This document shows positions 1-64,000 of a stretch of 64,000 nt of DNA, one piece after another (the stretch's first letter is position 1; every line of letters begins with the position of its first letter). Below the pieces are notes generated by a model that saw only the letters and a program-made list of their open reading frames with translations, had not been told where the DNA came from and made no database searches. Both the position numbers and the translations under genes were made by a program. Where the stretch lies: contig NC_015172.1 of the NCBI RefSeq assembly GCF_000190635.1, positions 1,860,001 to 1,924,000 of the forward strand, given 5' to 3'. This DNA is from Syntrophobotulus glycolicus DSM 8271. GTDB lineage: Bacteria > Bacillota > Desulfitobacteriia > Desulfitobacteriales > Syntrophobotulaceae.

Positions 1-368
1 ACCGGAAGCTTTTTTTTACCGGCCAAATCCCAAATTTTTTCTGTGTTTTGCTGAATACCATCGACAGCTGAAATGAGAATGACCGCGATGTCCGCTACAC
101 TCAACGACATTTCCAACTCTGTGTAGAAATCTGTATGTCCGGGAGTATCCAGAATATTCAGCTTAATCCCCCGCCGGTGCACAAAAGCCTGTTCGGCAAA
201 AACCGTTATCCCCCGCTTTTTTTCAATCTCTGTCCAATCTAAGCGCGAAGATCCTTTATTGACATCTCCGGCTTTCAGAAGAGTGCCGGTCTGAAACAAA
301 ATCTGTTCGGCCAGAGTGGTTTTTCCGGAATCAACATGAGCCGCTAAAGCAAGATTGATCATGTTCAT
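1..368 (-). CDS. TetM/EF-G-like translation GTPase (N-terminal part)
   Basis: The first 122 codons of a translational GTPase run off the left edge. The G1 P-loop AHVDSGKTT is at residues 10-18, RGIT (G2) at 53-56 and DTPGH (G3) at 74-78. The spacing and the KGSSRLD and EKKRGIT segments resemble ribosomal-protection proteins of the TetM/TetO type more than housekeeping EF-G. Known role of the family: GTP-dependent remodelling of the ribosome, in TetM by removing tetracycline; resistance here is only a possibility because the tip of domain IV is outside the window. The ATG overlaps the stop of the upstream CPBP protease gene in an ATGA junction, so the two are translationally coupled. Confidence 0.8.
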   Translation of the reverse strand, partial: MNMINLALAAHVDSGKTTLAEQILFQTGTLLKAGDVNKGSSRLDWTEIEKKRGITVFAEQAFVHRRGIKLNILDTPGHTDFYTELEMSLSVADIAVILISAVDGIQQNTEKIWDLAGKKKLP

Positions 369-949
369 GCTTCATCTCCATACGATTTTTTGGATATTTT
401 ATTGATGGTGCCTGTCTTTTCCAGGACAGCCATGCTCAAATTCAGGCAGAAATGAATGGCAACCACAACCCAGAACACCCCTGTCAGCCAGTAAGCGCAG
501 CCCAGAACGAGACCAATCATCAATACCTGAATCAGGATATACGGTTTTGTGAGATAACGATAATGGGCCAACGCAAAAAGGACACTGGATAAAACCGGGC
601 CGGTATAAGATTGGAGCACAACTCTGAACAATAATTCTTCAACGATTGCCCCAAAAAGAAAAACTGCCGCGAGTTCAGGATAAGAGAGGGATTCAAATAA
701 TCGTTCGTTGATTTCATCATTGAGCTTCTCTTGGGGAATCAGGACTGTAAAAATCAAGACTACGGTCAACAGCAAAAAAGTAAAGCCTGCTGTTTGAAGG
801 ATGGCGGAGAGAACTCCTTGGGAGGAAAACAGAACAAAATTTAACTTTGGCAAAGCCAGATATTTCAACAAAAGTAAGCCAACGATCAAAAGAATGACAT
901 TGGAAAGAAGAAGATTCAACAGTAAACCATTTCGGTTAATTCCTCGCAT
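365..949 (-). CDS. CPBP-family intramembrane metalloprotease (CAAX-like)
   Basis: A 194-residue polytopic membrane protein. It has the three CPBP (Abi) signature motifs: EELLFR (EExxxR), FALAHYR (FxxxH) and a final AIHFCLNLS (HxxxN-type) segment, all within predicted helices. Family members are zinc-independent glutamate proteases of the Rce1 type or membrane proteins of unknown function. A longer frame opens at 1000, but the ATG at 949 has a strong GGAGAAGG SD about 6 bases upstream and is preferred. The gene overlaps the following TetM-like GTPase by 4 bases. The substrate cannot be told from the sequence. Confidence 0.75.
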   Translation of the reverse strand: MRGINRNGLLLNLLLSNVILLIVGLLLLKYLALPKLNFVLFSSQGVLSAILQTAGFTFLLLTVVLIFTVLIPQEKLNDEINERLFESLSYPELAAVFLFGAIVEELLFRVVLQSYTGPVLSSVLFALAHYRYLTKPYILIQVLMIGLVLGCAYWLTGVFWVVVAIHFCLNLSMAVLEKTGTINKISKKSYGDEA

Positions 950-1046
950 AATCAATCCTTCTCCAAATTTTCTGCCGCAATAATTTCCTGATGAATACAA
1001 AATTCATTTATCTATCCATATTGCATTTTCCCAGATTATTGCTTAC

Positions 1047-1052
1047 TATAAT
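1047..1052 (+). promoter_or_regulatory. Candidate -10 box upstream of PII gene
   Basis: A perfect TATAAT hexamer lies about 80 bases before the PII start and 29 bases before the leader hairpin. No good -35 is seen at 17 bases (the sequence there is CATTTT; TTGCAT is 20 bases away). If used, transcription would start near 1059 and run straight into the terminator-like hairpin. Confidence 0.4.
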
Positions 1053-1080
1053 ATTGTGAATATCTTCTGGACAAAGAAGT

Positions 1081-1107
1081 CCTCGAATTGTTTTCGAGGG
1101 TTTTTTT
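1081..1107 (+). terminator. Terminator hairpin in the leader of the PII gene
   Basis: CCTCGAA (1081-1087) pairs with TTCGAGG (1093-1099) around a 5-base loop, followed by G and seven T residues. It acts in the plus direction only; there is no T-tract on the other strand. No plus-strand gene lies upstream and the next gene, PII, starts 24 bases downstream, so the hairpin sits inside the 5' leader and looks like an attenuator. Confidence 0.7.
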
Positions 1108-1109
1108 AA

Positions 1110-2410
<1,301 letters not shown>

Positions 2411-2632
2411 TTTAATCTCCCTGTTGCTTATTATGGAGGTATCAGTTCCTGGCAGCCATTTGATAAAACAAAAATCAGCATAATGAATTGAAAGTAATCA
2501 TGATTTGTGTGTGAATTTCCAATTATGGTTTTCATTGAATGTTTCAGCAACAATTACCTGAGTAGAAAAGAAATAATGGCAAATAATAAGTACGACTCCA
2601 AACAATAAATGTTAAAAAAGGAGGGAAAAAAA

Positions 2633-2833
2633 ATGGCAGACAGAAGTAGTAACAAGCCCGTAGTGTCTGGTGCAAATTCAGCTTTAGAACAGCTGAAGTA
2701 TGAAGTAGCCAATGAATTAGGCGCTACATTGGGACCAGACCGTTCCGCACGTGAAAACGGTTCTGTTGGCGGCGAAATGACCAAACGTTTGGTTTCTTTT
2801 GCAGAACAGAATTTGAAATCCAAACAGATCTAA
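2633..2833 (+). CDS. Alpha/beta-type small acid-soluble spore protein (SASP)
   Basis: A 66-residue protein that coats and protects DNA in the dormant spore. The N-terminal part carries the germination-protease (GPR) cleavage region YEVANELGA, and the C-terminal half has the conserved GGEMTKRLV segment. A longer frame starts at 2609, but the ATG at 2633 follows a near-perfect AAAGGAGGG SD and fits the family length of 60-75 residues. Expression is expected in the forespore under sigmaG; I could not find a convincing sigmaG box. A strong terminator hairpin follows immediately. Confidence 0.95.
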   Translation: MADRSSNKPVVSGANSALEQLKYEVANELGATLGPDRSARENGSVGGEMTKRLVSFAEQNLKSKQI

Positions 2834-2856
2834 CCGGTTGACAAAATACAATCCGG

Positions 2857-2902
2857 CACTGGGTGTTCCAAATAACTTGGAATACCCAGTGTTATTTTAT
2901 TC
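2857..2902 (+). terminator. Terminator after SASP gene
   Basis: A 15-bp stem (CACTGGGTGTTCCAA with TTGGAATACCCAGTG, one G-U pair) with a 5-base loop, followed by the T-rich TTATTTTATT. It ends the SASP transcript and may also serve the convergent HD-domain gene, whose stop lies inside the T-rich tail. Confidence 0.9.
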
Positions 2903-3493
2903 TTCCGATAAATAGCCTTTTTGAACACAACTTGCCAAAAGCTTTTGAACCAAAGACCATATTTCCTCTGAGCCATCTTTAATATGCCCGTTTTTTTCAT
3001 AAACCTGAGGGCTTTTTATCTCAAACTTTTTCCAGGTATGTCCTTCCGTTGTACAATTCAGCATGATTGGCTGCAATCTGTCTATAGAATTGGCATATTT
3101 GGATTCATTTGTTATCCTGCTGTCAAATTCCAACCATAAGCTTTGATATTCCTCAGCCTGGTCGGATGGCAATAAAGAAAATATTTTTTCCGCAGCCTTC
3201 CTTTCTCTTATGGACTTATCTTTGTTGCCTTCAATATCATAGACATGCACATCACCGGCATAAATTTCCACAATGTCATGAATTAAAAGCATTTTTATGA
3301 CTTTGAAAATATCCAAATCTTTATCATTGGCATATTCCCTAAGGATAAGGGCCATAACTGCCAGGTGCCACGAATGCTCGGCATCATTTTCTTCTCTGGA
3401 ATTATCGCTGATTCTGGATTGACGGATAACGTTTTTGAGCTTATCTATTTCAAAAATAAACCTGACTTGCTGCGCAATTCTGTTTTTATCCAT
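2897..3493 (-). CDS. HD-domain hydrolase (YfbR/5'-nucleotidase-like)
   Basis: A 198-residue HD-superfamily metal-dependent phosphohydrolase. The metal ligands are visible: AEHSWH (first His) near residues 38-43, the LLIHDIVEI HD dyad about 50 residues later, and a distal conserved Asp in SIDRLQP. Relatives such as E. coli YfbR hydrolyse deoxynucleoside monophosphates; the substrate here is not determinable. It is the last gene of a minus-strand set glnS-rarD-HD, starting 6 bases after the rarD stop, with a modest AAGG SD. Confidence 0.8.
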   Translation of the reverse strand: MDKNRIAQQVRFIFEIDKLKNVIRQSRISDNSREENDAEHSWHLAVMALILREYANDKDLDIFKVIKMLLIHDIVEIYAGDVHVYDIEGNKDKSIRERKAAEKIFSLLPSDQAEEYQSLWLEFDSRITNESKYANSIDRLQPIMLNCTTEGHTWKKFEIKSPQVYEKNGHIKDGSEEIWSLVQKLLASCVQKGYLSEE

Positions 3494-3499
3494 TTCTTC

Positions 3500-4393
3500 T
3501 TACCTTTCTTGCCTGGACAATGTTTTTAGCTGGGAAAAAGTATAGATGCCCAGAGCAAACCAAATCAAACCGAATGTCACCGTCTCAACCGCCCTGAATT
3601 CTTCATGGTAGAAGAATACGCCAATGAACAAGCTCAATGTCGGGGTCAGGTATTGAATAAACCCCATTGTGATTAAAGGGACCTTCTTGGCGCCATAAGC
3701 GAAAAGCATCAGCGGAATGGCCGTAATGACTCCGGTGCCCCAGAGGAAAAGCAATTCGGAATAGGTTAAACCGCCGTAAACCTTAACTCCATGAAAATGA
3801 AGAATAAGCAAATAACAAACCGCTGCCGGAAAAACAATCATTGTTTCCAGAGTCAGGCCTGTAACGACATCAAATTGCACTCTCTTTTTCAATAAACTAT
3901 AAATACTGAAAGTAAAGGCCAGAACAAGAGAAATAACAGGCAGCTTGCCATACGAAACCGTGGAGACGACCACACCTGTCAACGCGAAAAATAAAGCTGT
4001 GGCCTGCTGAACGTTCATCTTTTCTTTCAAGACAATCCGCCCAAGAAGAATGGTCAGTAAGGGATTAATATAATAACCCAGGCTTGCCTCAATGATATGA
4101 TCGGTATTGACTGCATAAATGTAGGTAAACCAATTTAAGGTGATCATCAATCCGCTTAAAAAAATGATGCCCTTTTTTTCATTTCTCAAAACATCCCGGA
4201 AATAGTTTAGACGTTTTTGTCCAACAAGAATCAGAAAGACAAAAACAAAAGAGCAGATTATTCTGTTGGCAAGAATCTGATCGGGAGAAATTCCGGTTAG
4301 CTGTTTCCAGTATACAGGCAATGATCCCCAAAGAATGACGGCCAGGAAAACTTGACCGATTCCATCAGCGAAGATATTTTTCCGCCCGGTCAT
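3500..4393 (-). CDS. rarD: RarD-like EamA/DMT-superfamily transporter
   Basis: A 297-residue membrane protein with about ten hydrophobic helices in two EamA repeats. The segment EASLGYYINPLLTILLGRI is the hallmark of the RarD subfamily, which is named after a chloramphenicol-sensitive mutant phenotype; the substrate is unknown. The gene begins 11 bases after the glnS stop and is followed closely by the HD hydrolase gene, so the three are probably co-transcribed. It has a weak SD (CGGGG) before ATG. Confidence 0.85.
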   Translation of the reverse strand: MTGRKNIFADGIGQVFLAVILWGSLPVYWKQLTGISPDQILANRIICSFVFVFLILVGQKRLNYFRDVLRNEKKGIIFLSGLMITLNWFTYIYAVNTDHIIEASLGYYINPLLTILLGRIVLKEKMNVQQATALFFALTGVVVSTVSYGKLPVISLVLAFTFSIYSLLKKRVQFDVVTGLTLETMIVFPAAVCYLLILHFHGVKVYGGLTYSELLFLWGTGVITAIPLMLFAYGAKKVPLITMGFIQYLTPTLSLFIGVFFYHEEFRAVETVTFGLIWFALGIYTFSQLKTLSRQER

Positions 4394-4404
4394 ATGGTCC
4401 CCGC

Positions 4405-6114
4405 TCAGGATTTTCCGGCTTTCGCCCAGCTGTCTCTAAGCCCCAAAGTCCGGTTGAAAACAAGCTGATCGGCCTGATGGTCTTTATTGTCCGCGCAAAA
4501 ATAGCCTTGCCTTAAAAACTGGAATGTCATTCCCGGTTTAGCATCTGTTATGCTTGGTTCAACCTTGCACCCCGCAAGAACAACTTTGGACTGAGGATTG
4601 ATTTGGGACAGAAAGTCATTGTCCTTAGCTTCATCTTCCCCAGTGGATGCTTCCAAATCTTCACCCTTCAGCAGATAGTCATATAATCTGATTTCAGCAT
4701 CTTTGGCATGGGCACAGGAAACCCAGTGCAGGGTTCCTTTCACTTTTCTGCCGCTGGTCAATCCCCCGCTCTTGCTTTCCGGGTCATAGGTACAGTGGAT
4801 TTCCAGGATTTCTCCGGAATCCCCTTTGACCAGGCCTGTACATTTGATGATATAGGCGTGTTTGAGCCTTACTTCCCGGTCCGGAGCCAGGCGGAAAAAC
4901 TTGCCGGGAGGGTTCTCCATAAAATCTTCCCGTTCGATATAGATTTCCCTGGCAAAAGGAACAATCCGTGTTCCGGCCTGGGAGTCTTCCGGGTTATTCT
5001 CCGCTTCCAGGTATTCAACCCGGTCTTCAGGATAATTGGTAATTACGACCTTAACCGGATTTAAAACGGCCATTACCCGGGGGGCTTTCGTATTCAAATC
5101 TTCCCGCAGGCAATGTTCCAGCATCGAAATGTCAACAAGACTGTTGGCCCGGGCAACTCCGATCCGTTCACAAAAATCCCGGATAGCTTCCGGAGTATAG
5201 CCCCGCCGCCGTAAACCGGAGATGGTAGGCATCCTTGGATCATCCCAGGAATCAACGGTCCCTGTTTCAACAAGCTGACGCAAAACCCTTTTGCTCATCA
5301 CCGTATTGGTCAGATTTAACCTGGCAAACTCATACTGACGGGGCTTTTGTTTGGATTCAATTAATTCCTTGATCAGCCAGTCATAAAGGGGACGGTGATC
5401 TTCAAATTCCATGGTGCAGATGGAATACGAGATATTTTCCAAGGCATCGGATAAAGGATGGGCAAAATCATACATGGGGTAAATACACCACTTGTCACCT
5501 GTCCGATGGTGTTCTTCATGCATGATCCGGTAAAGAATAGGATCTCTTAAGTTAAGATTTGGCGAAGCCATATCAATTTTAGCCCGTAAAACTTTAGCTC
5601 CGTTGGGATATTTGCCTTCCTTCATTTCCTCAAAAAGTGCCAGGTTCTCTTCCACTGTTCTGTCACGAAACGGACTGTTCTTGCCGGGGTGAGTAAGTGT
5701 GCCCCGGTATGCTCTGGTCTCTTCCGCCGAAAGGTCACAAACAAACGCCTTACCCTTTTTGATCAGCTTGAGGGCAAATTCATATAGCTTTTCAAAGTAA
5801 TCGGAAGCATAATACACCCTGTCTTCCCAGTCAAAGCCCAGCCATTTGACATCTTCCTTAATGGAATCGACATATTCTGTTTCTTCTTTACTGGGGTTGG
5901 TGTCATCAAAGCGCAGGTTGCATAAGCCGTTAAATTCTTTAGCTAAACCAAAATTGAGGCATATGGACTTGGCATGGCCAATATGTAAATAGCCGTTGGG
6001 TTCAGGCGGAAATCTGGTATGGACTTCCTTACCCGGATGATTCTCCCTGTCTTCAATAATGATATTGCGTATAAAGTTGGAATTTGCAGTTGAAAACGAA
6101 GTATTAATACTCAA
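4405..6114 (-). CDS. glnS: Glutaminyl-tRNA synthetase
   Basis: A 569-residue class I synthetase that charges tRNA(Gln) directly with glutamine. The HIGH region is [14 protein letters not shown] near residue 36 and the KMSKS loop appears as VMSKR. Typical GlnRS segments such as [26 protein letters not shown] and [13 protein letters not shown] are all present, so this is GlnRS and not a glutamyl-tRNA synthetase. The start is a TTG; there is an in-frame N-terminal [10 protein letters not shown] block like E. coli GlnRS and a G-rich SD. Most Firmicutes make Gln-tRNA through GluRS plus GatCAB, so a GlnRS suggests ancient transfer (inference). Confidence 0.95.
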
Positions 6115-6143
6115 TACCCCCCTAAAATGATCTCTGAACTATC

Positions 6144-6180
6144 ATTATAATCTATCTTAAAATGAAATCATAATCATTTT
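6144..6180 (-). promoter_or_regulatory. Candidate glnS promoter with inverted repeat
   Basis: On the minus strand, -35 TTATGA (6173-6168) and -10 TATAAT (6149-6144) are separated by 18 bases, about 30 bases before the TTG start. A 7-bp inverted repeat AAAATGA/TCATTTT (6159-6165 and 6174-6180) flanks the -35 and could be an operator. The rest of 6115-6300 is AT-rich and shows no T-box or other riboswitch. Confidence 0.45.
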
Positions 6181-6300
6181 ATAGAATAAATCGTAACCAG
6201 AATATAATGTTTTCAGATTAAATGATTCAATTGAATAATTAATAAGTATACTCTATTCCCGCCTATTAATAAACAAAGCAGCCGTCTGGTTTCTGACCGC

Positions 6301-7062
6301 CTATTGCCGCCGTATTTTTTGCCAGCGGCATACCACGCTTTCAAGCATATCGAGAACAATAAACAACACGGTGCCCAAGGCGCCCATCACAATGATCCCT
6401 GCAAACATTTCATCCTGGGCGGAGCGGCTCCAGGCATCCATAATGAAATATCCCAAACCCTGACTGGTGGCGAAAGATTCGGCAAAAAAGAGAACTGCTA
6501 TCGCTGTCCCCATACTTACCCGCAACGCGGTCAGAACATCAGGCAAGGATGCCGGGATCAGGACATGGCGGTAGATCTGAAACCTGTTCCCGCCAAGCGA
6601 CCGGAGAGAATCGATCATTTCGAAGGGGACTTTTTTTACCGCGTCTCTGGTTGTCACAAGAATCTGAAAGAACACAATGAAGGTAATTAAAAATACTTTA
6701 GAGATATCCCCCAGACCCAGAAAAAATAAAATCAACGGTAAAAAAACAATTTTGGGGACAGGATAGATCAGATAGACTACCGGCGCCAGTATTTTATCAA
6801 GTTTTGCTTCAAAACCCATGATTAATCCTAAAGGAAAGCCGATCAATAATGATAATACTGTTGAGAGAATAACGCGGAATGCGCTCACCTGCAAATGGCT
6901 CCCTAAATCACGGCCCAGTAAGCGGAGCGTCGCGGCAAAAGCCTCCTGGGGCGGAGGAAGCATCGGGGAGTGAACTAGCAAGGCCAATACATGCCAGAAG
7001 AGAATGATTCCTGCCCCGGCTAAGATGTATCCTCTGGCCCGGACCAGTATTTTTGAGGTCAT
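6301..7062 (-). CDS. ABC transporter permease (SsuC/TauC type)
   Basis: A 253-residue inner-membrane permease of the BPD_transp_1 family, with about six helices. The EAA-like loop near residues 155-175 (DSLRSLGGNRFQIYRHVLIP) contacts the ATPase, and FFAESFATSQGLGYFIMDA is typical of nitrate/sulfonate/taurine importers. It overlaps the ATPase gene by 4 bases. Together with the ATPase and lipoprotein genes upstream it makes a complete importer, probably for a small organic anion. The substrate is not clear; sulfonate, taurine, nitrate and thiamine-precursor systems share this architecture. Confidence 0.88.
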   Translation of the reverse strand: MTSKILVRARGYILAGAGIILFWHVLALLVHSPMLPPPQEAFAATLRLLGRDLGSHLQVSAFRVILSTVLSLLIGFPLGLIMGFEAKLDKILAPVVYLIYPVPKIVFLPLILFFLGLGDISKVFLITFIVFFQILVTTRDAVKKVPFEMIDSLRSLGGNRFQIYRHVLIPASLPDVLTALRVSMGTAIAVLFFAESFATSQGLGYFIMDAWSRSAQDEMFAGIIVMGALGTVLFIVLDMLESVVCRWQKIRRQ

Positions 7063-7814
7063 GATTCAGCTCCCCCTTCCAGAAGAGCCCTGATTTGATT
7101 CGTTGTTTTAAAAAAATCTTCCGTATTCCGGTAAGTTCTTGAACCCATTCCGAGATTGGCGATTTCATTCAGGATAAAGGTGGGCTGCTTGTTTGCCAGA
7201 ACAATGATCCGGTTCCCTAAGAAAACGGCCTCCTCAATACTGTGGGTAACCAAAACAGTCGTGATATCCCCTTTTTTCCAGATATCCAATAATAAATTCT
7301 GGAGCCTTTCCCTGGTCAGAGCATCTAAAGAAGAAAGGGGTTCATCCATCAGCAGTAAATCCGGCCTAAGGGTTAGAATTCTGGCGAGGGCAACCCTTTG
7401 TCTCTGCCCGCCGCTTAACTGGGAGGGATAATGTTTTCGATACTGCGCCAGTCCCATTTCAGCCAGAATGCGCTCGATCGTTTCTCTGGCGGCAGGAAGA
7501 GCTTCATGCCTGATTTTCAGTCCTAATCTGATATTCTCTTCAACATTTAACCACGGGAATAGACCGTATTCCTGCAAAATAAATCCGGTCTGACGGCGGG
7601 GCCCGGCGACGTCAGCACCTTCAATCATTACCCGGCCTGCGGTGGGCCTTAACAGGCCGGCCAGCAGGTAAAGCAAAGTGCTTTTACCGCATCCCGAGGG
7701 GCCAATCAGAACAACGCTCTCTCCCCTGTTAATCCTGAGGTCAAATTGATCCAGGACACGAATTCTTTTTTTGTCTTGTTGATAGTCCAATGTACAATCG
7801 GCAATTTCGATCAC
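7059..7814 (-). CDS. ABC transporter ATPase (SsuB/TauB type)
   Basis: A 251-residue ATPase with Walker A GPSGCGKSTLL (about residues 38-48), Q-loop ILQEYGLFPW, signature LSGGQRQRVALARIL and Walker B LLLMDEPLSSLDA, plus the switch histidine in VTHSIEEA. It drives the adjacent permease. The start is GTG at 7814, with GTAGG about 9 bases upstream. It lies between the lipoprotein gene (25-base gap) and the permease gene (4-base overlap), clearly one operon. Confidence 0.93.
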   Translation of the reverse strand: MIEIADCTLDYQQDKKRIRVLDQFDLRINRGESVVLIGPSGCGKSTLLYLLAGLLRPTAGRVMIEGADVAGPRRQTGFILQEYGLFPWLNVEENIRLGLKIRHEALPAARETIERILAEMGLAQYRKHYPSQLSGGQRQRVALARILTLRPDLLLMDEPLSSLDALTRERLQNLLLDIWKKGDITTVLVTHSIEEAVFLGNRIIVLANKQPTFILNEIANLGMGSRTYRNTEDFFKTTNQIRALLEGGAES

Positions 7815-7839
7815 TACTTATACCTACTCTGCCTTGTCT

Positions 7840-8793
7840 TTAACTTTTTTCAATAAATTCATCCGTAACTAAATCTTCATAAGAATATTTCTGGCTCAAT
7901 AAGCCCTTCCCTACCATCCAGTCCATCACACTGTCATAATTTTCTCGAATCGGCAGCTGTAAAGCGGAGAACTTCGGTATCGCATAACTTTCCTGCAAAG
8001 GCTCCGGAACATTTGCCTTTTCAACGACTAAAGAACGATACTGTTCAGGGTTGGCTGTGAGCATTTGGCCCGCTTCGCCGTATATCTGCAAAAGCTGCTT
8101 GATTTCACTGGATTTGTCATTGAGACTGTCCGTTCTGAATAAAACGACGGTTTGAGAGATATTTTTGTATGTATCGTCTCGAATTAACCTGGCCCCTTGC
8201 TGCTCGGCTAAGGCAGCAAGCGGATCCGGCAGACAGGCCGCCTTAATCTGATCGGTCAGAAGCAAGTCCTTACGAACAGGCAGCTTAGGAATGGACAGCT
8301 TTTTGATTTGATCTTCAGTTAAGCCGGCATCGGCCAGCATCTGATCAGTGGCATAATCAATAATAGAATTTTCGGATACACCGATTTCCACCCCGGCTAA
8401 GTCTTTCAGATCCCGGTAATTGGACTTTGGAGAAGCAAGGAGGGCAAATCTTCCTTCTTGAGGGACCGCTCCGAGTCCGATTGATACCACCTTGATCTCT
8501 GTACCGCCTTTTTTTAGAAGGCCGACCGCAACAAGATCCGCAATCTCTCCGTCAATCTGGCCTGCCTGCAGGGCCGTATCCCTTTCCTGGGCACTGGCAA
8601 AAGGGATCAATTCAACATTAATCTGATCTTTTTGAAATAAATTTTCCTTTTCCGCAACATAGAAAGGTAAATAATCCTCAATTGGCATTACCCCGATCTT
8701 GACGGTTTGAGCTTGCTTCGGAGTGCTGCAGCCGGTTATTGCTGCAAAGGTCAGTGACAAAAAAAGCATCAGGAATAACGGCAGTTTCTTCAT
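7840..8793 (-). CDS. ABC substrate-binding lipoprotein (SsuA/NMT1-like)
   Basis: A 317-residue extracellular binding protein. The signal peptide ends in a lipobox (AITGC, Cys22), so it is anchored in the membrane as a lipoprotein. The mature part starts KIGVMPIEDYLPFYVAE, the usual NMT1/SsuA fold opening, with two lobes typical of aliphatic sulfonate, nitrate or thiamine-pyrimidine binders. It is the first gene of the transporter operon and has an AAGGAGT SD. No metabolic gene nearby fixes the ligand. Confidence 0.88.
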   Translation of the reverse strand: MKKLPLFLMLFLSLTFAAITGCSTPKQAQTVKIGVMPIEDYLPFYVAEKENLFQKDQINVELIPFASAQERDTALQAGQIDGEIADLVAVGLLKKGGTEIKVVSIGLGAVPQEGRFALLASPKSNYRDLKDLAGVEIGVSENSIIDYATDQMLADAGLTEDQIKKLSIPKLPVRKDLLLTDQIKAACLPDPLAALAEQQGARLIRDDTYKNISQTVVLFRTDSLNDKSSEIKQLLQIYGEAGQMLTANPEQYRSLVVEKANVPEPLQESYAIPKFSALQLPIRENYDSVMDWMVGKGLLSQKYSYEDLVTDEFIEKS

Positions 8794-8855
8794 TGTAAGA
8801 CTCCTTAATTAAAATATCTGTCAACTAATAATATTAGGATAATCAGGGAAATTAA

Positions 8856-9446
8856 TCAATTCATATTAATCTGATTGCTTTGCAGATACTCGAGGATTTT
8901 GTCCTTTTCATCCTGCTCGGCATGAGAGGTTGACAGGATAGATCCATTTTTTATCCCATTCCATTTCAGATATAGACTTTGATTAAAGGTTTCTTTAATA
9001 ATAGGATCTTCATAATAAAGATTAATCACAATGAAATAGGGGTCTAAATTCAGCGGCTTATTTTCTTTCTGCGGGCTTTCGGGGTTTTCCAGAAAAATCG
9101 TCAAAGTTGCCGAAGCATCCTGAGGGATATCATTAACCAGCTCATTTTTTTCCACCGAAAATGGTTCCCCTTTCAGATCATGAGGAAGGACAACCGACTT
9201 GCTTAAAAGTTTTGTTGCAGGATGTTTGCCGACATTGGTCAGCTTTGTATTAAATTCCAGCTTCTCCAGAAGAACGACTTGCGGAGATTCTTTGAAGGTA
9301 AAATACGGCCTGTTGGCTTCCCTTTGCTCTTTCCAGGCCGTTACCGTAATGTAAACGGTGATCAAAGCCGTAACTGCCAGAATAGCCGTTGCTATTGTTC
9401 CTATGATATTTGCGTAATTGGAAAAATTTTTATTTTCTTTTGTCAT
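8856..9446 (-). CDS. Membrane-anchored protein of unknown function
   Basis: 196 residues that I do not recognise. A short charged N-terminus is followed by one transmembrane helix (about residues 18-40, ATAILAVTALITVYITVTAW), then a soluble domain rich in beta-type segments with KLTNVGKHPATKLL, ending in a charged, helical tail. The topology is that of an anchored extracellular or peripheral domain. A frame opens at 9479, but the ATG at 9446 has a strong TTGGAGGAAAAG SD. It is monocistronic and divergent from the GGT-like gene. Confidence 0.6.
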   Translation of the reverse strand: MTKENKNFSNYANIIGTIATAILAVTALITVYITVTAWKEQREANRPYFTFKESPQVVLLEKLEFNTKLTNVGKHPATKLLSKSVVLPHDLKGEPFSVEKNELVNDIPQDASATLTIFLENPESPQKENKPLNLDPYFIVINLYYEDPIIKETFNQSLYLKWNGIKNGSILSTSHAEQDEKDKILEYLQSNQINMN

Positions 9447-9556
9447 CTTTTCCTCCAAAAAATTTTTTATCATGGTCATTATTTGCAGGAAGGTTTTGAA
9501 CTAAACCAGAAGTATTTGGTAAATTAATTATGGTTATACTAATAGGAGTGTTGAGG

Positions 9557-11158
9557 ATGAATTTTGAATTCAGCAAATCTTTTTTTTCTAAACGCCACAC
9601 AATCTTTAGCACAAAAGGAGTTGTTGCTACATCACAATATCTTGCCGCGCAAACAGGATTGGAGATGCTTAAAAAGGGCGGGAATGCTGTTGATGCGGCT
9701 ATTGCCGCCGCTGCCTGCCTTGTCGTGACCGAACCTGTTTCCAACGGATTGGGCGGTGATGCTTTTGCTTTGGTTTGGTCAAAAGGGAAACTCCATGGAT
9801 TAAACTCCAGCGGCCCTGCTCCAATGAATCTCCATCCTCAAAAGATCTTCGGATTGTCAGCCGGTACAATCCCGGCTTATGGCTGGCTTCCTGTTACCGT
9901 CCCGGGAATACCGGCTGCTTGGAATGAGCTTTCCCGTAAATTTGGCAGGCTGCCCTTTAATAAATTACTGGAGCCTGCCGCAATTTATGCAGAGGAAGGC
10001 TATCCGGTATCCCCCGTTGTCAGTAATTCCTGGGAGAAAATCGCCGCAAAATACAAGGCGGAATTGAAAGGCCCTTTATTTAAGGAATGGTTTAAAACCT
10101 TCACAAATAACGGTCAGCCTCCCCGGGCCGGAGAAATTTGGAGATCCCCTGAAATGGCCTGTTCCCTCCGCCAAATCGGTGAAACTTCAGCCGCGTCTTT
10201 CTACCATGGTGAGCTGGCTGAACGCCTGATTGATTTTTCCAGGAGTACCGGAGGTTATTTGCAGGCGGCCGATCTTCAACAATACTCGCCCCAATGGGTT
10301 GATCCTATTTGTACAGACTATAAAGGTTATACCATATGGGAACTGCCTCCGAACGGTCATGGCTTGATTGTCCTCTTAGCCCTGAATATCCTTAAAGGCT
10401 TTGATCTGGATTCATTATCTGAAGCTCAGGTTTACCATACGCAAGTTGAAGCCTTGAAGTTAGCTTTTGCTGATGCTCTGGAATTTGTCTCTGATCCGGA
10501 AAATATGCAGGCATCGGTCCCGGTCCTATTATCAAATACTTATGCCGCCAAAAGAAGAAACCTGATCGGCAGCACCGCCAGGGACCCTTTTCCGGGTGAT
10601 CCGTACAGCGGAGGCACAGTATATTTAGCCACAGCAGATTCAGACGGAATGATGGTTTCCTTGATTCAAAGCAATTACCAGGGATTCGGCTCCGGTCTGG
10701 TGGTCCCAGGTACCGGAATTTCCCTTCAAAACCGTGGCTGCGGATTCAATCTGATCCCTGGGCATCCTAATTGCCTTCAACCCGGCAAACGTCCATACCA
10801 TACCATCATCCCGGGTTTTATTACGAAAGGCCATGACCCTATTGGTCCCTTTGGCGTGATGGGTGCTTATATGCAGCCGCAGGGCCATCTCCAGATCATT
10901 TCCAATCTGCTGGACAAGGGCTTAAATCCTCAAGCAGCTTTGGATGCGCCCAGGTGGCAGTGGATTAAAAATAAATCCTTATGGCTGGAGGAATCATTTC
11001 CGCTTGAACTCTCATCTGATTTGGCGCAATCAGGTCATGAAATCACAAGAAGTCCGGATACGGCTTCCTTTGGGCGCGGTCAAATCATCTGGAAAAATGG
11101 TGAGGTTTATGCAGCCGGTATGGAATCCCGCGCTGACAGTGCCGTTGCCTGCTGGTAA
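9557..11158 (+). CDS. Gamma-glutamyltransferase-fold amidohydrolase
   Basis: A 533-residue Ntn-hydrolase of the GGT family. The catalytic threonine that becomes the new N-terminus after self-cleavage is Thr354 in SGGTVYLATADSDG. The N-terminal GNAVDAAIAAA and EPVSNGLGGDAF blocks are typical. There is no signal peptide, so it is probably cytosolic. The arginine that in E. coli GGT binds the glutamate carboxylate is not visible; the equivalent segment reads LNSSGPAPMN. This points away from true glutathione/gamma-glutamyl substrates and toward relatives such as HpxW-type oxamate amidohydrolases. The start at 9557 has AGGAG 9 bases upstream; an earlier ATG at 9530 lacks one. Confidence 0.8.
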   Translation: MNFEFSKSFFSKRHTIFSTKGVVATSQYLAAQTGLEMLKKGGNAVDAAIAAAACLVVTEPVSNGLGGDAFALVWSKGKLHGLNSSGPAPMNLHPQKIFGLSAGTIPAYGWLPVTVPGIPAAWNELSRKFGRLPFNKLLEPAAIYAEEGYPVSPVVSNSWEKIAAKYKAELKGPLFKEWFKTFTNNGQPPRAGEIWRSPEMACSLRQIGETSAASFYHGELAERLIDFSRSTGGYLQAADLQQYSPQWVDPICTDYKGYTIWELPPNGHGLIVLLALNILKGFDLDSLSEAQVYHTQVEALKLAFADALEFVSDPENMQASVPVLLSNTYAAKRRNLIGSTARDPFPGDPYSGGTVYLATADSDGMMVSLIQSNYQGFGSGLVVPGTGISLQNRGCGFNLIPGHPNCLQPGKRPYHTIIPGFITKGHDPIGPFGVMGAYMQPQGHLQIISNLLDKGLNPQAALDAPRWQWIKNKSLWLEESFPLELSSDLAQSGHEITRSPDTASFGRGQIIWKNGEVYAAGMESRADSAVACW

Positions 11159-11241
11159 ATCCAATCATGATCTCCGATTGAAGTTAAAAGTTCATCCCTG
11201 CTTTTTTACCATGTTGTGTAATTTGGGAAAGGATTTGAATA

Positions 11242-12411
11242 ATGAAAATCTTATTTTTGCCTTTATTTCAAATGCCAACAGGTCATCATTCCGTAGCAAA
11301 TGCCGTGATAAGGTCTTTAGAAAATAGGCTGCCTGAATTTGAATATGAAATCGTAGACTTTTTCAGCTATGCCGACAAGTTATTGGAAAAAGCTTTTCGT
11401 CTTGCTTATCTGACCTGGATTGACCATTCTCCCCAAACTTATGTTTGGCTTTATAAAAATTTTATGTATCCATCCAAATCCAATCTGCACCATAATCTAT
11501 GTGAGTACAAATTTTTAGCAAAAATGAAAAACCTGCTGGATACGCAGGCTCCTGATTTGGTTGTTTGCACCCAGGCCTTGCCGTCCTTTCTGATCAACCG
11601 TCTCAAAGAGTATGGCGAAAGTACGCCCCCGGTCATCAATATTTATACCGACTTTTTCATTAATAAACTTTGGGGGATAACGGGTATTGATTATCATTTT
11701 GTTCCCGATCAAATGATCAAGGAAGAGTTGTCTGGAAAATATGATCTTTCTCCCGCTAAAATATTCGTGACCGGTATTCCTGTTGAGGAGTGCTTTAACC
11801 CTCACAAGATCCAGAAAAGTACTCCTCCCTATCATATCATTATTTCAGGTGGCAATGCCGGACTGGGGGATATTGAGCACCTGATTCAAAATATTGACAA
11901 TGATGAAGAATACTTGTTTGCCGTTCTATGCGGCAACAATCAGAAATTATATCAGGAAATCTTGGCTTTGGAGCAAGAAAATATTAAACCTTTAAGGTAT
12001 ATTTCCTGTCGGGAAACCATGCTTAATCTTTATCAAAATTCTGACGCGATCATTACCAAGCCGGGTGGAGTAACACTGAGTGAGGCTTTGAGAATGCGTT
12101 TACCGATCTTTGTCCACTCTGCACTTCCCGGCCAGGAACAGGTCAACTTTGAATACCTTGCTAAATTGGGCTTACTTGATCAAATAGATCAGAACAAGTC
12201 CATAATTGACCAGCTGGATCTTTTTTTTCAGGATCAAAAAAGGCAGCTCCTTTGGCGGACCAAGGTTGAGGAATATCTTCGACCGATTGAATTCACCGCC
12301 TGGCAGAAAATTATTGATCTCTTGGAAGACTCCTTTGCCGAAAATTCTTTGCTGAGAGAAAATACGTTTTCTTCAGGAGCAGTATTAAGCAGAAAGGCTA
12401 ATGATGAATAA
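11242..12411 (+). CDS. UgtP/MGDG-synthase-like glycosyltransferase
   Basis: A 389-residue GT-B glycosyltransferase (GT28-type). The N-terminus FLPLFQMPTGHHSVANAV is the MGDG-synthase/UgtP acceptor-binding opening. The C-terminal half carries the nucleotide-sugar site IISGGNAGLG and the DAIITKPGGVTLSEAL motif. Members transfer glucose or galactose from UDP-sugars to diacylglycerol or related lipids at the membrane face. The next gene, a polysaccharide deacetylase, overlaps its end by 11 bases, so the pair is probably an envelope-modifying unit. The SD is AAAGGA. The acceptor is inferred, not shown. Confidence 0.8.
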   Translation: MKILFLPLFQMPTGHHSVANAVIRSLENRLPEFEYEIVDFFSYADKLLEKAFRLAYLTWIDHSPQTYVWLYKNFMYPSKSNLHHNLCEYKFLAKMKNLLDTQAPDLVVCTQALPSFLINRLKEYGESTPPVINIYTDFFINKLWGITGIDYHFVPDQMIKEELSGKYDLSPAKIFVTGIPVEECFNPHKIQKSTPPYHIIISGGNAGLGDIEHLIQNIDNDEEYLFAVLCGNNQKLYQEILALEQENIKPLRYISCRETMLNLYQNSDAIITKPGGVTLSEALRMRLPIFVHSALPGQEQVNFEYLAKLGLLDQIDQNKSIIDQLDLFFQDQKRQLLWRTKVEEYLRPIEFTAWQKIIDLLEDSFAENSLLRENTFSSGAVLSRKANDE

Positions 12412-13645
12412 TTTTCTATTTTTATTCCTTTACTTCTTCATTCCTATCCTGTTCTTTTATTTGATTATTCCGGAAATATGCTTGCATATTCTAGGCTGGG
12501 GTTCTTGGAAAAGACAGTATACATCCGGTGTTGCTTTAACCTTTGATGACGGGCCTGATCCCAATTTTACGCCGTTGATTCTCGATTCTTTAGCAAAGCT
12601 GGGAGTGAAGGCCACATTTTTTCTGGTCGCCGAAAAAGCTGAGAACCACCCTGCGCTTGTCAGGCGTATCGTTCAGGAAGGCCATACGATCGGCTGCCAT
12701 TGTTATGCCCACAGACATGCCTGGACAATGGGGCCGATGACAACAATTCGCTATTGGAAAAAAGGTCTGGCTTCCATTAAACAGCTTAGCGGTCATGAAC
12801 CGGAATATATCCGTCCTCCTTGGGGAGGAGTCAATCTTGCTTTTTATTTATGGTGTAAGCTGCGAGGCAAACAAATTGTTCATTGGTCTATCCAAGGTCA
12901 TGATTGGCTGCATACACAGACTCCGGAGAAAATCTTGCATGAAATTTTGCCTAAAATTAAAGCGGGATCCATCATTCTTCTTCACGACAGCGGAGGAGAT
13001 TTCGGGGCGCCGCAAAATACTGTAGAGCTTTTGCCGAAATTGGTTTCGGAAATTTATCAAAACCTGAAGCTCCCTCTGGTTGAGCTTGAAATCCCAAATT
13101 GGAGCTTATACAGGCGAATTTTTTTTCGACTATGGGAACAGTGGGAACGCTTTTATGTCTGGTATTTTCACATTCAGCGGATCGATCCCTGTAATCTGTT
13201 CCGGCTTTCTTTAGCACGATACAAAGGTCCCAACCTTTATGATCATAAAGGAAACTTATTGGCTGCCAAAGGAGACCTGATCGGGGAAATTCATCTTGAC
13301 AGCCTTCAGCTTCAATTTCACGAACAGGATTATCGCAAGATTGGAGTCAAGACTCTCCAACTGGCCCGCAAATCTTTTCCTGTATTGACCAAATTTATCT
13401 TCAATTCGCCCGATTATAAGGATATTAAGGTATATCTGGGTGTGACAATGCTCAGCAAGGCCGTGAAAGGCTTTGGTTTTCATGTTCAGGACTATCATTC
13501 TATCTTTAGCAGAATGACCGCTTTATTTCAAAAAATAATCATTAAAATATACCATCCCGGAGGAGGGCGGGAGACTTCAAGTTTGGGGGACAAGCCTAAA
13601 CTGGTCTGGATCACCAGGGATACCCTGGCTGAAAAATATTTATGA
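12401..13645 (+). CDS. Polysaccharide deacetylase with C-terminal extension
   Basis: 414 residues. One N-terminal membrane helix (residues 1-28) acts as an anchor. A NodB domain follows: TFDDGPDPN supplies the catalytic Asp pair, HRHAW (after CHCYA) the metal histidines, RPPWG the Arg/Pro motif and LLHDSGG the final motif. The family removes acetyl groups from N-acetylglucosamine in peptidoglycan or other glycans outside the membrane. Residues about 245-414 form a separate domain, possibly of the YkoP type; this is a weak assignment. It overlaps the preceding glycosyltransferase gene. Confidence 0.85.
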   Translation: MMNNFLFLFLYFFIPILFFYLIIPEICLHILGWGSWKRQYTSGVALTFDDGPDPNFTPLILDSLAKLGVKATFFLVAEKAENHPALVRRIVQEGHTIGCHCYAHRHAWTMGPMTTIRYWKKGLASIKQLSGHEPEYIRPPWGGVNLAFYLWCKLRGKQIVHWSIQGHDWLHTQTPEKILHEILPKIKAGSIILLHDSGGDFGAPQNTVELLPKLVSEIYQNLKLPLVELEIPNWSLYRRIFFRLWEQWERFYVWYFHIQRIDPCNLFRLSLARYKGPNLYDHKGNLLAAKGDLIGEIHLDSLQLQFHEQDYRKIGVKTLQLARKSFPVLTKFIFNSPDYKDIKVYLGVTMLSKAVKGFGFHVQDYHSIFSRMTALFQKIIIKIYHPGGGRETSSLGDKPKLVWITRDTLAEKYL

Positions 13646-13723
13646 TGGTATTTCTTGATTTTGACTATGGATTAATAGTAAAATTCAGAGAATAATCAGA
13701 TAAAAAGTTATTGGAGGGGTATT

Positions 13724-14905
13724 ATGTCCAATGAGGGTTTTTATGGTGAATATGGCGGAAGCTTTGTTCCCCCCGAATTAAAAAACGTCCTTCAGACGCT
13801 GGCCGATACATTTGAAAAATTTAAAGGCAATCCTGAATTCAATGAAGAGCTGGATTATTATCTCCGGGAATATGTCGGTCGTCCCAATCCTCTGTATTTG
13901 GCGGAAAAGCTTTCCCATCAGCTCGGCGGGGCAAAAATATACCTTAAACGTGAAGATTTGAACCATACCGGAGCCCATAAGATCAATAACACGATCGGTC
14001 AGGTTCTTTTAGCCAAACGGATGGGCTTGAAAAGGATCATTGCTGAAACCGGAGCCGGTCAGCATGGAGTTGCAACCGCAACTGCCTGTGCGCTTTTTGA
14101 TCTGGACTGTATTATTTATATGGGTGAAGAAGATACCAAACGCCAGGCCTTAAATGTTTTCCGTATGGAACTTTTGGGGGCGAAGGTTGTTCCCGTGACC
14201 AGAGGAACAAAAACACTGAAGGATGCGGTAGATGCCGCTCTGGAAGATTTGGTCATGAATCATCAGGATACCTTTTATATGCTTGGTTCGGCTGTCGGCC
14301 CTCATCCTTATCCCGCTATTGTGAAGCATTTTCAGGCGGTGATCAGCCGTGAAGCCCGCCGGCAGGTTTTAGCCAAAGAAGGCCGCCTGCCTGATGCCGT
14401 TCTGGCTTGTGTCGGCGGCGGCAGTAATGCCATCGGTATTTTCGCCGATTTTATCCCGGATCAATCTGTCCGCCTGATTGGGGTTGAACCGGCCGGCTAT
14501 GGCATTGAAACCGGAAAACACGCCGCTCCGATAAGCGCAGGTAAACCCGGAATTATTCATGGTTTCAAATGTTACCTGATGAGTGATGAACAAGGTGAGC
14601 CCCTCCCCACCCATTCTATTTCCGCGGGACTGGATTATCCCGGAGTCGGTCCTGAACATAGCTATCTGCACGATACCGGGCGCGCCGAATATGTCCATAT
14701 TACGGATATGGAAGCCTTGGACGCTTTCCATACACTGTCTAAGGTGGAAGGGATCATTCCCGCGCTGGAAAGCTCCCACGCTGTTGCCTATGCCATGAAA
14801 CTTGCTCCAACCATGAGCAAGGACTCCATTTTGATCGTTAACCTCTCGGGACGCGGGGATAAGGATGTGCAGCAGATTTTTGAAATGATGCGGGATAAGC
14901 AATGA
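13724..14905 (+). CDS. trpB: Tryptophan synthase beta subunit
   Basis: 393 residues that condense indole with serine to give tryptophan. The PLP lysine is Lys86 in [10 protein letters not shown], the catalytic glutamate is in AETGAGQHG and the phosphate loop is GGGSNAIG. It is the TrpB1 type that normally pairs with TrpA, but neither trpA nor any other trp gene is in the window. A solitary trpB can salvage indole or work with a distant TrpA. The SD is GGAGGGG before ATG. The upstream neighbours are envelope enzymes, so the setting gives no pathway clue. Confidence 0.96.
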
Positions 14906-15014
14906 GGAAAACTCTGAGCACTCTGAACAACGGCTGATTAGTCTGTATGAACCGAAGCTGGCTCAATATCATCTTCACATTTGTAAACCGGTTTCATATT
15001 ATAAACTAAAAAGC

Positions 15015-15419
15015 TTGGTGATTGGCATAACTTTAACATTACGTTTAATACAAAATGAGAAAATCAGTGCCGTATTATTTACAGTGGGCTCATCCATGCT
15101 GATTGTTTCCGCTCATTTAGATACTATAATTGAAATCCGAAAGAACCAAGGAATCCAAATAAGGTTTGTTCCCAGCCCTTCTCAAATTACGGCTGTTTCC
15201 TTCTGGATATTATTGGTCGGCAGCTTAATCGGAGCTTTGACCGCAACAATAAGACTATCTCAGCTAAAAAGAAGAAGATTCTTAAGAGTAACCACCGAAC
15301 CCCTGCTGCCAAGTTTCTGGATATTTGCCGGTTCGTGGCTCTTATTTATCGCAAATATTGCTCTGGTTATAGGAACTCAACAAAAGGCAGAAAGCGGAGA
15401 GGAAATAACCATCGTATAA
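15015..15419 (+). CDS. Small membrane protein, start uncertain
   Basis: A 134-residue protein of unknown function with about three hydrophobic helices (AVLFTVGSSMLIVSA, FWILLVGSLIGALTA, WIFAGSWLLFIANIALV) and a polar C-terminus. The first possible start is TTG at 15015 (or GTG at 15018), with no SD. The same frame is open upstream to 14889, overlapping the end of trpB, and encodes a protein-like stretch (LYEPKLAQYHLHICKPV) without any ATG, GTG or TTG. An ATG at 14902 overlapping the trpB stop is in a different frame that ends at 14937. A frameshift or an unusual start is possible. Confidence 0.45.
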   Translation: MVIGITLTLRLIQNEKISAVLFTVGSSMLIVSAHLDTIIEIRKNQGIQIRFVPSPSQITAVSFWILLVGSLIGALTATIRLSQLKRRRFLRVTTEPLLPSFWIFAGSWLLFIANIALVIGTQQKAESGEEITIV

Positions 15420-15451
15420 AAACGTCTGATTAGGCGATTAGGTCCTTGCTG

Positions 15452-15492
15452 AGCTGTACTGAAACTTTAAAGTTTCAACACAGCTTTCTTTT
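15452..15492 (+). terminator. Intrinsic terminator
   Basis: AGCTGT-AC-TGAAACTTT (15452-15468) pairs with AAAGTTTCA-AC-ACAGCT (15469-15485), with one 2x2 internal mismatch, followed by TTCTTTT. It ends transcription from the small membrane gene and trpB before the UxaA pair. Confidence 0.8.
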
Positions 15493-15605
15493 GGTTGAAA
15501 AGATGAGTTAAACAGTTAAGGCAAATGCTTCCTCCCCCTTGAACTCAGCCTTTGAACAATGCTATATTAACTTAGGATCATTTCCTCAGGGAAAGGAGGG
15601 ATTGG

Positions 15606-15896
15606 ATGAATAGAAAAGCTGTAGTCATCAACACCAATGATAATGTCGCCACTGTAGTTGAAAATGCCGAAAGCGGTGATGACATTAACTTTTTTCACGC
15701 GCGGGAAATGAAAAACATTGTCCTGAAAGACAACGTTCCCTGCGGACATAAAATAGCGATTAAGCCTATTGTTAAAGGCCAGGATATTCTCAAATATGGT
15801 GAAAGCATCGGCAAAGCCCTGCAGGATATCAGGATTGGCGAACATGTTCATGTTCATAATATTGCCAGCAATCGGGGCCGCGGAGATTTGAATTGA
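15606..15896 (+). CDS. UxaA-family dehydratase, small (SAF-domain) subunit
   Basis: A 96-residue SAF-domain protein corresponding to the N-terminal domain of altronate/galactarate dehydratases. The closing segment IGEHVHVHN is typical. In split enzymes such as sulfolactate sulfo-lyase (SuyA) or two-gene altronate dehydratases this subunit pairs with a large one of about 390 residues, which is the next gene (the frames nearly touch). GGAGG lies 8 bases before the ATG. The substrate is a 2-hydroxy acid of unknown identity. Confidence 0.82.
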   Translation: MNRKAVVINTNDNVATVVENAESGDDINFFHAREMKNIVLKDNVPCGHKIAIKPIVKGQDILKYGESIGKALQDIRIGEHVHVHNIASNRGRGDLN

Positions 15897-15913
15897 AGCA
15901 GGAGGAAACAACA

Positions 15914-17074
15914 ATGAATTTTAAAGGATATCAGCGTCCTGACGGTAAAGTTGGAATCAGAAATCATGTAGCGGTACTTCCTACTTCCGTCTGTGCTTCA
16001 GTGGTTGCCATGAATATCGCCGCTCAGGTACCGGGAACCATTGCCATCAATAATCAGCATGGCTGCTGCCAGGTTGGCGCCGATTTTGAACAAACGGTTC
16101 AGACTTTAATCGGTCTGGGTAAAAATCCTAATGTAGCCGCTGTTCTTGTGATCGGCCTTGGTTGTGAAGGTGTCCCCATCCGCACGGTTGCTGAAAAAAT
16201 AGCTGAAACAGGTAAACCTGTGGAAACACTGATTATACAGGAAAATCAAGGCACACTGAACACCGCTTCCTTAGGGATAAAAGCAGCCAGTGCCCTGGTA
16301 CGGGAAGCTTCCCGCCTTATTCCGGAAGAGTTCCCCGCCAGTGAATTATGTTTGGCAGTGGAATGCGGGGGTTCCGACTTTACTTCCGGGCTGGCCTCCA
16401 ATCCGGCTTGCGGAATTGCTTCTGATCTGATCATCGGGGCCGGAGGAACTTCCATGCTTTCAGAAACGACCGAATTTATCGGAGCTGAGCATATTCTTGC
16501 CAAGCGGGCTCGAACTCCCCAAGTAGCGGACAAGCTGCTGAAGATTGTCCTGGATTGTGAAAACCGCGCGAAAGCCCAAAAGGTTGATTTGCGGGGAAGC
16601 CAGCCAACACCGGGAAATATTGAAGGCGGGATAAGCTCTATTGAGGAAAAGTCCCTTGGCTGTATCTATAAAGCAGGGTACACTGCCCCGATTGAAGATG
16701 TCTTGGACTATGGCCGGGAACCGTCAGGTAAGGGCTTGTACGTCATGGACACCCCCGGTCAGGATGTTGAATCCATGACCGGAATGGTTGCCGGGGGCGC
16801 AACGGTGATTATCTTTACGACCGGTCGCGGCACACCGACAGGCTGTCCAATATCCCCGGTCATTAAAATCACCGCTAATGCCGAGGCTTACCAAAATATG
16901 GCCGATAATATCGATATTGATGCCTCCTCCGTAATCAGAGGGGAAAAAACGATTGAAGATATGGGGCGGGAAATCTTCAACGAAATTTTAGAAGTTGCCC
17001 GCGGAAAAGTGACTAAGGCGGAAAGTCTTGGTCATAATGAGTTTGGGATCTTCAGGATTGCTTCGACATTTTGA
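15914..17074 (+). CDS. UxaA-family dehydratase, large subunit
   Basis: A 386-residue catalytic subunit of a split UxaA-type (altronate/galactarate/sulfolactate) lyase. Metal-binding and active-site segments include VGIRNHV, NNQHGCCQ, VIGLGCEG, AVECGGSD and GRGTPTGCPISPVIK. The enzymes use iron to remove water, or sulfite in SuyB, from sugar acids or sulfolactate. A TTG at 15893 overlaps the small subunit, but the ATG at 15914 has a GCAGGAGG SD. No uronate pathway genes are nearby, so altronate is not assured. A sulfonate-type ABC transporter lies 7 kb away; linking the two is speculation. Confidence 0.85.
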   Translation: MNFKGYQRPDGKVGIRNHVAVLPTSVCASVVAMNIAAQVPGTIAINNQHGCCQVGADFEQTVQTLIGLGKNPNVAAVLVIGLGCEGVPIRTVAEKIAETGKPVETLIIQENQGTLNTASLGIKAASALVREASRLIPEEFPASELCLAVECGGSDFTSGLASNPACGIASDLIIGAGGTSMLSETTEFIGAEHILAKRARTPQVADKLLKIVLDCENRAKAQKVDLRGSQPTPGNIEGGISSIEEKSLGCIYKAGYTAPIEDVLDYGREPSGKGLYVMDTPGQDVESMTGMVAGGATVIIFTTGRGTPTGCPISPVIKITANAEAYQNMADNIDIDASSVIRGEKTIEDMGREIFNEILEVARGKVTKAESLGHNEFGIFRIASTF

Positions 17075-17150
17075 CTTTCACCTGTTGTTTGATCCCCAAA
17101 TTTGATCAAGAGTCTTTTGTATTTTTACTAAACCAAGGGATTGATCGCAC

Positions 17151-17197
17151 GACAGACAGTTACAACGACAAAGGTTGGACTGTCTGTCTTTTTTTTA
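17151..17197 (+). terminator. Intrinsic terminator after UxaA pair
   Basis: GACAGACAGT (17151-17160) pairs with ACTGTCTGTC (17179-17188); an inner CAAC/GTTG extends the stem. A run of eight T residues follows. The remaining bases up to the asnB start show no clear promoter. Confidence 0.92.
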
Positions 17198-17354
17198 TCC
17201 CCTATAATTGCCGCCCTCAATAATTTTTGCCCATACATACATTTATGGTGAGAAAATTGCCCAGACTATTTCTTAACAATTCGCGATGATCTGCATAACT
17301 TATAAAGGACATCAATCATTGTCAAAATTACGAACGAGTCAGGAGGATTCACCC

Positions 17355-19205
17355 ATGTGCGGAATTGCCGGCTGGATAGATTGGGAAAATGATTTGCGCT
17401 CCTCGGCACAGGTCATGGAAAAAATGGTGGATACGATGGTGCCAAGAGGACCGGATGCCCGAGGAATATGGCTTGATGAACATATTATTTTCGGTCATAG
17501 CCGCCTTGCCGTTGTCGACATTGAAGGCGGCAAACAACCGATGCTCAGAAAGAAACACGATTGCTCATATCTCATCACCTACAATGGTGAGCTCTATAAT
17601 ACTGAAGATATTCGCAAAGAGTTAAAAGAATGCGGCTATACTTTTCAGGGTCACTCAGATACAGAAGTTCTTCTGCTCTCTTACATAGAATGGGGTACTG
17701 ACTGTGTGCAAAAATTAAACGGTATTTTTGCTTTTGGCATTTGGGACACGAAGAACCAGTCTTTATTTTTGGCCCGGGACAGAATCGGAGTTAAACCATT
17801 ATTCTATACCGTTCAGGATGGGTCGTTGATCTTCGCCTCTGAACTTAAGGCTCTTCTTGCTCATCCCAAAGTTCCCGCCAAAATAGATCTGGAAGGATTG
17901 GCGGAAGTGTTTTTGATTGGGCCGGCCCGGACACCGGGATTTGGGGTTTTCAAAAACATTGCCGAAATCAGGCCCGGCTGGTCCGTATTCTATACCAGAG
18001 ACGGCCTGACAACCCGTCAATACTGGCAGTTACAGGGAAGTCTCCATCAGGATGATTTCGATACAACAGTAGAGAAAGTCCGGACACTGGTTATTGATGC
18101 CGTAAAAAGACAGTTGGTTTCCGATGTTCCTATTGGAGCACTGCTTTCCGGAGGTTTGGATTCGAGTATCATTACTGCTATTGCCGCGGAATCGTTTCGG
18201 AAGGAAAATAAAGGCTGTCTTCCCACTTTTTCTATTGATTATGTCGGGAACAAAGAGCATTTTAAAGCGAATGCTTTTCAGCCCGATCCTGATGCGCCCT
18301 GGGTTGAAAAAATGGAAAAAGCTTTCCGCACCAATCATCGTTATTTTTATCTCGAAACCGATGATTTGGTCAAAGCCTTAGAGGACGCCGTGATGGCCAG
18401 GGACCTTCCGGGAATGGCTGATATAGACTCTTCCCTCCTGCTCTTCAGCCGGAAAATCAAGCACAATGTCACCGTCGGTTTATCCGGTGAATGTGCGGAT
18501 GAAGTATTTGGAGGATATCCCTGGTTCCACAGACAGGAAGCGCTTCGCGCGGAAACATTCCCCTGGGCGATGTTCCCGGAAACAAGACTTCATGTAATGG
18601 CGGAAGAACTGATCGCCAAAATAAACCCTCAGGAATATATCAATGCCAGATATTCCGCAGCGCTCAAGGAAGTCCCGGCAGGACCGGATGAGCTGTCTCC
18701 CGCGGAAGATAACTTAAGAAAAATCGGTTATCTGACTTTAACCAGATTTATGCCGACGCTTCTGGACCGGAAAGACAGAATGACCATGGCTACCGGTTTG
18801 GAAGTCCGTGTGCCGTTCTGTGATCATCATATTGTTGACTATGTATGGAATATCCCCTGGCAGATCAAAAACTACAAAGGGCGGGAAAAAGGTCTTCTTA
18901 GGATGGCAGCCCAGGGAATTTTGCCTGAAGATGTGTTATGGAGACGCAAGAGCCCCTATCCAAAAACGCATCATCCGGGATTCCTGAAGGCCGTAAGCTC
19001 AAAATTACAGGATATCATTAATGATCCTTCTTCTCCTCTTTTGCCGTTCATTAATAAAAACCATGTCCTTGATCTTCTTGCCAACCCGATAAGCACGGCC
19101 AATAAACCCTGGTTCGGCCAGCTTATGGATACGCCCCGCGTTTTCGCCTACCTTATTCAAATGGATTTTTGGTTCAGACACTATGGGATCAGTGTGGAGA
19201 CATAA
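17355..19205 (+). CDS. asnB: Asparagine synthase (glutamine-hydrolysing)
   Basis: 616 residues. The class II glutaminase domain begins MCGIAGW with Cys2 as the nucleophile, followed by RGPDARG. The synthase domain has the pyrophosphate loop LLSGGLDSS and the late VRVPFCDHH motif. It converts aspartate, ATP and glutamine to asparagine. The frame is open from 17286, but only the ATG at 17355 puts Cys at position 2, and it has AGGAGG upstream. The length fits the Bacillus AsnB/AsnO group. Such enzymes can also amidate cell-wall precursors, which cannot be judged here. It is monocistronic. Confidence 0.93.
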   Translation: MCGIAGWIDWENDLRSSAQVMEKMVDTMVPRGPDARGIWLDEHIIFGHSRLAVVDIEGGKQPMLRKKHDCSYLITYNGELYNTEDIRKELKECGYTFQGHSDTEVLLLSYIEWGTDCVQKLNGIFAFGIWDTKNQSLFLARDRIGVKPLFYTVQDGSLIFASELKALLAHPKVPAKIDLEGLAEVFLIGPARTPGFGVFKNIAEIRPGWSVFYTRDGLTTRQYWQLQGSLHQDDFDTTVEKVRTLVIDAVKRQLVSDVPIGALLSGGLDSSIITAIAAESFRKENKGCLPTFSIDYVGNKEHFKANAFQPDPDAPWVEKMEKAFRTNHRYFYLETDDLVKALEDAVMARDLPGMADIDSSLLLFSRKIKHNVTVGLSGECADEVFGGYPWFHRQEALRAETFPWAMFPETRLHVMAEELIAKINPQEYINARYSAALKEVPAGPDELSPAEDNLRKIGYLTLTRFMPTLLDRKDRMTMATGLEVRVPFCDHHIVDYVWNIPWQIKNYKGREKGLLRMAAQGILPEDVLWRRKSPYPKTHHPGFLKAVSSKLQDIINDPSSPLLPFINKNHVLDLLANPISTANKPWFGQLMDTPRVFAYLIQMDFWFRHYGISVET

Positions 19206-19222
19206 AAAATAAAATGAAACGC

Positions 19223-19241
19223 CTAAAAATAATCTTTTTAG
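19223..19241. terminator. AT-rich hairpin between convergent genes
   Basis: CTAAAAA (19223-19229) pairs with TTTTTAG (19235-19241). It is weak and AT-rich but lies between the ends of asnB and the convergent two-gene minus operon, so a bidirectional terminator is plausible. Confidence 0.35.
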
Positions 19242-19272
19242 ACCATCGGCAATTATATTACTGGTCAAACAT

Positions 19273-19812
19273 TTAACTTTCTTCTGCTTCCCTTTTACTT
19301 TTGATAAAATCCACCAAAACAGGATCTTCTTCTTCTCCGATATTATTGATCAAATTTGTCAGACCAGGTAAGACCGTTTGCTCTTCGGAGGGGGCGGGTG
19401 TCTCTGCTGTCTCTACAAGCTCAAAACTTATCTGAGTTGCGGGTTTTTCGGAATACAAATCGTTAAGATTAAAATCCTCCAGATTAAAGCTGTTAAACTG
19501 CGGTATCGTACTGCCTGTTACCTGATTGCTGATTTCACTGTCCAAAATCTCAGTTTCCTGAATCAAGCTCTTTGGAATTCCCGCCTGGTCCTGACTGGCG
19601 GCCACCTCTTTTAATACACCGGCGTCCTGGGGAACTCCGGTTTCTTTCCTGATTTGCGGGATGAAAGCATTATTATTTTTAAGCAGGGTACTTCTGAGGG
19701 CATTTTTGACAGAGGCATTCCTTTCTTCGGGAGAGACCTGGCTGAGTACCCGCCAAAGATCAAAATCTTCATTTTCTGAGATATAAATGATTAATAAACC
19801 TGATGTTTTCAT
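19273..19812 (-). CDS. Unknown protein downstream of actin-like gene (possible ParR-like adaptor)
   Basis: 179 residues with no family I can name. Residues 1-45 read like a short beta strand (LLIIYIS) followed by two helices (FDLWRVLSQVSPEERNASV and KNALRSTLL), the layout of a ribbon-helix-helix DNA-binding domain. The rest is low in hydrophobic content and rich in E, Q, S, P and N, so probably disordered, with a charged C-terminal end (DFIKSKREAEES). It starts 2 bases after the stop of the ParM-like gene without its own SD, so translation is likely coupled. In plasmid parMRC loci the gene in this position encodes ParR, which binds the centromere and caps ParM through its C-terminus. The match is by architecture only. 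Confidence 0.5.
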   Translation of the reverse strand: MKTSGLLIIYISENEDFDLWRVLSQVSPEERNASVKNALRSTLLKNNNAFIPQIRKETGVPQDAGVLKEVAASQDQAGIPKSLIQETEILDSEISNQVTGSTIPQFNSFNLEDFNLNDLYSEKPATQISFELVETAETPAPSEEQTVLPGLTNLINNIGEEEDPVLVDFIKSKREAEES

Positions 19813-19814
19813 GT

Positions 19815-20921
19815 TTAATCAACATTTACTTTTCTGGTTAAATTATGAACAAGATTAGCGGCCATAATCCGAAACCCTGTGGCATTGCCGAATTGAGGGT
19901 CGTCAATTAAGACCTTGTTTTCAAGATTCAAATATTCAAAGACCATTTCCCCCACTTTGCCCGCTACAAGCACAGTGTGAATCCGGCCGGCCATTGGCTT
20001 GAGTGTTTTCATCACTTCACGGGAAATATCCGCTGCCAGTTGGGATAACATTTTTTTCATGACGGGATTTAGATCAATGGCCCCGTTATTCCATGGATAT
20101 AGGCCTTTATTGACACGAAAAACCTTATCCAGTTCTTTGTCGTCAGTTTCAATTGGATTGGTATGATCATTCGTCATTTCCTTGAGCTTTTCCGCCACTC
20201 CGGCATAGGCCCATTGCAAGCCCTTTTCAATACTGAAGGAATTTGGGGGATCAAGCATGATTCCGTCATAGAAGGTTGCAATATCCGTAGTTCTGAATCC
20301 GGGATCAATGACCACAACGTAGCCGCCCAACAGCTTTGGATTGATGGGCTGGGCTTTTTCCGTAATGGTTTCTTTTATGTAGACGCCATAACTCTGCGGC
20401 AAAACTCTTGATCTCAGTATATTCATACTTCTGGTTTGACCCTTAAACGGTCCGGAAAGAAAGGTAACCGAGAAAGAACCTTTCAGTTCCGCCTCGTACT
20501 TATCCTTTAACGGTGCGTAAAATTTGACCGGTACCCCTGTTCCCAAATAAATGTTGGTCTTCGGATAAGGCTGGGCCAAAGCTAAGGCAACAATTAAAAG
20601 GGCCATGGCTTCTTCATCAGTTGATTTATCTTCATCCCAACAATAGTGGGCTTCTTTCGGATTCAGGCTTTCAGCCAGGCTGCCCATAAAATAATGTCTT
20701 TCCACTCCGGATGAATTATTGCGAACAATAACATCAAGAGAGGAAACCTGCTTTTCAATCTCTGTCCCTTTATCCGGTTCAGTTTTTCCCAAGGTAGAGA
20801 AAATCCTCTCGCTGCCATTGCAGATCACAGCCGGAAATAGAATCTTCGTGTCACCGATATCAAGCTTTATCGCTCCGAATCCTGGATCAGCTCCAGCAAC
20901 CAGAATATCATTTTCAAACAC
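19815..20921 (-). CDS. Actin-like ATPase of the ParM/StbA type
   Basis: 368 residues with the actin-fold ATPase motifs: phosphate-1 VAGADPGFGAIKL (near residue 9), phosphate-2 VVIDPGFRTTDIATF (about 200) and the adenosine motif VLVAGKVGE (about 320). It is closer to plasmid-type ParM/Alp proteins than to MreB or FtsA: it has no membrane helix and the interior blocks GTGVPVKFY and GLQWAYAGVAEKLKE are ParM-like. These proteins polymerise with ATP to push DNA apart. An ATG at 20984 has no SD, whereas the GTG at 20921 follows a perfect AAGGAGG 7 bases away, and this start is used. No plasmid replication gene or iteron array accompanies it. Confidence 0.82.
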   Translation of the reverse strand: MFENDILVAGADPGFGAIKLDIGDTKILFPAVICNGSERIFSTLGKTEPDKGTEIEKQVSSLDVIVRNNSSGVERHYFMGSLAESLNPKEAHYCWDEDKSTDEEAMALLIVALALAQPYPKTNIYLGTGVPVKFYAPLKDKYEAELKGSFSVTFLSGPFKGQTRSMNILRSRVLPQSYGVYIKETITEKAQPINPKLLGGYVVVIDPGFRTTDIATFYDGIMLDPPNSFSIEKGLQWAYAGVAEKLKEMTNDHTNPIETDDKELDKVFRVNKGLYPWNNGAIDLNPVMKKMLSQLAADISREVMKTLKPMAGRIHTVLVAGKVGEMVFEYLNLENKVLIDDPQFGNATGFRIMAANLVHNLTRKVNVD

Positions 20922-21155
20922 TATCTTTCCTCCTTGTTCAACAAAGATCACTTTCTTATTTGAGAATCTAGCTATTTTACTCATTGTATACTATTATTTG
21001 ACTCTTGGGAAGATTTTTAACCTGAGTCCTCTCTGTGTTTGTCTTCTCCTGATAGGGATTTGTTTAATGACCTCAATCTTTATCCTTGAGTGAAGAATAT
21101 TCCTGCTTTTGAAGGAAAAAATAATATATGGTTTTGAGGAAAGGAGTAACAAAAT

Positions 21156-21833
21156 ATGATTATTGCCACGATTCGAACCATTATTCTCTATTTGGTTATC
21201 GTCATCATTATTCGGATAATGGGCAAAAAACAAATCGGACAGCTTCAACCATTTGAATTGGTAATTATTCTGATGATTTCAGAGCTGGCGGCTATTCCCA
21301 GTCAAAACATTGGGATCCCCTTGAGCGCTGGGCTGCTTCCTGTGATTGTTCTTCTGCTGCTGGGCATGACTTTTTCCTACATTACTTTGAAAAGCGAAAA
21401 AGCCAGGGCCTTGATCTGCGGTACTCCTACCATATTAATCGAAAAAGGAAAAATTATTGAAAAGGAGCTTGTCGACCTCAAATATAATCTCAGCGATCTT
21501 CTTGAACAATTGCGAGTGAATAACATTCCGAATATTGCTGATGTTGAATATGCTATTTTGGAAACAAACGGCCAGTTAAGTGTGATTCCCAAAACCGATA
21601 AACGCCCTTTGACTCCTGCGGATATGAACATACATCCTGCCTATGAAGGGCTTCCCTCTATCCTGATTATGGATGGGATTGTCCAAAAAAGGAACCTGGA
21701 AAGATCAAACGCCAATCTTACCTGGCTAAAAAATGAATTAAACAAAGCAAATCTTAAGGTCAATGATGTTCTGATTGCCAGTCTGGACAACCAAAATCAT
21801 CTTTATTTCCAAGCAAAAAAATCCAACAGTTGA
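21156..21833 (+). CDS. DUF421 (YetF-family) membrane protein
   Basis: 225 residues: three N-terminal helices (IIATIRTIILYLVIVIII, FELVIILMISELAAIP, LPVIVLLLLGMTFSYI) and a cytosolic YetF-type domain with YNLSDLLEQLR and ADVEYAILETNGQLSV. The family is common in spore formers; some members affect spore germination, but the biochemical role is unknown. It overlaps the longer possible frame of the next gene and has an AAGGAG SD. The pair with a DUF4363 protein is a recurring arrangement. Confidence 0.85.
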   Translation: MIIATIRTIILYLVIVIIIRIMGKKQIGQLQPFELVIILMISELAAIPSQNIGIPLSAGLLPVIVLLLLGMTFSYITLKSEKARALICGTPTILIEKGKIIEKELVDLKYNLSDLLEQLRVNNIPNIADVEYAILETNGQLSVIPKTDKRPLTPADMNIHPAYEGLPSILIMDGIVQKRNLERSNANLTWLKNELNKANLKVNDVLIASLDNQNHLYFQAKKSNS

Positions 21834-21847
21834 GAGGAGGAAAATCT

Positions 21848-22228
21848 ATGCGATCTCTTCTGGCTATCTTTTTGGGCTTTGTCCTGCTGATCTCTTTGTC
21901 TGTTTTTACTTTCCATAAATTGGAGGAATCCTATTCCATCATCAAAACCGACTTGGATCAAGCCCAGGAATATATTGCCGCTGAAAAATGGCGGGAAGCA
22001 GAAAATCTTACCCGAAAAATTGACGCCTACTGGACAGAGACCAAGAAATGGTGGGCCATATTGCTTGATCACGAAGCTTTGGACGATATTGAAATATCGA
22101 TCAAAAGGCTGGAAACCTTTATTGAGACCAAAGAAAAGCCTTCATCTTTAGCGGAATTGGAAACCCTTAAGGTTCTGGTCAAAAAAGTTCCGGAATCAGA
22201 ATGCCTGCGCTTGAATAATATTCTATAA
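21848..22228 (+). CDS. DUF4363-type exported protein
   Basis: 126 residues with an N-terminal signal or anchor helix (LLAIFLGFVLLISLSVF) followed by a helical domain with EKWREAENLTRKIDAYWTET and WWAILLDHEALDDIE, characteristic of DUF4363. The function is unknown. It starts 14 bases after the stop of the DUF421 gene, with GAGGAGG before ATG, and is probably its partner. Confidence 0.8.
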   Translation: MRSLLAIFLGFVLLISLSVFTFHKLEESYSIIKTDLDQAQEYIAAEKWREAENLTRKIDAYWTETKKWWAILLDHEALDDIEISIKRLETFIETKEKPSSLAELETLKVLVKKVPESECLRLNNIL

Positions 22229-22335
22229 GATCAGATATTGAAAACAGATCTTGCGTATTCTATGATAAAAGCAAATATTTCGTCGTCTTGCTAAGAGACC
22301 AGATCATATGATCATTTATGATTAGGGGCACTGCT

Positions 22336-23187
22336 TTGGAAAAATATAAACCCTGGCAATTCATCAGTTTATTTTATAGAGAAATAACGGAGACAGGTTT
22401 GTTGAACCTTGGGGCACAGATCACATATTATGTTATCTTGGCCTTTTTTCCTTTTCTGATTTTTCTCCTCACTCTGACAAGCTATATTAATCTGGCTGAT
22501 GTCAATATTTTGGATGATCTGTCTCATATCGTACCGCAGGAAAGCTATCAGATCATTGCCGACACCCTCAAGGAAATCATGAGCGTCCGCCGCAATACCA
22601 CCCTGCTGTCTTTAGGTTTCCTGGCATCCCTGTGGTCGGCTTTAAACGGCATTCATGCCCTGATGACGGGAATGAACAGCGCCTACGGCAAAAAAGAGAC
22701 CCGCTCTTTTTTGCTGCAAAAATTTACGTCCCTGAACTTTCTGATTGTCTTTTTTCTGGCCATCGTACTGTCTTTTCTCTTATTAGTCCTAGGCCGGGAA
22801 TTGGAAGAATTTCTGCAAATATTGTTAGGCAACTTAAATATGATCACTTTCCTCTGGCAAAAGCTTCATATTGTTTTCCAGTTTGTGTTTCTAATCCTTA
22901 CCTTCCTGTACCTGAACAAACTGGCCACAGGAAAAGCTTTCACTTATGGGCAATTATTGCCCGGTTCTCTTTTTGCCGCCATAGGGTGGGTTGTAATCTC
23001 CATGGGATTTTCCTTATATCTGAAGTATTTCAACAATTACTCACCGGCTTATGGCAGTATCGGCGGGATCATTATTCTGTTGCTTTGGCTTTACTGGAGC
23101 AGTGAGATGATTCTTTTCGGCTGTGTTTTGAATTCTGTCATCATGAAAGTAAAAAATCCGCAAGAACAAATCATGAAGAACTCCTAA
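22336..23187 (+). CDS. YihY/BrkB-family membrane protein
   Basis: 283 residues, about six helices. The opening GAQITYYVILAFFPFLIFLLT and the late PGSLFAAIGWVVIS and YGSIGGIIILLLWLYWS segments are the YihY (formerly mis-called RNase BN) signatures. The role is unknown; it is probably a transport or flippase-like protein. An ATG at 22318 has no SD, whereas the TTG at 22336 has AGGGG 8 bases upstream and is preferred. Its end overlaps the convergent lysA stop by 4 bases. Confidence 0.85.
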   Translation: MEKYKPWQFISLFYREITETGLLNLGAQITYYVILAFFPFLIFLLTLTSYINLADVNILDDLSHIVPQESYQIIADTLKEIMSVRRNTTLLSLGFLASLWSALNGIHALMTGMNSAYGKKETRSFLLQKFTSLNFLIVFFLAIVLSFLLLVLGRELEEFLQILLGNLNMITFLWQKLHIVFQFVFLILTFLYLNKLATGKAFTYGQLLPGSLFAAIGWVVISMGFSLYLKYFNNYSPAYGSIGGIIILLLWLYWSSEMILFGCVLNSVIMKVKNPQEQIMKNS

Positions 23188-24437
23188 AGCTTTGAAAAAT
23201 CCAGTGTGGCAAAATAATCGTCTATGGTTTCCGCCCGCCTGATCAGTTGGATACTGCCGTCCTCTTTGAGCAGAAGCTCCTGGGAACGGAGTTTGCCGTT
23301 ATAGTTAAAACCCATGGCATGACCATGCGCTCCGGCATCATGGATGATGATGAGATCACCGGGATCAAGCGGAGGCAGGCTTCTGTCAACCGCGAATTTA
23401 TCGTTATTCTCACAGAGACTGCCTGTGACATCATAAGTCTGATCATAGGGCAGATCCTGTTTGCCGGGCACAGTGAGATGATGGTAGGAGCCATACAGTG
23501 CCGGCCGCATTAAATCAGCCATACAGGCGTCTAAGCCGATATAATTCTTATAAATTTCTTTTTTATGCAGAACCTTTGCAACCAGATATCCGTAAGGGCC
23601 GGTGATCATCCGCCCGCATTCCACCGCCAGTTTAAGCGGGTGCAGATGTTTGGCCGCAATCATATCGTCGTAAACCTTATGGATTTCCCGGCCAAGGTAT
23701 TCCAGATCGACAGCGGTATCTTCCGGACGGTAAGGAATACCGATTCCACCGCCCAGATCTACAAATTCAATATTGATGTCCAGCTTTTCTTTGATTTCAG
23801 CCACCAATTGGAACATCATCCTGGCGGTTTCAATAAAGAAATCCGGATTAAGCTCATTGGAAATAATCATGGTGTGGATCCCGAATCTTTTCGCCCCTAA
23901 ACTTCTGGCTTTCGCATAGCATTCGAAGAGCTGTTCTCTGGTTACCCCATACTTTGCTTCCTCGGGATTGCCGATAATGGCGTTGCCGCCAGAACGCAAC
24001 GGACCGGGATTATAGCGAAAACAGATCATTTCAGGCATTCCGATATGCTGATGAATAAAATCAATATGGGAAATGTCATCAAGGTTGATCAGAGCTCCGA
24101 GCTCTTTGGCCTTCACGAATTCATTGGCCGGAGTATCATTGGAAGTAAAAACAATGTTTTCACCGGTGATCCCTGTTTTCTCCGCTAAAATAAGCTCAGA
24201 CAGGGAACTGCAATCCGCACCGATTCCCTCTTCCGCCAAAATCTTCAGCAAATATGGATTAGGAGCTGCCTTGACTGCATAATACTCTTTAAATCCCGGG
24301 TTCCAGCTGAATGCTTTTAAAAATCTGCGGGCATTTTCCCTAATGGCTTTTTCATCATAAAGGTGAAAAGGGGTCCCGTAAATCTCAGCGATTTCTTTGA
24401 TTCTCTCATTGGAAAAAGGCAGCTCTTTTTTCTTCAT
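23184..24437 (-). CDS. lysA: Diaminopimelate decarboxylase
   Basis: A 417-residue fold-type III PLP enzyme making lysine from meso-diaminopimelate. The PLP lysine is Lys56 in YYAVKAAPNP. ECGRMITGPYG, GSLCENNDKF (active-site Cys) and HGHAMGFNYN are the other active-site blocks. The start is the ATG at 24437 with GGAGG upstream. The assignment is reinforced by the lysine riboswitch in its leader. In B. subtilis lysA ends the spoIIA-spoVA region; here it lies 6 kb from spoVAF on the same strand. Confidence 0.95.
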   Translation of the reverse strand: MKKKELPFSNERIKEIAEIYGTPFHLYDEKAIRENARRFLKAFSWNPGFKEYYAVKAAPNPYLLKILAEEGIGADCSSLSELILAEKTGITGENIVFTSNDTPANEFVKAKELGALINLDDISHIDFIHQHIGMPEMICFRYNPGPLRSGGNAIIGNPEEAKYGVTREQLFECYAKARSLGAKRFGIHTMIISNELNPDFFIETARMMFQLVAEIKEKLDINIEFVDLGGGIGIPYRPEDTAVDLEYLGREIHKVYDDMIAAKHLHPLKLAVECGRMITGPYGYLVAKVLHKKEIYKNYIGLDACMADLMRPALYGSYHHLTVPGKQDLPYDQTYDVTGSLCENNDKFAVDRSLPPLDPGDLIIIHDAGAHGHAMGFNYNGKLRSQELLLKEDGSIQLIRRAETIDDYFATLDFSKL

Positions 24438-24450
24438 TAAATTTTCCTCC

Positions 24451-24480
24451 AAAAAAAATATTACGGGTATCTACCCGTAA
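24451..24480 (-). terminator. Riboswitch-controlled terminator of lysA
   Basis: A perfect hairpin TTACGGGT/ACCCGTAA (24461-24480) is followed on the minus strand by a T-tract ending directly at the lysA SD (GGAGG, 24446-24450). This is the expression platform of the lysine riboswitch: lysine binding should favour this terminator. Confidence 0.9.
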
Positions 24481-24527
24481 ACCTCAAAAAATATCGTTAT
24501 TTTTTCCATAACTTACAAAGGTTTGCA

Positions 24528-24686
24528 GATAGCTCTCCATCCTGCCGGATGACAGGCATGAATTTCTTCAAGACATGCCCAGCGATAATTCCGCCGCAAA
24601 TTACCGCTTCGGCGGTCATTCCTTTCAGTACCCCTCTCTGCCCGGCCGGCTAAGAGTACCTACTGATCATGGACCGCACCTCTATC
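24528..24686 (-). promoter_or_regulatory. Lysine riboswitch (L-box)
   Basis: Read on the minus strand, the conserved L-box blocks occur in order: GATAGAGGTGCGG, CAGTAGG, GACCGCCGAAG, GCTGGGCATG, CCTGTCATCCGG and GGAGAGCTATC. The first GATAG pairs with the last CTATC to close helix P1 (24682-24686 with 24528-24532). The aptamer senses lysine and controls lysA by the terminator that follows, lowering expression when lysine is abundant. Confidence 0.95.
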
Positions 24687-24705
24687 CCGATGCTTTATTT
24701 TCATT

Positions 24706-24734
24706 ATGATATCATACTTCAGGCAAATCGACAA
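24706..24734 (-). promoter_or_regulatory. Sigma-A promoter of the lysA leader
   Basis: Minus strand -35 TTGTCG (24734-24729) and -10 TATCAT (24711-24706) with a 17-base spacer, starting just after the scpB stop codon. Transcription would begin near 24699, a few bases before the riboswitch. Confidence 0.65.
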
Positions 24735-24736
24735 TA

Positions 24737-25300
24737 TTAGAAAATATCATCCTGAATATCCGTTTCTTCTTCCCCGTCCTGTTCCTGATACAGAGATTCT
24801 ATTTCAGGAAGATCCTGAATGGAGTTGAGGCCAAAATGGATCAGAAATTTGCCGGTGGTCCCATATAAGATGGGGCGTCCCGGTGAATCCTTACGGCCAA
24901 CATCCTGGACCAGTTCTTTTTCCACCAGTGTCGCTAAGGCTCTGTCTGATTGCACACCCCGGATAAAATCAATTTCTCCTCTGGTCACAGGCTGCTTATA
25001 AGCCACGATGGATAATACCTCTAAAGCCGCGTTGGATAATCCTTGAGACGGCTGTTTATAAAGCACTTCAATGTATTTTGAGTAGGGAGATTTTGTTCCC
25101 ATTTTATAACCCTGCTCAACCTGAATAATGGTCAAACCGCAGGCGGTATCTTCATAGCGGCTTCTCAGCAGCTCAATGATTTCCAGAACAGTTTCGGAGG
25201 AGATTTCCAGAATCTCCGACAATTTTTCAATGGTCAGCGGTTCCTTGGCTACAAATAACAGAGCTTCAATTGCAGCGGTTTCAGGCTCCTGAAACAACAT
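24737..25300 (-). CDS. scpB: Segregation and condensation protein ScpB
   Basis: 187 residues; a winged-helix kleisin-associated subunit (Kite) of the SMC-ScpA-ScpB condensin. EALLFVAKEPLT opens the first winged helix, and IVAYKQPVTRGEIDFIRGV is the family signature in the second. It binds the middle of ScpA and helps load SMC on DNA. Its ATG overlaps the scpA stop as TGATG, so the two are coupled. Confidence 0.95.
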   Translation of the reverse strand: MLFQEPETAAIEALLFVAKEPLTIEKLSEILEISSETVLEIIELLRSRYEDTACGLTIIQVEQGYKMGTKSPYSKYIEVLYKQPSQGLSNAALEVLSIVAYKQPVTRGEIDFIRGVQSDRALATLVEKELVQDVGRKDSPGRPILYGTTGKFLIHFGLNSIQDLPEIESLYQEQDGEEETDIQDDIF

Positions 25301-26073
25301 CAGACCGACTCCTCCTCAATAAAATCCCAGGCTTTTTCCGTTGGAACAAGGAAGAAATCATTTGCCGTACCGCTTTGTTCAGAGCGGATGATCCCATCTT
25401 TCAGCAGCTCCAGCAAGGAAAGAAAGGCAATAATGATTTCTATCCTGGTATGTAAGCGTAATAATTGTTTAAAGCTGACACCTTTAGGATGGAGGATGAT
25501 TCTCTTTAGAATATCCCTGATCATGAGCTCTAAGGGAACCTCTTCAATCTGAATAAATTGAATATCCTCACCCTGCTCAGCCTTCACAAGGATTTCCTGA
25601 AATGCTTTTACAATGCTGTCAAGTTCAATTCCTTCCAAGGGGTTCGGCAGTTTAAGAAAAGACATGATCTCTTCCTCACTGGGTTCCCGGAAATATTTCA
25701 TTCCGGAAATGGTTTCTTTTTCCGCAAGAATGCCTGCGGCCAGTTTATAATCCCTGTACGCAACCAATCGTTCAATCAGGTTTTGTTTCATCTCCTCTTC
25801 TTCCAGAATGATCTCGTCATTCTTTTTTGATTTGGGCAAGAGAGAAGAAGATTTCAGAAACAACAATTGGGCCGCCAGAACAAGGAACTCTGAAGTCACA
25901 TCCATATCCATTTTTTCCATCAGACGTACGGTTGCGATAAATTGATCGGCTATTGAGGCAATTGGGATATCATAGATATCGAGTTTATGCTGCTGGATAA
26001 GATGCAGCAGCAGATCAAGAGGACCCTGAAAAACCGGAAGCTCGATATAGGGTGAGGTTTTGCTTCCATTCAT
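25300..26073 (-). CDS. scpA: Segregation and condensation protein ScpA (kleisin)
   Basis: 257 residues; the kleisin bridging SMC heads. The N-terminal block FQGPLDLLLHLIQQHKLDIYD is the SMC-neck-binding domain signature, and residues about 175-257 form the C-terminal winged helix. It lies between trpS and scpB with almost no gaps, with GGAG before its ATG. It works in chromosome compaction and segregation. Confidence 0.95.
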   Translation of the reverse strand: MNGSKTSPYIELPVFQGPLDLLLHLIQQHKLDIYDIPIASIADQFIATVRLMEKMDMDVTSEFLVLAAQLLFLKSSSLLPKSKKNDEIILEEEEMKQNLIERLVAYRDYKLAAGILAEKETISGMKYFREPSEEEIMSFLKLPNPLEGIELDSIVKAFQEILVKAEQGEDIQFIQIEEVPLELMIRDILKRIILHPKGVSFKQLLRLHTRIEIIIAFLSLLELLKDGIIRSEQSGTANDFFLVPTEKAWDFIEEESV

Positions 26074-26074
26074 C

Positions 26075-27043
26075 TTATACTCCGATCAAGCCGCGTACTT
26101 CCCGCATGGTCTCTGAAGCAGCCTGACGGGCCTTGGCAGCACCTTCCTCAAGCACCTCGTCAACCCTGTCTTCCCAAAGCCGTCTTCTTTCCCTGAATGG
26201 TGCCAGCACGTTTTCAATGACTTCGGCAAGATAACGCTTGCACGCCACACAGCCAATCTTACCCTGCCGGCATTCTTCTTCAATTCCGGCCACATCAGGA
26301 GAATAAATTTTGTGAAATTGATGGACGATACAGACTTCCGGATGCCCGGGGTCATCTTTTCGTATCCTTTGAGGATCTGTGATCATCTGTTTCACTCTGG
26401 TATTAATCTCCTCTGGAGAAGCCGTCAGTGAAATCGCATTATTATAGCTTTTGCTCATTTTCCTCCCATCAACTCCGGGAAGCAGGGGTATTTTTCCGAT
26501 CAGGGCCTGCGGCTCCGGAAACAGTTTTCCATAAAGATGGTTAAACCGGCGTCCGACCTCCCGGCACAATTCAATATGGGGAATTTGATCCTCGCCGACA
26601 GGGACGGCATCGGCCTTATACAATAAGATATCCGCAGCCTGCAGCAGAGGATAACCAAGGAATCCGTAGGTGTGAAGATCCTTACCGTCTTCAGCCAACT
26701 GATTAATCTGGTCTTTATAGGTTGGCACCCGTTCCAGCCAGGAAAGCGGGGTGAACATGGAAAAAAGCAGGTGCAATTCAGCATGTTCCTTTACGTGGGA
26801 CTGGACAAATATGGCGCTTTTCACAGGGTCCAAGCCCACACTTAACCAATCAACAGCGATTTCCCGGATCAGATTCTTCATATCTAATTTATCCTGGTAG
26901 CCTGTTGTCAGGGCATGCCAGTCAACAATCGTGAAAAAACAGTTATACTCATCCTGCAGCCTGACCCAATTTTGAATTACACTCAAATGTCCGATATGTA
27001 AGGATCCTGTGGGCCGCATGCCGCTCAAAATTCTCTTTCCCAT
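26075..27043 (-). CDS. trpS: Tryptophanyl-tRNA synthetase
   Basis: 322 residues; a class Ic synthetase with GSLHIGHL (HIGH) at about residues 14-21 and GRKMSKSYNN (KMSKS) near 195. CVACKRYLAEV near the end is typical of bacterial TrpRS. A GTG directly upstream could start the frame, but the ATG at 27043, overlapping the preceding stop, has AGGGAG 9 bases away. No T-box precedes it; it is inside the minus-strand run and probably co-transcribed with the upstream fusion gene. Confidence 0.95.
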   Translation of the reverse strand: MGKRILSGMRPTGSLHIGHLSVIQNWVRLQDEYNCFFTIVDWHALTTGYQDKLDMKNLIREIAVDWLSVGLDPVKSAIFVQSHVKEHAELHLLFSMFTPLSWLERVPTYKDQINQLAEDGKDLHTYGFLGYPLLQAADILLYKADAVPVGEDQIPHIELCREVGRRFNHLYGKLFPEPQALIGKIPLLPGVDGRKMSKSYNNAISLTASPEEINTRVKQMITDPQRIRKDDPGHPEVCIVHQFHKIYSPDVAGIEEECRQGKIGCVACKRYLAEVIENVLAPFRERRRLWEDRVDEVLEEGAAKARQAASETMREVRGLIGV

Positions 27044-29607
27044 CACTTGGTACTCCCTTCGCTGTTTCGTTTAAGGATTTGCAGCAGATAATTTCTTTCT
27101 TCTTCAAAATCGGATATTTTTCCTGTCAGCCAGGCCAGATGGATGTCCTGAAGTATCCTGCCTATTTCCGGCCCTTCCGGAATGCCGGCCGCCAACAAGT
27201 CTGATCCCCTGATCGTCATCTTAAGGTTTTGCAGGGCTTGCTGATAGCTTTCAATCAGAGGCCGCAAATCCTCATGCTTTTTCAGGAGATCAACAATTCC
27301 TTCTTTCACCCCAAACAAAGCCGCATATCCTTCTTGCGGACAGTCGCCGGCAGCTCTGAGTTTACTGCGAACAGCAACATAGTCCAACGTATGTTTAAGC
27401 ATACTCTTCGTGAATGCCAGTCTGTCCAAAACAGCTCTAATCTCATCATTTTCAAGGCTGATCAGAAGGCCAAGCCATTTTTTCTCTAGATCCCAGTCCT
27501 TAACCTCTTCCTCACTTTCGGCAAGGTTCCAGGCAAATTCCCGGCCAAACCAATTTTTCATCAGGCCGAACGCCGCCAATTCCCGAACCATTTTCTGATA
27601 CGCTTGCTCCGGCAGGATCAACATCAGTTCTTCGGTGAACCTTTCTTTGCTGATCTTGAGCAGGACATTGGCCTGCAAGGCTGTATTGATTGCTTCTCTG
27701 GTGACTTTGGCGATCTTAAAGTGATAACGGCAGGCAAAACGGACTGCCCGAATCATTCTTGTCGGGTCCTCAATGAAACTCAAATTATGTAAAAACCTGA
27801 TTTCACCCTGTTGCAGATCTCTTAATCCGCCATAAAAATCCACCACTTCACCAAAGCGGTTGGCATTCAGGCAAAGGGCCATGGCATTTACAGTGAAATC
27901 GCGCCGGAATAAATCTTCTTTAAGGTTAGATTCCTCAATCGTCGGCAAGGCTCCGGGAAAATCATATTCTTCCCACCGGCTGCCCGCAATATCAAGATGC
28001 GTCCCATCACGAAACGTAATCTTGACCGTTCCAAACTGATGATGTTGAACGACTTTATGCACCTCAACCACCTCGATCAGCTGATTGGCAAACGAATTGC
28101 TGTCTCCCTCCACAACTACATCAAGATCCTGTGATGATTTCCTTAAGAAGAGGTCCCGGACAAATCCTCCGACAAGGTAAGCTTGAATCCCCAGATGATC
28201 TGCCGTTTCTTTAATCTTATCCAACAGCAGTCCTATTTCAGGGGGCAGCTCTCTGATCAGGTCAAGAACGTCATCCCGCATGGCCTGACTTCTTTCCAGC
28301 ACCAATCGTCCTGTTGTGGGCACGACACTGCCATAAACCAGCCGCAGGACATCTGATCTTGAAACAATACCGACAAGGAATCCTTCTTTTACCACTGGAA
28401 TCCTGCCAACATCATGCTGAATCATGATTCTCTGTACTTCTTCCCAGCCTAAATCAGGCTGAACCGTAATGACTTCTTTCGTCATGAATCCTTTAACCGG
28501 AGCATGCTGCAAACCGTGCTTCAATGCCTTGTCCACATCTCTTCGCGAGATCACTCCGACCAGCCGGCCATGATCAACAACCGGAAAGCCTGTATGCCCA
28601 TAACGCAGAAGCAGCTTTCCTACCTCTTCCATTACCGTGTCCGAAGAAACGGTCTTCACCGGAAAACTCATGATGTCCTGAACTAAATGAGGTTCACGAA
28701 CAAATTCCGCAATTTGCTCTTTTAAGCTGAATAGGGCCTGTTCAATTCCTGTATCTTTAAGGACGGCGGAAGCAGCCTTGTCATGCCCCGCTCCGCCAAA
28801 ACCCGACAATATTTTGTTGACCGGCAAGGCATCTCCCCGCGAACGGCCGACAAGATAAACTCTTTGTCCCATTTTCACGATTAAAAACCAGGTGTCCGGA
28901 CGTTCAAGCTCTCCTATCCTATTCGCTAATACGGCAAGCCCTTCAAAGTATTCCCTGCATTCAGCATAAGAAATGAAGACCGGCATTCCCTGAATGGTTT
29001 CCGTCTGCCCGTTATCCAAAAGCACCTGTAAAAGTTTTGTTTGCTGCGGACTGAGCGGTCTTCTTAAATATTCGGAAATCACGCTTAATTGGGCGCCTTG
29101 CTCCAAAAGATAAGCTGCTGCCGTTAAATCTCTGGAGGTTGTATTTTCAAATAACAAGCTGCCTGTATCATCGTATATCCCCAAAGCCAGCAGAGTCGCC
29201 TCAAAGCCGGACAATCTTTTGCCAGCCTTGCTTATCTTTTCCACCAGCAAAGTGGTACAGGCGCCCACAGGCTCAATGCAAAGACCTGCATGCCGCTTGC
29301 CCGGATAGGGATGATGATCATAAATGATCAAATCACATTTCTCAAATAAGAGCAGCAAGTTTTTGCTTGATACTGCCCTTGCCAATTCAGAGGTATCCAC
29401 CAAAATAATTTTGGTTACCTGGTGAGGGTCAATATCCTTCAATTTTTGATAAGAAAGCTGATCCTTCGCTAAGGCCAGGAAGTCCTGGACATATGAATTT
29501 GCTTTGCCGTCAATGATCATTTCTGCCTTGGGGTATATTTTTTGGGCTGCAACCATTGAGGCTAAGGCATCAAAATCAGGATATTGATGGGAGAGAATAA
29601 TTTCCAT
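27043..29607 (-). CDS. DHH-CBS-tRNA nucleotidyltransferase fusion protein
   Basis: An 854-residue multidomain protein. Residues 1-300 form a DHH/DHHA1 phosphoesterase (HQYPDFDALAS, YDHHPYPG, then GFGGAGHDKAASA), 305-430 hold two CBS domains, and 455 onward is a class II nucleotidyltransferase (LVGGFVRDLFL, DLDVVVEGD, RRDFTVNAMA, EDPTRMIRAVRFA) followed by its RNA-binding helices. The last part adds A or CCA to tRNA 3' ends, or poly(A). The DHH part resembles nano-RNase or pyrophosphatase enzymes, and CBS domains usually bind adenylates. The fusion is known in some anaerobes as A-adding enzymes; if this one adds only A, a separate CC-adding enzyme is expected elsewhere. Confidence 0.88.
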   Translation of the reverse strand: MEIILSHQYPDFDALASMVAAQKIYPKAEMIIDGKANSYVQDFLALAKDQLSYQKLKDIDPHQVTKIILVDTSELARAVSSKNLLLLFEKCDLIIYDHHPYPGKRHAGLCIEPVGACTTLLVEKISKAGKRLSGFEATLLALGIYDDTGSLLFENTTSRDLTAAAYLLEQGAQLSVISEYLRRPLSPQQTKLLQVLLDNGQTETIQGMPVFISYAECREYFEGLAVLANRIGELERPDTWFLIVKMGQRVYLVGRSRGDALPVNKILSGFGGAGHDKAASAVLKDTGIEQALFSLKEQIAEFVREPHLVQDIMSFPVKTVSSDTVMEEVGKLLLRYGHTGFPVVDHGRLVGVISRRDVDKALKHGLQHAPVKGFMTKEVITVQPDLGWEEVQRIMIQHDVGRIPVVKEGFLVGIVSRSDVLRLVYGSVVPTTGRLVLERSQAMRDDVLDLIRELPPEIGLLLDKIKETADHLGIQAYLVGGFVRDLFLRKSSQDLDVVVEGDSNSFANQLIEVVEVHKVVQHHQFGTVKITFRDGTHLDIAGSRWEEYDFPGALPTIEESNLKEDLFRRDFTVNAMALCLNANRFGEVVDFYGGLRDLQQGEIRFLHNLSFIEDPTRMIRAVRFACRYHFKIAKVTREAINTALQANVLLKISKERFTEELMLILPEQAYQKMVRELAAFGLMKNWFGREFAWNLAESEEEVKDWDLEKKWLGLLISLENDEIRAVLDRLAFTKSMLKHTLDYVAVRSKLRAAGDCPQEGYAALFGVKEGIVDLLKKHEDLRPLIESYQQALQNLKMTIRGSDLLAAGIPEGPEIGRILQDIHLAWLTGKISDFEEERNYLLQILKRNSEGSTK

Positions 29608-29660
29608 TTGTATTTCTCCGCTAACAAAAGATTATACAAATTATAGCATTATGTCATGCT

Positions 29661-30005
29661 TTATACCATCTTCTCATTTAAGCCGCGCATGGCATTTTCA
29701 ATATCGTCCGTAGTCAAGCCGTCTTTTTGCAGGCGATAGTCTATGGCCTCAATCCAAAAGGCGCATTTTGCCGAGATCTTTTTAAATTGCTTCATATTGC
29801 CCTTATCCGTTTTTGCCCTGGCATCAGCATTGCCCTGAATGATTAAACAGGTGTATCTGGCATCAAAACAGTTCTTTTGATCCATATCCTGAAAGGTTCC
29901 ATTCAACTCTTTGATCACCTGCTCATAATAGCTTTTAAATTCTCCGAAAGGAATCTCTGTTTCCATTTGTAAATATTCTTTTAGTTTTGCCATAATTTCT
30001 TTCAT
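29661..30005 (-). CDS. Small cytosolic protein of unknown function
   Basis: 114 residues, mostly helical and charged, not recognised. It contains FGEFKSYYEQVIKELN, an alanine/aspartate segment QGNADARAKTDKGNMKQ and a C-terminal helix DDIENAMRGLNEK. No membrane segment or cysteine cluster. Its frame is open from 30110, but that upstream part overlaps the divergent gene; the ATG at 30005 has only a modest GGAG about 11 bases away. It precedes the DHH-CBS-nucleotidyltransferase gene. Confidence 0.5.
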   Translation of the reverse strand: MKEIMAKLKEYLQMETEIPFGEFKSYYEQVIKELNGTFQDMDQKNCFDARYTCLIIQGNADARAKTDKGNMKQFKKISAKCAFWIEAIDYRLQKDGLTTDDIENAMRGLNEKMV

Positions 30006-30083
30006 TGAGTCCACTCTCCCGTTTCTCTGTTTTGTAGCATTATCTAAAAAAAAAAATATACTGGAACAAAAAGGAAGGAGATT

Positions 30084-30404
30084 ATGATGAATGCCTTGTT
30101 TCGCAAACACTGTCCTTCAACTGTAGTTCCAGTTCATTATTATAGCACTATTCAGCCATATAATTACAGCACTATTTCTTCAACCTCTTATGATTTACCC
30201 CCGCAACACTTTCCTGCTCCGGTAAATCAATTTTCCGTCCCCCAACGTCAATTTGCTTTTCCACCCGGTCAGTTTGCGGCCCCCCCAGGTATCCCGGTCA
30301 GTTATACAAAGGCAAATCGCGGACTCAATATTATTATGGTATCCTCATTAATCCTGCTATCTTTGGACCTGATCTTTGTCCGTCCGTTAAAGCAGAAAAA
30401 TTAA
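30084..30404 (+). CDS. Proline/tyrosine-rich small protein with C-terminal membrane helix
   Basis: 106 residues, not recognised. A strong AAGGAAGGAG SD precedes the ATG, supporting a real gene. The first half is rich in Tyr, Ser and His (VPVHYYSTIQPYNYSTISS). The middle repeats Gln-Phe units in proline (NQFSVPQRQFAFPPGQFAAP), and the end is one hydrophobic helix (NIIMVSSLILLSLDLIF) with a basic tail. This resembles a tail-anchored, coat-like or filament-like protein. It stands alone on the plus strand and converges on spoVAF with a 12-base gap. Confidence 0.6.
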   Translation: MMNALFRKHCPSTVVPVHYYSTIQPYNYSTISSTSYDLPPQHFPAPVNQFSVPQRQFAFPPGQFAAPPGIPVSYTKANRGLNIIMVSSLILLSLDLIFVRPLKQKN

Positions 30405-30416
30405 TCAAAGACTTTT

Positions 30417-31916
30417 TTATTCTTTACGGGCTTCCGGCTGCCGGATTCTGTCTTTAGGTTTGAGAATGCTGGGCCTTTTGTTGGCGATAGGGACCGGTGA
30501 GCGGACCAGAATCGTCCCCAAGGCTTTGATATCTAAAGGAATCAGCGGCCATAAATACGGAATGCCAAATGACTTTGTCCGCCACAGCAAGAAAAACACC
30601 AATATTGTCCCAATCCCCAGTCCCCAAAAATTAAACAGTCCGACCATGATGATCAGGAACAGTCTGACCAGTCTATTGGCCATAGAAAGCTCATAGCTGG
30701 GAGTAGCAAATGTTCCGACCGCGGCAAACGCCAGGTACATAATCACCTCGGGATTAAACAGACCTACCTTGATGGCCACATCCCCCATCATAAAAACAGC
30801 GACAAGACCTAAAGCCGTAGCCAAGGGAGTCGGAGTATGGATGGCGGCCATTCTTAACATATCTATCCCGATATCTCCGATTATGACCTGAGGGAACAGG
30901 CCGATCTTGGCGATTTTTTCCACCCCGATAAACCGCAGCCATTCCGGTAAAGCTTGGGTATTCAGAGCCCCGGCCAACCATGCGGGCAGGAGAAATACAG
31001 AAAGAAATATCGCTAAAAATCTTATCCAACGTAAAAAAGCCCCAACTACCGGTTCTTGCCGGTATTCTTCCGCATGCTGGACATGATGCCACAGGGTCAC
31101 AGGAGCGACAATCACACTGGGTGAAGTATCGACGATCACGATCACATTGCCTTCTAAAAGGTGCATAGCGGCAACATCCGGCCGCTCCGTATATCTGACC
31201 CGCGGAAAAGGGTTCCAGAATTTGCTTCCCAGAATAAATTCTTCCACAGTTTTTTCTGCCATGGGAATCCCGTCAATTTTGATATTCTGAATCTCCCTCT
31301 CAATTTCGGTTACCATATCGGCATTGGTGATATCTTCGATGTAAGCAATACAGACATCGGTTTTAGACCTGCTTCCCGCCTGAACAAGCTTCATTCTTAA
31401 TTTGGGATCGCGCAGACGCCTGCGCAAAAGGATGGTATTGAAAAGCAAAGTTTCGGTGAAGCCATCCCGCGAACCCCTGGTTACTCGTTCAATATCAGGC
31501 TCTTCAGGCATTCTGCCCGGGAATGTCCTTAAATCAACAACAATAGCCTGGGTTTTTCCTTCAATCAAAATTGCCATTGCCCCGGATAAAAGAAAATAAA
31601 CGATTTCATCCATGGTTTGGACTTCTGTAACCTGTAAATCATTGATTTTATTCTTAACCAGTTTTTCGAGGGCATTAACCGAAAGCTCCGCTCTTTCCAG
31701 CTCGACGAAGGTATTCATAATCAGGTTGATTGCCGGTCTGGAAATCATTCCGTTAATCGAATAAATCGCAATTTTTTTGCCGCCGATCACCATTTCCCTT
31801 AAGACAATGTCAAAACTGTCCGGATAACCGAGGAGATGATTTAATAAATCAATATTTTCCTGATAGTTTTTGGATATTTCGGCATTTGTTTCCGCTGAAG
31901 TTGTCAAAACCATCAT
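30417..31916 (-). CDS. spoVAF: Stage V sporulation protein AF
   Basis: A 499-residue membrane protein of the GerA/SpoVAF family. The N-terminal cytosolic half (EGKTQAIVVDLRTFPGR, EEPDIERVTRGSRDGF, IAYIEDITN) precedes five or so C-terminal helices. SpoVAF associates with the SpoVA channel in the spore inner membrane and influences germination. Its ATG overlaps the spoVAE stop by 4 bases. It is the last gene of the spoVA operon here. Confidence 0.93.
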   Translation of the reverse strand: MMVLTTSAETNAEISKNYQENIDLLNHLLGYPDSFDIVLREMVIGGKKIAIYSINGMISRPAINLIMNTFVELERAELSVNALEKLVKNKINDLQVTEVQTMDEIVYFLLSGAMAILIEGKTQAIVVDLRTFPGRMPEEPDIERVTRGSRDGFTETLLFNTILLRRRLRDPKLRMKLVQAGSRSKTDVCIAYIEDITNADMVTEIEREIQNIKIDGIPMAEKTVEEFILGSKFWNPFPRVRYTERPDVAAMHLLEGNVIVIVDTSPSVIVAPVTLWHHVQHAEEYRQEPVVGAFLRWIRFLAIFLSVFLLPAWLAGALNTQALPEWLRFIGVEKIAKIGLFPQVIIGDIGIDMLRMAAIHTPTPLATALGLVAVFMMGDVAIKVGLFNPEVIMYLAFAAVGTFATPSYELSMANRLVRLFLIIMVGLFNFWGLGIGTILVFFLLWRTKSFGIPYLWPLIPLDIKALGTILVRSPVPIANKRPSILKPKDRIRQPEARKE

Positions 31917-32275
31917 CCTTTCGGATTAAATATTAGTGCGGTCAGATAACCAAATAAAACCGCTCCGGCTATACCTACCGCTGCTGCCTGGACTCCGCCG
32001 GAGATAGCTCCCAGAAAACCGTTTTCGTTCACTCCCTGCATCGCTCCATTAGCCAGCAAGTAACCAAACCCGGACAAAGGTATGGTTGCACCGGCCCCCC
32101 CCATCTTGACAAGGGGCTCATACCAGCCGAGAGCACCCAGAAGCACCCCCCCTGTCACAAAGATGACTAAAATATGGGCGGGTGTAATTTGAGGTTTTGT
32201 TAAATCCATCAGTAATTGACCGATCACGCAGATCAGTCCCCCCACAATGAAAGCCGGAATAATCATCGTAAACAT
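31913..32275 (-). CDS. spoVAE: Stage V sporulation protein AE (SpoVAEb type)
   Basis: A 120-residue membrane protein with three to four helices, homologous to SpoVAC (shared VGGLICVIGQLLMDLT-like start and GGAGATIPLSGFG loop). It is part of the channel that moves calcium-dipicolinate into the forespore and out at germination. The SD is AAAGGAGG. It lies 13 bases after spoVAD and overlaps spoVAF. Confidence 0.93.
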   Translation of the reverse strand: MFTMIIPAFIVGGLICVIGQLLMDLTKPQITPAHILVIFVTGGVLLGALGWYEPLVKMGGAGATIPLSGFGYLLANGAMQGVNENGFLGAISGGVQAAAVGIAGAVLFGYLTALIFNPKG

Positions 32276-32288
32276 TTTGCCGCCTCCT

Positions 32289-33296
32289 TTAAACCTCTAT
32301 TGTAATGGCATGACCGATCCCCGGAATGGATTCACCCTGGAAGGAAGAAACCGGACTATGCAGGCTTCCGCTTCCGACCAAGAGAATTTTCCGCAAACTG
32401 CCGTTGTTCAGCCTTTTCAGCAGATCTCCCGCCAAGACCACGGCTGAACAGCCGCAACCGCTTCCTCCGGCATGGGTATCCTGTTCCAGGCTGTAAATCA
32501 TCTTGCCGCAATCTCCAAAATTATTCCCAATCTTAATTCCGCTTTTGTCCAGCAGTTGCAATAAAAGCTCAAACCCTACCGAACCCAAATCCCCCGATAG
32601 AATTAAATCATAATAATCAGGCTGGCGGTTTAAATCATTAAAGTGGCTGATCAAGGTATCGGCGACGGCAGGAGCCATTGCCGCTCCCATATTATTGCTG
32701 TCTGTTTCCCCAAGATCAACAACCTTTCCAAGGGTTGCCGAGGTTACTTTCGGCCCGTTACCGGCATCAGAAAGCAAAACGGCGCCTGCACCTGTGACTG
32801 TCCATTGTCCCCACAGTGGTCGTTGAATCCCTTGCTCGGTCGGAAAACGGTACTGCCTTTCTGCCGTATCATGATGGCTTGAGGCTCCACACACAACTTT
32901 ATTGGCAAAGCCGCCATCAATCAGCATTCCACCCAGAGCGGTTGTCAAAGCCATAGTCGAACAAGCGCCGTATACTCCGATAAAAGGCAGCGCAAGCTGC
33001 CTGGCCGTAAAGTTGGCGGAGATCATCTGATTGAGTAAATCTCCTGCCAGCATATAATGAATATCCTGATTTGTGAATTGCGCTTTTACGATTGTTTGAC
33101 GAATCGCGGTTTCAATCATTTTTTGTTCGGTCTTTTCCCAGCTCTTTTCACCAGCATAAGTATCCTGAAGGATCTGATCAAAGCTTTGGGCCAAAGGTCC
33201 TTGGCCTTCTTTCGGTCCGACAATCGAGTATGCTGAAATGATGAACGGCGGATTCTGAAAAACAACTGTCTGGTTGCCGACTCTCTTTGTATTCAT
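32289..33296 (-). CDS. spoVAD: Stage V sporulation protein AD
   Basis: 335 residues, thiolase-like fold without thiolase activity. The conserved blocks FIGVYGACSTMA, VVCGASSHHDTAERQYRFPTE and DTHAGGSGCGCSA are those of SpoVAD, the peripheral subunit that binds dipicolinic acid for the SpoVA channel. The SD is AAGGGGTG. It lies between spoVAC and spoVAE. Confidence 0.95.
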   Translation of the reverse strand: MNTKRVGNQTVVFQNPPFIISAYSIVGPKEGQGPLAQSFDQILQDTYAGEKSWEKTEQKMIETAIRQTIVKAQFTNQDIHYMLAGDLLNQMISANFTARQLALPFIGVYGACSTMALTTALGGMLIDGGFANKVVCGASSHHDTAERQYRFPTEQGIQRPLWGQWTVTGAGAVLLSDAGNGPKVTSATLGKVVDLGETDSNNMGAAMAPAVADTLISHFNDLNRQPDYYDLILSGDLGSVGFELLLQLLDKSGIKIGNNFGDCGKMIYSLEQDTHAGGSGCGCSAVVLAGDLLKRLNNGSLRKILLVGSGSLHSPVSSFQGESIPGIGHAITIEV

Positions 33297-33317
33297 TGGT
33301 TTTCACCCCTTTTTATC

Positions 33318-33785
33318 TCATCTTAAAAGAAAATAGATGATGCCGATCACGATGGAAGCAGTAATCCCAAAGACCAGAATAGGTCCGGCAATGGTAAATA
33401 ATTTGGCCCCCACCCCCATAACATACCCTTCTCTTTTATACTCCAAAGCCGGTGAGACCATGGAGTTGGCAAAGCCGGTCACAGGAACAATCGAACCTGC
33501 GCCTCCATATTTTCCGATATTGTCATAGACACCCAGTCCTGTCAGTAGAGCCCCCAGAAAAATCATTGTCGCCGTCCCGGCATTCTGGGCCGTTTTCAGG
33601 GGAAGATTAAGGTAGATCGTATAAAAATTAATAATGATTTGGGCGATCAGGCAGATGATTCCGCCGATTAAAAAAGCAAACAGGCTGTTTTTCAGGACTG
33701 TTGGCGCCGGTGTAGCCTTTGCCGTCATTTCTTTGTACTCTTCCGGTGTAATTTTGATCGACAACGTGTTTGAACTATTTGCCAT
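33318..33785 (-). CDS. spoVAC: Stage V sporulation protein AC
   Basis: A 155-residue membrane protein with about four helices and the loop YGGAGSIVPVTGFANSMVSPA. SpoVAC is the mechanosensitive pore subunit of the dipicolinate channel. The frame is open from 33869, but the ATG at 33785 has a perfect AAAGGAGG 7 bases upstream and the right length. First gene of the operon spoVAC-D-E-F; the spoVAA and spoVAB genes of Bacillus are absent, as usual in Clostridia. It is divergent from spoIIAA. Confidence 0.94.
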   Translation of the reverse strand: MANSSNTLSIKITPEEYKEMTAKATPAPTVLKNSLFAFLIGGIICLIAQIIINFYTIYLNLPLKTAQNAGTATMIFLGALLTGLGVYDNIGKYGGAGSIVPVTGFANSMVSPALEYKREGYVMGVGAKLFTIAGPILVFGITASIVIGIIYFLLR

Positions 33786-33947
33786 GGTCAAACCTCCTTT
33801 AAATTTAAAATAAGACCTAAGATCATTAGGTTCATTAATCGTGATTATTCTGCTAAATATGGATTTCACTCCACATATTATTTCTTATTTTCTGTTAATT
33901 ATTTAAATTATTCGCATTTTTCTTCAATAATTTTGCTCTAGGGATAC

Positions 33948-33976
33948 AAAGGAAATTACTGTCAGGCGTCGAAGAG
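33948..33976 (+). promoter_or_regulatory. Candidate sigmaH promoter of spoIIAA-spoIIAB-sigF
   Basis: -35 AAAGGAAAT (33948-33956) matches the sigmaH consensus RNAGGAWWW fully. After 11 bases the -10 GTCGAAGAG (33968-33976) matches RNNGAATWW except for G in place of T. The -10 also resembles a 0A box (CGTCGAA against TGTCGAA). spoIIA is a sigmaH- and Spo0A-dependent operon in Bacillus, so position and sequence agree. Confidence 0.65.
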
Positions 33977-34023
33977 TATGGATATGTCTTTGCCGGCAAA
34001 ATAGGAGGAGCGTGAACGAATAA

Positions 34024-34338
34024 ATGGAAAAGAAAGTTGAACGTCAAACCATGTATTTATTCCTTGATGGCGAATTAGATCTCAATAATGCCCAAAGCCT
34101 GCGCAATGTGATCGATCGTGATATTGATAAAAAGGGGATAAAAACAGTCATTATAAATATGGAAAATGTCAAGTTTATCGATAGTTCAGGGTTGGGGATG
34201 ATTTTAGGAAGGTACAAAAAGCTTCTGACCTTGGGAGGCAAATTAAAAATTGTCAATGCTCCGCCCCACGTCTATAAAATTATGGAAATGGCCGGGCTTC
34301 CAAAAATTATTCAGTTTGAAAAAGATGAAACTGCTTAA
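34024..34338 (+). CDS. spoIIAA: Anti-anti-sigma factor SpoIIAA
   Basis: A 104-residue STAS-domain protein. The phosphorylated serine is Ser55 in FIDSSGLGM. Unphosphorylated SpoIIAA binds SpoIIAB and frees sigmaF in the forespore; SpoIIAB phosphorylates it and SpoIIE dephosphorylates it. An in-frame TAA abuts the ATG, fixing the start. The SD GGAGG (34004-34008) is 15 bases from this ATG and much closer to a mini-frame GTG AAC GAA TAA that ends exactly at it. First gene of spoIIAA-AB-sigF. Confidence 0.96.
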   Translation: MEKKVERQTMYLFLDGELDLNNAQSLRNVIDRDIDKKGIKTVIINMENVKFIDSSGLGMILGRYKKLLTLGGKLKIVNAPPHVYKIMEMAGLPKIIQFEKDETA

Positions 34339-34359
34339 AAAGTAGAGAGGGGAAAAAAA

Positions 34360-34794
34360 ATGAACAATAGGATGACTTTTACTTTCCAAAGTATTTCAGA
34401 GAATGTGACCATTGCCCGAATGCTGGCTTCTGCTCTTGGGGCTCAGCTGAATTTTCCTCTTAACGAACTTGAAGAACTGAAGGTAGCCGTTTCGGAAGCT
34501 GTTTCCAATGCAATTATTCATGGTTATCAGAACGCTCCCGCTGAATTTGTCACAATGGAAATAGAAACCACTTCCGAAAAAGTAATGATCCTTGTCAGCG
34601 ATTCGGGTTGTGGAATTGCCGATATTGACCAGGCAATGCAGGCTTCCTATTCGACAGATCCGGAAAGAATGGGACTTGGTTTTGTCTTTATGAAGTCATT
34701 TATGGATGAATTGAATGTTGAATCCGAAGTTGGCAAAGGGACAAAGGTTAAACTGGTCAAGTACCTGGCATCTCACCGTTCTTCCTCGCATTGA
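34360..34794 (+). CDS. spoIIAB: Anti-sigma F factor / serine kinase SpoIIAB
   Basis: A 144-residue GHKL-type ATP-binding protein. The N-box is SEAVSNAIIHGYQ (Glu46, Asn50), the G1 box DSGCGIAD, and MGLGFVFMKSFMDE carries the ATP lid and G2. It holds sigmaF inactive in the mother cell and predivisional cell and phosphorylates SpoIIAA. It starts 21 bases after spoIIAA with a purine-rich SD and is followed 13 bases later by sigF. Confidence 0.96.
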   Translation: MNNRMTFTFQSISENVTIARMLASALGAQLNFPLNELEELKVAVSEAVSNAIIHGYQNAPAEFVTMEIETTSEKVMILVSDSGCGIADIDQAMQASYSTDPERMGLGFVFMKSFMDELNVESEVGKGTKVKLVKYLASHRSSSH

Positions 34795-34807
34795 GGGGGG
34801 AAAGAAA

Positions 34808-35581
34808 ATGATTCATCGATTAACGGAAATGAATCTACCCAGATTTCCTCTGCTTAAAGAGCAAGAAATGACTGAATTGCTGCACAAAGCTCAAGCCGGG
34901 GATCATGATGCCCGGGAACAGCTGATCAATTGCAATCTGAAATTAATTTTTAATTTAATTCAAAGATTTACGCACCGGGGCTATGAGCTTGAGGATTTGT
35001 TTCAGATTGGCACCATTGGCCTGATCAAAGCAATAGACAAATTTGATTTTTCTTATGGGGTTAAATTTTCAACTTATGCCGTACCGATGATTATCGGCGA
35101 AATCAGGCGCTTTCTGCGTGATGATCATCCCATTAAAGTTCCCCGCTCTTATAAAGAGCTTGTTTATAAAATTCATCGTTCACGGGAAAAATTATCCCTT
35201 GAACTCAACCGTGAACCGACCGTAAATGAAATTGCCCAGGATCTCAATGTCGGCAGTGAGGAAATCGTCACCGCTCTGGACGCTGTACAGAGTCCTACCT
35301 CGATCAATGACACGCTCTATCAGGATGATTCCGATCCGATCTATATCCTTGACCAGATTCCGGTGGAAAAAGATCTTGTACCGGCCTGGTTTGAAGAAGT
35401 CGCACTCAAAGATGTGCTGAATAAACTGCCGGAACGGGAAAAGCAGGTACTGGTCATGCGGTTCTATGAAGATAAAACCCAAAGCGAAATTGCCAAAAGA
35501 TTAAACCTGTCCCAGGTTCAAATTTCCAGAATAGAACGGGCGGCCCTTTTGCATCTTAAGCAAATGATGACCGATGACTGA
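34808..35581 (+). CDS. sigF: RNA polymerase sigma-F factor
   Basis: A 257-residue sigma70-family factor. Region 2 contains LEDLFQIGTIGLIKAIDKFD and YGVKFSTYAVPMIIGEIRRF, and region 4 has ERVLVMRFYEDKTQSEIA-like and LSQVQISRIERAAL helices. SigmaF is the first forespore-specific sigma factor. The frame is open from 34715, but the ATG at 34808 follows the spoIIAB stop with a GAGGGGGG SD and gives the family length. It is convergent with dacF. Confidence 0.96.
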   Translation: MIHRLTEMNLPRFPLLKEQEMTELLHKAQAGDHDAREQLINCNLKLIFNLIQRFTHRGYELEDLFQIGTIGLIKAIDKFDFSYGVKFSTYAVPMIIGEIRRFLRDDHPIKVPRSYKELVYKIHRSREKLSLELNREPTVNEIAQDLNVGSEEIVTALDAVQSPTSINDTLYQDDSDPIYILDQIPVEKDLVPAWFEEVALKDVLNKLPEREKQVLVMRFYEDKTQSEIAKRLNLSQVQISRIERAALLHLKQMMTDD

Positions 35582-35612
35582 AAATCTTATCAACGATGAT
35601 CTTGCTTCTTTG

Positions 35613-36782
35613 CTAGGAGGCTTTTCCGAAATCATAAGTGTTTTGGAGAGATTTCTTCATTAAACCGAATAAGGAAGATTTAGCGACATCATCTTTTGCG
35701 ACCAAATCAACTTCTATTTGGAGCTCATCTCCGTTATAGATGCTCATTTGCCCCAGCTTCTGACCTTTAACAACAGGGGCATGAATAGTTTGATCATAAC
35801 TGATCTCCATCCTGTAATCCTTGTCTTTCCCCTTTTCTATGCTGATCCCTACGGCTTTATCCACGATAAGATCAACTTTTTCGGCAGTTCCTTTTTGAAC
35901 TGTCGTTTCTCCTTGTTTTGATCCGGCTTCAGCAAATTTTTTATAAGAATAATTGGCGAATCCATAATTATAGAGCTTCATTGATTCGGCAAAATGTCCT
36001 CGTACTTCCGGGACTGCCATGACCACACAAATAAGCTTTAACCCGTTACGTTCAACAGTTGAGGCCAAGCAATATTTTGCTTCCTGGGTCCAGCCTGTTT
36101 TTAAGCCGCTTGTCCCTTCATACCACCAAAGCAGTTTATTGGTGTTATATAATTTAAATTTTCCGCCTCTTAAATCATACTCTTTGATTGAAGTCAATTT
36201 GGAAATGAGCGGATATTTTAAAGATTCTTTGGCAATAATAGCCAGATCATAGGCACTGGTATAATGTCCTTCCGCCGGAAGGCCATTATCATTAATAAAG
36301 TTGGTATCGACCAAACCCAATTTCTTTGCTTTTTCATTCATTTGATGCACAAACTCTTCTAAAGAGCCGTTAATATGTTCCGCCACAGCAACACAGGCAT
36401 CATTTGCCGATCCGACTGCAATAGAAATCAGCATCTCTTCCAGAGACAGCTTCTCGCCCACTTCCAGGTATATCTGTGATCCGCCCATAGAACAAGCCCT
36501 TTCACTGGCCGTTACAGTATCCTTCAAATTCACTTTTCCCGATTCCAGCGCTTCGGCTGCAATCAGCAGGGTCATCAGCTTCGTGACACTGGCCGGGGCT
36601 AAGCGCTTATGGGCATCTTTTTCATATAGAACTTTGCCCGAGGAAGCATCAATAAGAATCGCACTGCCCGCCGATGTTTCAATATTCGCTGCCATAAGAG
36701 GCTCTACATCATACATGAAAAAGCAGGAAACGGCAATCACCAAAGAAATCAGGACAGAAATCATTTTTTTGAGCGTATGCAT
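35613..36782 (-). CDS. dacF: D-alanyl-D-alanine carboxypeptidase DacF
   Basis: A 389-residue low-molecular-weight penicillin-binding protein with a signal peptide (cleavage near residue 32). The catalytic motifs are S65-V-T-K68, S125-A-N127 and K228-T-G230, followed by a PBP5-like C-terminal beta domain and a short helix. It trims stem peptides and so sets cross-linking of spore peptidoglycan. Start ATG 36782 with AAAGGAGG. It lies next to spoIIA as in Bacillus, but in the opposite orientation, and has a sigmaF-like promoter. Confidence 0.93.
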   Translation of the reverse strand: MHTLKKMISVLISLVIAVSCFFMYDVEPLMAANIETSAGSAILIDASSGKVLYEKDAHKRLAPASVTKLMTLLIAAEALESGKVNLKDTVTASERACSMGGSQIYLEVGEKLSLEEMLISIAVGSANDACVAVAEHINGSLEEFVHQMNEKAKKLGLVDTNFINDNGLPAEGHYTSAYDLAIIAKESLKYPLISKLTSIKEYDLRGGKFKLYNTNKLLWWYEGTSGLKTGWTQEAKYCLASTVERNGLKLICVVMAVPEVRGHFAESMKLYNYGFANYSYKKFAEAGSKQGETTVQKGTAEKVDLIVDKAVGISIEKGKDKDYRMEISYDQTIHAPVVKGQKLGQMSIYNGDELQIEVDLVAKDDVAKSSLFGLMKKSLQNTYDFGKAS

Positions 36783-36815
36783 ACCCAAACCTCCTTTTGT
36801 TCCAGTTGATGTTTT

Positions 36816-36844
36816 AGTATACCCTTTTAAAATTTCTTTTATAG
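36816..36844 (-). promoter_or_regulatory. Candidate sigmaF promoter of dacF
   Basis: Minus strand -10 GGGTATACT (36824-36816) fits the sigmaF consensus GGNNANANT at every fixed base. -35 CTATA (36844-36840) resembles GYATA, with a 15-base spacer. It lies about 35 bases upstream of the start codon. dacF is forespore-expressed under sigmaF in B. subtilis. Confidence 0.6.
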
Positions 36845-36863
36845 AATTCTAAAATGTTTTTTC

Positions 36864-37343
36864 TTAATATTTCGACGGCACTTTTGGCTGTCCTATCCCG
36901 TGCCAAAAACAAGGATGGAAATAAGCAAAGGGCTTAAGGTAAATTTTATGCTTGAGCACACAGCCTCTGACGACTTTAAGTCCCTTTTCTTGGCACTGTT
37001 GATCGATTTCCTCCGTCCAGTTTTTTTCCTGAAACCAGATACAAAATGCCCCTGCCGCAGCTGTCTGTTCAACGATCTCAGGAGCAAGATCCAGGTGGAC
37101 ACACAAAACGACGACATCAACTGTCCCTCGCAGCTCCGCCAAAGAAGAATATCCTTTGCACCCTTCGATTCTGGCTAAGTCCTCAGCAACAGGATAAACC
37201 CGGCATCCGAACTCTTTAAATAAACGCCAGGCTTTCCAGGCGTGCTTATGCTTTAAAAACTTTTCTTTATTTGCGACCACGGCAAAGCTCATTTTGGTGT
37301 TAAGACCGTCTGCCAATTCAAATACATGTTTTTTTCTTTTCAT
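36864..37343 (-). CDS. CoA-binding domain protein (YccU type)
   Basis: 159 residues with a Rossmann-like CoA_binding_2 fold: a variable N-terminus, then RVYPVAEDLARIEGCKGYSS, ELRGTVDVVVLCVH and AGAFCIWFQEKNW. It is a stand-alone version of the CoA-ligase N-terminal domain; members may bind CoA or nucleotides, and the function is not established. AGGAG lies 10 bases before the ATG. It sits alone between the pdp terminator and dacF, with a tandem repeat upstream. Confidence 0.75.
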   Translation of the reverse strand: MKRKKHVFELADGLNTKMSFAVVANKEKFLKHKHAWKAWRLFKEFGCRVYPVAEDLARIEGCKGYSSLAELRGTVDVVVLCVHLDLAPEIVEQTAAAGAFCIWFQEKNWTEEIDQQCQEKGLKVVRGCVLKHKIYLKPFAYFHPCFWHGIGQPKVPSKY

Positions 37344-37372
37344 CTTATCTTCACTCCTGTTTTCTTTCTACT

Positions 37373-37407
37373 AATGCATATGATTCATTTAATGCATATG
37401 ATTCATT
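37373..37407. repeat. Two tandem copies of an 18-bp unit
   Basis: The unit AATGCATATGATTCATTT occurs at 37373-37390 and again, 17 of 18 bases, at 37391-37407. It lies 30-65 bases upstream of the CoA-binding protein start, between that gene and the pdp terminator. Each unit has an inner ATGCAT and CATATG palindrome, so a pair of protein-binding sites is possible. Confidence 0.7.
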
Positions 37408-37431
37408 CCTGCAAAAAAGCTTTCAATCGTG

Positions 37432-37475
37432 AAAAAACGTTTGGCGATGGTTAGAGAACCATCGCCAAACGTTTT
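37432..37475 (-). terminator. Terminator of the xerD-deoB-punA-pdp operon
   Basis: A 19-bp perfect stem (37434-37452 with 37457-37475) around a 4-base loop, followed on the minus strand by a T run. It lies 65 bases after the pdp stop codon. The plus strand has a looser T-rich tail, so it may be bidirectional. Confidence 0.92.
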
Positions 37476-37539
37476 GATCTGTTTTTCATCAGATATCTTT
37501 AATCATATTTATGATATGGGCTTAAGCCCCCGGTATTTT

Positions 37540-38841
37540 CTATTGGACAACAATGGTATTTGCCATAGGCAGGACGGGCCTCTCCTGCCCCAGGACCAGT
37601 GCTTTTCTGAGTATGTCCATGCTGCTTTCAGCCTTTTGGGCATCGGATGTATAGATTTTCAATAAGGATTCCCCGGTCAAGACTTTTTCACCGGTTTTTT
37701 TCAGAATAACCAGACCTGCCCCGAAATCAATCGTGCTTTCTTTGGTCTCACGGCCCGCTCCCAGCATCATGGCCGCCCGTCCCACCAAGCCGGCATCAAT
37801 ATTCTGAATAAAAGCATCCTCCGGGGCCTGGTAGGTCTTTACATAGGGCGCTAAAAATAACTCCTTATTTTGAACTTTAAGCAGATCTCCTTTTTGGGCG
37901 GAAATCAACTGGCAGAATTTCTGCCAGGCGGCTCCGGAATCAAGGGCTTTTTGCAAGAGCCTTTTCCCTTCCCCGACACAATCTGTCTTGCCGGCGGCAA
38001 TCAACATCCAGCTTCCGAGTAAAAGGCAAACCTCTAACAGATCAGCCGGCCCAGTTCCCTGTAAAGAATCCACTACTTCCAGAATCTCCAGGCTGTTGCC
38101 CACTGCATTCCCTAAAGGCTGGTTCATGTCACTGAGTATGGCTATGGTTTTCCGTTCCAGCTTGTTCCCGATATCCACCATGATTTCAGCCAGGGTCCTA
38201 GCCTGCTCGATATCCGGCATAAAGGCCCCTGATCCGTACTTGACATCCAAAACAATACCTTGTGCCCCGGCAGCAATTTTTTTGCTCATGACCGAGGAAG
38301 CAATCAGGGGAATAGAATTGACGGTTCCTGTAACATCTCTCAAGGCATAGAGTTTCTTATCGGCGGGAACAATATCCGCGGATTGCGCGGTGACAGCCAA
38401 ACCAATATCAGCAACCTGTTTGAGAAAAGCTTCTTCGCTAAGTTCTGTGTGAAAACCCGGAATAGCCTCCAATTTGTCTATTGTTCCCCCGGTAAAACCA
38501 AGTCCCCGTCCGGACATTTTTGCGATCTTGACTCCACAGGCGGCCACTAAAGGAGCAACAATAAGTGTCGTCTTATCTCCTACTCCTCCTGTACTGTGTT
38601 TGTCGATACAGTGCAAACCGTATTTGCCCAGGTCTATCTGTTTACCGCTTTGAGCCATTGCCAGCGTAAGCTCGGCAGTTTCCTCAGCAAGCATACCCTG
38701 AAAATAGATTGCCATCAACCATGCCGAAATCTGATAATCCGGAATATCCCCACTGACATAGCCCCGGATAATGAATTGGATTTCCTCTTTGTTTAAGAGC
38801 TGACCATTGCGTTTCTTTTCAATCAAATCGACCATTCTCAT
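37540..38841 (-). CDS. pdp: Pyrimidine-nucleoside phosphorylase
   Basis: 433 residues, exactly the length of B. subtilis Pdp. The thymidine phosphorylase-family signature is MSGRGLGFTGGTIDKLE, with KHSTGGVGDKTTL for phosphate binding near residue 80. It cleaves uridine, deoxyuridine and thymidine to base and pentose-1-phosphate. The MRMVDLI start matches the Bacillus enzyme; ATG 38841 has AAGGGG upstream. Last gene of a nucleoside-salvage operon with punA and deoB, whose products share the pentose phosphate. Confidence 0.95.
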   Translation of the reverse strand: MRMVDLIEKKRNGQLLNKEEIQFIIRGYVSGDIPDYQISAWLMAIYFQGMLAEETAELTLAMAQSGKQIDLGKYGLHCIDKHSTGGVGDKTTLIVAPLVAACGVKIAKMSGRGLGFTGGTIDKLEAIPGFHTELSEEAFLKQVADIGLAVTAQSADIVPADKKLYALRDVTGTVNSIPLIASSVMSKKIAAGAQGIVLDVKYGSGAFMPDIEQARTLAEIMVDIGNKLERKTIAILSDMNQPLGNAVGNSLEILEVVDSLQGTGPADLLEVCLLLGSWMLIAAGKTDCVGEGKRLLQKALDSGAAWQKFCQLISAQKGDLLKVQNKELFLAPYVKTYQAPEDAFIQNIDAGLVGRAAMMLGAGRETKESTIDFGAGLVILKKTGEKVLTGESLLKIYTSDAQKAESSMDILRKALVLGQERPVLPMANTIVVQ

Positions 38842-38908
38842 CAAGAAGCAGCCCCTTTGACTAGCTTATTTTTCAAGCAAACAGATCTGATAACCAATCA
38901 TTTCAGTG

Positions 38909-39748
38909 CTAATCATCAAGCTTTTTGATGATTAATGTTAATAAAGCAACAAAGGTTTTTTCAATCTTTTCCGTAGTCTCGATGACTTCCCGATGATTGA
39001 GCTTTTGTTTTAAGACACCCGCCGCCATATTCGTCACACAGGAAAGGCCCAAAACTCTCATTCCCCCATGATTGGCCACAATCACTTCAGGTACGGTCGA
39101 CATTCCCACCAAATCGGCGCCTATCGTCCTCAAGTACCTGATTTCGGCCGGAGTTTCATAGCTTGGGCCGCTCAACCCCGCATAAATCCCCTGTTGGGGA
39201 GTGATTCCCAGTTCAGCCATGGCCTCTGATGCTGTTTTTCTCCATACCGGGTCGTAGGCTTCACTGAGATCCGGAAAACGAGGTCCCAGCTCAGGATAAT
39301 TCTTTCCTCGCAAGGGATTCCTGCCGATAAGATTAATATGGTCTTCGATGATGATCAAATCTCCCGGCGCATAGGCCGTATTCACCCCGCCGGCAGCATT
39401 GGTCACGATCAGGCCCTTGATCCCTAAGGATTTCAGGACACGGACAGGAAAAGTGACCTCTTGCATGTCATAGCCTTCATAATAGTGAAAACGGCCCTGC
39501 AAAGCAATCAGGCTTCTTTCTCCGATTCTGCCCGCAACCAAACGACCGCAGTGCCCTTCTACTGTGGAAATCGGAAAATCGGGGATCTCTTCATAAGGAA
39601 TAATGATTTTATCCTCAATCAATTCCGCAAAGCCTCCGAGACCGGACCCCAAAATGACACCGAATTGTGGGGAAAGTGAACCGAGCTTCTTTTTGATCTC
39701 GAGTGCGGCTTGATTGATCTGGTCAATCGGTTGAACTTGTGCATCCAT
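38909..39748 (-). CDS. punA: Purine-nucleoside phosphorylase I
   Basis: 279 residues of the trimeric PNP family. ILGSGLGGFAE is the phosphate loop, GHCGRLVAGRIG and LQGRFHYYEGY are family blocks, and VTNAAGGVN with VGMSTVPEV form the base site. It splits inosine and guanosine (ribo- or deoxy-). A frame is open from 39814, but the ATG at 39748 has AAGGAGG and directly overlaps the end of deoB. Confidence 0.95.
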   Translation of the reverse strand: MDAQVQPIDQINQAALEIKKKLGSLSPQFGVILGSGLGGFAELIEDKIIIPYEEIPDFPISTVEGHCGRLVAGRIGERSLIALQGRFHYYEGYDMQEVTFPVRVLKSLGIKGLIVTNAAGGVNTAYAPGDLIIIEDHINLIGRNPLRGKNYPELGPRFPDLSEAYDPVWRKTASEAMAELGITPQQGIYAGLSGPSYETPAEIRYLRTIGADLVGMSTVPEVIVANHGGMRVLGLSCVTNMAAGVLKQKLNHREVIETTEKIEKTFVALLTLIIKKLDD

Positions 39749-39749
39749 C

Positions 39750-40937
39750 TTACCGGGCCTCCTTATCATCTCTGATTGAATCCATAAAGCTTTTGCCGGC
39801 TTGCGGCGGGGCAATCTCTAAGTACTCAGATATGGTTGCCCCGATATCGGCGAAGCTGGCTCGCAAGCCCAGGTCTACTCCGTTTTTGATTCTTTTCCCA
39901 AACACTAGCAAAGGGACATATTCCCTGGAATGGTCTGTACTGATCGTCGTGGGGTCACAGCCATGATCCGCGGTGATCAAGAGCAGGTCCTCTTCTTTCA
40001 TTGTTTCCAGAATTTCCGGTATTCTTTGATCAAAGTTCGCTAAGGCATCCGCATAACTTTGCACATTGTTGCGGTGACCGTAAAGCATGTCAAAATCAAC
40101 AAGATTGGTCATGATTAAACCCTTGAAGTCTTTTTTCATATAGGCCAGGGTTTTTTCAACGCCATCCATATTCCCAATTGTGGAGACATGCTCCGTAATC
40201 CCGCATCCCGCAAAAATATCATTGATTTTGCCAACGGCTAAAACGGACATGCCGTTCTCTTTAATCTGATCTAAAAGGGTCTTTCCAGTCGGTTTTATGG
40301 AAAAGTCATGGCGATTACTCGTCCGGTAATAATCGTCCTCTGTTCCTAAAAAGGGCCTGGCAATTACCCTGGAAACCTGCATTTCCCCAACCAGCATTTC
40401 CCGGGCCGTTTGGCAGATGTGCATCAGTTCAGCCAAGGAAATCACTTCCTCATGGGCGGCAATTTGAAAGACAGAATCTGCCGAGGTATAGACAATCGGT
40501 CTTCCGGTCCTGACGTGTTCCTTGCCCAGCCTTTGTATGATCTCCGTACCCGAGGCAACTTCATTGCCCAGAACCTTGCGGCCAATTTTCTTTTCAAATT
40601 CTTGGATAAAAGGTTCGGGGAATCCCTGAGGGAAAACCGGGAAAGCCCTTTCTGATATGATTCCCGTCATTTCCCAATGACCGGTCGTTGTATCTTTACC
40701 TTTGGATTTTTCCGCCATCTTGCCATAGCAACCTAAAGGGTTTTCGGCAGCTTGAGTAAACGGAAGCTCTGCGATATTACCCAAACCAAGTCTCAGCAGG
40801 TTGGGGATGTTTAACCCGCCCATTGCCCTGGCGATATTGCCCAGGGTATTGCTGCCCTCATCACCATAATCCCCGGCATCAGGCATGGCACCTATTCCCA
40901 CACTGTCCAGCACAATGAGAATTGCTCTACGCGTCAT
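39750..40937 (-). CDS. deoB: Phosphopentomutase
   Basis: A 395-residue alkaline-phosphatase-superfamily enzyme (Drm/DeoB). The N-terminal [26 protein letters not shown] carries the metal Asp and catalytic Thr/Ser region, and ADHGCDPTT near the end gives more metal ligands. It interconverts (deoxy)ribose-1-phosphate and -5-phosphate. The ATG at 40937 has GAGGAGG upstream and overlaps the end of xerD by 11 bases. It links the nucleoside phosphorylases to the pentose phosphate pool. Confidence 0.95.
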
Positions 40938-41874
40938 TTTTTTGTCCTCCTCGCTTTGCTCTGGGATGGGCTTTTTCGAAGACATCCCGCAGTCTGTTCT
41001 TTGTAAGATGGGTATAGATCTGGGTTGTCGATATATCGGCATGGCCCAGCATCTCTTGCACCGAGCGCAGATCTGCGCCGTGATCCAAAAGGTGGGTGGC
41101 AAAACAGTGCCTCATCAAGTGCGGATAGATCTTTGCTCCGGCCTTATTCTTTACCGCCCTGTTCTTCAGTATTGTCCAAATTCCCTGCCGGGTAAGCCTG
41201 CCTCCTCTTGCATTGAGGAACAGAGAATTGCTTTCAGCTGTTGTTGGTTTGCGGTTTTTTCTCAACAGGTGATTTCTGGCTTCCAGCAGGTACTTCTGGA
41301 GGGCAAGCAGGCACGGTTCACTTAAAGGTACGATTCTTTCCTTGTTTCCTTTGCCCCGGCACCTGACATATCCGACTTCCAGGGAAATTTGATTCAGGCT
41401 TAGCGTAATCAGTTCCGATACGCGCAGACCGCTTCCATATAATACTTCCAGAATTGCGGTATCTCTGATTTCTAAGAGCATACCGGCCTGGCTTTCTTTA
41501 TCATCCCTATGATTGATAAGGCTATTGACGGCACTTTCCGAAAGAACATGCGGAAGAGGCTGTTCCAGTTTAGGAACGACGATCAGCTCTGTCGGATCAT
41601 CCGTTCTTTTTCCTTCATCTGAAAGATAAGAAAAAAAACCCTTAAGAGCCGCTGTATACCGGGCTATACTTCTCGCTGAAATCCCCTGCTCATTAACGGA
41701 ATAAAGGAAGGAAAAAAGATCAACAGGCTGACATTGAAAAAGATTATTTTGGTTTTCTTCAAGATAAATCAACAGTTTTTTCAGGTCCCGCCGGTAGCTC
41801 TGGCAAGTATTTCCCGATAAGCCCCTTTCTATTTTTAGATAGTTAATATAGTCATCCAACACCTGCTCATCCAC
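40927..41874 (-). CDS. xerD: Tyrosine recombinase XerD
   Basis: A 315-residue site-specific recombinase resolving chromosome dimers at dif with XerC. Catalytic residues: Arg in GSGLRVSEL, Lys in [10 protein letters not shown], His-x-x-Arg in [12 protein letters not shown], His in LGHADIS and the nucleophile Tyr in TQIYTH. The start is GTG at 41874. Position upstream of deoB-punA matches Bacillus xerD (ripX). It is not associated with an integrase-type mobile element. Confidence 0.93.
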
Positions 41875-41927
41875 AAAAAAAGCCCCCTCCTTACATGAGA
41901 ATCATTTCTACATTCGGGGGGGTTTTT
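41875..41927 (-). promoter_or_regulatory. Terminator-like hairpin enclosing the xerD ribosome-binding site
   Basis: On the minus strand AAAAACCCCCCC (41927-41916) can pair with GGGGGCTTTTTTT (41887-41875), leaving a loop of about 28 bases. The 3' arm is G-rich and followed by seven T residues, like a terminator, and contains the xerD SD; the GTG start follows the T run directly. Either a read-through terminator after spoIIM or a control of xerD translation. Confidence 0.45.
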
Positions 41928-41993
41928 CCTTTATTCTTTATTCTCAGACGTCTCCAGCTGTGTCTCAATATCCAAAAGTTTGATGACCGGGAG

Positions 41994-42593
41994 TCAGTAA
42001 CCCAATAGCCTGACGCCGAGAACCGAGAAATATCCTTGCATAACTCCGGCGATTACTGCTCCCAGGGAAACAAGCAAGGATGTCATACAGTAATAAAGGA
42101 ATTCCCTGCCCATAGAATCCCCTCTGTTTTTCCCTTTGAGCAAGAGAAAGGAAAATATCGTTGCCAGGCCTGCTCCAAGCAGCAGACAGGGAATAGCCAA
42201 AACGGAAGGCAAAAAGATGGAAACCAGCGCAAGGCATATTCCGGCAAATTTTTGAGCCTTAATGACGAAAGCAATGGTAAATCCGATAATAAACCCCCGC
42301 GTAAAAACAATCAAATAGACTAAAGGTGTCCCGACAATCGTCAGTCCCAATAACCAGATACCGGCCATAATCAGAAAATTGTCTCTGGCCAATTGCTGCA
42401 AAAAGGATGTTTCAATCGTTTTAGGCTGTTCTGTCAGAAGCTGATTAAGGAATTCCGTAAGAACAGACACTTTCTCATTGCCCAAAGCCTTTACACCAAC
42501 TGCACCAAAGATTATTCCTGCTAAAAGCACACTGGTTAATGTAAGATAAATCATCCAATACTGCTTAAGATGACTCAACACTGCTTTTACCAT
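41994..42593 (-). CDS. spoIIM: Stage II sporulation protein M
   Basis: A 199-residue membrane protein, about five helices, with the SpoIIM-family pattern LVYLIVFTRGFIIGFTIAFV. SpoIIM joins SpoIIP and SpoIID in the engulfment machine that remodels septal peptidoglycan. In Bacillus it is mother-cell expressed (sigmaE); I see no certain sigmaE box in the 66 bases upstream. It lies between nudF and xerD, as in many spore formers. Confidence 0.92.
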   Translation of the reverse strand: MVKAVLSHLKQYWMIYLTLTSVLLAGIIFGAVGVKALGNEKVSVLTEFLNQLLTEQPKTIETSFLQQLARDNFLIMAGIWLLGLTIVGTPLVYLIVFTRGFIIGFTIAFVIKAQKFAGICLALVSIFLPSVLAIPCLLLGAGLATIFSFLLLKGKNRGDSMGREFLYYCMTSLLVSLGAVIAGVMQGYFSVLGVRLLGY

Positions 42594-42659
42594 AAAAACA
42601 CAGCCTTCCCGAAGAACTTGTCCTCAGGAATATATATTAAACAGTGGTTTCTTTAAGAC

Positions 42660-43223
42660 CTATTTTTCCAAATATTCCGCCCCCGCCGGGATAGCAAATA
42701 ACCGGTTTGCCCAAAGGATGGCCAGTACGGTTTTGGCATCTTTCAGTTCATTGTTCATCACCATGTCTACGGCTTCAGCTAAGGGAACCTTGATGACACC
42801 CAAAAATTCATCCTCATCGGAGGAAAGCGGCGACCATTGAAGCTCATCAGCCTGATAAAGATGAATGATCTCATCGGCAAAGCCAGGTGAGGTATGAAAA
42901 GTTCCCATATATTTCATCTTCCCCGTATAGCCGATTTCTTCTCTTAACTCTCTGATCGCACAGATTTCCGGATCTTCCCCTCTGTCAATTTTTCCTGCCG
43001 GTATTTCCAAGGTTTCCTGCTGCAAAGCATATCTGTATTGTCTGACCAGAAAAATCTGACCATCCTGAACGGCCAGCATCCCGACAGCACCGGGATGCTG
43101 GACAACTTCCCTTGTTGTTTCTTTGCCATTGGGAAGCTCCACTAAATCTTCTTTTACCCGTATGATTTTGCCTTCGTAAATCGTCTTCGTTACCAAGCGT
43201 TTTTCATCCAGTTTTTCGTTCAT
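42660..43223 (-). CDS. nudF: ADP-ribose pyrophosphatase (NUDIX)
   Basis: A 187-residue NUDIX hydrolase with the Nudix box GEDPEICAIRELREEIGYTG near residues 80-100. The N-terminal TKTIYEGKIIRVKEDLVELPNG is typical of NudF. It cleaves ADP-ribose to AMP and ribose-5-phosphate. A GAGG SD precedes the ATG. It sits just upstream of spoIIM on the same strand, the Bacillus arrangement. Confidence 0.92.
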   Translation of the reverse strand: MNEKLDEKRLVTKTIYEGKIIRVKEDLVELPNGKETTREVVQHPGAVGMLAVQDGQIFLVRQYRYALQQETLEIPAGKIDRGEDPEICAIRELREEIGYTGKMKYMGTFHTSPGFADEIIHLYQADELQWSPLSSDEDEFLGVIKVPLAEAVDMVMNNELKDAKTVLAILWANRLFAIPAGAEYLEK

Positions 43224-43323
43224 CTTTTTTCCTCACTTTAATCCCTTCTTAAAAATTGAAAATAACGGCTGTTCAATGCCTTTGATCTTTTTGCTTAATG
43301 ATCGCATCTGATAGAATGAAAAT

Positions 43324-43351
43324 GATAAAAGAGCACCTTAAATAAGATGCT
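43324..43351 (-). terminator. Terminator after spo0A
   Basis: On the minus strand AGCATCTT and AAGGTGCT form an 8-bp stem (43332-43339 with 43344-43351, one G-U pair), followed by CTTTTATC. The rest of 43224-43483 is AT-rich with another inverted repeat, TTTTGATTT/AAATCAAAA (43406-43431), and no gene. Confidence 0.7.
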
Positions 43352-43483
43352 GCGATTAATAATATTTATATTTAGTTTATCTCCAAGCATAGAAACGCAG
43401 AGGTATTTTGATTTCAATGATAAAATCAAAAAGACTTATCACTCTTTGAAAACTTGTGGATAAATCTTTAAACCAACGCTAAT

Positions 43484-44296
43484 TTAGACCTTTTCTGCAA
43501 TCCTTAGTTTATCTGCCACCATGGCGATAAATTCGGAATTCGTTGGTTTACCCCTGTCTAGATTAATGGTATAACCAAAAAATTTATTCATGAACTCAAT
43601 ATTCCCTCGATCCCAAGCCAGTTCAATGGCATGCCGTATCGCTCTTTCCACTCTGCTTGGAGTCGTATTGTATTTTCCGGCAATCATCGGGTATAATTCC
43701 TTAGTGACGGCACCAAGAAGGGCAACTTCCTTAATCACCGCTACAATGGAATCCCTTAAATATTGGTAACCTTTGACATGGGCCGGGACACCCATTTGTT
43801 GAATCATTTTCGTCACTTCAACATCAATATTAACGGCCTTCAGCGGAGTTTGCAAACTTGAATCCGAAGAAAAAACGCTTCTGGTCATTGCAGGAATCGG
43901 AGAAGAGAGCGGTACTGTATCATAATAACCAACCAGTTGTCTTATTCTTTTCCCTAAAGTGTCAATATCGAAGGGTTTCAAAATATAATAATCGGCTCCC
44001 AGTTGAACTGCGCGATGGGTCATGTTTTCCTGACCAAAAGATGTAAGAATAATTACTCGGGGACGTTTGGGAACAAGATCAAATTTTTCCATGACGCCAA
44101 GTCCGTCCAAATGAGGCATAATAATATCTAAAACGACAACATCAGGCTCTTCCGTTCTGATCATTTCCAAAGCATCATTACCGTTATATGCCACACCGGA
44201 AAGAATCATATCTTCCTGATTATTTACGTACTCTCTAAGAATTTCAATAAAGTCCCTGTTATCATCAGCCAGTAATACTCGAATAGGTTGCTGCAT
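43484..44296 (-). CDS. spo0A: Sporulation master regulator Spo0A
   Basis: A 270-residue response regulator. The receiver has acidic residues Asp11-Asp12, the phosphorylated Asp57 in [10 protein letters not shown], Thr/Ser in ILTSFG and Lys in LKPF. A variable linker leads to the Spo0A DNA-binding domain, with recognition helix region [22 protein letters not shown]. Spo0A-P turns on sporulation genes at 0A boxes. The ATG at 44296 follows a GGGAGG; a TTG one codon earlier is also possible. A sigmaH promoter and a perfect 0A box lie upstream. Confidence 0.97.
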
Positions 44297-44382
44297 CAAT
44301 TAAGTAACCCTCCCTTGTTTCCAGCTAATTCCTTAAAACTTACCATAGTTACCAAACATTAGCATATATTTACAAGTAATAT

Positions 44383-44411
44383 AACTTCGACAATAAAGAT
44401 TCAATTCCTGC
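44383..44411 (-). promoter_or_regulatory. Candidate sigmaH promoter and 0A box of spo0A
   Basis: Minus strand -35 GCAGGAATT (44411-44403) fits RNAGGAWWW fully. After 11 bases the -10 GTCGAAGTT (44391-44383) fits RNNGAATWW but for one base. A perfect 0A box, TTGTCGAA (44393-44386), overlaps this -10. The site lies about 90 bases upstream of the spo0A start and suggests autoregulation on top of sigmaH control. Confidence 0.7.
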
Positions 44412-44511
44412 ATATATTTTTGGAAAATAAATAAAATTTTATAATGTTAAGTGATAATTAAAAGAGGATTGCCTTCTTCTTTATTGTTTAATCAGGATAT
44501 GTTTATTTCAA

Positions 44512-45753
44512 TTAACAAAAGTTTATCATATAGGAAGCAAAAAACTTGTCGTATTTTAAATTTTTTGATGATAATTTTTTTGAACAATAAGATAATAAAT
44601 AATAAAAAGAGCTGCCCGTTTGGGCAGCCGCTGAAGAATTCAAACCAGAATCTTTGATCATATTTTCTATAAAAATTCCATATCCTCTTGTTGAATCATT
44701 GACAAAAACGTGAGTGACCGCTCCGATCAGCTTTTGATTCTGAACAATAGGACTTCCGCTCATTCCCTGAACAATTCCGCCGCTTTGATCGAGAAGTTTG
44801 GGATCGGTTATTTTAATGATCAAATTTTTATTGTCATTTCTGTTGAGCATGATTTTTTCAATTTCAATATCAAATTCTTCTATTGTATTATTTTTTAAAA
44901 CCGTATAAATTTTAGCAGGACCCGGGATAATTTCCGATTTCAATCCCAGCAGGATTCCATCCTTATAGAATTTATTCGTAAATTTCCCTTCTAATGTGCC
45001 GTAAATTCCGCTTTCTGTATTTTTATTAATTTTACCGGAAAAATTTGAATTGATCATAAAAGTACCGATTTTTTCTCCTGGATCACCATTTTTACCCTTT
45101 TCAATGGAACTAATTGATGATTCAATCACCTTACCGTCTTTTAATTCGATTTTTTCATTGGTATCCATGTCAGTAATCACATGACCTAAGGCTCCGAATA
45201 TTTGTTGTTTTGGCTCAATAAAAGTTAATGTTCCTACCCCTGCTGCCTCATCTCTAATAAATAATCCAATACGGTTTCGATTTGTTTCGGAACAGAAAAC
45301 CGGAGAAATTTGTTTCTTCAGAATTTGATTTCCTCTTTTAATCGTAAAATTGATTGTCTTATTTTTTTGACATTGCTGATCAATTTCTTCAGAAACCTGT
45401 AAATCATTCTGGGCCTTTACCTCATTAATGCTTAAGATCATGTCTCCGATTTTTATCCCTGCGTTTTTTGCCGGAAATTTTTCTTTCCCACTGGAATCAA
45501 TAATAGGAGCATACCCAACAATTAAAACTCCATTGGTTCTTAAACTGATGCCAATGGATTGTCCTCCTGGTATTACTCGTAAATCAGATTGGATCGGCTG
45601 TTGGTTTTCATGGTTAAAAAAATCAAATAAAGAAAAAGAGATGGCAGATTGTGTAGATATTGAAGTCGGAAAACTCATTGAGATTCTGGGAGGCAGTGCT
45701 AAACTGGCACATAACAATACAAACAAAATGATTCTTCTTTTATATTTTTTCAT
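44512..45753 (-). CDS. spoIVB: SpoIVB peptidase (S55 family)
   Basis: 413 residues with an N-terminal membrane helix (IILFVLLCASLAL), a PDZ domain (KNAGIKIGDMILSINEV) and an S55 serine protease domain: His in ALGHVITD and the nucleophile in GMSGSPIV. SpoIVB is secreted from the forespore and triggers pro-sigmaK processing. The family-typical end GYGIFIENMIKDSG is followed by some 40 extra residues, and this tail is read through an intrinsic terminator at 44604-44628, so the native stop may be lost. The ATG at 45753 has GGAGG upstream. The gene is visibly richer in A+T than its neighbours. Confidence 0.9.
   Translation of the reverse strand: MKKYKRRIILFVLLCASLALPPRISMSFPTSISTQSAISFSLFDFFNHENQQPIQSDLRVIPGGQSIGISLRTNGVLIVGYAPIIDSSGKEKFPAKNAGIKIGDMILSINEVKAQNDLQVSEEIDQQCQKNKTINFTIKRGNQILKKQISPVFCSETNRNRIGLFIRDEAAGVGTLTFIEPKQQIFGALGHVITDMDTNEKIELKDGKVIESSISSIEKGKNGDPGEKIGTFMINSNFSGKINKNTESGIYGTLEGKFTNKFYKDGILLGLKSEIIPGPAKIYTVLKNNTIEEFDIEIEKIMLNRNDNKNLIIKITDPKLLDQSGGIVQGMSGSPIVQNQKLIGAVTHVFVNDSTRGYGIFIENMIKDSGLNSSAAAQTGSSFYYLLSYCSKKLSSKNLKYDKFFASYMINFC
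44604..44628 (-). terminator. Terminator inside the 3' end of the spoIVB frame
   Basis: GCTGCCC (44611-44617) pairs with GGGCAGC (44622-44628) around a 4-base loop; on the minus strand TC and TTTTT follow. It is a textbook intrinsic terminator placed about 95 bases before the stop codon of the spoIVB reading frame. Confidence 0.88.
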
Positions 45754-45980
45754 TTTGTTTAATCCTCCAGCTTTTTCCCTCCTCATCATAAATATGGTAT
45801 AATTCTGTAGAAATAAAATTTAGCCTAGATATAAATTCTCCTGAATTCAGTTGTTTCATTCTGTGAAATCATTTCTAACCTTTCTTGATATTAACGGTTC
45901 CTTTATTTTACATAAAAATTTTGTTCTTTTTTTCATCAGTCTTTTGGGTTTTAATGCTTTATATTGTGAGGAATAAAAAG

Positions 45981-46673
45981 TTGAGAAATAAATCTTTAAT
46001 CATCATTCTTATCGTATTCAATTGCTTTTTATTGGGCTGCGGCAAGGCCGCTGAAAATCAAAAACAGAGCCTTACTCATTCTTTTGAAAAAGATACCGAG
46101 GGCTGGTCCGGATATTTTTCCGCGAACTTAACCCTTCCCGTTTCAGCCGAAAATCATTCAAGTCTGGAATTTAAAAATGCGGCAATTCCCCTGCCTGATC
46201 AGAAGAAAAAAGCTCTCTTGCTGAGAGCGGACAGTTATCGCAATTCGATTTTTATGTATGTGCTGAAAAAAATTGATTCGTTTAAGCTCGAACCTGATAG
46301 TGTATATTCCGTCGCTTTAACTTTTGATCTCGCCACAAGTATGCCTGCAAATCTGCAAGAATACGGAGGGACTCCCGGGCAGACTATTTTTGTCAAAGCT
46401 GGTTTTCCCAACGCTAAGCCTGGCATTGTCACAAGTACGCAGCATCCCTTGATCGGTAATCTAAGCAATGAATATATTGAAAATCTGGAAAGCATCGGAA
46501 ATATCGCCAAAAGTAGTTCTTCGGATATGAGCTTTGAATTAAAACCTTTTCATTACCAGTCAACGGTGAAAACGGACGGTGAAGGGTCCTTCTGGATCAT
46601 CATTGGCGTTAATTCCCAGTTTGAAGTTCCTTTAGAGCTTTATATCAGCAATATCCGGATTAGTATTGATTAA
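45981..46673 (+). CDS. Lipoprotein of unknown function
   Basis: 230 residues. From the TTG at 45981 the protein has a compact lipoprotein signal (NKSLIIILIVFNCFLLGCG, Cys about 20); the GAGG before it, 9 bases away, supports that start over the longer frame from 45885. The mature part has a beta-sandwich look (SFEKDTEGWSGYFSAN, SVYSVALTFDLATS, SFWIIIGVNSQFEVPLELY), like carbohydrate-binding modules or surface lectin domains, but I cannot assign a family. It is divergent from spoIVB and convergent with the glycosylation operon. Confidence 0.6.
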   Translation: MRNKSLIIILIVFNCFLLGCGKAAENQKQSLTHSFEKDTEGWSGYFSANLTLPVSAENHSSLEFKNAAIPLPDQKKKALLLRADSYRNSIFMYVLKKIDSFKLEPDSVYSVALTFDLATSMPANLQEYGGTPGQTIFVKAGFPNAKPGIVTSTQHPLIGNLSNEYIENLESIGNIAKSSSSDMSFELKPFHYQSTVKTDGEGSFWIIIGVNSQFEVPLELYISNIRISID

Positions 46674-46684
46674 CAGCCGTCGGA

Positions 46685-47032
46685 TTATTTTAAAGAGACT
46701 AAATATGCTCCGATCAAGATCACAAAAATACCAACCATTCTGGTCGCAGGCAGGTGTTCCTTAAAGATAAAAAATGCAACCAAAGCTCCGCCGACATAAC
46801 ACAGACTTTGGAGAGGGTAAAGCAAAGAGAATTCCATTTTTGATAATAAGTATAGCCAGATCCCTGTAGCAATGACGTAGAGTACCAGCCCGGAAATAAT
46901 GTAAGGATTAAAAAAACACTTTACGATAGATTGCAGGCTGAACGTGATCTCTTCTGATCTTAGTCCCAATTTCCATAAGGTTTGACCGCTGACCAGCAAT
47001 ATGATATTCAGGAGAATGAGTAAAAACTTCAT
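46685..47032 (-). CDS. Small EamA/SMR-like transporter (possible lipid-sugar flippase)
   Basis: A 115-residue membrane protein with four helices in the small multidrug-resistance/ArnE-ArnF layout (YPLQSLCYVGGALVAFFIFKEHLP is the typical third-helix region). In glycosylation clusters such proteins are thought to flip undecaprenyl-phosphate-linked sugars. It begins 3 bases after the GT-C gene and ends the operon, which supports that role by context. Confidence 0.7.
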   Translation of the reverse strand: MKFLLILLNIILLVSGQTLWKLGLRSEEITFSLQSIVKCFFNPYIISGLVLYVIATGIWLYLLSKMEFSLLYPLQSLCYVGGALVAFFIFKEHLPATRMVGIFVILIGAYLVSLK

Positions 47033-47035
47033 GAT

Positions 47036-48328
47036 TTAACCTCTTGTGATATGATGATAATCAATTTTATTTTTAAACTTTGGTACGAATTGCCTGAAGA
47101 ATAGATAAAATTCAAAAAGCTGAAAGGCAGCAAAAGCGATAACCAATCCCATAATCGGATACATATAGCGCGGGAAAGCAAAGTAAATTAAGTGAATGGT
47201 ATTAAAGTATAAAATGATCAGGAACATCATCAGAGGATAAAAGTTCGTTTTGTTTTTCACAAGAGCACTAATCACGCCCAGCAGTCCCAAAAGAACAATG
47301 ATTCGGTGGTATTGACTGACCGCTTTATGGGAAACATTCAGTATCGGCCTGTCATAATAAGGATAATTCCAATTGCGATAGGTTTTTCCTACAGTATACC
47401 AATAGAGATAGTCCTTTTTTTGGTCGGGGAAATACAGTTTTAGTCTCTCAATTCCTGTCGCGAACTCTGTCTCATTCATCTTTATTTCGTTGTTTTCAAC
47501 CCGATAGCTCATGTAATCCTTTGATTGATCGTAATTGATATATGTCCCTTGTAAAAACGGATTGCCTGATGATTCGGTCAAAGGAATAAAGCGATCAAAC
47601 TCCAGATAGTTTCTTATCCACCATGGCGCCATGACAGCTGTAATAACTGTTAAAGTGATCAATGTGTATTTGATCATCTCCTGTATACGGTACCGGTAAA
47701 GCACCCACATCAATAAAACCAGAACGGGAAAAAGGGCAATTGTCGGTCGAAACAGACACGCTAATCCTAAAATCACCCCTCCCCCCATATAATATTTTGC
47801 CTTCTTTTCTTTCACTGCCCATAAAGTGAAATATAAAAGCAAGTAAAGCAAAAACTTAAATATCTCTTCTGTCAGGATTAACCCTGTATTAGAAATATTC
47901 GGAATATAGGCTCCTTCTATGACACAAGCCAAAAGTGCGATTTTGCTGTTGTTAAAAACATCCCTGATGAGAAAGAAGAAAATAAACAGACCTAAAAAGT
48001 GTAAAACCGCCTGAAATATTCTAAACCCGATAATTCCATGAGAAAATCCCAGCAACTTCATAAAAAAGGCTAAGATATAAGTAATTCCGGGCATAATAAA
48101 AACTGTCGGCTGATCAACACGCCCGTAAACAAGCGTCCCTTTCTCCAGAAAGAGTAAAGCACTGCGCAGATATTTGACATCGTCATTATTATCCAATGTA
48201 TTGATATCACCAAGTAAAAAATAATTGCCGTAACGAAAAATCATAGATAAGGATACAGCAAAAACGATCCCTGCCGTGAAAAGCAGACAAAGCTTTATCC
48301 ACATTTTTTCATCTTTTAAATTGAACAT
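47036..48328 (-). CDS. GT-C glycosyltransferase (ArnT/PMT-like)
   Basis: A 430-residue polytopic membrane protein with about eleven helices. The first extracytoplasmic loop carries the Asp pair of GT-C enzymes (LDNNDDVKYLRS). Further conserved features are GLACLFRPTIALFPVL and PWWIRNYLEFDRF. Such enzymes use a polyprenyl-phosphate sugar to glycosylate proteins or wall polymers outside the membrane. It follows GT2 and DUF2304 genes that would make and support the lipid-linked donor. The acceptor is unknown. The SD is GAGGT. Confidence 0.8.
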   Translation of the reverse strand: MFNLKDEKMWIKLCLLFTAGIVFAVSLSMIFRYGNYFLLGDINTLDNNDDVKYLRSALLFLEKGTLVYGRVDQPTVFIMPGITYILAFFMKLLGFSHGIIGFRIFQAVLHFLGLFIFFFLIRDVFNNSKIALLACVIEGAYIPNISNTGLILTEEIFKFLLYLLLYFTLWAVKEKKAKYYMGGGVILGLACLFRPTIALFPVLVLLMWVLYRYRIQEMIKYTLITLTVITAVMAPWWIRNYLEFDRFIPLTESSGNPFLQGTYINYDQSKDYMSYRVENNEIKMNETEFATGIERLKLYFPDQKKDYLYWYTVGKTYRNWNYPYYDRPILNVSHKAVSQYHRIIVLLGLLGVISALVKNKTNFYPLMMFLIILYFNTIHLIYFAFPRYMYPIMGLVIAFAAFQLFEFYLFFRQFVPKFKNKIDYHHITRG

Positions 48329-48363
48329 GTTTACCTCTTGAACATCAATGGAAAAAATTCATG

Positions 48364-48732
48364 TTAGCGTTTGGAAAATAAACGCGACTGACCGATCTCT
48401 TGTTTGATCAAAGCAATCTCCTGAGATAATCTGGTTATTTTCTCCGCTTGTTTGGAAATTAATACGGTCAGATAAAGATTATAAACAATCACAGAAATCA
48501 AGCCAAAAAGAAATAAAAAAGATGGAGGGTTTTTAATCCCCAGCCATAATGAGATTTTATTTATGATATTGGGAGTACTTGATAAGATCAGGATCGTTGT
48601 GCTCGTGATGATCCATATTAAGGAGTATTTTTCCTGTAATTTTTTTTTATTGACCAGTCTGACGACCAAAACCAGGAAAATTATGCTGAATATGATTGAG
48701 ATAGTGTAAACATTGATATTCTCAAGAAACAT
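48364..48732 (-). CDS. DUF2304 membrane protein
   Basis: 122 residues with three helices (ISIIFSIIFLVLVVRLV, SLIWIITSTTILILSS, FLFLFGLISVIVYNLY) and a C-terminal coiled coil (QAEKITRLSQEIALIKQEIG). The YSLIWIITS block is characteristic of DUF2304, a family regularly found beside DPM1-like GT2 genes. It begins 4 bases after the GT2 gene. It probably anchors or regulates the GT2 enzyme at the membrane (inference). Confidence 0.75.
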   Translation of the reverse strand: MFLENINVYTISIIFSIIFLVLVVRLVNKKKLQEKYSLIWIITSTTILILSSTPNIINKISLWLGIKNPPSFLFLFGLISVIVYNLYLTVLISKQAEKITRLSQEIALIKQEIGQSRLFSKR

Positions 48733-48736
48733 CGCA

Positions 48737-49447
48737 CTAATTTACCTCGACCTTTTCATTCGTTCGGATCAATTCTAAAAATATCGATAGACTTACTTTC
48801 AGCATATAATAGATTGACCGGATAGGCGTGATGGAGGATTTGCCGTTTAATCTCTGATTCATTTCCACAGGTACTTCCATCATTCTGAACCTGTTTTTAT
48901 ATAGCTTGATCAAAACATCAACTTCCGGATAGTCGGTTGGATAAGATTCGGAAAAATAATGAATGACTTTTTTATTGACGGCTCTAAATCCTGAAGTCGT
49001 ATCCGTAATCTTTTGTTTGATCAAGAAACTGACCAGACCTGAAAAAAAGGTGATTCCCATTTTTCGAAATAATGAGGACTTATACTGGGTGCGGTTAACA
49101 AATCTTGAACCGATAACCATGTCGGCCCGGCCGGCTGCTATCGGTCCGATAAGTTTCTCCACATATTCGGGATTATGCTGACCATCCCCGTCAATTTGAA
49201 TAGCGATATCATAATCATGCTGTTTGGCATATAAAAAACCGGTTTGCATTGCTCCTCCAATACCGAGATTAAAAGGCAAATTAATCACTCTTGCTCCGGA
49301 AGCGGCCGCTCTTAAATCAGTATTATCCTTAGACCCGTCATTAATCACGATAATTTCACTTTCAGGCAGACATTGAAAAACCCGTTCTAGGACACCGGCT
49401 ATTGATTTTTCCTCATTATAGGCAGGAATAATGATTAGCGTTCTCAA
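48737..49447 (-). CDS. Family 2 glycosyltransferase (polyprenyl-phosphate sugar synthase type)
   Basis: 236 residues of a GT-A enzyme: IIIPAYNEEKSIAGVLE, INDGSKDNT, the metal-binding IQIDGDGQHNPEYV (D-x-D region) and GSRFVNRTQ. It resembles dolichol-phosphate mannosyltransferase (DPM1) without added membrane helices, so it likely transfers a hexose from a nucleotide sugar to undecaprenyl phosphate. First gene of a four-gene glycosylation operon. Confidence 0.82.
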   Translation of the reverse strand: MRTLIIIPAYNEEKSIAGVLERVFQCLPESEIIVINDGSKDNTDLRAAASGARVINLPFNLGIGGAMQTGFLYAKQHDYDIAIQIDGDGQHNPEYVEKLIGPIAAGRADMVIGSRFVNRTQYKSSLFRKMGITFFSGLVSFLIKQKITDTTSGFRAVNKKVIHYFSESYPTDYPEVDVLIKLYKNRFRMMEVPVEMNQRLNGKSSITPIRSIYYMLKVSLSIFLELIRTNEKVEVN

Positions 49448-49625
49448 ATTGACACCTCTCCATTTTGTCAGATAAGATCAACTCAGATTCATTTTGGAGG
49501 AAATCTGTTCTTTTTTTTCAATGTACAGGGGTTACACATCCAGTGATCATTCTGAAATTCCTGTCATTATTTCTATTTTACTACAAAATAGATAATAAGT
49601 GTTAGCATTAATTGAGAAACACCGG

Positions 49626-51290
49626 CTATAGCTTATTCTGTTTACGCAATTCATCGGCGAGATTTATTGCGATCTCTTCCCCGCCAAGCATTCTGGCAAA
49701 CTCTTTTACTCTCTGCTCTTCATTGAGCAAGCTCACTTGCGTGACCGTACGTCCATCGAGGACCATTTTACTCAGGGCATATTGTTTTTGGGCCGCACTT
49801 GCCAGCAAGGCCGAATGCGTAATACAGATCACCTGTCTGGCTTGGGCGATTGCCGAAAGCTTTTCAGCTACCTTTTGAATTGTTCTGCCTCCTACACCGC
49901 TGTCAACTTCATCAAAGATAAACGTGTCAACCGTTTCTACCTTGGACATCAGACTTTTAAAGGCCAGCATCAAACGGGCCATCTCTCCGCCGGAAGCGAC
50001 TTTAGCCAACTGTTTGGGCGGTTCTCCGTAATTTGCCGAAAAATAAAATTCGATTTCCTCCGCACCCTCTAAAGCAGGTTCGGTTACCGGGGTGAAAATG
50101 ACTTCTATTCTGGCGTTTTCCATCCCTAGGTCGGCCAGTTCCCTGGCAAGCCCTTTTTCGATTTTATCGGCTTGCATACCCCTGTAAAGAGTTAAGGTTT
50201 CGGCCAGATCATTATAATCCTGAAGAGCATCCTTCTTTTCCCGCAGCATATTCTTTTTATCATCCTGGATTTTCATCAGCTCATCCAGTTCTGCTTGCAT
50301 CTTATCTTTGCTGTCAAGTACGCTCTCAATATCCAAACCATATTTTCTCAGCTTGTGCAGCTCAAAAAGCCTGTCTTCAAGATATTCCAGCTTTCCTTGT
50401 TCAAAATCCAGCTGATCCTGATAATTCCTCAGCTGATTGATCAGATCCTCCAGATTATAATAGATGGAATCCAGCTGACCGGAGATTTCCTGACATTGTG
50501 GGTCAAGCAAGGACAATTCCTGAAGATTCTTATTCGCTGCCCCCAAAAGGTCAAAGGAGGAGCTGCCATTTTTGGAGCTGTACAGTTTCTCATAGGCTCC
50601 AACGGCAAGATTAATGATTTTTTCAGCATTTTGCAGGAATTTTTTTTCCTGTTCCAGTTCCTGATCTTCGCCTGGTTTAGGATCGACCTTGTCGATTTCC
50701 TCGATTTGGAAACGCAAAAGTTCCGCCCGCTTTTCCAGATCCCTTTCAGAACGCAGCAGTTCTCTCTCCTGACTAAGAATACTTTTATACTTTTGGGCTG
50801 CTTCTTTTACCTTTTTCACTGAAGAAAGATGTTCTTCCCCACCGAATTTGTCCAGCAGCTCCATATGAGAATCATTTCTCAACAAAGACTGATGCTCCAT
50901 CTGCCCATGGATATCCACCAAGCCCTGACAAAAGGTTTTATAGAGAGTAAGCGGCACGATCCGGCCCTGTACTCTGCACAGATTTCTTCCCTGGTTGCTG
51001 ATCTCCCGCGCTAAAAACAATAAACCGTCATCAAGCGGGTATCCTTCATCAATCAGCATTTCAGCTGTACTTTCAGGGATATTGCTGAAAATTCCCTCGA
51101 CACTGGCCTTTTCCAATCCATGCCGTATATAATCCGTGGTTGCCCTTCCCCCTAACAAGACGCCCAGGGCATCCACCAGCATAGATTTTCCGGCTCCTGT
51201 TTCTCCCGTGAATGCGGTAAGGCCTGATTCCAGATTCAGGCTGATCTGATCCATCAGTCCAAAATTTTCAATTCTAAATTCAATCAGCAT
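49626..51290 (-). CDS. recN: DNA repair protein RecN
   Basis: A 554-residue SMC-like ATPase. Walker A FTGETGAGKSMLVDAL is at residues 28-43; two coiled coils (about 150-230 and 300-370) flank the hinge; signature VASGGEMARLMLAFK and Walker B FIFDEVDSGVGG follow. It binds broken DNA ends and tethers them for recombination. It is downstream of argR, the canonical order, but separated from spoIVB by the glycosylation module. Confidence 0.95.
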   Translation of the reverse strand: MLIEFRIENFGLMDQISLNLESGLTAFTGETGAGKSMLVDALGVLLGGRATTDYIRHGLEKASVEGIFSNIPESTAEMLIDEGYPLDDGLLFLAREISNQGRNLCRVQGRIVPLTLYKTFCQGLVDIHGQMEHQSLLRNDSHMELLDKFGGEEHLSSVKKVKEAAQKYKSILSQERELLRSERDLEKRAELLRFQIEEIDKVDPKPGEDQELEQEKKFLQNAEKIINLAVGAYEKLYSSKNGSSSFDLLGAANKNLQELSLLDPQCQEISGQLDSIYYNLEDLINQLRNYQDQLDFEQGKLEYLEDRLFELHKLRKYGLDIESVLDSKDKMQAELDELMKIQDDKKNMLREKKDALQDYNDLAETLTLYRGMQADKIEKGLARELADLGMENARIEVIFTPVTEPALEGAEEIEFYFSANYGEPPKQLAKVASGGEMARLMLAFKSLMSKVETVDTFIFDEVDSGVGGRTIQKVAEKLSAIAQARQVICITHSALLASAAQKQYALSKMVLDGRTVTQVSLLNEEQRVKEFARMLGGEEIAINLADELRKQNKL

Positions 51291-51298
51291 TTTTCCAC

Positions 51299-51751
51299 CT
51301 ACTTTTGGAGCTTAGTAAGACGGTCCATGATTTCTGTTATGTTCTCTATTGGTTTGACAACCAAAATAATCGTGTCATCCCCGGCTACAGAACCAATGAT
51401 TTCTTTCCAGTTTACATTATCCAGCAGTAAGGCCAGAGCCTGTGCATTCCCGGGAATCGTCCTGACCACCACCAGGTTTTCACTGAAATCATATGCCGTG
51501 ACGACTTCCTTGAACATCCTTTTCAAACGGTCATGATAGCTGGTGGGATGAACCTCTCCTGAAACTGAGTAGCGGTAATCTTCATTATTTATCGGTATTT
51601 TAACCAGGCCCATCTCCTTGATATCGCGGGAAATCGTTGCCTGTGTAACCTGAAAACCTTCCTGTGTCAGTCTTTCTGCAAGTTCTTCCTGAGTCCTGAT
51701 CAACTCATTGGTGATTAATTCTTGTATTTTAGCCTGCCGTCTGGTTTTCAT
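51299..51751 (-). CDS. argR: Arginine repressor ArgR/AhrC
   Basis: 150 residues. The N-terminal winged helix (AKIQELITNELIRTQEELAERL, TQATISRDIKEMGLVKI) binds ARG boxes. The C-terminal hexamerisation domain binds arginine (VRTIPGNAQALALLLDN, GSVAGDDTIILVV). It regulates arginine biosynthesis and catabolism. Its ATG follows AGGAGG and overlaps the mnmM end by 23 bases. The argR-recN pairing is ancient and conserved. Confidence 0.95.
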   Translation of the reverse strand: MKTRRQAKIQELITNELIRTQEELAERLTQEGFQVTQATISRDIKEMGLVKIPINNEDYRYSVSGEVHPTSYHDRLKRMFKEVVTAYDFSENLVVVRTIPGNAQALALLLDNVNWKEIIGSVAGDDTIILVVKPIENITEIMDRLTKLQK

Positions 51752-52331
51752 CTCTAATCCTCCTGTTTTTCTGAATCATGATCCAGTAAGGCGAATCTGC
51801 TTTTTGATTGGTGTGGGTCCCTTGCAAAACACTATAGACTTTCCCCGGAAGGGAAGCGGTAAAAACATTCAAAGCCGCAGCTTCCTCTTCTCCGCCCCTA
51901 TGCCCCCGGTAGACTGTGATAGAGACTGCTCCTTTAACAGCCAGGAGCTCCAGACAACCTTTGATGGCCTCAATTGTTGATTCAGCATTGGTTACAGTCT
52001 GATGGTCGCTTCCGGGTAAGAATCCCAAATTAAATACGGCTGCTTTAATCTCTGTTTTAATCCATTCTCTCAAATCCGCGTGATCAGCCTGCAAAACTTC
52101 TACCCGTTTGAGCAGGCCTTCATCCTGAAGGAGTTTCTTGGTCGCCTCAACGGCTTTATCCTGGATATCAAAAGCATAGACTTTGCCCCGGGGACCCACT
52201 AACCGGGCCAGAAAAAGTGTATCTCTTCCCAGACCGGCAGTACAATCCAGGACGAGGTCCCCTTCGCTGATCATGCTGCTTAAAAAAATTTTGGGAAGAT
52301 GCTGAATATTTTCCAGCCCTCGATTACTCAT
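51729..52331 (-). CDS. mnmM: Class I SAM methyltransferase (MnmM/YtqB family)
   Basis: A 200-residue Rossmann methyltransferase: motif I DCTAGLGRDTLFLA (SAM loop), YAFDIQ after it, and FNLGFLPGSDH for the active site, the pattern of the YtqB/rRNA_methylase family. B. subtilis YtqB (MnmM) methylates 5-aminomethyl-2-thiouridine at the tRNA wobble position; that role is taken from family knowledge. The ATG at 52331 overlaps the nadK stop by 8 bases. Confidence 0.8.
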   Translation of the reverse strand: MSNRGLENIQHLPKIFLSSMISEGDLVLDCTAGLGRDTLFLARLVGPRGKVYAFDIQDKAVEATKKLLQDEGLLKRVEVLQADHADLREWIKTEIKAAVFNLGFLPGSDHQTVTNAESTIEAIKGCLELLAVKGAVSITVYRGHRGGEEEAAALNVFTASLPGKVYSVLQGTHTNQKADSPYWIMIQKNRRIRDENQTAG

Positions 52332-53139
52332 GCCAGCGGTCCCTGAGCTTTTCCCGGACAATCCTGGCAAAGGGACGGCCCCCTAATCTGATTAGCCTGG
52401 CTTTAAGAGGGGATGTTGTGATCCCTAACGTTTCTCCCGGGTACATCTGGATAGAATGTTTTCCGTCAAAAGTCAGATGACATTCGTGACCGCTTGTCAG
52501 GATAACATCTATTTTTTCATGATGGGAAACAACCATTGGCCTTGAAGACAAGGCGTGGGCAGCCAGTGGAGTGATCAGGATGGCCTCAACCTCCGGACTG
52601 ACAACCGGCCCCCCCGCAGACAAAGAATAGGCTGTCGAACCTGTTGAGGTTGCGATAATCAGACCGTCAGAAGGAGGACTGGCTATAGGCTCATTGGACA
52701 GCTTGACTTGTAAGGTAACCAGCGCATCTCTGTTCTCACGTAAAAATACGACATCATTGAGAACAGTAAATTCCATCTTTTCATCTTTTCTTACCAAAAA
52801 GGATGAAAGCATAAGCCGTTCTTCCACAACATATTTTTTGGCCAATACCTTTTGCAAGGATGTGTACAAATCATTCTTTTCTACTTCGCAGAGAAAACCA
52901 AGCTTGCCGTAATTGACTCCTAGAACGGGGATTTGATATGGAGCCGCTTCCCGGGCCGATTCCAGAACCGTTCCGTCCCCCCCAAGGGAAACAATGAATT
53001 CTACATGCTCATCTTTCTGCTGGTTCCAATCAATTACACATTCCCAATCATGGGCATTAAACCAGTTGATTAACTGAGGAATCAGAATTTCGGCATCCAG
53101 TTTGCTCCGATTAATCCATAGCCCCGCTTTTTTGCCCAT
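52324..53139 (-). CDS. nadK: NAD kinase
   Basis: 271 residues phosphorylating NAD to NADP. SLGGDGTVLES is the GGDGT motif, LNDVVF the catalytic block, and TSTGSTAYSLSAGGP the conserved NAD-binding region. Both usual halves are present with normal length. It lies between tlyA (6-base gap) and mnmM, within the conserved recN-argR-tlyA-dxs set. Confidence 0.95.
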   Translation of the reverse strand: MGKKAGLWINRSKLDAEILIPQLINWFNAHDWECVIDWNQQKDEHVEFIVSLGGDGTVLESAREAAPYQIPVLGVNYGKLGFLCEVEKNDLYTSLQKVLAKKYVVEERLMLSSFLVRKDEKMEFTVLNDVVFLRENRDALVTLQVKLSNEPIASPPSDGLIIATSTGSTAYSLSAGGPVVSPEVEAILITPLAAHALSSRPMVVSHHEKIDVILTSGHECHLTFDGKHSIQMYPGETLGITTSPLKARLIRLGGRPFARIVREKLRDRWHE

Positions 53140-53145
53140 CCGTTT

Positions 53146-53961
53146 TCACTCCGTTTCTATCCAGGCCTGATTGACTAATCCTTCGATGGTTTCCAGCCAA
53201 TTGCCCGGACTATTTTGTTCAAAGGTTCCCCTGGTCAACCAGGCCAAAAATTCAATATTCCCTTCCGGTCCTCTGATCGGGGAATACTCTATTCCCAGCA
53301 GATTAAATCCCCTTTGCTCTGCCTCACCAAGGACTTTTTCGATAACTTCCCGCTGAACAACCGGATCCTTTACCACTCCTTTTTTCCCTACCTTTTCCGG
53401 TCCGGCCTCAAACTGCGGTTTAATCAGAAGAAGTGCCTGTCCGTTTTCTTTTAAAATTGCCTCAATGGCGGGAAATAACTTTATGACAGAAATAAAAGCG
53501 ACGTCACAGACCACCCAATCAACCTTTTCCGGAAAATGATCCTGATGGAGATAGCGGGCATTGGTCCTTTCCATACAGACAACCCGGGGGTCACTGCGGA
53601 GCTTCCAATCCAACTGGCCATAACCTACATCAATGGCATATACTCTGGCGGCTCCGTTTTGCAGAGCACAATCCGTAAAACCGCCTGTCGAAGCCCCAAT
53701 ATCGGCGACAACCTTATCATTAAAATCCAGTCCGAAAACCTCTACTGCTTTGGCCAGTTTCAAACCGCCGCGCGAAACAAAACCAAGCTTTTCCCCTCTG
53801 ATCTCAATCAGGATTTCCTCAGGAACGATTGTTCCCGGTTTATCCATTCTCTGAGAACCGCAATATACCTTACCCTCCATAATCAGAGCTTTAGCTTTTT
53901 CCCGGCTTTCAACCAGGCCTTTTTTAAAAATCAGGGTATCCAGTCTGCTTTTTTCTTTTGA
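53146..53961 (-). CDS. tlyA: TlyA-family rRNA 2'-O-methyltransferase
   Basis: 271 residues: an N-terminal S4 RNA-binding domain (RLDTLIFKKGLVESREKAKALIMEG), then a FtsJ-like methyltransferase (VADIGASTGGFTDCALQNGA). TlyA methylates cytidines of 16S/23S rRNA; older names are hemolysin A and YqxC. The GTG at 53961 with GGAAGGG upstream is preferred over TTG at 53979. It is downstream of dxs in the standard order. Confidence 0.93.
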   Translation of the reverse strand, partial: SKEKSRLDTLIFKKGLVESREKAKALIMEGKVYCGSQRMDKPGTIVPEEILIEIRGEKLGFVSRGGLKLAKAVEVFGLDFNDKVVADIGASTGGFTDCALQNGAARVYAIDVGYGQLDWKLRSDPRVVCMERTNARYLHQDHFPEKVDWVVCDVAFISVIKLFPAIEAILKENGQALLLIKPQFEAGPEKVGKKGVVKDPVVQREVIEKVLGEAEQRGFNLLGIEYSPIRGPEGNIEFLAWLTRGTFEQNSPGNWLETIEGLVNQAWIETE

Positions 53962-54050
53962 CACAATTTTCCCTTCCAAACTCAGAAAAATATACGCTTT
54001 TGCTTCATTCGCCGTTTTCCAGGGATCTCGTTCCCCAGGCAGATAGATTT

Positions 54051-55964
54051 TCAGTGGATATGTTCCTTGACTATATGTGTTTGATTTTCCGCTTCCTGTT
54101 CATGAACCAATGCTGTGGCCCGAACAATGATGTTCTCCATGCTGATCCCATGTTCTTTATGCAATAGTGGGATAGGACCGTGTTCCACATATCCTCTGTA
54201 GCCGATCCGGCCTACCCGCACCTCTCCCAGGTTTTCGTCATGAAGCAGCTCCAGAACGGCACTTCCCATGCCACCATTTAAGATATGGTCTTCAACGGTC
54301 AAGATCTTACCGGTAAGCTTACCTTGTTCTATGATCAATTCTTTATCCAGAGGGTTAATAAATCTTAAATTGACTACTCCGGCATTAATCCCCATCATTC
54401 TCAGCTTATAAGCGGCCTCCAGACACATGTTCACAACATGGCCAAAACCTATGATGGTCAGGTCCTCACCTTTCAGGAGAAGCTCGGCTTTGCCCTTTTC
54501 AATAAGGGAAAACTCCTTTTTTATCGGTACCCCGACACCGGATGCTCTCGGATAGCGGATGGCAACAGGATTGTCAAAGGACAGGGCCGTATAGAACATA
54601 TCCCTGAGTTCCTGCTCATCTTTAGGGGCCATGATGGTAAGATTGGGAATGGCTCTGAGAAAGGAAAGATCAAAAACACCATGATGAGTTGGGCCATCCT
54701 CCCCGACAATTCCCGCTCTGTCCACTGCAAAAATAACCTTGGCCTTTTGCAGGCAAACATCATGGATAACCTGGTCATATGCTCTCTGATAGAATGTGGA
54801 ATACATCGAAACAATCGGTTTTAAGCCGCCGAAAGCTAGGGCTGCCGCAAATGTTACGGCATGCTGCTCAGCAATTCCGACATCAAAATAGCGTTTAGGG
54901 AACAACTTTCCGAAATGGCTCAGGCCCGTTCCGCTCCCCATCGCTGCTGTAACGGCAACAATTTTTTCATCTTTGTCTGCCAGTTCACAGACTGTTTTCC
55001 CAAAGACCTGGGTATATGTAGGAATATCAGATTTTTTCTTTAATTCCCCATTTTCTTTGTTAAAAGGACCTATGCCATGAAAAATATCCGGGTTTTGTCT
55101 GGCCGGCTCATATCCTTTGCCTTTACAGGTCAGGACGTGAACTAAAACCGGCCCCTTCTTTTTTTTCGCTTGTGTCAACACCTTTTCCAGAGAAGCGATA
55201 TCATGGCCATCAACCGGTCCCAGGTAGGTCAATCCCAGCTCTTCAAAGAGCATACCGGGAACAAGCATATATTTAATCCCGTCTTTCGCCTTCTCCGCCG
55301 CTTTGGCTACGGCATTCCCGATCTTGGGAATGTTTTTCAGGAACTTCTGAATATCTTCCTTTTTTCGATCATAAGCAGGCGCTGTTCGGATTCTGTTCAG
55401 GTAAGAGGACATTGCCCCGACATTTTGGGAGATAAACATATCATTATCATTTAAGACGACGATCAGATTGGTTTTACAATTACCGGCATGGTTTAGCGCT
55501 TCAAAAGCCATACCGCCGCTCATTGCCCCGTCGCCGATAACCGCGACAACACGATATTTTTCATTTTGAATGTCCCTTGCTTTGGCATAGCCGACCGCCG
55601 CCGATATTGAGGTGCTGGAATGCCCTGTATCAAAACAGTCGCAGGAGCTTTCGCTTCTTTTGGGAAAACCGGACAGACCTTTATGCTGCCGCAGAGTTTT
55701 AAATTCTTCTCTTCTCGAAGTCAGCAGTTTATGAATGTAAGTCTGGTGTCCGACATCCCAGATGATTTTATCTTCAGGTATGGTTAAGACCCGATGCAGG
55801 GCAATGGTCAGCTCAACAACACCCAGATTTGAGGCCAGGTGGCCCCCATTTTCTGAAACAACATTGATCATTTCCTGTCTGATTTCTTCAGATAAAATCT
55901 TTAATTGTTCAAGACTGAGCTCTTTTATTTGATCAGGTGTATCAAGCATATCAAGAAACCTCAC
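54051..55964 (-). CDS. dxs: 1-deoxy-D-xylulose-5-phosphate synthase
   Basis: A 637-residue thiamine-diphosphate enzyme joining pyruvate and glyceraldehyde-3-phosphate, the first step of the MEP isoprenoid pathway. Residues near 145 hold the ThDP motif VVAVIGDGAMSGGMAFEALN; DVGIAEQHAVTFAAALAFGG carries the catalytic Glu. The start GTG at 55964 keeps the conserved FLDMLDTPDQIK opening. It is linked to ispA upstream, which uses its end products. Confidence 0.96.
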   Translation of the reverse strand: MRFLDMLDTPDQIKELSLEQLKILSEEIRQEMINVVSENGGHLASNLGVVELTIALHRVLTIPEDKIIWDVGHQTYIHKLLTSRREEFKTLRQHKGLSGFPKRSESSCDCFDTGHSSTSISAAVGYAKARDIQNEKYRVVAVIGDGAMSGGMAFEALNHAGNCKTNLIVVLNDNDMFISQNVGAMSSYLNRIRTAPAYDRKKEDIQKFLKNIPKIGNAVAKAAEKAKDGIKYMLVPGMLFEELGLTYLGPVDGHDIASLEKVLTQAKKKKGPVLVHVLTCKGKGYEPARQNPDIFHGIGPFNKENGELKKKSDIPTYTQVFGKTVCELADKDEKIVAVTAAMGSGTGLSHFGKLFPKRYFDVGIAEQHAVTFAAALAFGGLKPIVSMYSTFYQRAYDQVIHDVCLQKAKVIFAVDRAGIVGEDGPTHHGVFDLSFLRAIPNLTIMAPKDEQELRDMFYTALSFDNPVAIRYPRASGVGVPIKKEFSLIEKGKAELLLKGEDLTIIGFGHVVNMCLEAAYKLRMMGINAGVVNLRFINPLDKELIIEQGKLTGKILTVEDHILNGGMGSAVLELLHDENLGEVRVGRIGYRGYVEHGPIPLLHKEHGISMENIIVRATALVHEQEAENQTHIVKEHIH

Positions 55965-55976
55965 TGTACCTTCCCC

Positions 55977-56438
55977 CTAGCAAAATAAACTGACAAGAAT
56001 TCCAACCAAAGCCCCGCCAAACACTTCAAATGGCGTATGCCCAATTAATTCTTTTAACCTCTCCTGTTGAACGTTTTGACCGAAACGATCGAATTTTTGA
56101 TTCTGGCTGAGTTTTTCCACCAGGTTATTGATGGCCATGGCATGTTTGCCTGCCGCTCTTCGGACTCCGGTTGCATCATACATGACGATTACCGCCAAGA
56201 CCACCGCAATAGCGAAAGAAGGTGTATCCCATCCATATATTTTCCCGATACTGATTGCCAGAGCACAGACGATAGCCGTATGAGAGCTCGGAAAACCACC
56301 TGAGCTGAATATGAGCCTGAAATCAATTTTCCGTTCAATCAAGAAATTCATCATAACTTTAGCCAGCTGAGCAATAAACCAAGCCAGAAGAGAAATCAAC
56401 ATTACTTTATTGGCAAGAAAAGATAAAAAAAACTCCAT
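55977..56438 (-). CDS. Divergent PAP2-family membrane protein (YuiD-like)
   Basis: 153 residues, four helices with the DUF212/divergent PAP2 features FSSGGFPSSHTAIVCALA and VVLAVIVMYDATGVRRAAGKHA. It may be a lipid phosphatase or related protein; the catalytic residues of true PAP2 enzymes are only partly present. It starts after ispA and ends 12 bases before dxs, placing it inside an isoprenoid operon. Confidence 0.85.
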   Translation of the reverse strand: MEFFLSFLANKVMLISLLAWFIAQLAKVMMNFLIERKIDFRLIFSSGGFPSSHTAIVCALAISIGKIYGWDTPSFAIAVVLAVIVMYDATGVRRAAGKHAMAINNLVEKLSQNQKFDRFGQNVQQERLKELIGHTPFEVFGGALVGILVSLFC

Positions 56439-56516
56439 TTTTTGTCATTACTCCAAATCCTATACGATAACGATCCGTCTTGGAACGATTACAGTCCGCT
56501 ATTTCGTTCTTCTTTA

Positions 56517-57386
56517 TTAATGATTACGCGTCTCTATATAATCAGCAAAGCATAGAAGGAATTCTGCTTTTTCCTCAAATTTTTCAAGCGCAGTCTTCGC
56601 TTCAATGATTTTTTGTTTTAGCTGTATTTTTGCCCCGTCCATCCCCAAAATAGACGGATAAGTTGATTTCTGGAGTTTGAGATCGCTGCCTACCGGCTTG
56701 CCTAAAGCATCCTCCGTACCTTCAATATCCAGAATGTCGTCCTTAATTTGAAAGGCAAGGCCCAATGCAGCCGCATAGATGGAAAGCTGTCTGATTTCCT
56801 CTTCCAAACCGCCCCCCAGAATTGCGCCTAAACGTACGGAAGCAGTAAGGAGGGCCCCTGTTTTCAGGTGATGAATATTGGTAATTTGAGAGACGCTAAG
56901 CTCTCCTTTTTCCCCCAGAGTGTCTAAGACCTGTCCCCTGACCATACCCTGCCAGCCAACGGCTTCAGCGGTTTCCCGTATCACTTTTATCTGCCGTTCA
57001 AGCGGGACAGGGACATCTGATGCCAATAATTGAAAACCGTAAGTCAGCAAACCATCCCCGGCCAATAAGGCCGTGGCCTCTCCGAACACTTTGTGGTTTG
57101 TGGGCCTTCCCCTGCGGTAGTCGTCATTATCGAGAGCTGGCAGATCATCATGGATTAGGGAATAGGTATGAATCATTTCCAGCCCGCAAGCACAGGGAAT
57201 GACAACTTCGGGAGCACCCCCGACAATCTCAGCCGCGGCAAGAGCCAAAACGGGCCGGACTCGTTTTCCTCCGGCCATCAGAGTATAAGCCATGCTCTCG
57301 GACAAAACATCATTGGCCTTCCATGGAAGCTTTTGCAGAAAATCTTCAATCAGCCCTGTAAAATAGCTGTATTTATTTTGAAACAT
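56517..57386 (-). CDS. ispA: Geranyl/farnesyl diphosphate synthase
   Basis: A 289-residue trans-prenyltransferase. The first aspartate-rich motif is DDLPALDNDDYRRGRPT (DDx4D) and the second is FQIKDDILD. It condenses IPP with DMAPP/GPP to make FPP for quinones and undecaprenyl phosphate. The ATG at 57386 has GAGG 8 bases upstream and overlaps the end of xseB by 14 bases. Confidence 0.93.
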   Translation of the reverse strand: MFQNKYSYFTGLIEDFLQKLPWKANDVLSESMAYTLMAGGKRVRPVLALAAAEIVGGAPEVVIPCACGLEMIHTYSLIHDDLPALDNDDYRRGRPTNHKVFGEATALLAGDGLLTYGFQLLASDVPVPLERQIKVIRETAEAVGWQGMVRGQVLDTLGEKGELSVSQITNIHHLKTGALLTASVRLGAILGGGLEEEIRQLSIYAAALGLAFQIKDDILDIEGTEDALGKPVGSDLKLQKSTYPSILGMDGAKIQLKQKIIEAKTALEKFEEKAEFLLCFADYIETRNH

Positions 57387-57630
57387 TAATATCATCCTCA
57401 GTCTGATTAAAATCTTCAATGATCATTTGATCCGCACTCTGCAACAAAACCTTCATTTTCTGTTCTGCCTGGTCGAGAAGACCGTTGCAGTGATGAACAA
57501 GTCCTATCCCTTCCTGAAATAAGGCTAGAGCCTGGTCCAGAGGAATCTCATTTTTTTCCAGAGCGTTTATAATGATTTCGAGTTTTTCAAGACCGTCTTC
57601 ATAGGAAATCCCGCGTTTTTGTTTCGCCAT
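57373..57630 (-). CDS. xseB: Exodeoxyribonuclease VII small subunit
   Basis: 85 residues with the family block SYEDGLEKLEIIINALEKNEIPLDQALALFQEG. It forms helical supports for XseA in exonuclease VII, which degrades single-stranded DNA to oligonucleotides. It overlaps ispA. Unlike many Firmicutes, there is a 160-base AT-rich gap between xseA and xseB, so xseB-ispA may have its own promoter. Confidence 0.94.
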   Translation of the reverse strand: MAKQKRGISYEDGLEKLEIIINALEKNEIPLDQALALFQEGIGLVHHCNGLLDQAEQKMKVLLQSADQMIIEDFNQTEDDINVSK

Positions 57631-57790
57631 AATTCTTTACCTGCATTACCTGTTTTTATCAATTTTAATGAGAGTGATTGAGCTGTAAAAAGTTTATTCA
57701 GATCTTTTCAATCTCTTTTACCAATTGTTTTCTGAACTTGTTTTTCCTTTTTAAATTTTATTCTCATGGAATGCTTTGTCCCGCATAGGC

Positions 57791-58996
57791 TTAATGTCTT
57801 TGGATTTTTTTGACTTCACATTCCGCGATTCCGTCAATAAGCCTGACAAACAATTCTTTGGCGGCGGAAATTTGTTCGATTGATTTGACAAGCCCGCCCT
57901 GATCATCCTGCGCGATTGCATATCCTCTGGACAGGACAGCCAGAGGACTTAATAGATTTAAGCGTTGGCCGGTAAACTTAAGTATATCATTTTTTTCAGA
58001 CAGAAATCCAGTAATCCCTTTTTGCAGCCTCTCCGTACGCATATCCAAGTCCTGACGCAGATTATTCATTCTCCAGAAGGGCTGGGCTAAAACCGCTTCG
58101 GACTTCAGTTCCCGCAATCGGGTCCGCTTTGTCTCAAGCTGTCTCCCGAATAGTTTTTCCAGCTTGTCTTGATTTAAAGCCAAAGATTTTTTCATTTCCT
58201 CATAAAGGGGTACGGCCAGCTCCGCAGCCGCCGAAGGAGTCGGGGCGCGCATATCCGCAACAAAATCAGCAATTGTAAAATCAACCTCATGTCCGACGGC
58301 TGAAATGACCGGAATTTTGGAATTGAAAATTGCCCTGGCCACAATTTCCGTATTAAATGCCCAGAGCTCCTCAAGAGAGCCTCCCCCGCGGCCGACGATG
58401 ATCACATCTGAATCCCCGTGTTGATTGATCCTCCCAATCGCTTGGGCAATTTCCAGGGGAGCCGTTTCTCCCTGAACGGTTGCCGGGGCAAGAAGCAGAG
58501 CGATATAAGGGTTTCTTCTTTTTGTGACATTCATCATATCCCTGATCGCGGCACCGGTTGCGCTGGTCACAATAGCGATCCTGGCCGGATATTTTGGAAT
58601 CGCCCTTTTCCTTGACGCGGCGAAAAAACCTTCAGCTTCCAGCTTTCTCTTTAACTGTTCAAAGGCCAGATACATCGCGCCCAAACCACTGGGCAAAATC
58701 TCTTCAACATAGATTTGAATGTTTCCGTCCTTCTCATAGAAACGGACATTCCCTCTCAGCATCACACTCAGGCCGTTTTCCGGGCTGAAGGTCAAAAGAC
58801 TCGCCGCCGTCCGGAACATTACCGCTCTTAAACTGCATTTTTCATCCTTCACGGAAAAATAACAGTGACCGGAAGGAGAATGCCGCTTAAAATTGGATAT
58901 TTCACCCTTTACCCAGCAATTCTGCAACAAGTAGTCCCTGCGCAGGACACTGCTGATCTCATTATTTAATTCCGTAACACTAAGTACTTGCGGCAT
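57791..58996 (-). CDS. xseA: Exodeoxyribonuclease VII large subunit
   Basis: 401 residues: an N-terminal OB fold (NCWVKGEISNFKRHSPSGHCYFSVKD) followed by the catalytic domain with VIIVGRGGGSLEELWAFN and AVGHEVDFTIADFVADMRAPTPSAAAE, and a C-terminal coiled-coil. Catalytic subunit of ExoVII. A frame opens at 59026; the ATG at 58996 has GGAG 8 bases upstream and the usual MPQVLSVTELN start. Confidence 0.95.
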   Translation of the reverse strand: MPQVLSVTELNNEISSVLRRDYLLQNCWVKGEISNFKRHSPSGHCYFSVKDEKCSLRAVMFRTAASLLTFSPENGLSVMLRGNVRFYEKDGNIQIYVEEILPSGLGAMYLAFEQLKRKLEAEGFFAASRKRAIPKYPARIAIVTSATGAAIRDMMNVTKRRNPYIALLLAPATVQGETAPLEIAQAIGRINQHGDSDVIIVGRGGGSLEELWAFNTEIVARAIFNSKIPVISAVGHEVDFTIADFVADMRAPTPSAAAELAVPLYEEMKKSLALNQDKLEKLFGRQLETKRTRLRELKSEAVLAQPFWRMNNLRQDLDMRTERLQKGITGFLSEKNDILKFTGQRLNLLSPLAVLSRGYAIAQDDQGGLVKSIEQISAAKELFVRLIDGIAECEVKKIQRH

Positions 58997-59175
58997 TATC
59001 GTCTCCAACCCCAGATTTATTCCCATTATTGATTGTTTATGGTGGTCATTGGCATTTTACGTATTATTTTATCATAAAACAAGAGCTAAACCCACTACTG
59101 ATACCGGGACATTCTGTTTCGGATAGCGGAGATCCTGTTTTCAAATCCCCTGGAGCCTAGAATACAGGGCTGCAT

Positions 59176-59220
59176 AAAAAAATAAGCCCAGCACCTCGTT
59201 TTCTAAAAGTGAGGCTTATT
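59176..59220 (-). terminator. Terminator of folD-fchA
   Basis: AATAAGCC (59181-59188) and GGCTTATT (59213-59220) form the stem with a long, partly paired loop; on the minus strand a T run follows. It lies 38 bases after the fchA stop. The remaining bases up to xseA show no gene. Confidence 0.75.
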
Positions 59221-59257
59221 CTTTTGTCCTGTCGGCGGGTGATCGGTTAACCTGTTT

Positions 59258-59887
59258 TCACAGTCTTTTCTCCACGACAGGAATGGTCTCTTTGCACAAT
59301 GACCTGGCAGTGAAAAGAATTTGTCTTTTCTCGACATTGATCTGATCCGTATAGGCTTGGTCTTTGATTTGGGGCAGATTGATATCGACACTCAGCAAAG
59401 CGGATTGAATTGCGGAGTCCGCCAGATATACAGCAACCCCGATATCACTGATGGCCGTTTTATTGCCGAGAGGGGCCAATCTGGCCGCCAGGTGCATAAT
59501 TTTCAGAGCCTCCCTGGCTGTCTTCATCGGCACCTCAGTGGCGCTGACCAACACCTCCTGGATTTTGCTGCTCCGGGCCAGCTTTTCCTCATCAGTGTCT
59601 TTGGGTAGTTTATAAACAGCCGTAAACTGCCCAAAGACATCCATATCCTCAGCCATGCAGTCTTTCAGAATGGAAAGGCTTTGTTCAGCTTCCTCCAGAA
59701 TGAGCATTACTTCAGGCTCAAATTCCCTGTATTTTTCTTTGCCTATGGTCAGGTTGGCCACCATAGAGACCATAGAAGCCCCTAAGGCACCCACATAAGC
59801 ACCGACACTTCCCCCGCCCGGTGTCGGTGCGGAACTTGCCGCTTGCTTCAAAAATTCTTCGATAGTCCAATTCAATGCTGTACTCAT
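59258..59887 (-). CDS. fchA: Cyclodeaminase/cyclohydrolase family protein (FchA)
   Basis: 209 residues of the FTCD_C family: ASSAPTPGGGSVGAYVGALGASM near the N-terminus and KTAISDIGVAVYLADSAIQSALLSV in the middle are typical. In acetogens and purine-degrading Clostridia FchA acts as methenyl-THF cyclohydrolase or formimino-THF cyclodeaminase. It overlaps folD by 4 bases, so the two C1-folate genes are coupled; a C1 role is therefore likely. Confidence 0.88.
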   Translation of the reverse strand: MSTALNWTIEEFLKQAASSAPTPGGGSVGAYVGALGASMVSMVANLTIGKEKYREFEPEVMLILEEAEQSLSILKDCMAEDMDVFGQFTAVYKLPKDTDEEKLARSSKIQEVLVSATEVPMKTAREALKIMHLAARLAPLGNKTAISDIGVAVYLADSAIQSALLSVDINLPQIKDQAYTDQINVEKRQILFTARSLCKETIPVVEKRL

Positions 59888-60741
59888 TTTCCCTGTTCCT
59901 CCTGTTGAATGGCAATTCCCTTCAGCACATTTCTCAACAATAATGCTGTCGTCAAAACGCCTACTCCCCCCGGAACAGGAGAAATCAGGGAAGCAACCTC
60001 TTGAACGCCTTCAAAATCCACATCTCCGCGCAGTTTGCCATCAACCTCATTAATTCCGGCATCGATCACCACCGCGCCTTTCTTGACCATATCCGCAGTG
60101 ATCAGGCCCGCTCTGCCCGCGGCAACGATCAAAATATCCGCCTGTTTAGTATGACTGGCCATATCCTGGGTCTTGGAATGACAGATGGTGACTGTCGCAT
60201 CATACTTCAGGATCATGAAGACCAATGGTCTTCCGACAGTATCCCCCCTGCCCACGATCACAACATGTTTGCCTCTGATTTCCACCCCGGAGCGCAGGAG
60301 CAATTCAAGGCAGCTTTGAGGAGTAGCCGGGAACAGCCCTTGGCCGCCGCTCATGATCAACCCCCGGTTAGTCGGATGCACTCCGTCCACATCTTTGACC
60401 GGAGCCACAGACTCCGTAATTTTTCTCGTATCCAGATGTTTGGGCAGAGGAAGCTCCACCATGACACCATGAATACTGCTGTCTTTGTTTAGTTTATTGA
60501 TGATCTCAAGAATTGAGCTTTCCTTACTATTCTCAGGCAAATGAATCATTTCATGTTCAAAACCAAGGTTTTGACAGGCCTTGCATTTGCTGTTGGCATA
60601 ATGGACAGAAGCCGGGTCGCTGCCAACCAATAAAATCGCTATTTTAGGAGTTATCCCTTTTTCCTGCCAATCCAGCACTTCTTTTTTAATCTCTTCTCTA
60701 ATCTCTTCTGCAATTGGTTTCCCATACAGGATCTCAGCCAA
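59884..60741 (-). CDS. folD: Methylene-THF dehydrogenase / methenyl-THF cyclohydrolase FolD
   Basis: 285 residues. The catalytic Lys is in YANSKCKACQNLG (YxxxK), DVDGVHPTNRGLI and VIVGRGDTVGRPLV are signature blocks, and PVPGGVGVLTTALLLRN closes the fold. FolD interconverts 5,10-methylene- and 10-formyl-THF. A GTG at 60759 has no SD, whereas the TTG at 60741 has GAGGTG 6 bases away and gives the usual AEILYGK start. The gene is driven by a strong sigmaA promoter. Confidence 0.94.
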   Translation of the reverse strand: MAEILYGKPIAEEIREEIKKEVLDWQEKGITPKIAILLVGSDPASVHYANSKCKACQNLGFEHEMIHLPENSKESSILEIINKLNKDSSIHGVMVELPLPKHLDTRKITESVAPVKDVDGVHPTNRGLIMSGGQGLFPATPQSCLELLLRSGVEIRGKHVVIVGRGDTVGRPLVFMILKYDATVTICHSKTQDMASHTKQADILIVAAGRAGLITADMVKKGAVVIDAGINEVDGKLRGDVDFEGVQEVASLISPVPGGVGVLTTALLLRNVLKGIAIQQEEQGK

Positions 60742-60785
60742 TTCAAGCACCTCTTTCACCTTATATACGAAAATTTGTTTAAACG

Positions 60786-60814
60786 TATTATAAAGGATTC
60801 TGGTTTGTTTGCCA
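60786..60814 (-). promoter_or_regulatory. Sigma-A promoter of folD-fchA
   Basis: Minus strand -35 TTGGCA (60814-60809), 17-base spacer, -10 TATAAT (60791-60786). Close to full consensus and about 45 bases upstream of the folD start. Confidence 0.85.
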
Positions 60815-60922
60815 AAAAATATTATTCTTTCTTGAAAAATCTACTCTCTTTGAATAAAATTCGTTCACTTCGGAGTAAACCGTTTCTTTATCGGGGGTGA
60901 ATCAACAAAAAAGAGGTAGTTT

Positions 60923-61045
60923 GTGCTGTCCTGTAGAAATGTTATTTCAAGGTTTAAGTTCAATTCTTCTTTTTTCGATGGTGATATGATGCATGACAAT
61001 TTAAAGACTGTTCAACAGAGACTAGAAAATCATATTTTGATATGA
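60923..61045 (+). CDS. Possible 40-residue protein
   Basis: GTG at 60923 lies 3 bases after a GAGGTAG SD and opens a 40-codon frame ending at 61045. The peptide has a basic start (MLSCRNVISRFKF), a central DGDMMHD and an end LKTVQQRLENHILI. It resembles nothing I know. The SD spacing is short and the frame may be chance. Confidence 0.2.
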   Translation: MLSCRNVISRFKFNSSFFDGDMMHDNLKTVQQRLENHILI

Positions 61046-61047
61046 TT
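61028..61047. promoter_or_regulatory. 20-bp palindrome upstream of the PPOX gene
   Basis: AATCATAT (61028-61035), TTTG spacer, ATATGATT (61040-61047): 8-bp perfect arms. Its size and position, about 52 bases before the ATG, fit an operator for a dimeric regulator; the sequence is not a recognised FNR or CprK box. Confidence 0.4.
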
Positions 61048-61098
61048 AATCAATAACCTTCGTTAAGATAAACGATATATTGTTAAGGAGGAAGCGAT

Positions 61099-61533
61099 AT
61101 GACCAAGCAGGAAATTTTTAATTTGATGAACAATAACCCGGTTTTCTTTCTTGCAACAACAGATAATGGACAGCCTCGAGTCAGAGGGATGCTCCTGTAT
61201 AAGGCTGACGAAGAAGGAATTATTTTTCATACTGGAACGATGAAGGACTTATATACCCAAATATCGGCCAGTCCAAAGGCAGAAATGTGCTTTAATGATT
61301 TTAAATCAGGCGTTCAGGTTAGAGTAAGAGGTACTCTTGAGGAGAGCAAGGACATCAAACTCAAAGATGAAATTCTTGAACATCCCAGCCGCAAATTTCT
61401 CAGAGATTGGAAAGAAAACGGTGATTTGCAGGATTTTTATCATACCTTAGCTGTTTTTCGCATGACAAACGGCGTTGCTGTTACCTGGACAATGACCGAT
61501 AACTTTGAGCCAAAAACTGATGTTGAGCTTTAA
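61099..61533 (+). CDS. Pyridoxamine 5'-phosphate oxidase-like flavoprotein
   Basis: A 144-residue split-barrel FMN-binding protein (PPOX family). VFFLATTDNGQPRVRGM is the family opening and LYTQISASPKAEMCFND is typical. Such small members bind FMN or F420-like cofactors and act as general stress or reductase proteins; the real substrate is unknown. An AAGGAGG SD precedes the ATG. The next gene follows by 33 bases. Confidence 0.85.
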   Translation: MTKQEIFNLMNNNPVFFLATTDNGQPRVRGMLLYKADEEGIIFHTGTMKDLYTQISASPKAEMCFNDFKSGVQVRVRGTLEESKDIKLKDEILEHPSRKFLRDWKENGDLQDFYHTLAVFRMTNGVAVTWTMTDNFEPKTDVEL

Positions 61534-61566
61534 AAAAACCATTGAAAGTTTTCAGGAGGATTTGGT

Positions 61567-62181
61567 ATGAAGATTATTCCGCAGCCCTCTAAAAAACTGG
61601 TATTTTGGGTTGTGATCATCACAGCCCTTCTCTGTCTCGGCCTGTTCGTTTTCTGGACAAACCTCAAAGAGCATGGGAATGAAAATGCCACAGACGGTAC
61701 GACAAACCTGGCCCGGGCATTATATAAAAACAAAACTCAATATGTGGAAAACAACGTCAAAGTAATCACTTTGATTGACCAATTACCCCTGCCTTCGGGA
61801 ATTACACGGGGAGCTGTAGAATTGAGCACCGCAGAAAAGCCTTACGGTGTCCTTATCCATTACAATGTCGATAATCACTCAATTACGACAGAAGAAAATG
61901 ATTTTTTTAAGAATTCCGTCCTATTATTTGCCACCATTGATAATGTTGACAAAATTACACATGCCGGACATTGGAAGATCTCCGAACTTTCTTCCTACAG
62001 CTTTTATTACACCTTCAGCCGCTCGGATATTGAAAATGCTATGGGGTTTGATGTCCGTGAATACAGTGGGAGTGAGGAAAAGCTGGCCGAGCTGATGGCC
62101 AAGATACCTTTAAGGGAAAGAACCACGAATTCCCCCGGATCTTACGATCAGGAATCTATTGGGAAATTATTTTCCTTGTAA
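61567..62181 (+). CDS. Membrane-anchored DUF4825-like protein
   Basis: 204 residues: an N-terminal helix (LVFWVVIITALLCLGLFVFW) and an extracellular domain beginning YKNKTQYVENNVKVITLIDQ, which resembles DUF4825 domains, often found at the C-terminus of zinc-peptidase (BlaR1-like) sensors. Function unknown. The SD is AGGAGG. It may be co-transcribed with the PPOX gene. The residues after the domain (SYSFYYTFSRSDIENAMG) are conserved-looking but unassigned. Confidence 0.65.
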   Translation: MKIIPQPSKKLVFWVVIITALLCLGLFVFWTNLKEHGNENATDGTTNLARALYKNKTQYVENNVKVITLIDQLPLPSGITRGAVELSTAEKPYGVLIHYNVDNHSITTEENDFFKNSVLLFATIDNVDKITHAGHWKISELSSYSFYYTFSRSDIENAMGFDVREYSGSEEKLAELMAKIPLRERTTNSPGSYDQESIGKLFSL

Positions 62182-62206
62182 AAAGAGCTTTATCCTTCAT
62201 TCCACC

Positions 62207-62645
62207 TCACCACTCCGGGGGGAGCTTCTTAATCTGGGCGTAATGAAAAACCGGTCCGTCCACGCAGACGTATGTACTGCCGATATTGCACCTTCCGCAT
62301 TTTCCTATACCACAGGACATTCTCATTTCTAAAGTTGTGACAATATCGTCATCACGATAACCTTTATTTTCTAAGGCCTTGAATAAGCCCTTGATGACAA
62401 TTGGCGGCCCGCAGGTTACCCATACGGTCCGCGAATCAACAATTGCTCACCAACAGTTAAATCATGAAGCGCATTGGTTAATCTCCCGACCTTTCTCACG
62501 CAAAATTCTAAGAAACCTTTTTTCGTCGGCGAAGATGTGATGGAAATCATGGCTTCCCCTGTTTCCGGCAGGGAAAGCATAGCACATTGACCCGGTTTGT
62601 TCCCGAAGCCGTCCTTAAGTTTCTGATTTTCAAAAACCACTTCTG
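62207..62645 (-). pseudogene. Decayed second copy of FAD/NAD and 2Fe-2S electron-transfer subunit
   Basis: Remnant paralogue of the intact gene next to it. Residues matching its residues about 45-105 (FGNKPGQCAMLSLPETGEAM, ... LIRGPYG) are followed directly by an in-frame TAA (62416) and, in another frame, by the C-terminal part VTCGPPIVIK ... CGIGKCGRCNIGS ... LPPEW to a stop at 62207. The NAD-binding middle, about 104 residues in the intact copy, is deleted, the junction shifts the frame, and the N-terminus is missing; a terminator lies where it should be. Not functional as one protein. Confidence 0.85.
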
Positions 62646-62648
62646 TGC

Positions 62649-62687
62649 AAAAAAGGGCGCAAACTTTTACTGCGAAAAATTTGCGCC
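62649..62687 (-). terminator. Terminator after the intact electron-transfer gene
   Basis: GGCGCAAA (62656-62663) pairs with TTTGCGCC (62680-62687); on the minus strand C and six T residues follow. It separates the intact subunit gene from the decayed copy, so the remnant should be poorly transcribed. Confidence 0.85.
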
Positions 62688-62765
62688 TGGTCAACAATGT
62701 TATTCTTATCTCGTCAGGGCTCACCCTGCTGTTTCATTGAACTTCAACTCGTATATGACGACCGT

Positions 62766-63611
62766 TTAGTACTCAGGCGGCAGATCCTTCAGCTCTGCCA
62801 AGGTAAAGACCGGACCATCCAGACAGACATATTTGGACCCGATATTGCAGCGTCCGCATTTGCCGACACCGCATTTCATGCGCATTTCCAGAGTGGTAAT
62901 AATGTCATGTTCCGGAAAACCGATTTTTTGCAGGGTCGGCAGCGTAAATTTGATCATGATCGGTGGGCCGCAGAGTACGGTAACCTGAGGTTTGAAGGCT
63001 AATTCTTCTACATAAGAAGGAACAAAACCAACATGGCCGTCCCAGCCTTCCTCGGCTCTGTCGATGGTCACAAATAAATCCATATTCTCAACTTTAGGCC
63101 AATTCTTAAATAAGTCCTCTTTAAAGGTCAAATCATCTTTGGATCTGGCCCCATAGACCACAGTCAGCTTACCGTAATCGGCCCGGTTGCGGATACAATG
63201 CATGATCAGGCTGCGCACGGGGGCCAGGCCGATCCCGCCGCCAATAAAGAGGAGGTCCTTGCCTTTACAATGCTCCAGCGGAAAACCGTTGCCGTAGGGC
63301 CCTCTGATCCCTACTTCCTGCCCAACCTCAATTTCATGCAGGGCATTGGTCAGTTCGCCAACCGCTTTAATGGCCATTTCAATATGGTTATCCCCTTTGT
63401 TGGTAATGGAAAACATTCCTTCCCCCACATTAGGCAAGGAAAGCATACCCAATTGGCCGGGCTGGGGATCGAATGGCTTTTGGTCATCCATGGTACTGAT
63501 GAAAAAGGTTTTGGTATCAGGAGTTTCCTGAACGATATTGATCACTTTCGCCCTGATCGGGATCAAGGCATTTTCCTGAGCATGATCATGGCTGCAATGA
63601 CAGTCACCCAT
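62766..63611 (-). CDS. FAD/NAD(P)-binding 2Fe-2S electron-transfer subunit (HydG/AsrB-like)
   Basis: 281 residues of the ferredoxin-NADP reductase-like family found as gamma subunit of sulfhydrogenases, as AsrB and in Flox/Hdr complexes. FAD: EGMFSITNKG and GIRGPYGNGFP. NAD: LLFIGGGIGLAPVRSLI and VLCGPPIMI. The C-terminal 2Fe-2S cluster site is C-x4-C-x2-C-x7-C in KCGVGKCGRCNIGSKYVC. A short His/Cys-rich start (GDCHCSHDH) may bind metal. The AAGGAGG SD overlaps the end of its 4Fe-4S partner. It shuttles electrons between NAD(P)H and that partner; the final acceptor is outside the window. Confidence 0.88.
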   Translation of the reverse strand: MGDCHCSHDHAQENALIPIRAKVINIVQETPDTKTFFISTMDDQKPFDPQPGQLGMLSLPNVGEGMFSITNKGDNHIEMAIKAVGELTNALHEIEVGQEVGIRGPYGNGFPLEHCKGKDLLFIGGGIGLAPVRSLIMHCIRNRADYGKLTVVYGARSKDDLTFKEDLFKNWPKVENMDLFVTIDRAEEGWDGHVGFVPSYVEELAFKPQVTVLCGPPIMIKFTLPTLQKIGFPEHDIITTLEMRMKCGVGKCGRCNIGSKYVCLDGPVFTLAELKDLPPEY

Positions 63612-64000
63612 TTAGTCGGCCTCCTTTATCTTATTCATAATGGAGGTAATATCCATGTTAATCGGACAAACGTTGAGACATCTTCCGCAGCCGGTACAGA
63701 GAAGCATGTTGTACCGTTCCGGAAAATAGCTGAGCTTATGCATAAACCTGTTGCGGACTTTTTCTTTTTTACCGGGACGGGGATTATGGCCGCCGGCCAT
63801 CTGGGTATACTCCCCGTACATGCAGGAATCCCAGCAGCGGTACTTGATCCCTTCCTCACCCCGAATATTTTGGGAAATATCGAAACAGTGACAGGTCGGG
63901 CAAATATAGGTACAGGCCCCGCAATTGAGACATTTTCTGGAGACCTCTTCCCACAGCGGAGATTCGAACATGCCTTTAAGCTTTTCCGGCACTCCTTCAA
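63612..64000 (-). CDS. 4Fe-4S dicluster protein, C-terminal part (HydB/AsrA-like)
   Basis: The last 128 codons of a longer protein running past the right edge; the frame stays open to base 64000. Two cluster motifs are seen: CLNCGACTYICPTC, followed by a CWDSC segment, and CTGCGRCLNVCPINMD. The pattern is that of sulfhydrogenase beta/AsrA-type subunits that pass electrons from the adjoining FAD/NAD subunit. The two genes abut, indicating one complex. The folD-fchA genes on the same strand downstream raise a link with C1 metabolism, which is inference. Confidence 0.8.
   Translation of the reverse strand, partial: EGVPEKLKGMFESPLWEEVSRKCLNCGACTYICPTCHCFDISQNIRGEEGIKYRCWDSCMYGEYTQMAGGHNPRPGKKEKVRNRFMHKLSYFPERYNMLLCTGCGRCLNVCPINMDITSIMNKIKEAD

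Follow-up and report, generated by a model that had tools for sequence, protein, structure and literature searches.

A chromosomal ParM-type actin and its putative ParR-like adaptor in Syntrophobotulus glycolicus, probably a domesticated segregation module

The window analyzed here is a stretch of 64,000 nucleotides from the chromosome of Syntrophobotulus glycolicus DSM 8271, in which a ParM-type actin gene and a partner gene together occupy positions 19273-20921 on the minus strand (Table 1). A first-pass annotation of the window had proposed a gene pair with a 2-base gap in a non-mobile chromosomal setting. The exact coordinates bear out the gap, the partner ATG at 19812 beginning 2 bp past the actin stop at 19815. 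The cassette is flanked by genes for altronate dehydratase, asparagine synthase, YetF (DUF421), DUF4363, YihY/BrkB, a LysA-type decarboxylase, ScpB and ScpA, with no replication or mobile genes among these neighbors. The genome is a single 3.4-Mb contig bearing dnaA with one such actin copy, the locus being chromosomal and lacking the plasmid carriage that characterizes plasmid ParMRC. The flanking genes and their conserved synteny likewise agree with the proposed setting, as does the absence of direct repeats upstream. The divergent yetF-like gene (window 21156-21833) has its intergenic region in common with the actin promoter, a layout that most same-family loci retain and that may reflect co-regulation of the two. 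A spo0A-like gene lies at window 43487-44287 on the same strand, about 23 kb from the cassette, with the corresponding distance being 26-48 kb in several same-family genomes.

Table 1. Features of the actin-partner cassette and its upstream region, with positions in the window.
Feature	Position	Strand	Basis
ParM-type actin, 368 aa, GTG start, Dh-cParM1 ortholog	19815..20921	-	phmmer, Pfam, single copy
AGGAGG ribosome-binding site of the actin gene, 7 bases before GTG 20921	20929..20934	-	read from sequence
Sigma-A-like promoter, TTCCCA-17-TACAAT	20983..21011	-	-10 region conserved in related loci
Inverted repeat TCTTCCCAAGA over the -35 box, possible autoregulatory operator	21003..21013	-	sequence conservation
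Partner, putative cParR adaptor, 179 aa	19273..19812	-	after actin in 63/63 loci; purifying selection
Partner N-domain, residues 1-49, ribbon-helix-helix-like	19666..19812	-	AlphaFold2 and PDB match
Partner linker, about residues 50-145, predicted disordered	19378..19665	-	low AlphaFold2 confidence, identity 0.20
Motif FNLNDLY, residues 114-120	19453..19473	-	F-S-L-E-x-L-F counterpart in most Desulfosporosinus partners
C-terminal tail, residues 148-174, LPGLTNLINNIGEEEDPVLVDFIKSKR, putative actin-binding peptide	19291..19371	-	49/49 partners

The actin exceeds the Pfam cut-offs for ALP_N (PF17989, E 2.5e-18) and MreB-like_C (PF21522, E 3.7e-9) with the nucleotide-binding motifs around ADPGFG and PGFRTTD conserved, and its top PDB match by phmmer is the ParM structure 8x1i (E 2.2e-199 over residues 1-367), in keeping with the plasmid-type actin that had been claimed. 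The closest solved ParM after 8x1i is that of pCBH (6izr, 6ixw; phmmer E 3.6e-14). Similarity to FcmB and CorM is weak, the actin scoring 33.3 bits with the FcmB model NF052678 against a curated cut-off of 300. Structure 8X1I is Dh-cParM1, a chromosomal actin of Desulfitobacterium hafniense that forms nucleotide-dependent single and double filaments and is conserved in five of six Desulfitobacterium species (PMC12270681, J Biol Chem 2025). The gene downstream was named cParR1, with the yield of its product being too low for purification; AlphaFold3 ribbon-helix-helix predictions are mentioned for cParRs, and neither a parC nor a function is given for cParR1 (PMC12270681). By sequence comparison the window actin is about 80% identical to Dh-cParM1 and is the ortholog of a described system, such that the actin half is not new, and nucleotide-dependent filament formation would be expected of it from this identity. 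The earlier reading of an unknown or new system is thus superseded, the orthologous pair Dh-cParM1/cParR1 having been published in 2025; what is new here is the anatomy of the adaptor and the evolution of the pair.

The partner has no match in Pfam or NCBIfam, as the first reading had suspected in assigning it to no family. AlphaFold2 with 36 orthologs predicted helices at residues 17-24 and 28-49, low confidence from about 50 to 148 and further helices at 149-156 and 164-178, and so agrees with the long disordered tail that had been described, resolving it into a disordered linker plus C-terminal helices. When modeled alone (residues 1-52) the N-domain had a mean pLDDT of 84 with an extended segment (1-16) followed by two helices. 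The strand is unassigned in this monomer model, as would be expected of a ribbon that forms only in the dimer. In Foldseek the N-domain model ranked ParR of pB171 first (2jd3; TM 0.66, rmsd 1.9, probability 0.60, E 0.99) and VIA-align gave 2jd3 a modest Z of 4.8 vs 2.7 for the next chain, such that structure prediction favors the beta-helix-helix start that had been proposed. The full-length partner had no useful match in Foldseek because of its disorder. That the small protein might have some other fold and be unrelated to ParR is very unlikely: the missing family matches would allow it, as would the sequence-profile search against the PDB, in which matches were at E 0.2 or worse (the first, the small protein 2k1o at E 0.2, being non-significant by itself), but the strand-helix-helix model with ParR pB171 as its top match and the column-by-column alignment of the N-domain with the partners of other ParMs argue against it. 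At the level of the predicted monomer, the N-domain is ribbon-helix-helix-like. A PHROG sigma-factor match of the partner (E 0.0019, residues 42-122) covers mostly the disordered linker and was taken as chance.

Linker length varies from 58 to 304 aa across orthologs. The tail follows the consensus G-L-x-x-L-L-x-x-V-I-G-E-E-D-D-E-x-V-[IL] in all 49 distinct full-length partners. It is duplicated in six of the 49 (L123, L124, L019, L015, L138, and L024; Desulfitobacterium and others), a duplication that apparently arose more than once. A tail profile run against six whole genomes recovered the partners at E 1e-5 to 1e-15, with the best match beyond them (E 0.065) lying in the partner of the second ParM (L042) of the D. 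hafniense-like genome G003 and no further site in the six genomes better than E 0.3. Since plasmid ParR touches ParM via its C-terminal tail (PMC5016525), the conserved tail is likely to be the actin-binding peptide.

An ortholog of the actin was found in 53 of the 74 genomes of the order at 75-93% identity, comprising 24/25 in the window's family and 29/46 in a second family, whereas the order's third family and the other sampled family of the class yielded none. Match E-values in a phylum-wide search fell from about 1e-190 within the clade to about 1e-70 outside the order, the sole intermediate being the second copy in G003 (1e-158), a copy that the profile itself includes. Among 72,556 plasmid and 50,697 phage records there was no relative above 30% identity, the best plasmid relative being about 25% identical, and viral contigs scanned with the actin alignment gave no match. 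The chromosomal clade comes out in the tree as a single, fully supported branch (100/100) whose stem is long (0.93) and whose crown is shallow; its sisters are the same-order paralogs L042 and L043, with the exact sister order less certain as the outgroups include long branches. Second ALP_N actins of 296 aa in some genomes look to be of a different, integrative-element type and served as comparators only.

Upstream, scpA-scpB-lysA-yihY-DUF4363-yetF keep their order and spacing in the majority of loci from the window's family; downstream of the cassette, asnB is present in both families. Within a close group the actin is more conserved (85-93%) than ScpA (55-63%), ScpB (63-72%), LysA (61-73%), AsnB (57-67%), or YetF (50-69%). 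Over 10 pairs dN/dS ranged from 0.011 to 0.051 in the actin and from 0.089 to 0.332 in the partner, whose orthologs share only about 20-42% identity. Mean pairwise identity was 0.80 in the actin; within the partner it was 0.40 in the N-domain, 0.46 in the tail, and 0.20 in the linker. Taken together, the single branch, the synteny and the low dN/dS indicate a single capture, after which the pair was inherited vertically and strongly constrained, and the fully supported branch strengthens the domestication that had been raised as a possibility. That the pair is a plasmid or prophage partition cassette, either recent or in partial decay, with no role in the cell is extremely unlikely; although the actin resembles phage and plasmid ParM (PHROG 691 partition protein) and related copies occur in mobile settings, L043 adjoining a phage-type DnaD-like replication protein, such a cassette would fit neither the vertical inheritance and conserved synteny, nor the strong purifying selection across the order, nor the absence of mobile genes nearby.

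The partner comes after the actin in 63/63 ortholog loci (some from genomes fetched twice), with 61 of these within 42 bp and 48 having a 4-bp overlap, such that the pairing is not due to chance; likewise, a partner match was present in all 53 genomes with an ortholog actin. The two genes have also been lost together. In two second-family genomes of high completeness without an intact actin (G016 and G024; L151 and L152) remnants persist at the expected site, actin residues 1-69 being fused in G016 to the partner from residue 14, as a single deletion would give, and G024 retaining no more than stretches of the actin C-terminus and of the partner tail. Partner fragments alone were found in G044 and G069, whose assemblies are incomplete, and both genes are absent from the nearly complete G010 and G030. 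The jointly decayed remnants in G016 and G024 argue that the module is dispensable, and on their account the 'indispensable' role that has been suggested for Desulfitobacterium lacks support for the order as a whole.

In plasmids, parC is made up of direct repeats lying close to the operon (PMC9426499, PMC5016525). No such direct repeats were found upstream of the actin (window 20900-21250) and the upstream regions of orthologs gave only stray two-copy matches with no parC-like repeats, such that the tandem parC repeats of plasmid ParMRC are missing from this locus; downstream, the gap between the partner and asnB is just 67 bp. The promoter belongs to a class, sigma-A-like, whose matches were no rarer than chance in the scan, and the inverted repeat over its -35 box, conserved in most inspected same-family loci, would possibly fit autoregulation. 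The sequence AATCTTCCCAAGA is present exactly once in the genome and the search with the promoter motif returned 117 sites at <=2 mismatches vs 56 in the reversed control. As a centromere the motif is unconvincing, with one exact site and no cluster among the listed sites, and the repeated genome-wide binding site for which the first-pass annotation had suggested searching did not emerge from it.

In ribbon-helix-helix proteins the bases are read by outward-facing residues of the strand. Base reading by such residues has been described for the omega protein (PMC5016525). Using an alignment-free rule to define the outward triad, K, R, or Q was present in 17 of 22 ParR-like partners of other ParMs, plasmid ones included, compared with 0/50 distinct N-domains of the clade, counts that are non-independent in that the sequences are related. 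The triad is L-I-Y in the window, H/Y-V/I/L-Y in its close relatives and F-P-Y in most Desulfosporosinus, with Y-T-T and V-A-Y also occurring in the clade, T-T-N in one of the nearest relatives and S-T-N in Desulfitobacterium; strands such as FIPLYF, HLLLYI, and LLIIYI are hydrophobic on both faces. The partners are acidic (mean full-length pI about 4.4). Net charge was discarded as an indicator of DNA binding, given that the surroundings of the strand are acidic even in a paralog whose triad is R-N-H, and only the outward triad was kept. Given this relatedness, and given that an S-T-N triad would permit DNA contact, the loss of base reading is put forward as a hypothesis for particular lineages only.

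All 46 good genomes have ParB, those lacking the module included, and replacement of ParABS by the module was therefore rejected. In ten single-contig genomes the cassette lies 0.17-0.47 of the genome from dnaA and is adjacent to it in none. These observations bear on whether the module might work as a chromosomal ParMRC, with the partner acting on a dispersed or degenerate parC and the filaments separating sister regions to supplement ParABS. The position of the locus and the ubiquity of ParB weigh against such a role, as do the missing repeats upstream, the short interval to asnB and the triad counts, but the ParR-like fold of the N-domain, the S-T-N and T-T-N strands and the precedent of Cb-cParMR, a separate chromosomal system in which binding of parC by ParR was demonstrated (PMC12270681), keep it quite possible, if short of probable. 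The segregation cassette that had been proposed on the chromosome thus stands as regards its domestication, with direct segregation of DNA being doubtful given the lack of parC-like repeats, the atypical strand and the presence of ParB. A Spo0A-family match was found in 74/74 genomes (73 over the cut-off) with or without the module and is non-discriminating, such that a sporulation link was set aside; action on the spore, also suggested earlier, gains no specific support from this or from the sigma-A-like promoter.

The best explanation, and a probable one, is a domesticated ParMR module captured once and inherited vertically, in which the adaptor couples the filament to a cargo and plasmid partition has been given up. 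A plasmid- or phage-type ParM-ParR pair would have entered the chromosome of the ancestor of two families, one comprising Desulfitobacterium, Desulfosporosinus, and their kin and the other being the window's own. The actin would polymerize with nucleotide as shown for Dh-cParM1, the partner would dimerize through its ribbon-helix-helix N-domain and extend through the disordered linker, and its C-terminal motif would dock on the actin filament, tying filament growth to cargo. The high conservation of the actin alone gives no indication of that cargo. As the DNA-reading strand has turned hydrophobic in the lineage, a classical parC is no more likely than a cargo other than DNA or some unusual contact with DNA.

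A cytoskeleton repurposed to act on something other than DNA, be it the membrane, the wall machinery, or some other protein, would be a case of convergence with FcmBC/CorMR of filamentous cyanobacteria. This reading shares the module with the domestication favored here, as does a chromosomal ParMRC, and differs in the cargo. It too is a reasonable possibility without being the expected outcome. The doubly hydrophobic strand in an acidic adaptor and the lack of a parC at the locus would suit it, as would the actin's weak resemblance to FcmB and CorM and the precedent of FcmBC in Nostoc, a pair of plasmid-partition origin that is chromosomal, controls rod shape and includes a membrane-localized partner (PMC12645912). 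Against this, neither a membrane anchor nor a known cargo domain turned up in the cassette, the strand chemistry is a correlation among related sequences and the acidity, being shared around the strand of the R-N-H paralog, is undiscriminating. With the window actin far under the FcmB cut-off any shift to a non-DNA role would be independent of FcmBC. An independent conversion in this order, in which the adaptor kept the dimer fold and the tail, lost base reading and came to bind membrane or protein through the strand, is offered more tentatively.

The question of whether ParM-type actins can work for the chromosome or the cell instead of for plasmids was raised in 2025, and the module offers a tractable case with one domestication, an order-wide family, natural loss strains and a short peptide predicted to bind actin. 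Should the adaptor prove to have lost DNA reading, the module would add another independent example, beside the cyanobacterial one, of a segregation machine turned cytoskeleton.

Elsewhere in the phylum, ParM-like actins at L104, L108, L110, L111, L113, L115, L116, and L118 form one clade (100/100), each followed by a gene with bactofilin-like sequence. N-terminal pieces of three of these genes gave Pfam Bactofilin matches, two over the cut-off, and the loci possibly encode an actin-bactofilin pair.

Among known systems, Dh-cParMR-1 shares with the window an orthologous actin, a partner directly downstream and a chromosomal location, but belongs to the other family and has a strongly diverged partner sequence. 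In the D. hafniense-like G003 the partner has two tail motifs vs one in the window and the triad S-T-N vs L-I-Y, with the genes overlapping by 4 bp rather than being separated by 2 bp. Plasmid ParMRC systems (R1/pB171, pSK41) likewise consist of an actin followed by a ParR-like adaptor with a ribbon-helix-helix N-domain, and their C-terminal actin-contacting tail has a putative counterpart in the window partner. The window system differs from them in having no parC-like repeats, no plasmid and order-wide vertical inheritance, together with a conserved actin, a fast-evolving adaptor and a strand without basic or Gln residues. The pCBH ParM of Clostridium botulinum is plasmid-borne and only distantly similar to the window actin. 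FcmB/FcmC and the related cyanobacterial system CorM (PDB 9RMI; preprint cited in PMC12752495) resemble the window in pairing a chromosomal ParM-derived actin with a ParR-derived partner within one clade and away from plasmids, but the window actin is only distantly similar to either and far under the FcmB threshold, which points to a separate capture.
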